The notes under the pieces: generated by a model | Database searches by the model: none | Told to the model about the DNA's origin: nothing | What the model saw: only the letters and a program-made list of their open reading frames with translations | Program-made: the position numbers and the translations under genes | Assembly (NCBI RefSeq): GCF_036370855.1 | Contig: NC_088132.1 | Span: 65,076,841-65,140,840 of the forward strand | Direction of reading: 5' to 3' | Source of the DNA: Dromaius novaehollandiae | Lineage: Eukaryota; Chordata; Aves; Casuariiformes; Dromaiidae | DNA length: 64,000 nucleotides | In this document: piece after piece, positions 1 through 64,000 of the stretch | Numbering within the stretch: position 1 is the stretch's first letter | Layout: every line of letters begins with the position of its first letter

Positions 1-127
1 AGTGTTTTTAAGTGAGAGGGTTTTCCCTTAGAGAGCATGAATATATGGGATGGAGTGCTACTGCCTGCTGATGGACTAGAGTATGTACCTTTCTAGTTCA
101 GAGTTTTACTAATATCTTACTATTCAG

Positions 128-3100
128 GATGTGAAGCAAGAACTCATAAGGGTGGTCAGAGCAGCAGGCTTCACAGCACCAACAGCTCAACGTGGATGGG
201 ATGGAAATGGAGCTACGCAATCCCCTTCTCTTGAGGAAATAGCTCTTCTTAAATCTGTGTTGACTGCGGGGCTGTATGACAACGTAGGAAAAATCATATA
301 CACGAAGTCTGTGGATATCACAGAGAAGCTGGCATGCATGGTAGAAACTGCTCAGGGTAAAGCACAAGTGCATCCCTCCTCTGTAAATCGAGACTTACAG
401 GTATATGGATGGCTTCTTTACCAGGAGAAGGTAAGCCTATGACTCCATATCAAAGGGATAACTAAGTGAAGACTGTGAATGTAGTTGATAGTGGCATTAT
501 ACCTCTAGTGTTAAACTAATACACGACAGCATCTTAAGAGTTCTTAGTATCTTATGTCCTTAAAGCCAATAAAAATGGGTCATCTGAGTGCTGAAGAGAG
601 CACAAAGAAATTTTGTCTAGAAGTTAAGGCTGACAAATCTGTTTAATTTATAGCTATCAGTTTCATCATAAAGTACCTTTCTCTGTCATTTAACTTCATA
701 TTAGCATTGATTTTTTTTTTGATACAGTGCTATTGATTTTAAAGATGATTACTTCTACTCAGCGATATACGCACTTGCATAATAGTAACCCTTTAAAGTG
801 TGGATTTTCTTTGCCTCTTAACTATTCTAAGCAGGTTCTAAGGTTTTGAAACTTATTATTATGGATTTGAGAGGGCCTTAACTAACTTAAAATGTATAAA
901 TACCCAATTCTGTAACTGACTGCTGAACTTCATAACTGAATTTCACTTTCGTCACTTTTCTCCTCCTCCCTACTCCAAACTTTGTTAACTCTTTGCTAAA
1001 GCCAAGTGTTTATATTTAGATAGATAAACTTCTGATACAACAAAAATGTGACAGGAGTTGCTTAACAGCCAACTTTAAAAGAGCAAGAGATTACGTTGCG
1101 CTTCTTAACGCATATGAAGCGATAGCATTATTCCAAACAATTGAAAATATTGCAGGCCCCCAAGAACCTTAGTCTAAAAGCAAGATAGCAGCTAAGGTAA
1201 ATAAGTTATACCATGAGCAGTGGAACAAAGCTTGCTTTTGCTATGTAAAGATACAGGGTAAAGCTCAAGTGCATCCCTCTCTGTAAATCGAGATAGATCT
1301 ATAGATGACTTCATTACCAGGAGAAAGAATTTTTGTTTCCTTTCCTCTCCCATCCTATTTGCTCTGTCTGTGGAAGCCACAAAACCAGAAGTAGCGTATG
1401 CTGAGTGTAGTCCATGACTTACTCTTGTATATGCGTGCACATGTGTGTATGCATGTGCCAGCATGTATGTATATTGACATATGTATATGTTGACAAGCTA
1501 GCTGGTGCCAAGAAGAATGTCTAATAGAAGAGTTTTACCTGCCTTTTTCTTCAGTACATTTACTAATTTTGATCTCTTTTCCAGTTACCACTAGAAGCAC
1601 TGGGCTGATGTTATCTTTCTGTTTAAGTTTAAAAAAGAGCATAGTTGTGGCCTTAGATAATATCCTAGTAGCACCTAAGCCTGCCTCTTAGAGGTCTAAA
1701 TGCTATTCATCTTACACCTGGTATATGGCAGACAGTTGACTGCCAGCTGTTCTCTGTGCAATGATTTGTGTGGATCAGGTCTTAAAGGGGGGGGGGGAAA
1801 TGTATAGCTCTTGCTTTTAAACTTAGCCCCAAAATCAGCAACACCAAATTTGAATGCTTTTTTTGATGTTCGTGTTTGTTTATATGCAGGTGAGGTATGC
1901 TAAGGTGTACCTGAGAGAGACTACTTTAATTTCCCCCTTTCCCATTTTGCTTTTTGGTGGGGATATAGAAGTCCAGCATCGAGAGCGTCTCCTGTCTGTG
2001 GATGGTTGGATCCATTTTCAGGTGCATTGGGGTAGTAATTACCCTTTGTGGTTTCCCTGACTTTTTTGTTATGCAGTTGATGTACAAGTTTGTTTCAGAA
2101 CATTATATACCTGGGATGAAGGTGGGAGAGAATTAATGGAAATGGTGGGAAACTTGGTAAGCATGTAATGAAATTTTAGCCAATTACACTTGAAAAAATA
2201 GTTTAATAATGTGTGGCTTGTAACAAATCGATTCCATCCATCTTCATGAAGGAAGTCGGTTTGCTTTCAGAAAAACTATTATTGGAAATAGATTTAAGCT
2301 AAACTGTGGGGTTTTTTGTTTGTTTTGGTAGAGCTGGTACTGAAAGCAGATGAGTGTACTAATTTATGTTACTCTCTGCTACAATCTTATAAGTGTGTAG
2401 GCACCTATTTATCTTAAATATTTTTTGCTTTGTAGCCCAAATGGAGTTACTTGGGGGGGGGGGGAAGAAAATACTTCCATTTGGGTTTGGATTCTCGTGT
2501 GCGTTGGTATTTGGGGCGGGGGGAAGGTGCTTTGGGTTTTTGCGTGTGTGTGTGTGGTTTTTTTGGGGGGGGTATTTTTGTGGGGTTTTTGTTTTGTTTT
2601 TTACAAAAAAGTTTCTTTGGAAATGGAAAAACTGAGAACTCTTTCTTTGTATATTTTAGCAGTCAAAATTAAGATGGGTCATATGCCAAAATCATATGTA
2701 GAGTCTGTAAAATGGCAGAATTGGCTTTTGCCAATCTGCAAGCTACTTGGTTAGTTTTCCCCACTTCTGTAGGTCCTATGTTAGTTACACTCCAGGAAGA
2801 GTATAAACTACAAATCATTTTAATTTTTCTGCATTCTGTAAAGTAAAAATTACATACCCAAATGCTGATGCAAGCAAACAGTCATTTAATTGAATTCACT
2901 AGTTATATCCAGAATTTTTTAAGATCAGCTTTCCTATGTGTTCACAGGAGAATTCTTTATGGTCTTTAGGTGGCCACAGGTTGTCCAGTTGCTGGGCACA
3001 TTACATCTTGTAATGTTTCGTAATGATGTGGCTGCTTTTAACGGAGATGCTAAGCAGAACAAATGTTGCATTTTATGCTTGTTTTTTGCTACTGTTTCTG

Positions 3101-4723
3101 CTACAGACAATATACAGCTGGAAGGAGACTAGAAGAGGGAGGGAAGGAGAGGGAAGGTTCCATCTTTAGATATCAAAATTGCTGGCAAGGCTTAAGAGAG
3201 ATTTGCAATTGCTTTCTCAGGAGACCAGATAGACCTTCCTGAGGGGTAGGACAGAGGTCTAGATATGTTGTTTCAGATATAAATGATAAAGGTTGGATTC
3301 AGATTTGTCTTCTACCACTTGTTAGGGCCCTACCCATCAATTTCTGAGAGTTCCCATACAGCAGGAACTAGAATGTAGTTATAAAGCAGTGGAGGAATGG
3401 ACAACAAAAGTGCCACCTATGCCAGTTTAAAAAAATATCTAGGTTGTCTTTAAATACAAGTGGATTTGTTTTTTGTGTTTTTTTAATATATATATATATT
3501 TATTTATATATAAACAAATATTTTGAGTGAGGAGGGTATTTGTTAACTTACGTCTAATAATTTCACTATGTGCTGGTTGTTTAGGTTCTGTGCGTAAATG
3601 TTTTGGGTTACTATTCTGAGCTACTGTTCTTTTAGGCTGTGATGCTACAGAGAAAAGGTGCTTAAAGATAAGGGGGTATAATGTAAGCCCAGTAATTTCA
3701 TGAGTATGCTCTCTGTGTACTTAAAATTAAGCATATGCATGATGTTTGCAGGAATATCTTTTTGTATGCGAGGTAATCTGTTAATCTATATTTTGGTACA
3801 AAATGTCTTTGACAATAATGCAAATATTTGTCTTCTCTGTTCTTTACAGGCTCCTGTGAAGATTGCAGTAATCTTCAAACAACTGAGAGTTCTCATTGAA
3901 TCTGTACTAAAGAAGAAGCTTGAAAATCCTAAAATGTCTCTTGAAGGTAATTTTTTGGACTACTGGCATAGAAATTTGTTATATAGACCTTGTGGCAATG
4001 CTGAGAAAGTATTAGTTCATTGCGTCCTTGCCCAAAAGGGATTATATAACTTGACTATAGCTCTGTTATTTTTAGAGACACCCAGAAAGTCATTACTGAT
4101 CCTACTTATATTCTGTAGGAATATATGAGGATCTGCACAAATGCTGATTTAAAGATATCCCTGATAACAGCTTTCCTGGTAGTGGTAGTAATGGTAAGGT
4201 GCATTTCTTAAAACAGAAATAACATTGTGTGTGCGATGAACTTCTTAAGCATGGATGAATTTCAAGTGTTCCATGAGTTGTCTCACAGTGCAGGGTAATG
4301 ATGAGGAATGGCATCTTGGCAAGTTAAGGGATAGAGAAGCATAATCTAGACTCTCAACACCAGAAGTTCAGGAGAATATTGTGGATGGGGAGGAAGAATG
4401 TGAGTTCCAGTAGGCTAATGCATCTGGGGATATACCCTTCATTTTCTTCATCTCTTCTGTGAAATGTTGAAATAGACACAATCAACTCATTAGAAAGTTT
4501 ATAAAAAATGCTCAGTCACATATTATGGACATATTGTTAACTTGCTCCACAGGCTATTCTTTAAGTTTTAGTCATCTTCAGTGGGAGTTGTTTTGTTTTT
4601 GTTTCTGGAATAGATTTTTAAACTCGTTCTTTTCCACTCACTGTCATTTTTGTGATTTCTTTCCTAGATGACAAGGTTTTACACATCATCAAAGAACTGA
4701 TAAAAACAGAGAATGGTAATTGA
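128..4723 (+). CDS. DHX29: DHX29, ATP-dependent RNA helicase, C-terminal four coding exons (5' part outside window)
   Basis: DEAH-box helicase that binds the 40S subunit and helps 48S initiation-complex assembly on structured 5'UTRs. Coding exons seen: 128-430, 1890-2021, 3850-3946, 4668-4723 (stop TGA 4721-4723), all with AG/GT borders; junction phases are 0, 0 and 1. They encode the last ~195 residues, the C-terminal OB-fold/tail that follows the helicase core. Diagnostic segments I recognise from vertebrate DHX29 are KQELIRVVRAAGF, LYDNVGKIIYTKSVD, KAQVHPSSVNRDLQ, RYAKVYLRETTLI, LLFGGDIEVQHRERLL, APVKIAVIFKQLRVLI and the C-terminal ELIKTEN. The helicase motifs lie upstream of the window. 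Same orientation as CCNO and MCIDAS downstream, which is the conserved block order. A decayed duplicate of exon 128-430 sits in the following intron. Confidence 0.97.
431..1889 (+). other. DHX29 intron (exon copy plus degenerate TG/CATG repeat)
   Basis: AT-rich intron. Apart from the exon copy at about 1190-1326, it holds a degenerate TG/CATG/TATG-rich microsatellite at about 1430-1490 and a 10-base G run at about 1788-1797. No other element recognised. Confidence 0.7.
1190..1326 (+). pseudogene. Decayed partial copy of the preceding DHX29 exon, inside the intron
   Basis: The stretch 1253-1326 matches the end of the DHX29 exon (about 353-430) almost base for base, e.g. GTGCATCCCTC, TCTGTAAATCGAGA and ATTACCAGGAGAA, with single-base deletions that break the frame. 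Weaker similarity continues upstream to about 1190 (AAGCT, GTGGA and TATAC blocks in the same order). Similarity stops near the exon-intron border: the copy has no GTAAGC donor. It is an exon fragment duplicated within its own intron and no longer usable as an exon. Confidence 0.8.
2449..2620 (+). repeat. G-run / GT-rich low-complexity tract in DHX29 intron
   Basis: Consecutive runs of G (up to about 13) separated by T-rich and (GT)n sequence, strongly G-biased on the transcribed-sense strand. It gives long open frames that are compositional only. Several spaced G runs could form G-quadruplexes in DNA or pre-mRNA; that is inference. Confidence 0.7.
3484..3515. repeat. (AT)n microsatellite in DHX29 intron
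   Basis: Alternating TA/AT tract with short TTTA interruptions. Simple repeat, probably length-variable. Confidence 0.8.
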
Positions 4724-5192
4724 AACTGAAAATCAGTAACAAAACAGAGCTTCAGTAATAGCAGGGGAAATGTGCACTCCAACTTTAACTGAAAATATTT
4801 AAACACTTAATGTTCTTGATACCAGCCATGACTTGGGAAGACTGCATGGTTTTGCGTAAAACTTACCTTTCTGGGTAACTTTTAAAGGTGAACATTGAAT
4901 AAGTTTAGCCATTGCAATACACTTGGTGCCATTTGTTTGAGCATACTAATGATGCAGACAGAACAGTTTCTTTTCGATATAAAAATGACTGTGTCCCATT
5001 CTAGTTGTCTTTGTTTCCATTTAATGTGGTAATTATGCCATTGCTGGTGATGCAGACACTACTAATAATTCAAGATTGGGTCTCAAATCTCTGTGGGGTA
5101 GTACTTCATTGGATGTTTGCAAACAGAAGACAAACTTTTTTTTTTACTTGGATTTCCTAAGTGCTAATTCTTTTGAGCTATGAATTTGCATT

Positions 5193-5198
5193 ATTAAA
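5193..5198 (+). terminator. Candidate DHX29 poly(A) signal (ATTAAA)
   Basis: ATTAAA about 470 nt after the DHX29 stop codon, the most plausible hexamer in the first kilobase of the 3' region. Not verified by a cDNA end. Confidence 0.4.
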
Positions 5199-5269
5199 GC
5201 AATACATCTTACATATGTCTGCGTTATTCTGAGTAGTTTGATAAGGGTGTCATGGGGGTTGTCAAATCA

Positions 5270-6240
5270 GTGAACTCTGGGACCTGGGCCTTCTTCCTTC
5301 CTGATGCCAAGTACACTATTTTAAAACCCAGGAGGTTTCTCTGTCCTAGTGGGATGGATGCAGCTGCCACAGTCTCCATTTGCAGGTTTGGCCAGTAGCA
5401 AGGCTGAATATGTATTCCAGCCAGACGGATGAATGCACACACATAGGATACCAGCATGGCCAGCCATATACACTACCTCTGCCTTTAGCATTGCCCATGT
5501 ATAATGCTACCAGAACTCTCATTAAACATAACTACAGCTAGCCATGTCTTGTTCCTTCTCTCTGGCTGATTGTGATTGAAGTTCACTAGCCAAAAACACT
5601 TATGTCCTCACTCCCCACGTTCACAAGTTTACAGTTCTCTTGTATATCATCAGTATGACACACTAATATCCATGTCTGGACCCTGGGTTTACTTATGTGA
5701 GATACAGGTCTCTTCCTCCTTGCCAGCTAATCCAGTTTCGTGTTCACTAGCAAAACTCACATACTTGTTCCACCTACAATCACGGATGCCTTGAGTATTA
5801 GCAGTTTGTCTAACATCCAGGCCTGGCCCCTGGGCCACTTACCAGCTACTCAGATATGGGTCTCTTCCATATTGCTAATTTGCTAGCAATTTAACACATA
5901 GGTGCATACAGGATTAAATTAATTGGGGAAATATATACACTCATGTCTTTCTCATTGTAGCCTCTGGACCTCTTGCACAAGCACATACACCCCAGCCTCT
6001 CTAGTTACTGCCACATAGACCTATGGTGTGCTGTGACCTGCAGTCCCTTCTCCAGCTGCTGGCACAGACCTTGTAGCACATACCTGCTCTCTCCAGTTGC
6101 TGGCACCCAGGCCTATGGGCCTAATGGCCCGTGGTCCCTTCTCCAGTTGCTGGCACCCAGATGTCTCTTGTGCCCTGGTTCTTCCGGCCGCTGCCACCTA
6201 GAGCCCTGGGCCCTGTGCCTCCAGTGTCGCTGGCACTTGT
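5270..6240. repeat. Degenerate long-period C/T-rich tandem repeat
   Basis: Related blocks recur through the segment: a CCAGGCCTGGCCCCTGGGCC-like core (about 5650-5680, 5818-5840, 6105-6130), each followed by a CTCTTCC/CCCTTCTCC block and then a CCAGNTGCTGGCAC or TTGCCAGCTAAT block. Near 6040-6165 the unit CCCTTCTCCAGTTGCTGGCAC occurs two to three times. Units are strongly diverged with periods of roughly 60-180 bp. I cannot assign it to a named family. Confidence 0.5.
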
Positions 6241-8533
6241 ATTTTGCAGCGCTCACTTGTAGGACAGAGATGGAGGTTATGCAGAATTTAAGGTTTTAAG
6301 AAGATAGTATAGACTGCCATGATCAGGTGCAGGGCTCAGACAAGCATCTGCTTATGTGCAGCTGGGTCCTTTGATCCTGCTTCCACTGTTTTCCCATGCC
6401 TGATCCTCCAAATCCACCCTGCTCCTTTCCTTTCCCCACCTTTGGCCCTTCCACTAAATGTTGTGTAAGAAGTTTTGCAATCCTATAAACCTCTTCTGCT
6501 CTCCTATAGTAAATTTTGCACTGTCCCACAAGCTCTCTCAAATACCCCATAATATTCATGATTGCATTTCCCCCTTATCAGTTATAAAGTTCAGGTTAAC
6601 CCTTTTTGAGGCTCTGCTGGAGCAGTTCCTTTAATGGCCTATCAGCCATGGCTGAAGAGTTCTGGTCTTCGTTATTGTCTCCCTTATGGCTTCTTAATGT
6701 TTGTGTGTCTGTATGTTTAATTTACCACTTGTTATTTCTTTTATACTGAATAGCCCTAATCAGATAGTGTAATGAGCCAGAGGCTCTCATGTTCCATGTA
6801 CTTTACAACAAGGAAATGAAAATTTTATGTCACCAACTCAATTTTCAGAATAGGGAATATTTAATTTTTTTTTTTTATTTTTGCCATGGAACAATCAGTC
6901 AAACATATGAACTCAGTATGCACAGGCAGAGGTGTAGTGCAGATTTGTTTATCTAAAAAGCACTGATTGCATGTAGCAGAGGTTAATAGTGTGCTCTTGC
7001 ATCTTGGCAGAAAGGGCAGTTGAGGAAAATGCATGATCTTGAAAGACACCAAGCAACATACACTGAGCTGTCTGGTAGACTGTTATAGCAGAAGCGGTAC
7101 TGCTGTACTAAAGGAAAATGTGAAATGATGTAAAACAACTTCTAAACATCATCCTACAATCACTTCCAGGAGAGGCAAGCTCACCTGGTAGTGATTTCTT
7201 AAGAACTCTGTGGAAAAATTAATCACATTTCCTTCGTTATTCTTTTATGAACTGTGATAAACTAGTGGCTGGCCAGATTTTCTAGAAACATCAGGAAGTG
7301 CATTTTTTAATTACAAAGTATACCAACATGTACAAAAGCAAAAACTTAAACAGTTAAATGCATTTTGACCCTAAAATGCCAGTTTTGTACTCTGCTTCTA
7401 GACACATTCTTCTTTCTTGTCAGAGGCATAGATATAGAAAGTAACTACAAATTGAATTACCTGTAGATAAAAGATTAAACCCACCTCAATTTTAGGTGAA
7501 TGTTTTCCCAGTTTTTGTTCTGGGGAAGACTTTTATTTGTAGCTTTCTAAAATGCAGATTGGAAATATATTTCAGTGTACTTGAGTTCTCCCTTATTTAA
7601 CCATGGCGAATATACACTTTTTATTCCATGTACATATGGTAATGTTGAAATTCAAAGTTCTGTGGCACTGGGAAGAGGCATTCTTTGCACATTTCTCTAG
7701 CATGCCTGGCTTAGTGATCTTTTAAATAAATGTTTTTCTTGAGTTATTTTTAATTTTTTTTTTTTGTAAAAAGTAGGAAATCACTCACTCTCCTGGTTTC
7801 CGCTCACAGAACTCATGGAATGGTTCAAACTGGGGTGTACAGAGAAGAACAGTCACTTAAAGATTTTAAAGATACACTGCAAAGACTGCAGTCACTTTCT
7901 GCTCCCACGGTGCATGCCAGCAGCCCTTGGGCCTGTGCTCTTTCGGGTGCGTGAACGCTCACTTTGGTTTCATTTATCGAATATATACTTCTGTAACACC
8001 TTCTTGTTACTTTTCTCAAAGCGCTGGTCAGATACTGGCTCGATATCAACGCATCTTTCTCACCACAGTCACAACAGTGGCTTTGGGATGCATTTTATTT
8101 TGAAGGTAGCCTGTTGCATCCGTGTTGGAGAGCGTTTTCTGCTCCAGTGCTCCTCCTCATCTGGTTCGGTTGCTGCTTGAAGCTGGCTCTTCCCCTTCCC
8201 ATTGGCTTCTCCCCTTCATTCGGCCCAGGTCTTTCATTTCCTTCCACAAATCTTTCCCAGTCTTTAGGCGACCTGCTCAACAGATATTATATCTGGTAAA
8301 ATAGCCATGGCTGGCCTCAACTTTGCTTCTGTGAACCAGTAGTTCACTCAGGAGCATTTTGATTTCCCTCCACTCAGCTGTCTAAAACGGTGCTCTGTTA
8401 TATATGTATGTAGTCAACAGATAGAAGTGGAATTGGGCTTCCAACTTCCCAGGAGACCTCTAGCATTTATAATATCTTCCCTTTTTTGCTTACGCGGTGT
8501 ATCGTGCTAACACTGAACAACAAGCCTTCGGGG

Positions 8534-8604
8534 GGCAACGCGCTTGCTGCGCCTCGGTTCCCTCTCGCCTTGCTGGTCGCGGCCCCGCAGCCCCGCTTGG
8601 CGCC
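8534..8604 (+). promoter_or_regulatory. CCNO proximal promoter: E2F consensus (8597-8604) and RFX-like half-site (8534-8539)
   Basis: TTGGCGCC at 8597-8604 is a perfect match to the TTSGCGC-type E2F consensus, 176 bp upstream of the CCNO ATG. GGCAAC at 8534-8539 is the reverse form of an RFX half-site (GTTGCC). E2F4/5 with multicilin and RFX factors are the known activators of multiciliated-cell genes, so the pair fits CCNO. Both words are short and binding is inferred. Confidence 0.5.
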
Positions 8605-8779
8605 GGCGGCCGCAGCGCTCTGCTCCAACGCCGCCGCCGGCCAGGCCCGACGGGACGGGGACGGGCTCGGCCGGCCAGCACCGCCCTGCCCCGCCCAAGC
8701 GGCGCTGGTGCCGCCCGGCCGCACCGCCCCCGCCGCCGCCCTCAAATAGCCGCCGCCGCCGTCGGGCCGCGCCGCCGCC

Positions 8780-10041
8780 ATGGTCACGGCGGCGGGCGGC
8801 GGCGGCGGCGACACGGGCGGGCGGCGGCGGGGCCCCGGCAGCTGCCCGCGGCCCCCGGCCAAGCGGCGGCGGGCGGCGGCGGGGGCGCCGGGGCCGGAGC
8901 CGGAGCCGGAGCCGGGGCCGGAGGGCCCGCTGGAGCTGCAGGCCTTCCGCGACTACGGGGAGAGCTGGTACCGCTCCCGCAAGCGGCTGGAGAGCCGCTT
9001 CCAGCCGCGGGAGCCGCTCGCCCGGCAGCCGCAGGTGGTGGTGGTGGTGGTGGTGGTGGGGCGGGAGGCGGCGGGCGGCGGGGACCGGCGCGCTGAGCCC
9101 TCGGTGCCGCAGGTGACGGCGGAGGCGCGCTGCAGGCTCGTCAGCTGGCTCATCCCCGTGCACCGGCACCTCGGCGTCTCCTTCGAGGCCCTCTGCCTCG
9201 CCGTCAACATCCTCGACCGCTTCCTCGCCACCACCCCCGTGGCCGCCGACTGCTTCCAGCTCCTGGGGGTGACGGCGCTGCTCATCGCCTGCAAGCAGGT
9301 ACCGCCCCGGCCCCGGCCCCCGCCCCCGCCCCGGCCCCGGCGGCGCGCCCGGCTCCGCTCCGCGCCGCCCGGGGGGCAGCGGGGGCAGCCGGGGGGCCGG
9401 GCGCGCCTGCCCCCGCTGCTGGATTTGGCGCAGCCCGCCCGCAACGTGCCCCGCAGGTGGAGGTGCACCCGCCGCGGGTGCGGGAGCTGCTCGCCCTCTG
9501 CTGCGACGCCTTCAGCCGCCAGCAGCTCTGCAGCCTCGAGTGCCTCGTGCTGCACAGGCTGCAGTTCGGCCTGGCGGCGCCCACCGTCAGCTGCTTCCTG
9601 GAGCACTTCACGCAGCTGCGCGTCGCCGCCCGCGGGGGCGACGCGGCGGAGGCCCGCGACGCCCGCAGCCTGGCCCGCGGCGTCGCCGAGCTCAGCCTGG
9701 CCGACTACGCCTTCACGCGGTACGCGCCCTCGCTGCTGGCCGCCGCCGCGCTGGGGCTGGCCGACCGGCTGCTGCGGCACCGGGCGCCGCTGGACCTGCG
9801 CCTCAGCGGCCACCCGCGGCGGCTGCTGCGGGGCTGCATGGGCGAGCTGCGGCTCCTGGTGGCGCTGAACGGCGAGTCGCTGCCCCTCGTGCTGCCCCCC
9901 GGCCTCTCCGAGCGGTGCTCGCGGCTGCGCGGCCCCGACGCCCCGACGCCGCGGTGCCGGCCGCGGGCCGCCGCCGGGGAGGCGGCGCCGGCCGCGGGCT
10001 CCCGCCCGGCCGCGGCCGCGCCGGGTCGCGGCGCTCCCTAG
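8780..10041 (+). CDS. CCNO: CCNO, cyclin O (complete, 3 exons)
   Basis: Atypical cyclin needed for deuterosome-dependent centriole amplification in multiciliated cells; its loss causes a reduced-cilia disease in humans. Exons 8780-9034, 9113-9298 and 9457-10041 (stop TAG) join in phase 0 to ~341 residues (human 350). Residues 1-60 are Gly/Arg/Pro/Ala-rich with a (PE)n stretch. The conserved part starts at [12 protein letters not shown] and continues with [10 protein letters not shown]. The cyclin box includes [72 protein letters not shown] and [17 protein letters not shown]. Conserved cyclin-O blocks match human at the same positions. Intron 1 is only 78 nt, in frame and stop-free (see finding); intron 2 is 158 nt. 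The ATG at 8780 lies in GCCGCCATGG, a near-perfect Kozak context. MCIDAS follows in the same orientation ~1.4 kb downstream. Confidence 0.97.
9035..9112 (+). repeat. CCNO intron 1: 78-nt in-frame intron beginning with (GTG)8
   Basis: Between LARQPQ and VTAEARC, where the human protein is contiguous, there are 78 nt that begin with eight GTG triplets and end in CCGCAG. Length is 26 codons and no stop occurs in frame. Family alignment says it is removed, but retention would insert 26 residues (a Val run, then a Gly/Arg-rich part). Confidence 0.75.
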
Positions 10042-10284
10042 GGCCGGCTGCGCGCCTGCCCGGCGCGGCGGCACCGGCACCGGCACCGGCACCGGCAGCG
10101 CGGTCTGAGAGCCAGACCGCCTTCTGCGCCTTGCCGCTCCACGGCGGCTGCACTCACAGACTGATTTTTACGTCCAGCGTGTAAATAGCGTACACAGGCG
10201 CAAGTACCGTGTTACTTACCTATTTGGAAGATGGCTCATACAGATAACGGCACTGGCACAGGTGGAGGAACCACACGGACGTTT

Positions 10285-10290
10285 AATAAA
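10285..10290 (+). terminator. CCNO poly(A) signal
   Basis: AATAAA 244 nt after the CCNO stop codon, within a short 3'UTR that has left the CpG island. Confidence 0.65.
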
Positions 10291-11040
10291 CCCTTTCCCA
10301 CTTGTCACCTGTACTTGTTTACTTGCTTGTGGGCCGCGCGCGTATCTGCCGGGGGGAAAGGCATCGGCACACGACGAGTTGACCTCCACAGTTAATTCCA
10401 GCCTCTGCAAAATAATTACACGCAACGGTATCGTTCTCCATTTAAAACTGACATGCACTGTCCTGGCAACGGTTCTGGGGAGGGGAAAAAATAAGTTACC
10501 ACGATGTAAGACAAGAAAATGTTAAATAATAACTGCAAAGGCACCGCGGCATGAGAAAAACTCAAGGGGAAAAAAAGGCATCACACATCACGTAGCAACA
10601 TATCTTTTTCTTCATTTTTATTGCATTTTTATCTCTGCACAGAGGTGACGTTAAAACAGCATATAAATATCTAAAACAGGTACCATTTATAAGTAGTCCT
10701 CCAAGCTGCACGCATTTCAAGGCAGCACGAAAGGGGCGAACCGCACACTAAGCTGGTTTCAGTTCAATATCTAGGTTTAAGTAACCAAACAAATGTAGGG
10801 AAACGTACTCCCCCCCCAAAACCGCTTGGTCGGAAAGTGCCTGCGCGCACGGCACAGCACACGCAGGGGCCGTTTGGCCTTGGCGCGTCACCTCGGTGCT
10901 GATTTCAGCGGGCGGGAGCCTTTCCCAGTGTGCGGCTCAGCTGAGCCCAGGTGCCACGGACTCACCCCCCCCCTTTTTTTTTGCCCCCACCTCATGCTTT
11001 TTATGCCCCCTAAGCTTGGCATTTCATAGATGCACCTATC
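10291..11040. other. CCNO-MCIDAS intergenic segment
   Basis: About 750 bp with no gene or named repeat seen. It includes C runs (about 10810 and 10966) and a TATA-like CATAAAAA near 11046 at the start of the MCIDAS CpG island. Confidence 0.6.
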
Positions 11041-11059
11041 TAAGGCATAAAAACGCTTG

Positions 11060-11447
11060 GAAAAATCAAGCCTGGGCGCTGCCTCGGAGGGGCCGAGGCG
11101 CGGGCAGCGGCGGCCGCTCGGGGCTGGAGGATGATGCTCGGAGCGGGCCCGGCCCCGCGCTGCGCCGCCGCCCCGTCGCCCGCCCAGGCCCGCCGGGCGG
11201 GGGGAGCCGCTGCCCGCGGGAGGGGCTGTCCCGGGCCCGGGCCCCGCGGGGAAGGGCTGCGCGGGCGCGGGCGGCGTTTCCGCGCCTCGGCGCAGGGGAG
11301 GCGAGGCGAGGCGGGCGGCAGCCCGCTCCCGCCGCCGTCCCGGGCTCGCCCCGCTGCGCGCCCGCGGCCCGCCCGCGCCCGCGGGGCGGCGCCGAGCGCG
11401 GAGCGCGGGGCCGGGGCGGCGGCCGCAGCGGCGGGCCCGGCGGCACC
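11060..11447 (+). promoter_or_regulatory. MCIDAS promoter/5' leader CpG island
   Basis: Extremely GC- and CpG-rich sequence leading to the MCIDAS ATG. GCGTTTCCGCGCC around 11275-11287 resembles an E2F site (TTTSSCGC-like, imperfect). Multicilin/GEMC1-E2F feedback on this promoter is known in other vertebrates; here it is inferred from the motif only. Confidence 0.5.
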
Positions 11448-14377
11448 ATGCAGCAGGGCGGCCGCAGGGCCTTCGGCAGCATCTGCCCCAACACGGTGCA
11501 GGACCTGCCCGCCCGCCTCGCCAAGAAGCCGGCCCGGCTCGGCGGCGCCCCCCCGGGCGGCGGCGGCGGCGGCGGCGGCGGCGGGGCGGCGGGCCCCCCC
11601 CCGGCGGCGCCGGGCCCCCGCTCGCCCCCGGCCCGGCCGCGGCCCCGCCGCCCCGGCCCCGCCGCCCCGTCGCCGCCGCGGCCCCCAGCGCTCGCCCCCG
11701 GCGACTGGCAGGACGTGGCGGCGACCACCTCCGTCCTCCCCGCCGCCGCGCAGCAGGTAACCCCGCGCCGGGAGCAGGAGCGGGGCCGGGCCGCCCCGTC
11801 CGGGCAGCGCCGCCGGCGGTGGGGCCGAGCCCCGGCGCTGCCGATGGGCGCTGCCCGCGCCCGGCCTCGGGCCTCCCGGCCGTGCAGTGGGCACAGGTGC
11901 GGTCCCGCGGCTCTTCGGCGGTAGCCCGGGCTGGCGAGGCGCCTTGCGGCGGTGCTGGGGCCCTTTCTGGGAGACGCAGGCAGAGACCCTTCCTTCAGCA
12001 CCGCCCCGAGAGCCGCCGCCCGGGGCCGGGCGCTGCGCCGGGGCTGCCGGCGGGCAGCTGCGCTGCTGCGAGGGGCAAGAGGCGTTTCTGAACCGGCGCC
12101 CGGGGCGGCCTGCGTGGCCCCGGGGTGTCCGTGCGGGCAGGGCAGGAGCAGTCACGGCAGCTCCTCACGGCCCGGGGCGTCGCGGCCGTGCGCACGGTGG
12201 CCCAGGCCAAGGCTGAGAGCGGCAGAGGCCACGGGCGGCGTAAGGGTTATGTCCAGCCCCGTCCAACACGGGCCAAGCCACGGCGTGCAGGCCCGGCAGG
12301 CCTGAGCCCTGGGCCCTGCTCACAGGCACGTTTCATCCACCTCTTGCAGGGTTACTGCTCGCAGGATGAGCCCGACTTTGATTTTCAGGAGTTCAGAGAT
12401 GCTGTGGATGATTTCATATCTGGCAAGTATGTTTTTGCTTACATGAGCCAAACATGCCTGTGCCTGCGCATCAGAAGTCCTGCTGTGTCCAGGTGCCGCA
12501 TTCGGTCGCCTCCCATGCTTTTTTGTTTTGTTTTGGGGTTTTGGATGCCCATGCACCTGCACATCTGTTTAACCCTGGGACAGTCCGTAGGGCAGCTCAC
12601 CTCCGTGGTCCTTTGCAGAGGGACCTGGGCTGGCACTTAGCTCTTCACATCCCTCTGCTCTGCAGCCAACCGCAGAGAAGTAAAATGAGCTTCACACGAG
12701 TTCAGGGCACGTGGCTGCCGCGGTGGAGTGACAGCATGCCTGCACTAACGACCGGGGGAGATGCTCGGTAGAGAGACTGGGGGGGGGGGGGGGGAAGAGG
12801 ACGTGGGAACCTTTTCTACCCTAATGCCTGGGAGTTTTCCTTCTAGACACATCCACCTTAATGCCACCGCCACTGGACTCTGCCGACTTTGATTTCTCGC
12901 TTGGCGAGGACGTGGCCTTCAGCCCCTGTGGCCTGCAGCCGGGGAGCAGCGCCCCGCCGCAGCTGGCCCTGCAGAGCCTGCCTCCCCCCGAGCTGTACTG
13001 GAGCGATGTGGCGGACCAGCACGAGAAGGCGCTGGGAGATGCCCTGGAGGAAAACAGCCAGGTCAGGACTCGGAAGTGCTCGCCCAGGGCCCGGAGCAGG
13101 TTTCTCTCCCCAGCACCCTGCCCTGGTGGCTGCGTGGCCCTGGTGTGCGGTGTCCCCCCGTGCCGGGGGCGGTGGGGCTGTCCTGGACCTCCCTGTCCCT
13201 GCTGGTCCTTCGCAGCTCCAGGAGACCCTCACGCGGAGGCAGGAAGAGCTCACGTCGCTGAGGGAGAGCAATGTGCAGCTGAAGGAGCTGGCGAGCCAGG
13301 CCAGGCAGCTGGCCGCCGTGCTCGATGTGAGTGCTGCCGGCCCGGCCTGGCTGCCCCACGGCCCGGCCGGCCCCTCGGGGGACCCCTCAGGCTGGGCCGT
13401 GGGGGGGCAGGCAGGACGGGGCGGTGTGGGGTGGTGGGGCTGTGTGGTGCGGGGTGGTACGGGATTGGGGCGGTGTGGGTGTGCAAAGGGGTGGACAGCA
13501 GGATGGGACGGGGAGGTGCAGTGTGGGGTGGGATGGGGCAGGCGGAAGGGGCTGTGCTGGACGGGGCGGTGCAGGACAGGACAGCGTGGGACGGGGTGAG
13601 CAGGAGGGGCAGCGCGAGGTGGTGCGGGATGGGGTGGTGCAGGCTGGGGTGGTGCGGTGTGGGGCAGTGCAGGGTGGGACAGGGCTGTGTGGATCAGGGC
13701 GGTGTGGGACAGAAGAGGATGGGGCGGTGCGGGATAGGGCGGTATGGTGTGGGTCAGGGCGGTGTGGTGTGGGTCAGGGTGGTGTGGGTCAGGGCAGTGT
13801 GGGCCGGGACGGGGCAGTGTGGGATAGGAGAGGACGGGGTGGTGTGGGTCAGGGTGGTGTGGGATAGGAGAGGACGGGGTGGTGTGGGTCAGGGTGGTGT
13901 GGGCCGGGCCGGTGCGGGACAGGGAGGGCAGCACGGGCCGGGCCGGGTGCGGCGCGGTGCGGCGGGGTGCTGCTGCGCACCCGCGGAGGTGTCACTGTCT
14001 CCCGCCGGCAGAAGCTGATGCAGCCGCAGTGCCCCGACGGGGCGGCCCTTCCTCCTCCTCCTCCTCCTCCTGCCGCCGGGGAGGCCGCCGGCGTGGACAC
14101 CATGCTGCGGGAGGTGTCGGAGAGGTGCCGCGCCGCCCTGCGCAGCCTCGGCGGCGGCCCGGAGCCCAAGCGGCAGCGGCGGGATGCAGAGCTGCACGGC
14201 GGTGGCGGCGGCGGCAGCGAGGTGTTGGAGGCGCTGGAGGCGCTGGAGGCGGGCGGCTGCCTGCGGGCAGCGCTGGGGGAGGCGGGCGGCATCCGCACGC
14301 TGGCCTTCCCGCAGGGCAGCGCCTTCACCCTGCGCACGGCCGGCGGCGGGTACCGCTTCCGCTGGGTGCCGCGCTGA
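11448..14377 (+). CDS. MCIDAS: MCIDAS, multicilin (complete, 5 exons)
   Basis: Geminin-family coiled-coil coactivator that forms a complex with E2F4/5 and DP1 and switches on centriole amplification and FOXJ1/RFX programmes in post-mitotic progenitors. Exons 11448-11756, 12350-12422, 12847-13061, 13216-13326 and 14012-14377 join to ~357 residues (human 385). Features in order: N-terminal GRRAFGSICPN; a long Gly/Pro/Arg low-complexity part in exon 1; DFDFQEFRDAVDDFIS (exon 2), matching the family's acidic FxLQxFRDxVDDLIS box; PPPELYWSDVADQHEKALGDALEENSQ; the coiled coil in exon 4 (LTRRQEELTSLRESNVQLKELASQ); and the C-terminal TIRT domain, IRTLAFPQGSAFTLRT...YRFRWVP. Exon 5 also carries a (CCT)n-encoded Pro run. 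Intron 2 uses a GC donor (12423-12424). Intron 4 is mostly a G-rich minisatellite. In the conserved order downstream of CCNO. Confidence 0.97.
12779..12794 (+). repeat. Poly-G run in MCIDAS intron 2
   Basis: About 16 consecutive G close to the acceptor of the GC-AG intron. Simple repeat, prone to length error in assembly. Confidence 0.85.
13400..13965 (+). repeat. G-rich minisatellite filling MCIDAS intron 4
   Basis: Degenerate tandem units based on GTGTGGGTCAGGGCGGT and GGGATGGGGCGGTGC occupy most of the 685-nt intron. A higher-order unit of about 40 bp (GGATAGGAGAGGACGGGG plus GGTGTGGGTCAGGGTGGT) is repeated nearly exactly at about 13826-13905. The sense strand is G-rich with almost no runs of C, so the minus strand gives a false Pro/His-rich ORF. 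Confidence 0.85.
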
Positions 14378-16346
14378 GCGCGCGGCCCGCTCCTCCCGCG
14401 CCCCTTCGGGGTGCTGCTCCGCACCGAAAACGGGTATTTGGGCTTTCTCTGCCTCGGGAGGCAGCGTGGGTCTGCGTGTACGCGCACGCTGCCGAGCGGC
14501 CGAGACGTCCGCCTTCGTGCACGCGAGCCTTGGGCGGCGCAGCTGCAGGCGCTGCACGTTTTTCTGCGGGGCTGTGGTTTTGGAGTGCATAACTCACCTT
14601 CAATAATTTGTTAATGAGTGTAGTGACTACCGAGATACCCTTAAATGAAAAGCTGCCTGGCTCTATGCAGAGATGTTGCTCAGTTGAGTAGAAAAGTATG
14701 ACTCATAGGATAGCGGTTAGGGATGGCGCATGTCAAAATGACCATGCCGCCAAAACAGATTAAACATGATACACTTTCTCAATCATGGAATATTAAACCT
14801 AGAAAGTCTACAAACTTGCACTTACTGTCACTCCTGTGTGCAGCTGTGGGTGTATTCTTGCACCCTATGTGATGATTAGATAGTGCTTAAGGTTGTCCTT
14901 TATTTGTACTGATTTCATGTAAGCAGTGTTTTGCATCAGTACGCGTATTTGCTTGTTAGTGCGAAAATAGCAAAAGCCGAGCATCTACACAGTTTGCCTT
15001 GCTCGATGTGCTCAAGCAGAAAACTTTAGAATAAAACATGCTGCTGTTAACATTCAGTGATATTATTTCAAGTAAAGAGAAGGATGAAAGATGCCATAAA
15101 ATGTTCTGAATGGCTACATTTCACTTGCACCTGCTGGTTTGAAAGCTGAACCACTGACACCATACTTGAAACAGTACCTGAAGTTTCTTTTTTTGTGGCA
15201 CATAAGTGAATGAAGACACCATGCTCTACTCAGGATAGCCTAGCTGAGTTTTATATCCGTGAAATTATCAGTTTTTCTACTTTTCAGTACTCAGATTTTC
15301 AAGTATTCTTGCATAGGTCCATGTGCATTAACAGCAATCAAATAGTAATATACTTGTATGTCAATTAAAGTGACAGCATGAGCAGCACCACGTCATGATC
15401 TCAGAGGAAGGTCACTTAGGAGAGCTGCAACCCTGCGCTTAGGGTTGTGTTTATGGCAAGCAGAGGCTGTATTAAAGCGCAAATGGTTCTTGTCACCAGC
15501 ACAACATGTGGCCATGTGGCTCTTGGGAGATTGCGAAGGTGGTTCTTCATCAGTCGCCTCTGTGGCATGGACATTTTCCATTAGGAGAGGTGCTGCAGCA
15601 CTGCCTGGGATGTCGACGGCTCAGCCCTGGCTCCGCTCCAGAGCCATTCGTTTTCCAGGAGAGGAAAACGCCGAGGCAGAAAAGCCGTGTGAAAGCTCTG
15701 GTCCTGCAGTGGACAGGAGAGCAAAACCTCTCAGGCTGCACTGAATTCAACAGGGAATAAACTGATAACTAAGGCAACCTGTATAAATATCTACAATTCT
15801 CCACATGTTTCACGAAGTTAAATGCAAAATGTATAGTGTGTATAACTTTGTAATTCTCATATTAATTCCTCAGAAATAAAGTGACCTGTAAAAACTGTAA
15901 AATTCTGGTAGGGTGCAACAATAAAATAATCACCTTGTTGGATTATCACTAGTGTTTTTGCTGCTACTTCAAATCTTTCTAGAACTGCACACTTTTATCC
16001 ACTTCTTTTTGCAGATAGCCTGTTTAAAAGTTTCCACTGGTTAGTTAGTCATAGTGTTACTATTGATTAGCTTTCAGTTGTGATCTAAAAGTGATAGAAA
16101 ATGATCACAGATGTCTTTGTTTCTTTTTTTTTTTTTAATTATCCTTATTAATTGGACAGACTGATAGCTGGCTAATCAGACCAAGCTGCTTCTCACTGAG
16201 ACTCTTAAGACATGTGGACACACACCTGGTAAAAGAAAAAGGTGTTTGGTATGTAACACTGTAGGTTTAGTGTTATACTACATACATATGCTTTAAACTA
16301 TAAATGTGTACTGTAAAATCATGCTTGTCCTTTTCCTTCCATACAG
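14378..16346. other. MCIDAS 3' region
   Basis: GC-rich to about 14580, then AT-rich. It contains the probable MCIDAS 3'UTR and several AATAAA hexamers. Open frames at 15393-15760 occur on both strands over the same bases and lack family motifs. Confidence 0.6.
15030..15035 (+). terminator. Candidate MCIDAS poly(A) signal
   Basis: AATAAA about 650 nt after the MCIDAS stop. It is the first canonical hexamer downstream; other AATAAA words at about 15873 and 15921 are alternatives. Confidence 0.5.
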
Positions 16347-16418
16347 GATCGTCATAGAAAGCAGACAGATCTCGTGCACAGATTAAAGCAGCTCAACGAC
16401 CGCTTTCGTCAACACTAA
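16347..16418 (+). other. Orphan exon-like segment (acceptor, 23 codons, stop)
   Basis: A good pyrimidine-rich acceptor (CCTTTTCCTTCCATACAG) is followed by 23 open codons that encode a basic, amphipathic, heptad-like peptide (DRHRKQTDLV..RLKQLNDRF), then TAA. A possible AATAAA lies at about 16701. I do not recognise the protein. The charged helical composition resembles a coiled-coil tail. No convincing upstream exon was found between MCIDAS and this point. It could be a terminal exon of an unrecognised + strand gene, an alternative 3' exon of MCIDAS, or chance. Confidence 0.3.
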
Positions 16419-16426
16419 CTTAAAAG

Positions 16427-16900
16427 AGCTCCCCGCGCGCCCCGGCCCGGGTGCAGGCGCGGCGGGCTGAGGCACGCGCACGCGCTGGTGCGTGGTTCGT
16501 GCCCGCCGTGACCTCCGCAGGCGCCCCGGTGGCGTGCGGCCCGCGCGAGGCGTGAGGGGAGCTGGCCAGCCCGGGGCAGAGGCCTGCCCGCCTGAGACGC
16601 TTCGTGGTTAACGAGGAATAGGTAAGCAAAGCGTCTGGCCCCGGGGATGGCGTGGCGTATGTGGGATGGGAAGGCAGCACCTGCATAGTGATGGTTTTAA
16701 AATAAAGCATTTGCAACGGCGTTTTTTGAGCCCAGGTCCCGTCATTAGTGCTGCAGGGGCTGAGAAAGCCGCCTCTGCCTTCGCTCGGCCCTGGGGCGGG
16801 CGGTTTCGCTGCCCGGCAGGCGCTGGCAGCAGCGGCGCCGACCCCTCCGAGGGGTGGCTCGGGCACGCGGAGAGGCAGAGCTGCGGACAGCCGGGACGCT
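16427..16900. promoter_or_regulatory. Orphan CpG island
   Basis: CpG-rich block (dense CGCGC, CCGGCCCGGG) starting 9 nt after the orphan stop codon, weaker to about 16900, in an otherwise AT-rich 24-kb interval. No first exon of a known gene is attached. It may be a distal promoter/enhancer or the start of an unannotated transcript. Confidence 0.5.
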
Positions 16901-18589
16901 TGGAGGGGAAACAGCAATATCCTTTAACCTGAGAGGCGCCAGGGAAAGGGTTGAAGGATCGTATTTTGAATATGAACACCGCAGTTCCACATGAGCCTTG
17001 TTGTAGACACCTGCGTTCTTCACTGGATAGAAACTTTAAAGGTAGATTAAAGCATGAGACCAGACCTCAAGATACGGTGTGATTAAGAAGAAATGCTACA
17101 AAGAAGGACTTTCTTAATAGCAAAGTGCTACTATTGGTTTTGGCTCTTCTATTCAGTGATTGCAGAGAAATGGAATTTTACTGAGTTTTCTCCCCTTGTT
17201 TTCTTGAATATTTTTATAAAGAAAATTACACCTATGTCTGACTTCAGGGAAAAGGCAAATATTTTACAGACAGTTTTATATGACAGCAGCAGCCCTCTTC
17301 ATCTTTTCTAAACATTGACTTACTTCTGGTCCGTGGCCGTTGTTTACATTTTGCATTGTACAGTCTTAAGAAACACCTAAAGCTAGTGAGGTCAAAAGAG
17401 GCTGTAGTTTGCTTTGGCACAACTTTTTCATAGGTGTACGAGAAACAGCCTTAAAGTCTGCCTTGCAACTAACACCTGTTCAAACTCTGGTAGCAAATGA
17501 CTACTTATTTTCAATATTTACTTTATACTCTTCAACAAAATACTAAGAAAAATCAAAATTAATAAATGTCTTCAAGTTTATTCACATGGAGTGATCTCTA
17601 TTGGTAAAGTACAGGGACTGCTTATTCGGGACTGATGTGAGCAACGCAGTTATAAATAGCACTCACTTGTAAAAATCGAGTAGCTGGAAAGTCGGAGGCT
17701 CACTCTGTTTTTCACCCAGTAAACAGTTACTGCAGGGGTCTGCACATTTGCTCTGTGGCAGTACGTAACATTCGCCGCTGCACCTCTCTCTCTATCGTAG
17801 ACTGACGGATACTAAGCATAAGGAAGACCTTTACACTACACGGTCTGGTCCCTTCTGCAGAATAGGTCCTACAGTTTCAGACAGTGACTCCTGTATTGAG
17901 TTTCATATTTGTAATTGGCTAAACCCCACCCCAATCAATACTTCGCAGTTTCAGCCAGCATTAACCTTTGCACCAGTCTCCCTGAACACCTCTATATGGA
18001 CTGCTACGAGCTTCAGAGGGGGCTGCCTTGCTGGCACATGAGGGCAATGCTGAGACTGTACTGCTGGCGTGGTGTGATTTTTCACTCCCCTCTTTTCAGC
18101 CCAGGAACATGTCAGTGCAATGACCTGTGCTTGGACTCAGCAAAGAGCCTCCACACCCTGGAGGAATCAGTGGGAAAGCTGAGCCTGGGGCTGACCAAAT
18201 CTGGAGGCCTTTAATGTAAATAAATGATACTAACGGCTATAACTCTCTCTTCTGTATGCTTAAGTAGTAGAACTGCCCTGTCTTTCATGCCTGTTTGTCG
18301 CACGCACAGCTGGTTCAGCAGCTTACAACGCAGCAGTTTTTCGGCACTTTGTGGGGTGAATGCTGAACAGTGACCGCTTGGAGGGTTGTGGTGAGAGCCT
18401 GATCGCCCCAGACACCGGCGGAGCTCCCACTGCGGCGGGGCTGCGGAGACCCGCTCTGCGCTCTCCTCTTTAACCTAACGGGGCGGCTGCTCTCGTGAGC
18501 TGTGCTGCACCTCGGTGCCGCGGTGCCCAGCACACGCACGGAGTAAAGGCTCGCCTGGAGCCTCTTCGACTCCGAATGAGTAGAAGTGC

Positions 18590-18740
18590 TCTGAGGGGGC
18601 AAGGGGACCCACTCATCCCCTGGGTATAGGTGGAAAACTGAGGCACAGAGGCATGAGGGGATTTGATATAGGTCACCTAATATGTTTATGACAAAATGAG
18701 AGAGAGAATCCCGATTTCCTGCAAATTGTTCCAGTCTTTT
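18590..18740 (+). repeat. Relic MIR/CORE-SINE-like element
   Basis: GGTGGAAAACTGAGGCACAGAGG, then GATATAGGTCACCTAAT, a GTTTATGACAAAATGAG block and AATCCCGATTTCCTG follow the familiar order of the MIR/CORE-SINE central region (AACTGAGGCACAGAG...GGTCACAC...GAATCCAGATTTCCTG). Old and diverged. It explains the apparent minus-strand ORF here. Confidence 0.5.
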
Positions 18741-21700
18741 CATAACAATTTATTGTCTCTTTCCCGTGCCCTGAGCACTGCTCTAGGAGGTCTGTACCCT
18801 GCCTGTATTGGAGTTAGAGGCAAGGAGAGGGGTGTGAGAAAGCGAAGGAGGACAAGAAGCCTATTGCAAACCAAATTGTAGGGTTTGTAGTGAATAGTTC
18901 AGGTGAAAAACTTCAGAAGTTGGCCAGAATCTGCATCTTAAGCACTTAAAACAATGAACTCTTCTAGAAAAAGTCATTTATGTTCATGATTATGTTCATT
19001 TCTTTAGTTAAAAATTGAGGTGTTTATATGGAATCCCTTGTAATTTTTTATTTTTTAAATTCATGTGATGTTATACTTCTGATTGGTTCATAGTCACCTT
19101 TGTGTTCATAGTCATACGAGTAATAAAACCGCATTTGAAAGAGAAATTTGGCAATTTGTATATCAATGTCCATTTTTTGTGAAATGAATTTTTTGTTCCC
19201 ATGATTTATGTTGTACATCTGGATCTTGGGCTACCCTAACTATTGCTGATGAAGTGTCTGGGCCATGTAATTTTGTTTCTTTGGCAGCATTACTAAAAAT
19301 GCTTGGAGATGAGTTAATAACCCATTTGAAGTAGTTTTGGATTGTTTTACAGAAAATGTGGCTCCTGGGAGAAATCCATCTGAACTTGCTTTACCTGTGA
19401 AAAAGCACCCTGGGCTCTTACACTGCCGGGAGAAAAGGGATTGTAGAGGAGGTCACACAGGCAAGACAGCTGGGAACCGCCTCTTGAACTCCTCTGGCCT
19501 TTCAGTTCAGCTTCACCACACATTAATGTGAGTATGCAGAGCAGAAAATAGAGGGAGTAGGAGAAGACTTTTTATGAAGCAGCTGTCTTAAGGAGAATCC
19601 TCCCCACTCCTTTTATTCCCCTTTTTACCTTTTTTCCCCTTTAAGGAGTATGATGCAATTTGGAGAGGAGGAATACCCATGAATGAAGGTAGTGGGACAA
19701 GCTAACAGGCACCTGACCCAGCCTAGATTGTGCTCTATGAAATGTATATTTAATGCACATTTTAAAGAACTTTAGCACAGCATGTGGGAATAAACACACT
19801 ATGAAACTGCAAAGCTGATATTATAATTATCATTATTTCTTTTGGACTGTATCATGAGAGGCCCTAGAGCAGCTTGGGCGGGTGGAAAGAAAAGTGGCTT
19901 ACAGTGGGAAGAAGTCCGAAACCCAGCAGTGTTAGGACAGTCTTGTTCCAGCTCATTTCTGAGTTATGGGGCTCTGTAAAGGGGAAGGTGTGGAGCTAGG
20001 TCATCGCCTCGTGCTCTCCCAGTGCAGCTGTGAATGGGGCTTGCTGAAGCCATGCGCCCCCCCCATACATCCCAAGACGTGGAGCCAGCGGAGGCTGAGC
20101 TTGGCTTGGTGCTTAACCGGGCTGCCCTTCGGCATCCTGCTGCCCGGGGAGGGTGGCTCTGCATTCCCTGCGCAAGTGGAACTGCCAACGCCAAAGACAA
20201 GCCCAGATGAACATGGGAGGGCTTAGTCCCAGGTGCCCCCACGCTTGCGTGGCCAGTGAGCAGAGGCTTTTTGATACAGTTTGTTTGATGCACAAAAATC
20301 CATGAATTTTTCACTGGGCTTTAGCTTTTCTTTCCAGATCAGTCTGCAATATGTTCTTGAGGACTTTCCCATATATGAAATTATTCAGGAATAGCTATCA
20401 TAAGTTAAACTCACATCCCCATTGAATCCAAACACATTTTAAGTGTGAACTCCCACTGGTAATTCTCAGGTAAGTAGACAATTATTCTCAAAACTCTCTG
20501 TGTATTCTCTACCTCTCTGTGAAGCCTGAAATATGCTTAAGAGGGAAATGAAGCGACATGATGGGGATTAGCTGCAGCCAGAGAAGAAAATATTGAAATT
20601 GCTGTGGAAATTCCCCTTACATGAGCTGAGAGATAAATATTGTGTTCAGCAGGAACCTAGGGGTACATTGCACCCCGAAGCCTCTAAGGCTTCCTAACAG
20701 AAAGGTTATGGTAGCATGTGAAAAATAGAAGACAAATAGAAATATGGTATTTGCCAGTCATTGTGGAAATTTTGTAAGAAAGCTTTTCCCTTTACTTATA
20801 GGCTTTCAGGCCCTCTGTGTTAACAGTTAGTCTCAGACAGCCTACTGTGCCTGTTCTTTGGTCAAGTCTCATCTTGTTGTATTCTTATGCTGAAACCCAA
20901 AATAGACATCAAAACTGTTGGGTTAGACTCTGTAAATCCATATTCAGCTCTTGTTCCCCCCAAAATCTTGCAACCCTACCATCACAGAAGAGTCAAATGC
21001 AGAAAAAAAAATGAGGGAAATGAAAAATGAGGGAAATAGTTGTGAACTATAAAGCTTTCTAGTGTTTTTGTTATGGACTGTACGGCAGTGTACAATCATA
21101 ATGTTAGTTTTAGCCCCTGAAGTACAGTACTGCCTTTTGAAATGATTACATAGAACAATATTTCCAATTCTTCACATAACACAGAAAAATCCCTTTTAAA
21201 TTTGAATAAATCTTAGAGCATGTGTAATCAAGACCTGCAGCTAAGTATTTGTTTTACATTAAATATTTGTCCTAAGTAGAACTCCCTGACAGCAACAGAT
21301 TCAATATCTTCAAAATTAAATCTTTTTACATCTCATTTTGGGATATTGGGTCAAGGCCAAAGTCAACAGCTACATGAAGAACTGTGAACCTGCAGAAAGT
21401 TATAAATACTGTGCTGTTACTTTTGTATGAACTCTTATGCAATCTGGATTTAGAAAAAAGCATTGAGCATATGACTACATCATCAGAAAAAAGCTGGCTG
21501 AAAACACTGCTTACTTTTGTAAAGGCCCAGAATTGAGAGGATTGTTATTTATATGTATTTGTTTAGCAGGTCCTGTGAAATATTGTAGTCTCTATATGTG
21601 TGATTGCTTTTCACTGGATGTTATCAGAATAATAGAGTGAATTATAGCTCCTTTAGGAAAAAAATGTTTGCAGATGCTCAGTGGTCTACTATACTGGTGA

Positions 21701-23536
21701 CAAATGTACCACAAATTAGGAATTTTACTCCCTATGATTCACCTTCTTCTAGCTGAGATGTAGAGGACACAGGCAACTAGTTAGTTCCCACTACAGTCAC
21801 GATACTTTGAGTGGTTGCAATAGGCAACTGGGCTGTAGTTGCAGGCAGTCAAAGATTTGCTAAGCTACATTAATAATCATTAAGCTTAGGTAAGGCAACA
21901 TTTTTTACTGTAAAAAGAGATATTTAACACATTAAAATTACACCTCAGTCCTAAAACATTCCTTGCAATTTATTGAACAGTATAGAGCTGTTCAAATAAA
22001 GTAATAAAAAATTATGTTACAATTCTAAACCCCTTTCATGTTAATGAAAGATTTAGCCAGATTAACCTGTTTATTGTACCAAAGACACACCTCAGTATAT
22101 TGTTACACTATTTTCAGTCACCAGTTACAGCATAGATTCTGAGGGCTTTTGAATGCATTTGAACAAGTGTCCAACAAAGGAAGGACACTCAGTCAAAGTG
22201 ATGAACTTTAAATTGCAGCTTCTGGCATGTGTGGAGTTATCAAATAAGTAAGGTTCATCTCACTTGTATGCGTTTTTCTTCCTGGATGAAATATAAGCAC
22301 TTAAAAAACTCAAAGACTGAATTCAAATAGTAGACTACTCTGTTCTGTTTTGATTTTTATTATCAAAAAGTTTGCAAAATTAAAAGCATGAAAACCCCCA
22401 AAGCATCGAATTTGTCTCTGACAGGGGACTGGTAGAAAAATTGGTGAATCTTTTTTCACAGCCTTATCCATGTACAGTCACTCCTGTCTGTATTTAGACC
22501 GGACTGCAGCCCTGGGACCTACCAGATTACACCCTGCCCATGAAAATCCAACAAGCCTAGTGCCGAAAGGCAAAAAAACCCAGAAAACCCCACATCCCAT
22601 ATCTGGCCCTGCATTTTTAATGTCAGGCTCGGTTACTGCAATTTTGGGAATGATTCACTTAATGAAAATGTAACAAGCAAATCTCCTAGAACAAAAATCA
22701 CTAATATCTCTCCACACAGGAGCCTCACTGAACATGTAGCTCACTCACTGTCTTTGTCCTGATTTACAGCGCCTTGTTAGAAACACTCTTCATTACCGAA
22801 GATACTGTTTCTCCGTCCGCAGTCACAGCCTCCCATGAAAGCTGCTTTCCAGCAGAAGAAGGAGACTGTCAGCCCACTAATGGAGGATCTTCACCCACAG
22901 GGATAAAATGGAGGCAAACTGGACCATAGATTTAGGTGGCAAAAGCAAAAGAGTAAGTAATCTCTGTGTAGCATTCTGAACTGAATGTGGATTTCTGTAT
23001 CCAGACTTGCACCCAGCAATGCCTTGACAGGAGTAATGGGCAGAAACGTGTCTCTTTCCAACAGGAATGGAGGGGATAGGAGGGTAATTATCATTTTTCA
23101 GAGTTCCCAGATTATTACAGTGATGGGTACCTATACAGTAATTTAGACAGAGCTGCAGCTTTACGTACTCCCACTGAATTATATGATCACAATCCTGGGA
23201 TCTAGGCTTTAATTTGGCTTATCAAGACCCCACTTGCAAAATACACTAAACAACATCACCTCCATTCAATGCAGAATGCAGTTCAAATTAAACTAAACTA
23301 AAAATGTTTGACAATTGATTGTCCTTTCCCCTTGCACCTCCCCTTTTAAAGTCTGCTTGTTTACTTTATTTTTGCTGTGCTGATAGTTCAACAGTGCCCA
23401 GAGATGTGATAGCAGAGTACTGTTGTGCAGGGTGCTCCACAAACCCTAAGGACTCTGTTAGAAAGTGTATATCCTTTTGGCTTACATTATGTCCCTTTAA
23501 GTGTCAGAAAACTCACAGAATTTCATGGTCAAAAAT

Positions 23537-23815
23537 TTAAAGGAGAAAAATAATGTACTTTAACACAGGCAGCTGTGTATTAAATATGATTTTTCCTATT
23601 GCATTCTGTCTTTTTGTAATAATTTTTTTACACTTTTTCTCAACATTTTCTAGCACTTGGTGAATCCCTTTGAACATAATTCGAGCCTCTGGCATGGCTA
23701 AGACATCAGTGCAAGGAGCACTGATCACAACCAACCTATCACAGAAGAATTTAACAAACAACTGGAGAAGAATAATTAGCGATGTGGATATTTTAGAAAG
23801 GCTTTCCCAATTATT
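23537..23815 (-). other. Unassigned minus-strand exon-like ORF (93 codons)
   Basis: On the minus strand TTTGCTCATTTGCAG is a good acceptor ending at 23816, followed by 92 open codons and a stop (23537-23539), in AT-rich DNA where such length is unusual. The peptide is hydrophobic and helical (e.g. ISTSLIILLQLFVKFFCDRL, ARIMFKGIHQVLENVEKK), reminiscent of alpha-solenoid repeats. TTTATT (AATAAA on minus) at 23365-23370 could end a transcript. No family recognised; no protein match can be claimed. Confidence 0.25.
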
Positions 23816-26800
23816 CTGCAAATGAGCAAAGTCTCTCCTACACAAATTCTTTAATACATGTTAAGACACATTCAGCATCTAAGGTGAAGTATGAAGATTA
23901 CGAAATAATTAATGTCTCAATTGTTTGTTTCCTCCTTAGTTACTGACGTATTAAGAGGGAAATCCCCAGGGTCCTGTTGGATCTCTTTGGAAGTCCTCTC
24001 ATATTCTTCCTGGCTTGTTCATATTTGCCACAGCCCCTTCAAAACAATAAAGGGACTGTCACTCCCATCTGTGGGCCTGAATCAGGCTAGGCAGGGCAGG
24101 AAGGCGTGACCTCCTGGAGTACAGCAGGGCTGTTTTCCTTGTTTATACCGATTAAACTTTCTCTTAAGCTTTCTCTGAGTTGCTGGAAACAACTACAGCG
24201 GACATCTATTACTTTTCATTTTGATCTTATTTTTTCTGACATTTTTATGGGAGTGCCTGTGTCAAAATCTATTGGGGGAATAAAATAAAATTCTACGAGA
24301 GAGATTCTCTACTCACCCTGGTTCCAGCCTGGTTAAGCAAATAGAGGGAGTAGTGTGTTTTTATCCACTGATTGTCAGTAGCTTAAATGCATGCAGGTCT
24401 AATTAGCTCCAGCAGAAAATCAGAAATAGATAGAGCTGCATTCTGTTGTGCACCCTCAGCTGTGTCCCCTGTTCCATATCCCAGGATGCATGTCTGGGGA
24501 AGGTGGGCAGCTGTGCAGAAGAGTGCCCTTCAGAAACTCAGAGCCCTTCACTGACCATATTCTGCTGTTCAAGGGCTACAGCAACATTACTGTTTTAGTT
24601 CAGATCAAGAATGAATGTTTGAAGTGAGTCTCATGCTTGATTCCACCATCTCCACCTCCGTTTTGTATTGCACAGTAGTCTCGCAGCATGTCAGCTGGAT
24701 TCCTTCCAGATGAAGCTAAACGAGCACAGATGCTCTCCAGGAGCTTACCTAATTTGCCTTAGCTGCCAGTGGGCATCCAGTTTGGATGACTAGACTAGAG
24801 CTGGTTCTAAGCTGCTCCTCCCTCCAACGTGTATAGCATCAGCTATACGCGTCGTCTCAGCATCAGCTGTTTTGCTCTGCCGCTTCTGCTCGTGCCACTC
24901 CTCACTGCTTGCTGCTGTGGACGTACTTAAGGGAACGCTATGCAACTTTCCCTGAGTCTGTGTTGTAGAAGATGGGGGAATCTGGTGTAGCGTGTGTAAC
25001 TTTTACTGAAGTTATGTACTGGTCATGGTAGTACAGTCATGATAGTAAAACAAGATCATAAAACTGTTGCACTGCTGAGTTATCTCCCAGGAAGGTGTCA
25101 AACAATATCAGAGCAGCCAACAAAAGATTTTCCGGAATGAAAGCACTGACAGAACTCATCTTAGTGCACGGAGCTGAAAAGGAACAGGAAAATGGAGATG
25201 TACCACAAAATAGAAAGCCACTTGGAACCTTTCTGTACACTTTCCTTTCCTTCCGCATACACATGCACAGACACAAGCAAGCAAGCAGACAAACACATTG
25301 GTCTGACTTACTTCAATAAAATGAACAAAGGCAAAGAAACAGATATCAGACCTGAATTTTTGTAGCCAACCAGGGGATCCATCAAAAAGGATGAGAAGTG
25401 GGTTTTAGTCCTGGAGATGATTTTTTTCTGCTTCTCAGCCCAAGTCCTCACTGGTTTGGACAGTTGCACTCACCCATTCACTACTATAGGAGGAGACTTT
25501 GTTTTAAACCTGTGTAATCCTATTGGCATCAGTGGAACCGCTTGCGTCCGTCTTCATGATCAGTGAGTCAGGTTTTCTGTTTCATAGGATGCTGCTGCTT
25601 CTAGGGCTTCAGCAACATACGGAAGTTAGTGAATCAAACGAATCTTAGGGCTGTCAGATGCTTTTGAAAACTGCCTCATAATCTAATTGAATCACTTTGT
25701 TTAAATGAAACACATCCAAGTATGCGTTGTTGCAAAGCAAACATACCTGTGTGACCAAGGGTGCATTTTACTAGTATTCAGTACAGTGCAAATTAGCAAG
25801 TGGGTCATAACTTCAAGATAATGAATATTTGCCAATTATGTTTACATTTCAGTAAATACACACAGGTTAGATTTAGACATGATTATGACAAAGCAAAAGT
25901 TCTTCAGTAAAAACTAAGATTGAAACAATGTATGGAGAAGAGTACTGGAGGATTTGCACTGCTTTTTTAACATTCATATTCAAGTATTTTTCAGTGAGAA
26001 AACAGTAAGATCATAGAACAAAGAAAAAGTAGCAAAGAGAGATGATGCACAATAAGCAAGAATGACAGAGGTGGCATTTATAGCCAAGGCAAAAAAGGTG
26101 AAGACAGAAGTTAGGGACAAATGGTGGGGGGGCAATCAGTAGCACATAAGATTGTAGTTCCATTTTAATAAATAGAGGCAATAAGCGCATTCAGGCTGTT
26201 GCTGTTTTAGGAGGACTATTGTACACCACATACTTTTAAAGGGATTGCTAAAAGCATATGGTTAGATGTATTGATCTCTGGTCATTTCTTCTGTGAAGAG
26301 GATCAGCTGGACATCGGACAGCAATAGAGGTGGTGGCCTTAGCACTGTGGCCAATTTTTTTTCTCTGGGGAATGGAGAACTCACTATCTTTTTTCTTAAA
26401 TCTCCCCATGGTCCCTGTGCAGCAAATGTGCTGTACTGGGAGCTCTTAAACTGCAGTACATAAGCTACTTCAACTCCAGTATGTAAACACGGTCAAACAG
26501 CTGATCACCTTATTTGCACAAACACACAGCTGGGAGCTGCTTCTGCTGCTGCTGCAGATGTTGGTGCATGAATGGAGCAAGACTGAGAAGTCCCATCTTG
26601 AGCACATGGGCCTGGATGTGTTTGTGAAGCAGCATGGGAGAGGGTAAGTGACTGCCCTCGGAGGATGGAGTCCTGATTATGGGATAGCTTTGCAAGCTTG
26701 CTCATGGAGAGATAGTCTGCAAGTTAGGTTGAAGGGGGTAGCAGTGTGAGGATGATCACCATATAGCCACGGTGATCCACCACCTCTTTTTTTGCAGGGA

Positions 26801-29800
26801 CATGAAGGAAGAACACAGCTGCAGGGCCTGGGGTTGCAAAGCAGCAACCTGGGGGTCAGAGCAGCTATTCTGGTATTTCTGGGAGGCGCATGCACCCTCT
26901 GTAGTCTCCAGCCTGTATATTTCCCTTGACGGGATCTGTTCCAAAGGCTTTTGATAGCAACAGAATTATCTAAATACCTATTTTTTTAGTATCTAATTAT
27001 CTAAATCTAAGACCTGTATTTCAGTGTCACTGTTTTATTTCTTAACCAGAAGGTTACACTCAGGGTAACCACAAGACTCCATAAAATTGCGTAGTGTTAA
27101 TGCAGAAAGCAAAGTTCTCCACTGGTGCAAATAAATCGTTTCAGTTGATAACCAATTTATGCTGGGGAAGAATATTGCAATAGCCAGACTATACCACATT
27201 CACCAAAGATTCCTCAGCAATGGTACTTTCACATTACACAATGGACTATTTTCTCACCCAGAAAACAGAGCTTTCAAGCAGAGGAGAAAGCATCTAGGTT
27301 GGAAAGAAATCACCTGCTGAGAGAATGAAAACAATAAGGGAGGTGCCTGAAAAAATCTGCTTAGACAGCAAGAGTTTGATTTCAAGAAAGCACATTTTCA
27401 AGAATCAGTGCATCTAGTGAGCAACTAAAGAGTAACTAAAGAACTACTAGAACCCAGTAAGGCTGTCCTGTAAAGAGGCAATGAGCATGATAACATACAG
27501 TGTCTCTGCAAAGGATTGCAGGCAATACTAAAAGGCCAAAACTGCTCCATGAAAGACTGTTCAGCAACTGAGGGCTAACTCTCCACCCTCTTTCACAAAT
27601 CTACTAGTAAAGAGATCAGATCATAGAAATCCTATGCTCGCTCCAGCACATAACCACACACTTGAAAATCAGTGTCAAAGTACGTGGTGAAGTAACTGCT
27701 TTTCCCCCCAAATTAACTGTGGGATTTCCTCAGGTTCCTAAGGATGGGAAGAAATCCCACATCCCCTTCTGCAGCAGGAGCCTTCATAGGGTCTCTGAGG
27801 AGGCAGACAACCTGTCACCCAAAGGTTAGACACTCTTTAGAGAAGTAGGGGTTGAGGCACTGTAATGCCTCAGTTTAGCTTGCAAGACATCTGGATCTCC
27901 CACTTCTTGGGGAAGTGCTTTAACCATGAGGCTTCTGTATAAAAGGTGGATAGTGGACGGCAGCACCAGCTCTGGCTGTGTTAGAACAGGAAATAGCAAG
28001 ACTTTCTCAGCCCTTGCAAGGAACAGCTGTAAGAGACCTCAGGAAAGGGTCTGGATCCTTAAATCTTGTGTATTTAGAAGCATCTGTTTCAAGGCTGCAG
28101 GTTAGTTGCCTTGGTGCTGGGGCAGCACCCTGGGCTTAATGCACCATTCGGGCAGCTTAGTGTGGTCTTCTTGGCTTTCTATCTACTCTGAGGCAGATAG
28201 AAACTTCTCTCCCTGCTCTGGCCCTGTATGTACTTAGTGAGGGGCAGAAAGTCAAGCAAGGGCTTCACCTGTGCTCTGAGCTGGTCTGTAGCTGTTCAGA
28301 CATGTTAGACATGTTAGTATACAGCTATTCGGTCCTCCCTCCGATAGCACCCTGGGCCAGGCGGCGAAGGGGCTGCTGCTGCAGACGTGGGTGGGACAGC
28401 ATGTGACTGCCAGCTAGAGGACAAAATAGGGAGGCACCCCTTATCTCCAGGCTTTAGATTCCTTTCTAGGAGCTGAAATGCATTACAAAAATAAGTATTG
28501 CTGCATTTGACTCATACAGTTCTTCGCCTATTAATGGTTTTTGCCCCAAGCATGTATCCGGATCTGGAGTCCACAGCCAGAGTGTTTGGTGGCATACCCC
28601 TAAACTTTTAGATATCTAAGCCTTTTACTGGATCCAGTCCCAGATCTTGGTGGACAATAGCTGAGCATGTTATAATAGTCCGGGTATGTGTGGGAGCACT
28701 CTTGCAGCCTGAGGTCTGTAAACATTCATTTACACTTAACCATCCACTTAACCTTAAGCGTGTGAACTGGTCCAGTGACTTCACCAGGACGGCTTTATTT
28801 AGACCTGATCATGCAATATATGTGATGACTCTGCCTGCGTATCTTGTGTGGTGAGGTGCAGACCTCTCAGGATTTGGGCCCATGTAAGCTTTATTTTATA
28901 TGCGAATAGGGAGGCTTAAGAGAAGGCATTATCTGAAAAAAAGAAAAGAAAAAAGGGAGGCACTTCTGGAGATGGTGACTCCACCGTTTTGCATTTCAGT
29001 ACTTTGTTGCTGTATGCAGTAGTAATCATGAGGCATGCAATAAAAGGAACTACACTGCTTATGCAAAAATGGCCCTCTTGCTCAAAAATGGCAGATCAAT
29101 TCTCTCAAGTGTTGGTGCTTCTAACTTTAAATGGATCTCAGGAGGAGTTCATGGTACTATTTGTTAATATAAACCAATCCTGACTGCCTGAAAACATTAC
29201 CAACTGCAAAGAATCTTCTCTTGAAGCCAGTCTCTATTGTTACACTTTAATGGGGCAAAATGGCCTTCACTCTATGGCAACAAAGAAGTAATTTGTAATT
29301 CCCTAACTCAGGTGGTTGTCTTTAATTAATTCTGTCACTTCTCGTTTCCCTGCCAGAAGAAGTATAGCAGTTTTGGACCGTGGCAGATTAGGAACACTTC
29401 ACCCTTCCACACTAGCAACTCAGACTGCAAATATCAGCTGTTGCAGCAAGGCTTCCTGGGGTGACTTTCTCCTTCTGCTTTCAGTGAACTCCAGTCTCTT
29501 TTATTCCTCTCCTGTAACTCTTTGGTAGATAAATCCCTAATTTTCTTAAATCCTAGTCAAAGGACTTTACTTCTGAGCTTTTCCTCAACCTAGTGTCTGG
29601 TTCCACTTCCTCTACACTGATGATATGTTCTCATTAAGAAATCCAGGATGGATTTAATTGGGGAAATAGTTTTTACTCTTTCTTCTTATAGTACCTAGCA
29701 GCGCATCAGGGTATGGCAGAGCATGTGATAAGAGGTGCTCCATAGCATCCTTTTGCCCCATTACTTTTTCAGGTTCATCTGCCACTGAGAAATTATGTCC

Positions 29801-31348
29801 TTGTGAGCTACAACGTAGTTGTTTCCTAGTAAGAGTAGGACAAATTGTTGATGAATGCAGAAGTGTCTATTTTATGATCTTTTCAAAAAACAGAAGCCAA
29901 CTTCTATGTCTTAAATTGATCTTATAGATTACCTGTCTTATTGCTTTTCTTCCCTCCAAGTCTTCCTGCATCCAACATTACTCCCAGTCTGTGTACTGTG
30001 TGTTACAGCTCAAGGTCAGAAGTACTTGAAGTAGTTTTCTATCTTAGACCCATGAAATACTAAAAGCAATTTTAAGCAACAGATAAAAGAGTAAGAAAAC
30101 TTCCTTGTTTCTGTTGTTGAAACACTCAAGTTTCTTGGTATCCCTTATTTCTGCAGAAATACTTTAATATGATTCTGAAACACCAAAGACTATTCTGAGT
30201 TGGACACAGTCAGAGCTTATGAGATGTGCCTTGTCTTTGTAAGCAGAGCTTTAGAAATGGGAGCACTGGGAGCACAAACATCATGAATTTAAATAATTAA
30301 GCCCAAATCTGAAAGCTGCTAGAAATGACTTCTCACCACAACCCCTGTGGGAAGAGGTCAGATGTATAAGATCCCCAGAAGGGCATAGTGAGTAAATAGA
30401 TTTCATCTTACTTTTGCCACTATTTTGCGATTTGTGATTTTTTTTTTTTTGGTGCTATAGTCTTTATTAGCAAATAAAATAACACCTCAACATGAAAGAT
30501 GTCATTTACCCCTCCACAAAACCTTGTATTATTTCCCTATTTCAAACTTCTATTGAAGGGAGAAGAAAATGAGAAGATGGGCCAACAGTTAGATCATGAG
30601 TTAATGCTAGAAGCTGCTTCTATCACAAAGAATCTGCATGAATTAGCATAGATCTATAGGACCAAAAAATGGTGTAAAGTGCGGTTTGCTTAAAATCTAT
30701 GCTTCATTTAAGCCATTGATCTCTGAAATGTTCTGGCAGGCAAACATCCTCGGAAACTGAAGTGGAAAAACTTCCTTTCCTTACAACATATTCTGCCACA
30801 TGGCACAGACTAAGGTGCTACACATTCCATAGGCAGACGACCTACGGGATGGCTGCATGTGCAGAGGACATAGAGAAGGCATACGCACCTCAGAATTGCA
30901 GGCCTGCTGGTAACTGCTCTAAAATGGGCCCACTAAGACATTCGTGTCATAGAACAGTCTCTCAGCAGAAACATAAAGGGCCAAGTTCACTGTGCTGTAC
31001 TTTTGCTTGATCCAGCAGTGTTACAGCGCATTTGAAACCAGCCCTTGTTTTTATGACTACGCCTTGGCCAAATACTGTTCTTCTCACTCTCTTCATCCTC
31101 CTCGAACAAGAATGAAACATATTTGAAGGAACAATAATCCACCGACACATATGAGATCAAGCATACAAGTTGAAAAGCGGAGTTAAGTATTACCTTTATG
31201 TGGTAGGATAAAGGAGAAGGAAGAAACCAAATCACTATCATCACCTTCCAAAGTACATGATTTCTACTTTTTTCCCTGGGAAGTTCAAATAGGTGTTTTC
31301 TCACAACTGCCTCAGAATATTTCTACTTGAGGGTTTGGACTGGGACTC

Positions 31349-31413
31349 TGATCCTGCAATGGTCTGAATAATCTCATTCTTCCAGGATTATATGGAGGAT
31401 CAGTGCAGGATCA
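31349..31413. repeat. Old palindromic interspersed repeat (TGATCCTGCA ... TGCAGGATCA)
   Basis: Ten-base inverted arms at 31349-31358 and 31404-31413 around a 45-bp spacer. The GATCCTGCA/TGCAGGATCA termini are typical of an ancient non-autonomous element common in sauropsid genomes. A related, more diverged copy may lie at about 45215-45300 (GTCCTGTGAGGTACTGAG ... TTGCAGGAGC). Confidence 0.4.
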
Positions 31414-33090
31414 AATTCTAAGGGCCAAGTGCAATTAAAGTTTCTCTAGTCATGCATAACTATCAAATCACCAATTTAACTAGCATTTTCATTACCATCT
31501 CACTGAATTTAATAAGATTCATACTTGTTATCCATGGTTATTTTTATGATGTAGATACTATATTGTATGAAAGAAATAAAGCAAGCAGAGACAGGTTCCT
31601 GTAAAACATTTAATGGGAATGTTCTTGGATCAATCATATTAGTCCAGAAATGGACTGTCACTTGTTGTTATAACATAACAGTTCCATCTATGCTAGAGCT
31701 GTGCCTTTTATAAAACACTTTCACACTTTTGGTTCTGGTTCCCTACCAAATTTTGGGGGATGGAGTACTGAATTCAAATAGCTACCGTTTAGCAAGAAAC
31801 AGATGAAGGAGGTTTTCTAAGACATTTCAATTTGTCTTCTTCTGGTTGTTTGCATCCTTGGGGCATTCTGAATTATTTTGTGGGATGGGAGGTAGACAGT
31901 GCTACAAAGGAACTATCTAGCCTGTGATGCGTCAGTGCTTGGCTTTCTAAAAGCCCTGATTCATTTCCTTCTTCTCTTAGGACACTTCCACCTGTTATTT
32001 CCTTTGCAATTAGTCGATTTTCTAGAGATGACTGCATAGCTGACAGAGGCATGTACGCAGCACGTATGTAAAAGATTCTTCAGAACTCTAAGTAGAGCTA
32101 CCAAATGTGTATTTGCATTATCACAGCAATGGGCCACATACATTCCAGGACATTCAGATGTGTGAAATGCGGAAGTGCATTTAGCAGGACACAGACCTTT
32201 GGACTCACACCCCCAAAATATAAGCAAAAGGAAGACAGGAGAAGCTGAGGCTAAAAATAGTAGGTGAACCTCTTACCCTGGGTTAAGTTTGTGTGGAAGG
32301 TGTTACTAATACATACAGCTATGGACACATTTATTGATAAATGCTTTCTACTATTATATTCTTGGCTGATCTGATAGTCCCCAAAATAGTCCCATTTGAA
32401 CATATGTTTGTATTATGTTTCCTCTGCCTTTTCGTTATCAAGTTTATTTCTCCTCATGACATTCAGACAGGGTCCCCTTTGCCTCAGTGGGCCTTTGGGT
32501 TGGTTCAGGAATCCAACTGTTCCGAGGTCTTTGCAGGACTGGAGACTCACACTCCCTCTGAAGGGAGCTGCAACAGGCTTGCAACTGCTGTGAGGGGAGA
32601 GGATTTGGCATACTACGGTTGGACAGAGATAATTCAACCTATACTCATGCACTGAATCTCAAGAAAGGGTTTTAAAGGCATTAAAAGCTGGAAGAATTGA
32701 AATAGATGAATTACACAGTTAGTTAGGTATGAATTACATACCTTCAACACATGAACTTTTTGATGTACTTGACTGTAAGAACACAGTCTCAAGATATCAG
32801 AAGTACAGTCATCTAACAATACATAACTAAACTATTGACACTGTGTAACTAAACCATGGATTCACTAAAGTTTGTATCTTGATGAGTGATATTTTGTGTG
32901 GTTGTAACTGCTGACCTGTTTTCAGTGTAGTATACAACTGAAAAAATGAAAATACATTTTAAACAAAACCAGCTTAAAATATAATCAGACCTCATTCCCT
33001 AAATATCATCTTTTGAAACTAAACCCAGAGACTTGTTTCCATGAGAAGTGGTAGGAGATACACTATAGTTTCAGGAACATTTCTTTGGCA

Positions 33091-33106
33091 AAAAAAAAAA
33101 AAAAAA
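33091..33106 (+). repeat. Poly-A run
   Basis: Roughly 16-17 consecutive A. No element with target-site duplications could be defined around it. Confidence 0.7.
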
Positions 33107-36100
33107 TCAATTTTAGATGGAAAATTATTTCAAATAACTTGTCTGGCTTTCATGGAACTGCTTTCCTCACAGCTCAGCTGTACTTCACTGCCAGTTTGGA
33201 TTTTATGTCCCAATCTGGTGAGTCCTCAGACAGTCCCTTAGAGGATACCACTGTCCACAACTGGGTAGAAGCTCACCTCTCATCTCCCCTTCACAGTAGT
33301 GGTAGTTCAGCCCTCACTGAAGTCAAAGCTGCACCTTAAAAAAGAACTGTAAGTTCCCATGTTTCAAAAAAAAGTTCTTTTTTAAAGGCTTGTAAATATC
33401 CTTCCTCTCTTACATCTTCAGTGTTTCTTTTTTTTTTTATCAGCTTAGTTCATAGCACATGATAATGGCAGTAACAGTGCATTTCTTCTCAATATGCTTC
33501 CTGCACTTGAAAACAAGGAGAAGAGACCATCCAAGCTGCATTTCTCTCACTGTGCTCTTTCAGTGGCCATGCTTCTTAAATCTTTTGAGAGACTGGTGTG
33601 CCATATCATACTGAAAATCACATGAGCACACATGAATAATCTAGTGGTAATGAGAACACATAGGGGAAAAAACACACCCTTTCAAAAATGAAGATAGATG
33701 TTAAAATTGTTAATTTGAAATAAACCACTTTGACCTCTGACTTCCTATTCCCCAATTTGGTGTTCTTCTAAATTCAGTCATTAGGATAAAAATGCCCGAA
33801 AAAGGATTAAAAAAAAAAGCCGGATACCACAGCTGGTGGAGCTGGACTTGACAGCAACTATTTGATTAAAGCATACTTGCAAGGAGAAATTACAATTGGT
33901 TTTAAAATGAGTATTTAATCTTGTCCTATCTCAGAGGACCACCTGACGAGAATCATCTGCAACAGGTGCCTCAAGCCTTGGATATTGTTACAATCCATAT
34001 TTATTCAAAAGTCATATTATTTTTTGCATAACTTGATTTTATAATAACCTATAGCAGAGTGGTACTAGTAATAAAATAATAATTATTGTGCTAACAGTAG
34101 AAGTTGCTAAAGAAATTTTGGAAAGAGCCATCTCTTAGTGGCATTTTGGCAGTTTATTAATCCAGAATCTCAGGATTCCAGGATGAAATGCTATTTGGGC
34201 ACACAAATGGCAGCTGGCAACAAACTCAGAGGTTCTGTTGTTGAGTTGGAGTTTAGCCAAGGCAAACTACATGTAGCTGTATGCTGTGTGCAGTCCTCAA
34301 AGCCAGCATGGGATTCTGGTATGTTGAAAGTCTTAACTAAGACAGCCTTTGTAGCAGTGACTTACCAAAAGGGATTCTTAATGTGCACAGGAGAAGACAG
34401 TACACGCTGAAGAATGTAACTTAGCAGAAAGGCCCAGAAAGGGATGACCTAGCAGGATAACTCTTCCTCTGCCACCTGAACAAGGAATGAGGGACCACAA
34501 ATTAGTTTTCCTTACCAGGGAAATTCGTCTCCCCTCATATAGTGTGCTGCTGAAGAAATCTATTGTGAGTTGTATTGTTTTATGAGAGCTAAAGGTTACA
34601 TTAAAACTGACAATCCTGGGAGTTAACAGTATACTACATAAGAAGTCAAATGATTTATTAAAAAGCATTCCCATCAGCAATTAACACTTGGTACACAGAG
34701 AAAAAAATTGTTTTGCTCTTTTCTTTTTTCCTCCTCTGTTTTTAAACCTATAAAAAAACCTTTTACAAGACAGAAGCTGACAGCTGACACAAATTTCTCC
34801 CTGTGCTAAAGAGGTTCTTAGTCTATGTATGCACACTTGCCAGCTAGGTTAGTCATTATTGCTAAATTTAACATGGAAATAAAAGGAGGTTAAGTAATGC
34901 AGAAGGTGTGGTACAAACAGACAACAGCCAGAAAAACATAAAGGTGGGACTCCATCTTTCGTGAGTCAGTATATGCAGATAATGCAGCATGCATACTTGG
35001 GGTGACACAACTGAGCACGTATGCTTCAGTTTCAGGTTCAGTTTTGTGTTTGCCGCCTTGTTATGTAGGAGGTGTCATTCCCTTCAGCTCTGAGGTGTTG
35101 CGGAGGAACAGCGGACAGTTGTTTCCAGACCTCACTCCCCACACGTTCACGGCCACTTTTGCTGTGCTGGCAAAGAGAAATGAAATGGAAGTTTGTCTAA
35201 TGAGCAGACTGCTGGGTTGAGACCTTGAGTCCATGGCTCAGGGTAAGACCCACCAGTGAAGCAGGAGCTTTTTTCCCCCTCAACCTCTGAAGGAAGCCTT
35301 AACACCCCGTGCTTTGTACAGCTAAAATGAAGCTGTGGGTTCACTGCCAGAATACTCCAGTTGGCTGGTCAACACCATTTCATATTGGAAATCTAAACAA
35401 TGACTGTTGACTGCAGTATGAAATGATATGAAGAGATCAGCTATGTGAACTGAGGCAAATTCCTTCCCTTTCCGGTTTGTTTCCTTCCCCATCCCTTCTC
35501 TGCCTGCCATTAATAGTCTGAAACACTTCAGGGCCAAAGCTGCCTTTTACGAATGGAAAACAACATCTACTACTATTGTCAGTTACTTAGAATGGCCCCA
35601 CGGTCCACCCCATATCACTGAGAGAACTGTTGCTCTAATTGACTCAAAAGCCTCTCAATACTGATATGTCTGAACAGGCAAGAAGACTGGGACATTGGCT
35701 GAAAAGCTAGAGGTAATAGTGAATAAATACAGGAAGAAAAAGTCATTTCCATACCTTAGGACCTCTACTCTGTGAACTTCTAACAATGCTGGGACCTCAT
35801 TTTCTTTTTGACGAGAGGTTAGAAGCCTCTGTCCCCAGAAACCTCTCTTCACTTATCAACTGCAAAATGAAAACAAATTTTCACCAAAATAGGTTCAACA
35901 ATCTTTCCCATCTATTTCAAATATCAACTCAAAACTTGGGTAAATCTTACTCAGATCTAGTGTGCAGTGTGCAGGCCACAGGGACAATGTAGGATGAAAA
36001 GACCTCAGGGATAATGGATGAGAAAAAAAGAAGTTAACATACGCTTGTAAATCCGCTTATCAGCTTTCAAGGAGGTACCAAGCAGATCATACAGCACCAT

Positions 36101-38999
36101 CTGGTGCCAGCAGGCACAAACTGCACAGTTGCCGCATACTAACTTCTGAGGGGAATATTTTTACAGTGAGCTTCAAAAATTCACTAGAGTGAACACTGGA
36201 AGCCCAGGGTTACAGTATGTAGGTGAAACAACTGAGCAACTGACTGCATAGACTCCTTAATGTGGAGCCTAAAATGAGTTTGCAGTGAGACAGAAATGAA
36301 GCCACTCAATCAAGATGCCCTTTTAATCTCACTTGGAAAAAACTTTAGTAAAATGCTGGAAGCATTTCAGAAGCTATAAGCTCAGCTGTGCACAGCTTTT
36401 CTGAAGGAAACCTCTTCTGTTTAAAATTCAGTTACAGTTTCTAAGTGACAACAGAACTCTTACCTATTACATCATTTCCAAAACATGAGGCACTTCAAGG
36501 GAGGAAGTGAGCTTTAAAGGTATCCTTGATCTTATAATACCTAGCTAATAATCCAGCACATCATTCTTAACAAATACAAACAATTCAGACTTCCCCACGG
36601 CACTTCTGCTTATCTCGGAATTTTCTTTACCATTGACTTCATTTCAGGATCCAGTGATTTTAAGGCTACTAACAAATAGATAATATCTTGGCATATATTC
36701 TATTTTCCAGTCACAGTGTTCAGAAGGAGCTCTTAGAGGAAAACCTCCAAATGGACACGTTAATCTCCTACAGATCTTTCCTGAGAACTCACTCATGAGG
36801 TGTGCATGCATGAGTTAAAAGTTCATGCCCTGGAATCACTGCTTGTAACACTAATTCTGCTAGATCACATTATTTACTCTTTAATGCCTTGCTCCGTTAA
36901 TCTCATCTTCTTTTCTCCTCTTGGATTCTTAGACACACAGTCAAGCTATCATTAAGAGGCCTAACAAGTTACCATGTGTCACCCAGCCTCTGGTAATCGC
37001 CAGTGTGTTGCTCTTGGCCCATAGCTAATTTATTTAGCTCAGGCTGCAAAGGCAGCAATTTACAGTAGAAGATGAGCTAAGTCACCTTTGCTGTGAGAAA
37101 GATCATGCATAGGGAAAGCTATCAAGACTTTTGTGTGTGTTAGCCCATGATTCATTCATCAAATGTGTGTATAGTGGACTAACAACAAATTCTCAAAGAA
37201 ACTTAGAGTTGCTTCCACAGTACAAATACATCGCAATAGTATCCGCAAATGGCAGTAACAGTATCACATTCAACAGTGGATTTTTGGTAACATGTAATTG
37301 GTTTCTAGAAAAAGCAGTTTTACAATTTCCCATTAAATTATAACTATCCCTTTTTTATAAAACTGGATGCACATTTATATTTCTCTTTGAGGCATGAATA
37401 TATAAATAATCAACATTTTGTGTTATTGTTACAAAAATATTTTAAATGAATTTGCTTTTGGAGAACTGCTGAATAATAATTATTTTGGATTAAGGGTGTT
37501 GTGACAGAATAACCCTTTTTAATGTATTTCTTAAACATTTTCTCCAGGGAGGTTTAACTAATGCTAATTCTAATTCACTCAGACACAGTCTTGTTGACTT
37601 TGAAAGACTTCTGGCTTTTATTCTAGCTTACCACCACCGAGTTCTGACTTGGAGCCCTTTCCTCCCGCTATGAGACAAACTAGTCTCCTGTAAAATTGCA
37701 TTCTAACAGTTTTGCTCAGCTGAAAGGTACTTTTCAGTGTGAGAAAAAGCATCATTAGAGGCCCAAACACCAGTCTGATAGATAACAGTTAAATACATTT
37801 TGCATGGGTATTGCCAATGCATGGAGCACTAAAATCAGTTGGTTTTGCAGTGCATGCCAGCATCTGCTGCTAGGCAGTTATTCTGCAGAGTAACACTAGT
37901 TGACAACGTTTGCTGAACGTTATTGTTGTATGAGGAATTCTTATTCAGTTAAATGAACATCTGAAACGTTGCAAACAATCCTTTGTGATGGAATTCTTCC
38001 AATGCTTAGTGTAATGTTTGTTTTATAGAAAGTATTAAAATGATCTTGCATGACTCAAATGTTTTGTATTGAGTGTCCTTAGCTATTTGTCCTTACAAAC
38101 ACATAGCAAGAAAATAAAACTGTACTTTTGAAATAAAGTTTCATTTTGATTCAGCAAAACAGTCATATCAAGTTTTGCCTAGAACTAAGGCGTAAGTATT
38201 TTCCTCTGTTGTCTCACTTCCATGGTGTCCTTTTCTAGATGTTGCATATGCAACCATAGAAATAGAATTGACTAGGAAAGTGGGACTTCATATGAGAAGA
38301 TTTTTGCAGGAGACATTTTCTATTGTCAAATAATACTTTTCTAACAAGAAATTCAGAAAAATCTCTTTCCTTCTTGAGGAGAAAAAAAATTGTAAGAAAA
38401 TGAAGGAAATGTTGGGAACCACATGTATTTTCAAAAGTGACATACTTTTTACTCAGCGAAAATAACACTTCTAATGTTGATTAATAAGAGCCAAGAGCTG
38501 GAACAAGGGCAAATGGGATCTCTTATATATCGGGTTTCTCAGCTTTTGCCAGTTGAAAAAGCAAGTGGTGTAACTCCAAAATTCTGACACTATTACAAAG
38601 GCTGAAAAGGGTTTTTTTCTTAACTGATTTTGACTAGAATATGGAAGGTATATGTACTGACAATTATTTTCTATCTCCAGTCTTTTTGGATTTAACTAAA
38701 CCCTATCTGCCAACAAAAACATTCTCGACTCTATTACCACCGAATTTATGCTCAAACTTTCTGAGCTGAAATGAGCGAATAAGGGCTATGTACAGTTCCC
38801 CTGCGAGCTATACTCCACAAAACGAGCGTATGAGCAGTTCACCTGCCAGGATAAAATGATCCTTCGCTTTTCCTCCTACACACTTCTGTCTTTATCGTAT
38901 TGAACTAAACAGTGACAGGTGTTTTTCCATGAGTTGGGTTGCTCCCGGTGCTGTTTATTTTAAGTTTTGCTCTGCTTTGCTTTCGGGAAGCCTAGCTCA

Positions 39000-39700
39000 A
39001 AGTGACAGAGCGAGGTTCGGTGCAAAAGGCAACGTGCGGCCCCGCACCCTCGGTGCGCCCCCGCTCCAGCTCTCGGGACCGCCGGCCGCTGTCCCCGGAG
39101 ACGCGCCAGGGCCGGGGGGGGCCCGGGCCCCGCCGGGCTGCCACCTGCCGGGGCCGGGCCATGCCTCCCGCCGCGGGGGAAGGGGGCCCTCCCCGCCTTC
39201 CCGCCTCCCCACAGCCGTTGGGCGCCCCGCGCGCCGCGCCGCGCTCCTTTGCCGCCTCCCGCCGCCCGCCGGCGCTGCTCGGCGCCGCCGCGCGCCCCAT
39301 GTCCCGCCGCCGCCGCGCGCCCGGGCGCGCCGGGTCCCGCCGGCGGGGCGGCAGCGCGGGGCGGGCAGCGCCGCGGCGCCGCCTAGCGACCCTGCGAAGG
39401 ACCCCCCGCGGCGCGGCCAATCAGCGCCCGCGGCGGGGGGTTCCCGCCTCGGCAGCCGCGCGTACCGGCGCTTTAAAGGGCGGCGGCGGCAGCAGCGGGG
39501 AGCGGGCGGTTGGCTGGTGCCGCCTTCGCGGGCCGCAGCGGCTCGCTGCTGCCTGCGCGCTGCCTCGGCTATAAGTTGCCGTCTGTGTCGGTCGCCGTGC
39601 ACGTAGGTTGCCTCCCCCATAGGTTACCGTGCCCATAGGTTACCGTGCCCATAGGTCGCCTTCCTGCGAGGTTGTCTCGCCCTAGGGGCCTGCGTGTAGG
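39000..39700 (+). promoter_or_regulatory. CDC20B/miR-449 CpG-island promoter
   Basis: CpG island with an ordered promoter core: CCAAT box at 39417-39421 (GGCCAATCAGCG, an NF-Y-type match), E2F-like TTCCCGCC at 39441-39448, and TATA-like TTTAAA at 39472-39477, spaced as expected for a start near 39500-39510. These elements read on + toward CDC20B. E2F input fits multicilin control of CDC20B and miR-449. The start site itself is inferred. Confidence 0.6.
39559..39686 (+). repeat. Eight 16-bp tandem repeats with RFX half-site-like cores
   Basis: Units start at 39559, 39575, 39591, 39607, 39623, 39639, 39655 and 39671 with exactly 16-bp spacing. Their first six bases are GCTGCC, GTTGCC, GTCGCC, GTTGCC, GTTACC, GTTACC, GTCGCC and GTTGTC. 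The two central units are identical (GTTACCGTGCCCATAG). GTTGCC/GTTACC is the half-site of the RFX X-box used by ciliary genes. The array lies just downstream of the predicted transcription start, so it may be in the first exon or leader. Confidence 0.85.
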
Positions 39701-39747
39701 TGAGGCCCCCCGTTGGAGGCAGTGGGGTCGGTAGCCCCCGGGCAGGA

Positions 39748-42700
39748 TTGGAGTGGGAAGGGGAAAAACGTGCCTCGAGGAAGATGAGGGGGGTGAGGGT
39801 TGGCTGTGAGGCACTGTGCTGGGGTTTGCCCTCAGCCGGTGCCCTGCGGGGATGGGCAGTTGATCAGTGCTTTCCAGGATGGTCCTGGCTGCCATCTTCT
39901 GCCCCGGCCCTGGGGATGTGCTGGGGATCGCAGCTAGGAGCTTGGCCTCCGTGGGAGAGCCATGGCTGGCAATAACGTCTTGCCAGCGGCTGGGCTCGGC
40001 TGGTGGGTGATGTAGGGTGAAGAAACTGCTGCTCCAGTGAGAGTCACACATTTATTAAGTGTTGTGCCTCTGTATCTCTTTAAAGGAAAAAGTCATGAGA
40101 ACACTTGGAAAAGACCTTAAATGGAGCAGAAAGCAAAACCTGCAGAAAGCAATTAAGGTAAGTGCATGCATAGACATTCGCTCTTCTCTGCATGTGTTAC
40201 ACTTAGAGTTCCCCTTTTATACTTATTTTGAGAGGCAGAGGAGGTGAACTTAGAATATCTAAGTACCTTTGAATAGACAAATGATATTTTTCCTCTCCTG
40301 TTAATCCTTATTGCACTTGCTTAGCTACAGGCTATAAAATGTTAGAAAAACTTGCAAGTTATGGCAAAACGGCATCTTTCAGATGCCGTGGCATTCCCTC
40401 CTTTTGGCACTAGAGGGAGTACTTGCTATTTAAAATCCAGAGTTACCTGATTTGATAGAAGTCACTGGATGGATGTAGGAAGCAGTCTGTTTGTTGGCAC
40501 TGCAAGCTGGCTTTTCCATATTTAGAGGGTGGTAAGAGCAAAAGAACTAATGACAAACTTGCATATACAGTAGGTACACAGATGAATACCTGTTGATCAC
40601 CAGCAATATGCTTGACAGTAAACAAGATGCAAAATACAGGCAGCTCTTGCCTTAAGGAGTTGACGAGTATCACTCGTTCTGGTGAGATTCAAATACGCTG
40701 ATGGATGGAGTGGGAGGTAAAGATGTAAAAGGAAATAGACGTATTGAAAATGCTGAAGCAGGAGATAAGCAGCGCACCCTTAAATGCAACCACAATACAG
40801 AAATGTAGTCACCAGCATGCTGAGAATGTCACTTCCGTGTAAATATTTTATGTAAGTAACCCCGTGGGAAAAGCTATTTTGTTAAACTGAGTAATGACTG
40901 GAGTCTACAATAGGAAAAATCTGGTGGGGATAGGGGTGGAGAGGGAGCTAATGGCCAAAACTCAACAGAATGTATCAGTCTGGCAGTGCATGTTAGCTGG
41001 CTGTTTCTGATATGTGAACAGCTGCTAAGTGCACGCCAGACCGTTTCATTCAAAAGCGTCGTGGAAGACTCAGAAGTTGCCTTCTCTTACTGTGGAGCAA
41101 GCAGAAGTCAATTAGCCAGTGCTTTCCTGTAGCTGCTAACAGCAGCCCTAGGGCAAGTAAATGTTTTAGTGTCTTGTTTTATTTTGAGAATTCAGGACTG
41201 GTGAGATAAGATTTAAGTGATTCAGGACCTGATTTTAAGAAGCAAAGGTTTCAAATTTGGTACTCATTCACTTTGATACAAAGCATCTAACTCTGGCTGT
41301 CTTCAAGCATGACTTCAAACGGCTTTGCATCAGAATGGATGTTGCAGGTAAAATTTTACCTCCATACAGCCTAAATCAATGGGGTTGAATCTTGGGATCT
41401 TTATGCATCCTCCATTTTATGACTGTAAATGGAGGTGCAGTGTGGCACATCACCTGAAGGTAAGTTGCACTATGGAGTAACCAAGTATAACTTCAAAATA
41501 ACCTAAAATTGACCAAACTGAGTTAAATTCAGGGTTCATCGAGCCCAAGATCCTGAATCCAGTGATGACCATAAATCAAGGAGGAAGAGGAATAAAATAA
41601 AGTGTATATGATACTAATTAACCTGGTGGTGATACATGGCATGCTGGTGCTGATACAACTAAGGCAAGAAACTGGCTGCAACACTTTACAGTTCCTTGAT
41701 GACAGTCTTGGATCTGATTCTAGTCACGTTTCACATGGACTTTATACTATTACTTTAGTTCAAGTCTGTTACTGAATCAGAGTTTTTTCTGTGCCATTTA
41801 TTTTGTGAAAATGTTCACTGTTTCAAGTGGAATAGCTATGAAACATGAACCTCAAGAGGTGAGCAATACTGAATTCAGGTAGAAAATAGAAGAGACCTCT
41901 CAAATTCAGGCCCATGATATTTCGTGGGAGATCTCATTATGTATGAACTCTGTGTCTGGTAGGCAGTGTACTGTTAGCTGGCTGCTCTGTTTGAATGTAG
42001 CAGTCACTAATGCACTGTCACCTGATGCAGGGCCGGCTCATCACTGTTTGAAGGCAGTTACCCTGGAAAATGTCAGGCATCTCTATTCCAGGAATATGGG
42101 TGGTGCATCTGTGTGTGATGGGATGGCAGTGTATGTTAGCTGGTTGAAATTCTGACATCAGCTAACATGCAGCTGCTGTCCTGCTCCACATACCTCTATC
42201 AACAAACTGCAGCGCTACTAGTTTTCTTTGAGGATTTTTTTTTTTCCTTCTGTCAGGCTCGTATTCGGTATTATAGCTGTATCTCATATTCCTGTTATCC
42301 AAAGAATTGAAAGAAAATTTTTAGTTATCTAGACTGTTTTTCATCTGCTCTTAGACACACAAGTAGTAGGAAGCTTATAAACACTTGAAATAGGTAAATA
42401 ATTTAAACAGGTCTCAAACAATTTTAAGCTTTCTTAAAGAAGCAGAGTTTAAAAATTTTTAACTTTTATGACTTTTAAGATTTTTTTATCTAAACTTTTA
42501 TATAATTGGCAAAAATAAATTTTATTTTAAACTGATCAATTAGCAACTGGCTTAAAATGACATATTCTACTAACAGCCTGAATGCTATATCAGTGTGCTT
42601 AAAAACTGCATGCAGTCTTACCAGGATACCCAGTTTTAACGGGATATAATTTGTACCTTGGAAGGATAAAGGCTGGAAGCATGTTGATCCTTTTGACTCA

Positions 42701-45700
42701 TATTACACTGTAAGCTTTTATCAAACACACTGCCACAGGTAACATGGTGGTACTTTTAGTTTCATCTTGACACTTATTTACAGAATGCAGAGAAAACTGT
42801 TGTTATAGGAGCGCCCAGACAAAGTAAGGAATGTATCCCATTCTTGCAAACCCTCCAAGGAAGGTCTCTTCAGGAAGGAAATAGCAATTTTTGTGAAGGT
42901 CTGCAAAATTAGGCTGATCCTAGTGTTGTGTGTGGTGATTAGGCAGTGTAGTTAGTTAGCTGCTCTTTATACACCAGCAACTAACTACACTACCACATTA
43001 GCACATCACTGCATCACTGTTGAGACAAGAATATAAGGAATGTGATTATAAATATCTCATCAGATCTTTAGTTGGTGTGGGGACCTATGCCTAGCTCCCC
43101 TGGTGAAAGGAGCTGTGCTAGTTTATGCAAACCAAGTGAATGAAGGGTATACAAATAAACTTAATTGTTTGACACAATTAGGCAGATAAGCCAACTGATT
43201 TCTAAAGAACTACTAATGTATGTATTGCATACTCAAGTAAAAGTTTCAGGTTTGGGCCCCATGTGAATTTATGCTTCTCTTACACTGCTAAATGGCATCA
43301 TCTTAACCTTTGGAACATTCATGGATGGTATCAAAAGGAGAACAGTGGGACCACAGATATGGTTCTGAAACTCTCTGCTTTATCTTTACTGCTGCAGGTC
43401 ATCCTGTGGGAGGAGAATTCTGTGGTTTCAGCTCAGACTAAGCTGAGTGAAATGAGAATTGGTGGAAAAGAAGGGTTTCTAATTCACTAGAAAATTCTTT
43501 GATCAAGGATTTGATCAAAAATGAGCCTAAGAGGGGAGGGAAAGAAATTTCTCACGAACCAGAGGTTCTCTGCAGCTTGTCAGCTCCACGCTGGAACTGT
43601 GTTCTTCCAGGTTGCACTTAGGCATAAATAAAAGAACCTTAGAATCATCCACTGCATTGAGTTCAGTGAAATCAATTTCTAAGAGTGGCCACAGCTCCTG
43701 GGATTTGTGGCTCTGGAGGCAGTTCTGCTTGCTCTAAGGGCACATTCCTTGGACTGAGGACCAGGGTAAACAGAGACCTAGAACAAGCAAAGCAGGAGAA
43801 AGAAGCATGAACCAGTCACGAAACTGGAATAAAAATCAGATCTCCAGACTGTCAAGATAAGAAGCCAAAATCTGGGCAGAAATCCAGTCAGAAGTGGGAG
43901 CAGGAACGAGGACAAGAAGCAGGGCGAGAGCAGGAAAACGAGGTAGTGCTGAGGTGTGAAGCATGTGTGGTGGTATCGGATTAGAGCCACAGACTGCAAT
44001 AAGATGAGCTATAAGGTGATGTTGCTGCAGTCAGGGCTGAGATGAAACACTTCTACAGAGTCCTTCATCCTGAGTGACTCTGCTCTAGGGATGTGTCCAG
44101 ATGTGAAGATAACGTTTATTGCTTCTTTGCAAATAGAGAAATCGGGGAGCTGGGACTACAGATCACGCATACAGGCTGTTTCAGAGCAACAGGAACTGTG
44201 TCCAGCGACGTAAATAAATCATGGCCAGAGTTCAAAATCTGTCTGTGCAACTGTTTGCACACTTGATGTGATTTTTGGCTTCATCATACAGTGACTGAGG
44301 CAGGTTAGGTTATATCATGGGCCATAAATTGTTCTCTGTAGGGAGTACGAGAAATGCCACCCTCTTACGTGAGAGAAGAGAATCTAACTATGTGAACATG
44401 ACAAAAAGGCTTCTGGCCTTATTTACTAGTATAAATGTTGTTTTGGAAGTCATCTCTGGACGTCTCAGTTCCTCAAACATGGCACATATTCACTGAACCA
44501 TTGATGTATGTGCTCAGCAAGCAAGCATTTTCTGATAGAACTTGAACTAACTGGGATATGTCCAATCACTGACTCTATTTGGTGTGTATTAGTATATTTA
44601 GAATATTTGCACTCCTAGGTAAAATTTTGGAACAAGAAGCTGATAGTTAAATAATATCTGTTGGAGGCAATGAGGATATGTCAGATTGAAGGAGTGAAGG
44701 ATGCATTAGATTTTTCTGGGTATGCTCAAACTGCAGTGCAAATGTATGGAGAAGTCTTATGAAGTTACAGGTGTTGCTGTAAGGGTGAAATGTAAATGTG
44801 AACCAAAATACACACAAAGCAGAGAAGGAAACATTTTTGTCACTTTTTCTTTCCCTTTTAATAATAATCTCATTTTCTATGTACAGTTTATTTTAGGACC
44901 AGGTTTACAGCTTCACAATTCAGTAAATGTCCTCTGTTAATATTGCAAAGCTGATATCTTCAGTGACATTTGTTTCTAAAAACTCTGATACGATATCTCT
45001 GGACTCCATATCATTCAGTCAGGGCAGTTGTGTGTTAATGGCATATCAAAACCTACTTGTTACTGGTAGATGGGAAACAAAACTCCTTGGTTGATAAGTT
45101 ATTCAGTATTTGCATAGGTCCTCTTGTTTTTAGCCATATTCCTGCTGGTGACAACTGTGACTAGCCAGGGTCAGCAATGTAAAGAAACATTCAGAAACTT
45201 TATGCGAATTGCAGGTCTAGTCCTGTGAGGTACTGAGTGCCTTGCCATTCTCGATGACCTCAGTGGTGCTCAAGGAGGAGCACCATTGCAGGAGCAAATC
45301 CAACATTAATTGACACAGTGGAGCTGAAAATACTAACACCAAAGAGAAGTAAAATCACCTGATGGTTTAGCTTCTAGCAGCATTTCCCAGGAATGTACTA
45401 AGGTTGTGCACACATGCCGTTGAATGGATTCACAGACTGAATGGCTTTTTCAGAGATCTTCCCTTTTTTTCATGATGATCTGTCTGATCAAGGATGCTAC
45501 TTCTGGCTTGATAGTTCCTATGGGTTCTTCAGGTCTCCAGAATTTTACTACTTTACCTTCGGGGTTGACAAGATATTTCCAGAAATTCCATCTAGGCTCT
45601 TTCTTTGAAGAATCTGCAAGAGTGGCATCAGATCATTTTAATGACTCGCTTAGGCTTGTGATTGTTTAATTACCCAGCAGTGGCTGGTTAACTATTTGTT

Positions 45701-48700
45701 TCTTTTAATCCCTCCTTGTTCTTTGGTAGCACTCTGGACATGAGTTTACTGGTTGGTGTTAATGATCTGAAAAGTGGGAAGTGCATGATACTCTCACCTT
45801 CTGTTGAAACCGTTGAAAAGTTTCTACTTTTACTATATTCTGCTTGCTATGGAGGATCATATGGGGGCTGCATACTCATTAGGGAATCCCCAGTGTTATG
45901 TGGGCTTAGGGGAGGAGAAATGGGAGCAGGAAGCCATAGTGGCTGTGGTGGCTTCCTTCAGCTCCTTCCAACCCATAAGGCAGAACCTTAATGGTAACGT
46001 CGCTGTAATTAATGCCTGGCAGAGAGCCCCTTGACTCCGGAAATAATATCAGGAAACTATATGGCTCTCAGAGGAGACAGAAGCAGTTTCTTGACTCTGC
46101 CTTTATCCTGGGAGAGTCTTTCCAGTCCTGGGCAGGGAGGGGAAGTCTTGCTTTGAGGGAAGAAGTAGAAGAAAACTGCAGGAGATTTTGACCAGGGGAC
46201 AGGCATACAGTGGGCAACAGTGCTGAGCCCTACACTGATCCTTGGAAGCAGTGTGCTGAACTTTGCCATTTACAATATTTGTAATATCATGACTGTAAGA
46301 GGACTTCATGCAAGCAATAGGTATGGTAAAGCTCTTGTCATGGAGGCTCTGACCCAGCTAGTAATTACAGCTTTGAGTTGTTACATCTAGGATCAGTCTT
46401 GAGGTAACATAACCCTGTGTCTGAGTGTTCTTTCAGGGTTTATTAAGGTATATGAGTAACTGTAAGTATGTATACATAGGAAGCTGGAGGTTATTCTAGG
46501 ACAGGCAAAGTCACAAACCTTGCACTGGACCAGCAAAACTCCTTACTGCTACGGAGGCAACAGGATGTTGAGTTGTGTGAAGGCCTTCACACCATGTTTA
46601 TGCTCTCAGTAGATCCTTTTTTGCACTAACCTATCTAACAGTGGTGGACAAATGCCAGCTAGTGGTCACACTCAGCAGAAGATGTAGCATGAAAATGTTC
46701 AATCTTCTGATTGTCAGGACAACTAAATATAGGAGAGGTACTTATTTGATTGTGATGCACAGTAATTTCCTGTGAAGCACAGGAATGCAGTAAAAGAAAG
46801 GTCTTATTTCAAAATATTTAATTACCAGGGGATCTTTGTCCTTTTTATGGATGAACAATATGTCAAACAAGAACTGAATGAGTGAATATGGTAGTTCTGT
46901 TTCTGTTTGGGTAGGATTAGGTATGTTTAGCCAGCCAACTGGTCAAAGTCTACTAAACTTTACACCCTCTGTGCTGTCATTAAAGTGCAACCCTTTTCCT
47001 TGGTAAGGACATGGAGGACAAAGAAAGTCCAATGTTTTCAGCTAGGTGAATGGAAACAAGGTTTAGTTCTGTACTGATGGCATAAAATGATGCATGTGAC
47101 ATCCAAGTTCCCCTTTTCACTTCTGTATCCTTATGTCATCATCCTATGTGGGGCTGGTAAATAATCTATCTGTTGAAAGAGGAGGATGTGAGGCACAGTG
47201 AGACTATTTGCTCTGGTATCTGGTGACTATTTGCCCTGGTCTCCTCTCTAATGAACTTGGAGAGGCCTCTCCAGAGTGCAATTCAATAATTCCACTGGAC
47301 ATCGAGGCAACTCAGAACGAGACTTTACCTGAGGTCCTTGACGAGATGCCTAAAGGTAGGTGGGAGGAAGCACAGTCATAGTGACTATTGTGACCAGTTA
47401 AGAAACGACTGAGGAGAGGTGTGATAATTTTTGAGTACCTAAGAGGCATCACTGAGGATATGACAAGAAGCAATGGGTTTAGGTGGTGTAAGAGAGATTT
47501 CATTTAGATGTGCAAATATCTTTCTAACAAGAAGAGTTGTGACAAACTGGAATAGACTGGGAAGTTTTGGAGTCTGTCATGACTACTGTACTAGTCTGGG
47601 AAAGCACCTGTTGTACTGGTTTAGGTAGCTGTGATCCTGAATGGGGCAGGGAGATGCTATATAGTTAGGGGGTCTTCTCACACCTTATTTTCTAGTTAAA
47701 AAAGATGTGATAGAGAAGGGTTGTGGTCTAATTATCCTTTCTTTCATATACCAGTGTTTGGTTTATGAAGACCTGACCAAAGCTCAGGAAAATTCAGAGA
47801 GGTTTTTTAGTTGGCTTTGTGTCTGTGAGTGTTTTGGTCAACTGAATACAGTCTCATTTTCGTTGTGAGAGCATGAGGGCTTTAAGTCAGTAAATGCCTA
47901 ATGTAACAGGAGTCTGGAATATTTGTGCAAGTGGATTTTGCAGGCTGGGACCTTAAACTCACAAGATGAGTTAATAAAATGACTCTTTGCTAAGAAAGGG
48001 ATTTTCTTATCTGCATCTGTTTGTCTTAATAATTACTTGAAGAATTAGCAACCATAGTTACATTTTTCTCCATAAGAAAAGTTGTTTTCCAACAAATATC
48101 ACATAATTTGAAACAGGATTTTGTAGATGGGAGTTTTTGCACTCAGCTTTGTATGTTCACGAAAGAGATGTTTCTAGCTGGGCTAGTCACAGTAGATTTT
48201 TTTTTATCATCAGTGGGGAGAAGCGGGCGCTTTTAGGGTACTACTCTTTTTTGCTGTTTTGGGGTTTTTTGATATCTGCATTAGAATGAGATGAATTGTG
48301 TTCCGAGAGTGCCTGTTTCTCTCCGTAGACTATGAAGACTGCGATGACTGCTCAAATTAGGCTTGATAAACCCAGGCTGGAATTTAGAGACGATACCACA
48401 GTTACAGGCGGTGCAATATACAGAAAGAAAATAGTTACCTATTAGAAACTTAAAGGCCGGCTCTGCTTCTGATCCTAGAATCTTGATTTTGTGGAAAACA
48501 GGGAAGGTTACTCCATAGTTTCCTTTGGCAAAAGATTCTATTTCCTGGCTTGAACTAGGCTCTGATTCTCCGAACTGGTTGCAGGGAAAAGCCAGCACAG
48601 TGAAGTGGGAGGGACCAAACTCTCTGTGCAGTTCTTGCAGTGCGATGTAATTTTTGTCTGTGTGTTGGCAGTAACTGGCCACGTTTACAACCAAAGTCGC

Positions 48701-51700
48701 CTTCAGGGAAATAAAGTTAGAATACTTAGAAAGAAACTAAAGATGGCATAGAGATTTCAATCAAGTCTTAAAGTGGCATATTCCACATTCTCAGTGGTTC
48801 TTTCTGGAGGGTTAAACTTATCTCTCTGACCATAATTTCAGTAAATGGAGTAAGAATGATAACAGCTGAAGGTATTTGCTTTTTTAAGACCACCTGTTTT
48901 GAAAATCCTGTAAATGGATAAACTGTTTCTAATTACAGCTTCGCTTAAAGATAAGCATGCAAAAAGCATATATTTAAGACAGGCACTAAAATCATATTTG
49001 TTACATCAGCTTCAAAAATTCAACACAACATACTGCCCTTTTTGACTAATATAGTTAATGCACAAATTCCATTGTTAACCCTATGGATTAAAAGAAATTC
49101 TCTTTCTTTATTGTAATTTATTTAATAATCTTTATTTGTAATTCATCCTTAATTATTGAGGCATGCCTAAGTAAAACTTCCCTCTAGCTTATGTTTTATG
49201 TTTTAAAGAACAGGAATTTAGCACAAACTCTATCATAAATTCCCATAACCAAACTTTTTTGCCACATACAAATGGATATAGCTTTCAGTAAAGATTCAAG
49301 ACAAAGATATAATGAAGTCGTAACTTACTTTCCCTCTGTACTTTTCCAAGGAAACAATCCTTCCTCGTGAATCCTTGACTTCAAAAGAATAAAAATCTTT
49401 GATTTTAGGTTTAAAAAATTTGAGTTGCAATAGGCAGAGAACTGCAGTACACAAAACCATCGACAGAAAAACAACAAAGACCCTGGCTTTGGGCACGGAA
49501 TATTTTAAAGGATAAGTAGTTGTGAGAGGCTCCATTTTCAAAAACTTTGGAGAGGAGCCTGGGCAGGCCTGGAATGTGAAGGAGGAGCTGAAATATGAAA
49601 CTCGCAGCTATGCTGCTCCGGCTGAAAAGAACAAGCTGCTCATTTTGTTCCTGCTGTAGAAGTGACCGTTTCCTTTTGCATTGCCTGTGCTGGACTTCAG
49701 AACACTTAGTAAATTACAGAAATGGCTCCCACTAGGAAAAAAGAAACAAGTGGAAAGTGTGTTCCCATCACCTAAGGATATTGATTGCTTTATTCGACTG
49801 AGTTATGTGGAATGCTTCAGTGTTTGCACATTGTCTTGAGAACTGTCTGGGACCTCTTTTGTGGGTCTGTAAGTGCAGCTCTAGCACATCCCCTGGGCCC
49901 CTATGTTATCAGAGAGGACAAGCAGTTTGGGGCCAGCTCTTTGGGTAGAAAGAGGGCAGTATGGCAGAACCTGCCCTGTGCACTGCCTCTCTTCTGCCTG
50001 TTATCAGCTGCTGTGCGATTACAGGTAACATCTGTGGATTTGTCTGTAAGACTCTTTTACAGCATTATGGGTAAAGTAAGATCCTTGTTTGTGGGCTGGT
50101 GTGAGGGAAGAAAATCAAATGATTTTTTTCAACAGGGAAAGGGAGTGTAGAACTCATGATAGAAAATGGGCTTTTTCTTAATGCCACTGTCTAACTACCT
50201 GCTACCTCTGCTGAGATGAGAAGATGAAGGTTCTGTACAAGAGAAGAAGGAATTGGCTGAGATTCTCAGCCTAAGCCAGACATCTCTCTCCAGTGGCGTT
50301 TTAATGAGGAAATTGAAAGACACTCTGAACTTTAAAGCCGTGCAAGTCTGGCATCTTCTCTATTTGCCCTGTTTTTTTTGTTCCCACCCTCTCCCCCAAG
50401 ACTTTTCCCCTATGCTAGAGTAATTGCTGTCTTTGCCTGTTGCTTCTTGGTATCCAAAGGGACTTTTCAGACATAAACATGTAGTGACAGCACAGTTACT
50501 GAAAGAACAGATTTTTTGTCTATAGTTGGTCATATCTTCCCTTTTCCTTTCTGACCCTTTGCTTTTCCCTCTCTTTCTCTGTCACTTCTCTTGATTTTCA
50601 GTATTTGTATGAGTGTTTTCTCTGATATGGGCATATGTGAGGCTTGATCTCTGACTGACGATGAGGCCTAAAACCATGGTGTTTCAGAGGTGGGGACAGA
50701 ACAGGCATGGACATCTGTGCTAAAATGAACAAAGCTACAGTCAAAAAGCTGTATGACAAATTCTGCTGACTTCAAAAACCATTTAAAAGTCAAATTTGAA
50801 TGTGTTTGATATTATCCAGGCTCTTCCAATTCAAATTTTGATACATTTTTATGTTTAGAGGTTTTTTGCACACTTGTTTGCTTAGAGATTGCCTGTATGA
50901 ATGGATTTAAAAGTAAGAAATGTAAATCTATCATTTAATTTTAATTAATATAGTATGCCTTAATATATGCATGTGAAGGATAAGAAGGTGATCAGGAGTA
51001 GTCAGCAGGGATTCACAAAGGGGAAATCATGCTTAACCAATCTGATAGCCTTCTACGATGGGATGACTGGCCGGGTAGATGAGGGAAAAGCAGTGGATGA
51101 TGCCTACTTGGCTTCAGTAAGGCTTCTGGCACTGTCTCCCATGACATCCTCATAGGCAAGCTCAGGAAGTGTGGAATAGATGAGCAGACAGTGAAGTGGA
51201 TTGAGAACTGGCTGAAAGGTGGAGCTCAGAGGGTTGTGATCATCAGTGCAGAGTCTAGTTGGAGGCCTGTAGATAGCGGTGTCCCCCAGGGGTCAATACT
51301 GGGCCCAGTATCATTCAGCTTATTCATCAGTGACCTGGATGAAGGGGCAGAAGGCACCTGCAGCAAGTTAGCAGATGATACTAAACTGGGAGGGGTGGCT
51401 GGTACCCCAGAGGGCTGTGCTGCCATTCAGAGAGACCTCGACAGGCTGGAGAGATGGGTAAAGAGGAACCTCATGAAGTTCACCAAAGACAAGTGCAGAG
51501 TCCTGCACCTAGGGAGCAATAACCCCATGCACCAGTACAGGCTGGGGGCTGGAAAGCAGCTCTGTGGAGATGGACCTGAAAGTCCCGGTGGACAGGCTGA
51601 CCATGAGCCAGCAGTGTGCCCTTGTGGCCAGGAAGGCCAATGGTATCCTGGGCTGCATTAGGAAGAGTGTTGCCAGCAGGTTGAGGGAGGTGATCCTCCC

Positions 51701-54700
51701 TCTCTACTCAGCCCTGGTGAGGCCACACCTGGAGTGCTGTGTCCAGTTCTGGGCTTCCCAATACAAGAGAAACATGGAGCTACTGGAGTGAGTCAAGCAG
51801 AGGGCTACTAAGATGATTAAGGGACTGGAGCATCTCTCCTATGAGAAGAGGCTGTGACAGCTGGGACTGTTCAGCCTGGAGAAGGGAAGGCTGAGGGAGG
51901 ATCTTATCAATGTGTATAAGTATCTGAAAGGAGGGTGTAGAGAGGATGGGGCCAGACTCTTCAGTGGTGCCCAGTGATAGGACAAGAGGCAACAGGCACA
52001 AACTGAAACACAGGAAGTTCCATCCAAACATGAGGAAAAACTTCTTTAGTGTGAGGGCAACCGAGCACTGGAAGAGGTTGCCTAGAGAGATTGTGGAGTC
52101 TCCTTCCTTGAAGATATTCAAAAGCCATCTGGACAGGGTCCTGTGCAACATGTTGTAGGTGACCCTGCATGAGCAGGGGGGTTGGACTAGGTAATCTCCA
52201 GAGGTCCATTCCAACCTCAACCATTCTGTGATTAAGGTAACATTAAAAATAACATGAGCAAACCCAACTGTTGGTGAGGAGATAAGAAATGAGCGAAGTC
52301 CTTCTTTGGGCAAAAATCAGAAGAGCAGTCTGATTTCAAACAGCCAAAATACAGGTTTTACTGAATGCCCTTCTCTCAGGAGAGTCTAGACCTAGGATCC
52401 TAAGTGAAATGTGTGAAAATGCATTGGGTCTTTCAAAGGCCCATGCTGTAGCCTAATGCATTTGGCAATAGCCAAATTTAGTTTAATTCTCTGCCATAGG
52501 CTTTCTGTGTGACCTTGGCAAATAATGAATCTTCACTTTTTGATTACTATGATGATAGGGACCAATGATACCACTTGTTATGTCCTTGTCTTGCTTGTTC
52601 TTTAGGCTTCCTAATTTCTATCCAAGATTTTACCTTCCCTACTTTGCTTCTCTCTCTTTTCTTCACCTGAGGTCATTGCCCATTGATTCAGGGGTACTTA
52701 CCTGACTAGAAAAGTTTGTATACCTTGTCATTTAATCTTTTGTTTCTTTTTTTCCACTTACTTTTAATATACTGCCTTTCTTCTCTTATGCTTAAATCCT
52801 TAAGGTTTTTAACTTCCTTATCTAAGGTTCTTCTTTAGGTAAATATCCTACTGATTGTTTAACGGGAAGTAGTGACTCAGCTCCAGTTCTAGCTTTGTTC
52901 AATTTTTGTGTGTTATTTTGTATCACAAGGAGAGTAGCTGTTTCTCTTTTGTGTTCTGGAACAGGTAAGTCCAGTTGCTCACTGCATCAGGAAACAATGT
53001 CCCTTAGCTTGTCCTGAGGTGAAGCAGTTTGCATGCAAGTAACTGAATTCATCCATAATTACACCTTTGATGTAAAAAGTTCCCCATTTGAGCTCTTCAA
53101 ACATTGCATGCTTGGTATTTCCCTCAGTAGTATATCTGTTAATTTTGTGAGCTTGCATTTAGATCAATTCAGATTCTACTTTTTGGGGTTAGTTATGGGC
53201 AGAGAAATTCATTTGTCATGGTGTGTTCCCATGTCCTGATGCTGTAGGATTTATGAGGAGAAGTCAGCCAACTCTGGGCATGGCAGTTGCCCTCACCTGT
53301 GTATGGAGCAGGGACCAAGGCCTCACAGGGGCTGCCCTTGCTTTGCAGGGGCTGGCCTGGGCAGAAAGTTTCCACCCAGGCAATTGTTGGAGCCATCTTC
53401 AGCCAAAGGTGCATTTTCATGACATGTCACTGCAATGCGGCATAAGCCCATGCAGAGTGGCAGAGCAAAGCTTTCTTATGGGCAAAGTAGTGTAAAGGGA
53501 CAGAACAATATTAAGTCATGACTAACTTTGGTGATTTGGATCTCTTCCTTTATGCAGACCCCAGAATCCAGAAGGACCTCGTACTCCAGGTTTAAGAATT
53601 CCATCAAGAAGAAGCTGACAGCCAGGGCGCCGGTGGCAAGTAGCCCTATTGTCACAAGATGGCAGCAGCTGCACATGAGAAGCAGCACAGAGGAGCTGCA
53701 CGGGGCCTCTCAGATGACAGATATTAGTGCTTCTGGGGCACCTCGGCTCATCAATGCACCTGGGAATACTCCAGGTCAGTCAGAATGCAAAGGAAGTTTC
53801 ATAATAGGGGATGGGGTCATTCAGGGGGTTCTGAAATAATCAGGAGAGGGGATTCACTGAAAGATGTGGGATGGTGTTTTCACCTGTCGCAGTGGAGCTT
53901 TGGCTATCGTTGTGCGCAGCAGCAGCAGTCTGTACAGACGATCATGAAGAGAGAGAGCTCAGGGCCAGCTTCCTCTCAGTAGAATTACACTGCTGATGTG
54001 AGAGGAAAGCCAGGCCCAAGGTTCCTGTTATCAGCGCACGGACAGTCTAGGACAGACACAGCAGGTCATACAGAGTTGATGTCTGGGAAGGTGAAAGAAA
54101 AGAGGCCAAAACCCCATCTCCAACCAAGCAATTTCTCCTGCAACTTCTATACCTCAAAGATGGGGGCTGTGTTGAACTGGATTCAAGTTGCAGTGGGCTA
54201 AAACAGTGTACAGGGTGTGTTACTGCATATCCATATCTGGAATAGCTGACAATAGCTGATAAGACGGTAGGAGAGTTCATGCAAGCCTCTCTTCTTCCCT
54301 TCCCTCTGCATTCCTTTTCTCTTACACACAGCTACCCTAGACAAGGTCATGTCTGCAGAGCCTGGACCAGTCTGCATGCCTGGATGTGATGTAGTGTACA
54401 GAGAGAATTTGGGGAAAACACAAGGCTGTTTGTGCTCTCATGTACACACAGATGGGGGTTTCAGGAGCAACAGGTCTAGTGCTAGTTTTACACAAGTTAT
54501 AAGGTTCAGCTCGTGAGCCGAATTCAGAGATAACCCACTGAAGGAGAAATGTGCCCTATTTTTTTTGTCCCCTCTCCACTGCCTCAGGCTTCAGGTGTTG
54601 ACAAAGGTCCTGTCTGCCAAGGGAAGCCCTTCCTGAGGGCCATTCAGAGCACAGATCAAATTTTCAGTACTCTGACTTGGTATGGAGAAGAACTGGCTCT

Positions 54701-57700
54701 GGAGCAGGCTGTTTCTCTCCAAGAACAGCAGAGGGAGCTGAGGAAAGATTAAAGTGAGCCTTTGAATTTACTGACTCCTAATTTCACCAATGCTGAGGGA
54801 AAGTGGGGAAGGGTATACACACTCTATGTACATGGAGGAGTTTACTGGAAAAACTATGGGACTAAGCAAGGCTTCCATTTCTTCATTAATGATGGAAATC
54901 TTTAGACAGCAGATAAAAGATGCTCTTTAGTATTCAGGATGCATTCCTACCAGGGCATGGCTGCTGGGCACACTCACAAAATGTGGTTCTATTCTGTTAA
55001 GCAGAGTGTCACTGCTGTTCAACAGTGTGGTCATAACACATGTTTAGGTCTAGGAAGCTGAAGTCCTAAAACAAAATGAATCCTCCCCTACTTAAGGTTC
55101 TGTAACAGCAAGTCCTATGTTATCTGTCCAGCAGTGGTAAGTCTGGATCTGAGCTACACAAATAAATCTGTACTCTTTAATTGTAGAGGGCATGGCTGAT
55201 CTGACCTTTTTAGACCTTCCTTTTAGGATGAGATGAATAGTACTATAGAAATGCCAACTTCTCCCTACTGACAATAAAGGAAAACCACTGTGACCAGCTC
55301 AAATATCATAGTTTATATTGTCCCACTTTTAGTGTGTCAGATCTGCTTTTACTATAAAAATCAGTGTTACAGTGAAATCAGTGCTATTCTGAAAAGTACT
55401 TGACAAACATCCCTGTGTATTTTTTAAGCGACTGTTTCATTAAAATTGATTTTGCAGTGTCATCTCAGGTGCCTAACAAACTCTCTGTCAAGAAAACTGT
55501 TGTGACTCTAGCTAGCAGTCACAATGTAGCAGGCTTAGAAGAGAGAAATAGCAGCAGAGCTGAAATGGGAAAGAGACAGGTGAGTGATGCAACATTCAGT
55601 TGCAGAGGTAGGATATTTGCTTTCCTGATGTGTTCTTACCTCATTTTTGGCCTGGAATCTGTTATGTACATGCTACCTTATTAACATAGAGAACAGTAAC
55701 AAGAGGAGGTCCCTTTAGGAAACATCTGCTAGAGAAATATCAGGAACAATTGCTTTGTCGTTTATCTGGTTCAGCTTCTGTATACTTCCTCCAAGCTATC
55801 GTCCTACAAACTAAAATTGAAACCAAGCTAATGAAGCCCTCAAGATCTATTTGTTACCTGTGAGGGAAAACATATATTGTGAAAAATATGCATGAAAAAC
55901 ATGAATGACTCAGTTTTCTACTTGCTTTAATAACAGCTATGTGTGAAGATCATTTCTGCAGTTGTGCGGGATGTAGCTGTTCATTCTGTCACGTAGACAG
56001 AATGAGATGCTAGGAACAATTTGCTAAAAAGTACCTTTCTGTGAATTAAATCTTATGTCATGACAACGGAAAGGAAAGGTCAGATGGTAACTCTTAATGA
56101 TTCATGGCCATGGGTGGAAGAAGACATGGAATCTGCTTACCATATGAAACAAAAACTTCAAACCAGAGCTTGAGGTGTTTAAAAACTCAGACTGCAATAA
56201 GGAGGGGAGAAATCCTGGTAATTGGAGGAAAGGAAACAGTCTGTGCTGATCAACTGGATAGGCGTGCTGGCTTTGTTTTACCTATGGATCCTATAATGTT
56301 ATATTGATTGGTGCATTTTGTGGACTAATACATCCATTGGATTTTAACGGCTTTCTAGATGAAATTAATGGTTTAAAATCTATTCCTCGCATTTAGGTAC
56401 TGCTTTTTTTTTATTATTGTACACTTTATTCCTTCATTTTGCTAATGGACACTGACCTTTCTTCTTTTCCTTCTTTTTTTTTTCCTCCAGGCTTTACCTT
56501 TTCCTTTTTAGTCATCTTAAATTTATGCACCAACCACCCACCAGTTTCTGTTCACTAGCTTTTTGAAAATTGACTTCTTTTGTGAAGTAGAGTGATGCCT
56601 GTCTGTGTTAGTAAAAGTTACTACCACATCATGAAAATAAACACCTCCCTCTTCTAATGGTATCTAACTGTGACTGTTCTGACTGTTCATATATTAAGCT
56701 GTAAACTTCTAGTCACTGACCATGCTTTATCCAGACTTGTGCTGTCCTTTCCTTGATTGCACCAATTGCAAGGTCAGTACTGAAGTACTGATAAGCAGAA
56801 AAGTAATCACATGAAAATGGCTATAGCTGCTGAGTAGAGATGCTTCACAGTTTCATGCTCAGTGGCCTGGCTTATGCTGGTTTATAGTACTCATTCATTA
56901 GTATTACTGAGAAGACTCAATGAGGATATCAAGCTCAACTTCTGAAAAAAGGTAATTCAGGACAGCTGACCTAATGAAATTGTTGGGAGGTATTTTTTGA
57001 TACTTGTACTGCTGAAGGTCATTGGATCTTACGAAAAGACCTTGCTTTTATGTCATTCTGGCAGTCTTGGTCCTTAGGGTAATCACTTTCCTTTCTTAAT
57101 AAGCAAAATATTCTGAAAAATTCTCTGTTCAACAACAATGCTTTTTTCTTCATTTCTCCCCACTCTGCCCCATGGTCTCATTGGTGAGTCTGTGTATTTT
57201 AATAATTCTAAAATTCATAATCTGTATGGATTTAGTAATTTTAGTTTAATCTACCCCACAGAGAAATGAAATTAAACCTTTTTGTGAGGTTATCAGTGCT
57301 TTCTCTAAAGTAATTGTAAAATGTTCTTCCCTCCTTAAATCAGTCTTTTAAAAGATGAGTGAATGTTATTGTCTTTACTTTATACATGAAAGACTCTTGC
57401 ACAGAAAGATGAGGTGACTTACTCAGAATTACACTGTGATTGACAAGCAGAAGTTGAGTTGGAAGTAAGGTATTCAGAGTCCTACACCAAGGACCACACA
57501 GCTTCTAAGTGTGATGTGGGTGTCTTTGAGATGACATAGTGCGATGACCAAAACCCAAGTCCTGCATAAGACCATTTGGAATGGTCAGTCCTGCCTAAAA
57601 CCATAAGGAAATCTATTAATCTTTTCAGATACAGTAATTAATGACTATTTAATTTGTCTTGCCCAGTATCATAAAGGGGTGGGATGCATTGAAAATAAAA

Positions 57701-60700
57701 CCTCCTCACATTCCAGTGAACATGTGTGGTCTCTGTGTGGGCCATAAAGTTTACTTCCCTATGTACACAATAAGTTTTCCATAGAAATGTCTGCACTTAC
57801 TTTAGAGGGATACAGATCCAAACAATCTGATTAGCTTTCTGCCAAGTTGTCTATATAAATCATGGAGAAAGAGCCTCTCAGAGCAGAAAGCCTGCTATAG
57901 AACAGCTGAGATATGTAAAGGAGAAACACTACTTCTAGTTATGTTTTTTTGTGAGACATTTCTTATTATTACAACAGGGTTTTGAAGAAGAGCAACAGTG
58001 GGCTTGCTTGGAAAGACTGGATTTCACAGACATTGGAGAAGGAACATATTGTTAATCTTAAGTGGCTGTTGAAAACATCAGCTGCATTTCTACCTGATTG
58101 AATAAGGAATTACAGACCAGACAGACAGTTTCTTGACCTCTTGACAAGTACACAGGCTGTCATCAGAGCATTCAACTCAGTGAATAAACATTATGAAGAA
58201 ATGCATTATTACTAAGGATGGGTGAAGAGATTCATATCCCATATGAGCTGATCTGAACCTTTCTCTGAATCTTGGCCAAAAGCCTAAGCTATTTTTTTTC
58301 TGAAGATGGGGAAAAAAATTCTAGTAAGAAGTTAGATCTCTGTTTTCCTATTTTTCTGCTGCTTCATCTGTTTCTTTGGCACCCGAAGAAAGGATAATCT
58401 AAAAAAAATTCTTATTTCTATGAGATTTCCTCTGTGTGTGTATATATTTTTATATATATACACATATATAAAACTTATTATCATTTTTTTAGCATCAGGG
58501 GCTTCAGACTGTAGTAGTGGTTTAAGGAATGGGCTCATGAAGTCCAGGCTCTGCTACCCTAGCTTAAAAGAGGACTCTGACATCCACCACAGTAGGTCTC
58601 ATACTGAAATCAATGATCCTGTGGTGTACGCACCAGAAACCTGATCTTCCCTCATAGAGCAAGTTTGATGCATCAGATTTATTGCCTGCATGTAGAAAAC
58701 TTGGCACTGCATGCACAGTGAAGTTAGTCCAAATGCCAATTTAAGAGGGCACTAATATTCAGCAGATAACTTATTGTAGTGCGTGCATACATACAGAGCC
58801 CTAGGACCTCCTCTGTTGGTACAATGTCCTTGTTCATAAAGCTTTTTTGAAGTTTGTGTGATCATTAGCAAATCAAAGTAGTGAATTGGTGTTTTATCAA
58901 AGGAAAGATGGTGGTTCTAGTTAGAGCATGTGATTTGAACACTGGTATTTTATGTTTGTTACTGGTCTTCCTGTCCAAGAAAAAAGCTGTTGTGAAGCTT
59001 TTTGTGTAAAGGGTATTGAGCCCTTTGAGAGTTGTTATACATAACACTTAAGTATGTTTTGCTACACATTCCTTTACTCACTCTGTTTTTTGCTCCAATT
59101 TATTGGCAGAAATGTGCTTCTCAGCTTCTGATGGTCCAAGAGGTTGGATATAGCAATGCAGAAAGTGGTGGCATGAAGGTCTGTGAAAATATTAGTTGCA
59201 TTTGGAAAGGTAAGTTCCAGTATAGGAAATACCCTTGTGTACACTGAACAAGAAAATATAGCAGGCTGCGTCTACAGTGGAAAAGAAACCTACTCCAGCA
59301 AGTGATACAGAATAATACAAGGTAGCTGAGAGCCACACTGCTTCAGGCTGCTCCTAGAGTTGCAACTACCTCTGAAGATGCAGTACTACACCTCTTCCAG
59401 CGTAGCTGACTTCCAGCATTTTACCTGACTCTCCTTTGGGCCCTGTGGGACACCTTTGTGTCCCTAAAACATCATTATTAATTTCCTGTTGGTTTTTTGG
59501 TTTCAAATGTCTGAAATAATGCAAGGTTGTGCTGCAGACTGGACATAGGATGTATGGCCTACTGTTGGGTACGTGAGAGTACAAGACATGCAGGGATAGT
59601 GTTGGATGAGTGGAGGGAGCCAAACCTAATCCAGTCTACCTATAGGGAAAGGCTGCTGGAGCAAACTCTTTCTAGTACTGCCCTTAGTTTAATCTGGCAG
59701 GGAGTTGGTTTACTCCAGAAGATATATTCTGGGAATGATCTACCATGCAGGGAATGTGAATGATCAGTGGATTGGGAAGCAGGTAGGATTTGAGGAGCAA
59801 AACTGTGTAATAATACAGATATTCCCAGAGTTATTTGGGCATGAGACAGTTCATTAAATATCAGAACAGTCTTCTGTTGTGTATTCTCTTTGGACAGACA
59901 ATTCGTTTTGGTGGTTGGGTTATTTCTGCGTACCTTGGATTCTTGCCAGTCGGGGCTGATTCAGGCTTCTGTGGTGAGTGGGAGTTTGTCTACGTGCATT
60001 GGTTGGGGATGGTTTCATACATGCCTGATGGAGCAGCTCTGTGTAATCTGGCTGATCAGCAGACCTGCTTCTAGAGTGCTGTGCTTGAAAATAAGTGAGC
60101 TTCACATTAGGAAAACTTTTTTTAGTTTCAGGCAGCTGGTGGGAAGATGTCCCTCTGTCTCTATCACTGTTAATGTATTAATTTATTACTGTAGTTTTAA
60201 AGAACTGACTTTTGTTTCTGGTCCATAAATATGGAACCTTCTGGAACTATGAGGAAGAGGACCACTTAGTGACACAGTTAGTTATGCAGGCCTGGACAGT
60301 TTCTAACTCAGGATCTGGGTGTGGCTCTGATGGTGTGCCTTCCTATCACGTCTTCAAACCTGCCCATGTGAAAACAGTGAGAAACTTCCTCCCTCCACCC
60401 TTTTATATACAAACCCATGTCTGGTCATGATGCAAAAGAAATGAATATCTTCACCTTCACAGACCTTGTGGGCCTGCAGAAACAGATGCCTGTGAGCTTC
60501 TGAAGTCTGTGTGTATTGTTATAAATCTGCATCTCAAATACACACATCTCAAATACTTGGTTTCGTGAAGGCAGATTTAGAGAAGAGAGGGGTCAGAGTT
60601 TACTCAGGCTTTCATGAGCTTTCTTTGGTTTTGTGTGTGTGACAAAAGTCTTTGAAGAAAAATAGGAAGGCGATTTTGAAGACACAGACAAGAACTAGGC

Positions 60701-62519
60701 AACAAGTTTGCAACTCCAAGTTTGCAAAGTGAGTCACTCTGCCGTATTTATTCTTGCAGTCATCAAGTGTTAGGTGCCCAGCTCTGCAAGCAAAATTCAC
60801 AAACCAGAACAAGATGTGCAAGTTCCTTAAGCAGTAAATAGGGATAAAGAAGCATGTTGGAAAGGGCTTGACAGTAGGCAGCGTGATAAGCAAGGTCACT
60901 CTTAAGTCATAGGAAGTACTACAGAGAAAGCTAGCTCACTGTTCTCCAAAGAATTTAAAATGAATGGAGCCTGAGATGGACCAGAATGAAGTCTGATTCT
61001 TGTATGGGAGAAGAGCAGTCCATGTTTTAGGCACTGAAGGTTAGCTGAATAAAATTTATTAGCAAAAATTTGAGTAAGAACTAGCACTCAGGTGTCTCAG
61101 GGAAGAGCCCATACTGTTAAACTAGACACAGGTTTTCTGTTCCTTATTCTCTCTTCAGTGACAAAACTTCTGCATCTTAGCTTTGTAGGATCCTGGCTTC
61201 AATAGACAAGTAAGTACAAGAGGATGGTGTTCACCCTCAGCTAGGCCAGTCTGTACTGGTGATGGCTGGCTTCTGGCCTGTTAGGTTGCAGATGAAAAGG
61301 GCCTTAAAGTAAGATTTCTCATACTCTGGGTGAGGCAGCCAACAACCACTGCCACACTTATTATGTGGGTGATATGATTGTTGTATTAAATAAAATCTTT
61401 CAGAACGCACTATTTTGAGGCATCTGGCAAGGGCTGCACAGTTTGAAACTTAAGTGGGCTTTGGAGAAGGTAGTGGCTAGTGGATGTGGAGGCAATATTT
61501 TAGGCATGTAAGTGAGTGACTTAGTGAAGAGACAGATACCTGCAGACACTGAAGTGGTTAGGCATGATTTTTGTGAATTTGTCTGTTTTTCCATTATTGT
61601 GTTTTGATTCAGCATTGGTTTGTCTTTAGAGAAGGTTAGCTATTCTGTTAAATAATTCTTCTGTCTCTGGAGCATTTGCTATTTGTTCTAAACACTCCTC
61701 TCTCAAGAATTTTTCAAGAAGAAAGTCAAAACACAAAGGAAAGTGTAGAAATATGGATCTGCTCTGCACATTACAGCAAGATAATTTTTTACATATAACA
61801 TTAAAAAATTCTTGTTGCTGATGGTCTAGTTATTTTTCTACAGTATTTAGTGGTCTTTGCAGCATTACGTAGACAGTGACCACAAAGGCTGACTCTTATG
61901 CTTGCTCTTACTGGTATTTTACTGCAATTGCTTTTGTTTCTCACTTACGTGTTGTCACGAACTTAGCGTGCTGTGATCAAAGCGGGTGTGCTTTAAAAAC
62001 CTTTTCCTGTGGTTAGGTATTGGTGGGGGAGACTTTTTGATGGGAAATTAAAAACAGAAAGCTAAAGTTTAACTGCTCTTTGAGGGGGTTTTGAAGTGGG
62101 AGAGTATGTCTGACATGTTTTGCTACTAACAACTTCTGACAAATTCTAAGGAGAAAAAGATGAAACAAAACAGGTTATGCATATAATTTAAACTATAGTG
62201 GACTTCATTCTATATTCTAGCCGACCGAATCCATGGAGATACGACAGAATGGGAAAAAGGCAACTTTCATCTACCTTAGTGTCTTGCATTTTGGGACTCT
62301 TCTGGCCTCTTCTAGACCATGGACAGACAAAAGTAGTGAGAGTGTGAAAGGCTTAGGCTTGTGGTGATTTGTATTACTGAATTGTGTGCTTTGAATCTTC
62401 AAACGCAGAATGTCGAAAGGGGCTGCAGAATGAGTTTAGAGCTGTTACCACCATGAAGCCTGTCATACCATTGGAGCCAGAAGTGAGGCTTCATGTGTCT
62501 GGGTTGCGCGATGATTACT
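39748..62519 (+). CDS. CDC20B: CDC20B, CDC20-like WD40 protein, N-terminal exons (3' part outside window)
   Basis: CDC20 relative expressed in multiciliating cells, where it supports deuterosome disassembly/centriole release and hosts miR-449. Exons: 39748-39792 (tentative), 40086-40157, 53558-53774, 55458-55579, 59110-59209 and 62409-62519; all junction phases agree (0, 0, 1, 0, 1, then 1). Family matches: MRTLGKDLK (human MRVLSKDLK); the hallmark [24 protein letters not shown] (human LCEQSECVWKG); and [15 protein letters not shown] just before the WD40 propeller. The propeller (seven WD repeats) begins in an exon beyond 64000. The exon-1 homologue reads LEWEGEKR against human MEWKLER, with TTG where ATG is expected. 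Otherwise translation could start at the ATG 40095-40097 in exon 2. The 13.4-kb intron 2 hosts miR-449, GPX8 (antisense) and a CR1. Confidence 0.92.
39793..40085 (+). other. CDC20B intron 1 (alternative donors at 39700 and 39793)
   Basis: Two good donors precede exon 2: TAG|GTGAGG with GT at 39700-39701, and GGG|GTGAGG with GT at 39793-39794. Using the first would make exon 1 purely leader and put the start in exon 2. Using the second includes the LEWEGEKR-coding part. Confidence 0.5.
40976..41046 (+). ncRNA. MIR449: miR-449 family hairpin 1
   Basis: 5' arm from 40981 reads TGGCAGTGCATGTTAGCTGG with the miR-34/449 seed GGCAGTG at positions 2-8. The 3' arm (about 41018-41040, AACAGCTGCTAAGTGCACGCC) pairs with it across a short loop. 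Sense orientation in CDC20B intron 2, so probably processed from its pre-mRNA. The family represses Notch/DLL1 and CP110 to promote multiciliogenesis (established). Confidence 0.9.
41955..42028 (+). ncRNA. MIR449: miR-449 family hairpin 2
   Basis: 5' arm from 41961 reads AGGCAGTGTACTGTTAGCTG, seed GGCAGTG. The 3' arm (about 42000-42023, AGCAGTCACTAATGCACTGTC) pairs with bulges. Same strand and intron as hairpin 1, 980 bp downstream. Confidence 0.9.
42119..42184 (+). ncRNA. MIR449A: miR-449a hairpin (hairpin 3)
   Basis: 5' arm from 42124 reads TGGCAGTGTATGTTAGCTGG, which I recall as the chicken miR-449a sequence. The 3' arm (about 42156-42180) contains CATCAGCTAACATGCAGCTG, a near-perfect complement around a short AT-rich loop. 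The best-paired hairpin of the cluster, 163 bp after hairpin 2. Confidence 0.95.
42931..43008 (+). ncRNA. MIR449: miR-449/34-family hairpin 4
   Basis: 5' arm from 42941 reads AGGCAGTGTAGTTAGTTAGC, the same seed but with a miR-34b/c-like body (GTAGTTAG). The 3' arm (42977-43000, CAACTAACTACACTACCACA) pairs almost fully. An additional member compared with the three-hairpin mammalian cluster. Confidence 0.9.
43010..44880. other. CDC20B intron 2 between miR-449 cluster and GPX8
   Basis: No gene or clear repeat identified. The short open frames on both strands lack recognisable domains. Confidence 0.6.
44887..44892 (-). terminator. Candidate GPX8 poly(A) signal
   Basis: TTTATT on + (AATAAA on minus) about 560 nt downstream of the GPX8 stop codon, in the right orientation. 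Confidence 0.45.
45450..49535 (-). CDS. GPX8: GPX8, ER-membrane glutathione-peroxidase-like protein (complete, 3 exons)
   Basis: Type II ER membrane peroxidase that works with PDI/ERO1 to use peroxide for oxidative folding. Minus-strand exons 49329-49535 (ATG 49533-49535), 48439-48700 and 45450-45613 (stop 45450-45452) join to 210 residues (human 209). Residues ~1-18 are cytosolic, ~19-40 a hydrophobic signal anchor ([20 protein letters not shown]), then the lumenal thioredoxin-fold GPX domain. Peroxidatic Cys lies in [16 protein letters not shown] (no selenocysteine). [13 protein letters not shown] supplies the Gln, and [12 protein letters not shown] the Trp of the catalytic tetrad. The C-terminus KKREDL is a KDEL-like retrieval signal. 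Intron phases are 0 and 1. The gene lies wholly inside CDC20B intron 2 on the opposite strand, an arrangement shared with human. Confidence 0.98.
45614..48438 (-). other. GPX8 intron 2
   Basis: 2.8-kb intron with no further exon or named repeat seen. The + strand open frames at 45716-46034 and the minus frames at 46057-46309 have no family features. Confidence 0.6.
50961..52234 (+). mobile_element. CR1 LINE, 5'-truncated and frameshifted
   Basis: Carries the 3' part of the CR1 reverse-transcriptase ORF in sense: [21 protein letters not shown] (fingers), [11 protein letters not shown], the catalytic ADDTK box near 51370, [74 protein letters not shown]. It ends in the CR1 3' region with AACCATTCTGTGATT at about 52219-52233. 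Several frameshifts split the frame (around 51100, 51560 and 51790), so it is inactive. 5' end missing, as is usual for CR1 insertions. It sits in CDC20B intron 2 in the same orientation as CDC20B. Confidence 0.95.
52235..53557. other. End of CDC20B intron 2
   Basis: Non-coding AT/T-rich sequence running to the TTTATGCAG acceptor of exon 3. Nothing else recognised. Confidence 0.6.
54595..54753 (+). other. Candidate stop-containing cassette exon of CDC20B
   Basis: Strong pyrimidine tract, then CAG before 54595, and donor GTGAGC at 54754-54759. The 159 nt (53 codons) are phase-1 on both sides, exactly matching the flanking phase-1 intron. The frame is open (e.g. [21 protein letters not shown]) until TAA at 54750-54752, just before the donor. 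The human protein has no matching segment. It would act as a poison or alternative exon if used. Confidence 0.35.
57345..57495 (+). repeat. Relic MIR/CORE-SINE-like element
   Basis: ACTTTATACATGAAAGACT, TGCACAGAAAGATGAGGTGACTTACTCAGAATTACAC and the later AGCAGAAGTTGAG...TATTCAGAGTCCTA blocks follow the order of the MIR-type consensus (TTACAGATGAGGAAACTGAGGCACAGA...GTGACTT...GGTCACAC...). Diverged. Confidence 0.5.
58438..58474. repeat. (TA)n microsatellite
   Basis: TATA-rich alternating tract with T and CACA interruptions in CDC20B intron 4. Confidence 0.75.
59210..62408 (+). other. CDC20B intron 5
   Basis: 3.2 kb with no exon or named repeat recognised. The scattered open frames on both strands lack splice-phase support. 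Confidence 0.6.
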
Positions 62520-64000
62520 GTAAGTTGTTATTTATTTCTGTGCAGAGCTTATTGCAGAGGTTGGGAATTTTGATGTGTGTTTCAAGAAAGATGGGCAGGG
62601 TATGTCCCTGTCAGATCAAATGGAAACCCTGCAGGACTTGCACATGATGTCATTTTTCTTATAAGTATGCACCTTTGAGAACTGTCTGTCCCAGGATGTA
62701 GTGATGATTGCTCAAACCTAGTAATCTGTAATACTTAACTTTCATGCAGTTTAACTTTTCATGCATGTTCATCTATGGATCTCAATACAACTTTCAAAAC
62801 CACCCAGTATTGCTTACTCCTGCTTAATTAAGCTAAGGACGTATCAGCTCTTACCCTTGGATACTTAGCACCTGTCAACATAGTGGCACCTTTATTGAAG
62901 ACTTTGAAATCTGCTGCACATATCACAATCTGATGTCACACATCAGTGATGTTGTTTACAATTTAGATGATAGATACCTTCTGAACTGAACTCTCACCTA
63001 TGTCTTTGGTGTATGGGCAGAAATTAAACATGCACAAGTTACGCATGAACACACATGGGGCTCCACTCTGTAGGAGCAAATACATGTCTTAACACTTGGT
63101 AAGTTCTAACAACCCTGTATACGCAAGTGTTAGAAATTGCCCCTGTGGGTTTTTATGTGAGATGTCTTTGCAGGTGTTCATTGGATATATATCTATGGAC
63201 AGGACAGGATAAAGGTTTGCTTATATGCAGGTTAAGTCTGGACTCTTACCTGGATGATTTACACCAATTGTACTCCAGGTGAGCCCCAAGAATAACGGCA
63301 TTAGCAGAAGTCTATGGAAATGCTTTTTTAATATTTATTTCTGGTTACAACAGCTGGGGCCATAGTCAAACAGCTGACATTCAGTTGCTCTTCCGAGTGA
63401 CTTTAGATACTAAAGCATGATGTCAGACTTTGTCCTGTGGTAATGTCTTCTGTGTTTCAGGGGTGGTGTAGTGATGTTTAAACTGCCTTAAATGGACAGC
63501 TGAGGATTTCCCTTGACAGGGGGAAGCATCCTTGATTGGTATTAAATGTTATATACCAACTCCTTCAGGCCTGACATAGCAGGCTGCTCTGAGGCTACTC
63601 AGTCTGTGATAAGTCTTGCCAGGATCTGTAAATGCAATGCACCTAGCATCAGGAGCAGTGGAAACAGTGTTTTCAGCATACTTTTGCTGCACAGTGCTCT
63701 GCTGGTGAGGAGCATAGTTTCCCTAATTTAATTCTTTTCTGCTTTTTTTCTTGTATCACCTGCAGGGTAAATGTTGTTATTAGCCTGAGGAGGTAGGAGA
63801 GACTCTTGCATATAGAGTCATTCCTATGTATAACTGTATTTGTGTATTAGTAACATGAGTTACCTTTGAACAAGGGTTTTCTTGGAACTGTAGCTACTGC
63901 TGGATGACCCTCATTTCTGGTATCAGAAATTAGCGTGAGTGATGTGGCCATCCAAAATGAAGAGTGACAGATTAAAAAATTCTAAGGAGTGGAAGCTGCA
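62520..64000 (+). other. CDC20B intron 6 (continues beyond window)
   Basis: Starts with donor GTAAGTTG. I searched for the next exon, expected to encode a LNILDWS-like first WD40 strand, and did not find it before the right edge. Confidence 0.65.

Follow-up and report, generated by a model that had tools for sequence, protein, structure and literature searches.

The excerpts of the literature on which we draw describe X-boxes, the sites of RFX proteins, as inverted repeats (PMC5838959; PMC2375033). RFX5 and RFX7 are described there as not dimerising (PMC4498915), and a non-palindromic site, CCTAGCAACA, often near CCAAT boxes, is given for them (PMC11344851). The same kind of partial source places the miR-449 microRNAs in the second intron of CDC20B, at a locus common to MCIDAS and CCNO (PMC6220262), and has CDC20B activated by GEMC1 and MCIDAS (PMC10023806). 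A different type of sequence, the minisatellite, has a unit of 11-60 bp; for this class, the accessible part of a chicken repeat survey reports 12,310 arrays of at least 50 units (PMC4992247).

Here, we analyzed an array of 16-bp units at a CDC20B-like gene, within a stretch of 64,000 nucleotides that we call the window. The array is real and lies at a gene of interest, and in sequence it is a short tandem repeat within a GC-rich predicted first exon. It resembles vertebrate minisatellites in its 16-bp unit, in its head-to-tail arrangement, and in having an identical pair in the middle with diverged copies around it. However, it has only eight copies, which places it outside the count of at least 50 units in the available part of the chicken survey (PMC4992247), and it differs from minisatellites in lying inside a predicted 5'UTR exon and in having a core that is somewhat more conserved than the rest. 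Compared with the X-box of ciliary genes (the GTTGCCATGGCAAC type, of dimer-forming RFX proteins), it carries the GTTRCC half-site in only four of eight units and lies at a gene of the multiciliation programme, whereas its half-sites all point the same way, at a distance of 16 bp and without an inverted partner. A likeness to the RFX5/RFX7 site near CCAAT is also present: CCTAGCGACC at 39382 departs from CCTAGCAACA at two of 10 positions, 25 bases before a CCAAT box. However, this sequence lies outside the array, and such matches are fewer in the window (46, at up to two mismatches) than expected by chance (73.7). Taken together, we propose, with a probability of about three in four, that the array is a short degenerate 16-bp minisatellite in the non-coding first exon of CDC20B, in a GC-rich 5'UTR, and that its hexamers reflect the phase of the repeat and not working X-boxes.

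The array and its register

array: 39559..39686, + strand, eight 16-bp units (seven distinct sequences), each GYYRYC plus a 10-bp linker; from TRF, register reading, shuffles and consensus scan

The initial annotation had claimed eight units at exact 16-bp spacing, arranged as direct repeats. Both claims were confirmed: the units run head-to-tail at one pitch, and the coordinates are exact. From 39559, in exact 16-bp steps, the hexamers read GCTGCC, GTTGCC, GTCGCC, GTTGCC, GTTACC, GTTACC, GTCGCC and GTTGTC, so that all eight fit GYYRYC, seven fit GYYRCC, six fit GTYRCC and four fit the strict half-site GTTRCC. Identical sequences occupy the units at 39623 and 39639, and the remaining unit pairs are alike at 6-12 of 16 bases, which is the pattern of a decaying repeat. 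TRF, as an independent method, reported period 16 with 100% matches at 39616-39656 and period 32 with 80% matches at 39595-39656; with its eight head-to-tail copies, the array thus has the form that defines a minisatellite. The self-identity of the array is 0.63 at lag 16, where 0.28 is expected, and shows maxima of 0.59-0.64 at lags 16, 32, 48 and 64 (expected 0.28).

We also compared the array with shuffled sequences. The chain of GYYRYC hexamers at constant pitch (7-60) has eight members in the array, while among 2000 dinucleotide shuffles of the 1000 bp around it a chain of three was reached 70 times and a longer one never. Shuffles of the whole window gave the same maximum of three, in 4 of 60, and none longer. 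Besides sub-chains of the array, neither strand of the 64-kb window holds another constant-pitch chain of at least three GTNRCC (pitch 7-100), and GTNRCC is not enriched window-wide (160 seen, 177 expected).

An assembly error, through which copies of the unit were gained or collapsed, could also explain the two identical adjacent units. However, such an error would not create seven distinct unit sequences, and we consider it extremely improbable; the copy number is in doubt only for the identical pair (39623/39639).

The locus

predicted exon 2: 40086..40157, + strand, first ATG at 40095, donor AAG|GTAAGT at 40158 (8.5)
miR-449/34-type hairpins: 40967-41052, 41947-42033, 42110-42192 and 42934-43002, + strand, relaxed Rfam search

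To characterize the surroundings of the array, Pfam was run on 20 hand-picked open frames from the frame list of the window. Three of them scored above the cut-off (two cyclin frames and one reverse transcriptase), one showed a Geminin match below it, and 16 showed none. The cyclin frames, within 8750-10038 and thus upstream of the array, matched Cyclin_N (E 2.8e-16) and Cyclin_C (E 4.8e-10), and the frame at 12825-14015, also upstream, matched Geminin weakly (E 0.0039, below the Pfam cut-off). These frames fit CCNO and MCIDAS. Rfam at its gathering threshold returned no matches, and the four miR-449/34-type hairpins surfaced under a relaxed search with E-values from 9.8e-8 to 9.6e-12, yet 1.6 to 14.9 bits below the gathering scores. 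For the hairpin at 42934-43002, the opposite strand also scores 39.2 bits.

The product of predicted exon 2 presumably resembles the N-terminus of human CDC20B. Given the cyclin and weakly Geminin-like frames upstream, the CDC20B-like exon, the miR-449-type hairpins and the published arrangement of CDC20B, MCIDAS and CCNO, this is very probably the multiciliation locus, in agreement with the earlier assignment to CDC20B/miR-449.

Predicted promoter and first exon

degenerate X-box-like element GCCGCCTAGCGACC: 39378..39391, + strand, from consensus scans, statistically weak
CCAAT box: 39417..39421, + strand, as many in 18.8% of 1000 shuffles of 39151-39500
E2F-type site TTCCCGC: 39441..39447, + strand, with further sites at 39198 and 39249
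TTTAAA, a TATA-like box: 39472..39477, + strand, as many in 5 of 1000 shuffles of 39151-39500
predicted non-coding exon 1: 39500..39699 (left end approximate), + strand, free of ATG, with stop codons in each of the three frames
predicted donor TAG|GTGAGG: 39700..39705, + strand, 5.8 bits, top GT between 39480 and exon 2

The GC content is 77-88% in five 200-bp windows beginning at 39000-39400. From 39378 to 39477, the X-box-like element, the CCAAT box, TTCCCGC and TTTAAA follow one another in a compact order that recalls cell-cycle promoters. Between 39151 and 39500 there are three E2F-type sites where 0.83 are expected, and as many occurred in 4.1% of 1000 shuffles. Because the available text on the human CDC20B promoter reports its activation by E2F1 and E2F4 (PMC6220262), and E2F-type sites lie upstream here, promoter activity would most likely come from this upstream block, that is, from the E2F-type sites, CCAAT, TTTAAA and perhaps the X-box-like element at 39378.

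Judging from TTTAAA at 39472 alone, the transcript may start near 39502. The array would then begin at about +57 and end near +185, which agrees with the initial annotation in placing it after the predicted start, somewhat nearer than the 80-200 bp given there. Predicted exon 1 would be bounded by this start and TAG|GTGAGG, and the array would fill most of it (128 of about 200 bases). The donor at 39700 had also been called previously, and it is indeed the best-scoring GT (5.8) of the stretch from 39480 to exon 2, the scores being computed from donor frequencies; 13 bases lie between the end of the array and its GT. The stretch 39480-39700 holds no ATG and has stop codons in all three frames, which speaks against a coding repeat. 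If 39700 is spliced to 40086 as predicted, the first ATG is the one at 40095, and a stop codon in the same frame closes exon 1.

Based on these features, the history of the array could be as follows. A tandem duplication, through slippage or unequal exchange, would have created the 16-bp repeat just downstream of the GC-rich CDC20B promoter. The array would be transcribed as about two thirds of predicted exon 1, and its presence would do no harm, since it introduces neither an ATG nor a strong donor nor an unusual RNA fold. The GTTRCC-like hexamers would then mark the phase of the repeat unit and would not be functional X-boxes, with promoter activity supplied by the upstream block. The repeat and its register are observed directly, as is the fact that it contains no X-box match, no strong donor and no ATG; the start site, exon 1, the neutrality of the array and the promoter control are inferred. 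Other degenerate GC-rich arrays occur in the window, for example at 13736-13902 (TRF period 20, 8.6 copies, 67% matches).

Conservation of the hexamer core

If the unit were neutral, then all 16 columns should decay alike. Therefore, we calculated the mean pairwise identity of the columns, which was 0.77 for the six core columns and 0.47 for the ten linker columns. Permuting the columns gave p 0.021 for core versus linker with eight units and 0.010 with seven, one identical unit being dropped (0.017 and 0.012 in a rerun). When the block width was allowed to vary from 4 to 10, the p values weakened to 0.096 (eight units) and 0.048 (seven units), and the best block was the hexamer together with its preceding base. 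The departures from the consensus were also distributed unevenly, with six transitions and no transversions in the core and 11 and 16, respectively, in the linker (Fisher p 0.018); when only seven units were counted, leaving out one of the two identical ones, transitions made up 5 of 5 core and 11 of 26 linker departures (p 0.043). The same script, applied to six of 30 other TRF rows as control arrays, gave p values of at least 0.39 at width 6, although these are poor controls, since copy numbers are as low as three to five in four of them and several are overlapping or gapped. All these p values are nominal, because the sequence had already been seen when the phase was chosen.

The conservation of the core and its transitions are the only hint that the hexamer may be more than a repeat phase. 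Such a hint could mean that the GYYRYC direct repeats in the first exon of CDC20B are kept by selection because they offer several binding sites to one protein, either an RFX monomer or an unknown factor, and that they co-tune CDC20B and the miR-449 cluster in multiciliated cells; we regard this as decidedly unlikely. Alternatively, another DNA-binding protein, such as a zinc-finger protein, may read the 16-bp unit and so account for the conserved GYYRYC core. The hint would hold whichever factor reads the unit, but it is post hoc and nominal, and this explanation seems very improbable to us.

X-box matches in and around the array

Next, we scanned both strands with seven X-box consensuses, from RYNNYY N1-3 RRNRAC (the loosest) to RTNRCC N1-3 RGYAAC, plus spacer 0, all taken from the accessible part of one paper (PMC2375033). 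None of the seven matched inside or overlapping the array, on either strand, at spacers 0-3. A stretch of this size is expected to hold only about 0.08 matches to RYYNYY N1-3 RRNRAC by chance, so this result reads as the lack of an X-box and not as a depletion: the array is no richer in X-box matches than chance. It thus differs from an X-box, which consists of two inverted half-sites with a 0-3 bp spacer, and the best relaxed inverted half-site pairs within it reach 9 of 12. The palindrome GTTGCCATGGCAAC at up to three mismatches was not found in the whole 64 kb (3.58 expected), and none of the 46 window matches to the RFX5/7 motif CCTAGCAACA at up to two mismatches lies inside the array. That GTTGCCATGGCAAC-type matches are missing although the window is a locus of ciliation genes is an observation in its own right.

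The initial annotation had taken the units for RFX half-sites. In this interpretation, RFX proteins, or a non-dimerising member of the RFX5/7 type, would bind the GTTRCC-like half-sites spaced by 16 bp and help to activate CDC20B/miR-449. The occurrence of GTYRCC at one pitch in six of eight units and the greater conservation of the core than of the linker are in its favor. However, X-boxes are inverted repeats according to the available text (PMC5838959; PMC2375033), the consensus scan returned no X-box match in the array, the motif given for RFX5/7 in the accessible text (PMC11344851) has no counterpart there within two mismatches, and only half of the units carry the strict GTTRCC. In addition, at steps of 16 bp neighboring units would look out from nearly opposite sides of the helix. 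Therefore, binding of the array by RFX proteins seems unlikely, and in all likelihood the array is a small repeat of the ordinary kind and not a switch through which RFX proteins exert control.

A search of open-licence PubMed Central for RFX acting on direct repeats or as half-site monomers found nothing. The matches there for CDC20B together with the X-box, and for miR-449 together with RFX and the X-box, look unrelated by their titles and the beginnings of their abstracts, and among the matches listed there for the miR-449/CDC20B promoter and its conservation in chicken, no title mentions such an array.

Compared with the array, the element at 39378 is the better candidate for an RFX site, albeit a weak one, because it contains CCTAGCGACC 25 bases before the CCAAT box. 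It includes GCCGCCTAGCGAC, which agrees with three of the seven consensuses and is the one X-box match between 39250 and 39558. For RYYNYY N1-3 RRNRAC, as many matches occurred in 7.5% of shuffles of 39250-39558, and for GYYRCC N0-3 RGYRAC in 2.4% of shuffles of 39151-39500; the element is the only match to the latter on the + strand of the window. In a relaxed RFX scan, GGTGCAAAAGGCAAC at 39019 scores 10 of 12, and the window holds 18 sites of at least 10. The palindromic GTTGCATATGCAAC at 38241-38254, some 1.2 kb upstream of the predicted start, also scores 10 of 12.

Splicing and RNA

We also considered a role of the array at the RNA level, in which its unit borders (TAG|GT), a series of weak U1-pairing sites close to the start, could help to recruit U1 snRNP or tune the use of the donor at 39700. 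Consistent with this, the units pair with U1 at an average of -3.7 kcal/mol, about 2.3 sd stronger than 500 single-base shuffles (-2.4, sd 0.56), four of the eight begin with GT directly after a TAG, and the array stops 13 bases short of the donor. However, the pairing is far weaker than that of the 39700 donor (-10.2 kcal/mol), and the best GT within the array (39603, score 1.8) lies off the unit borders. The seven GT-bearing borders, in which the initial annotation had seen a resemblance to donors, score only -8.5 to -2.6, whereas the donors at 39700 and 40158 reach 5.8 and 8.5, respectively. We therefore regard a role in U1 recruitment or donor tuning as quite improbable.

An array of splice donors, with borders like MAG|GTRAGT and strong U1 pairing, was rejected as well, since the borders are far below the real-looking donors. 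The predicted RNA fold of 39505-39698 is no stronger than that of shuffles (z -0.73). A bacterial promoter scan, which is not relevant to a vertebrate, found nothing.

Implications and other features of the window

If the array is only a minisatellite, then it has little importance beyond marking a spot where the length of the 5'UTR could vary. If its core is truly under selection, then RFX-like half-sites would be used by a cilia gene in a manner that is new, and the number of repeat copies would be linked to the expression of a gene that encodes a centriole protein as well as a cluster of microRNAs.

Two further features were observed. A degenerate G-rich minisatellite cluster with periods 15, 20, 30 and 40 occupies 13618-13903 and overlaps the end of the frame with the weak Geminin match. 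Downstream of predicted exon 2, a 186-aa open frame at 51101-51658 matches Pfam RVT_1 (E 3.8e-14) and is likely to be a retroelement remnant.
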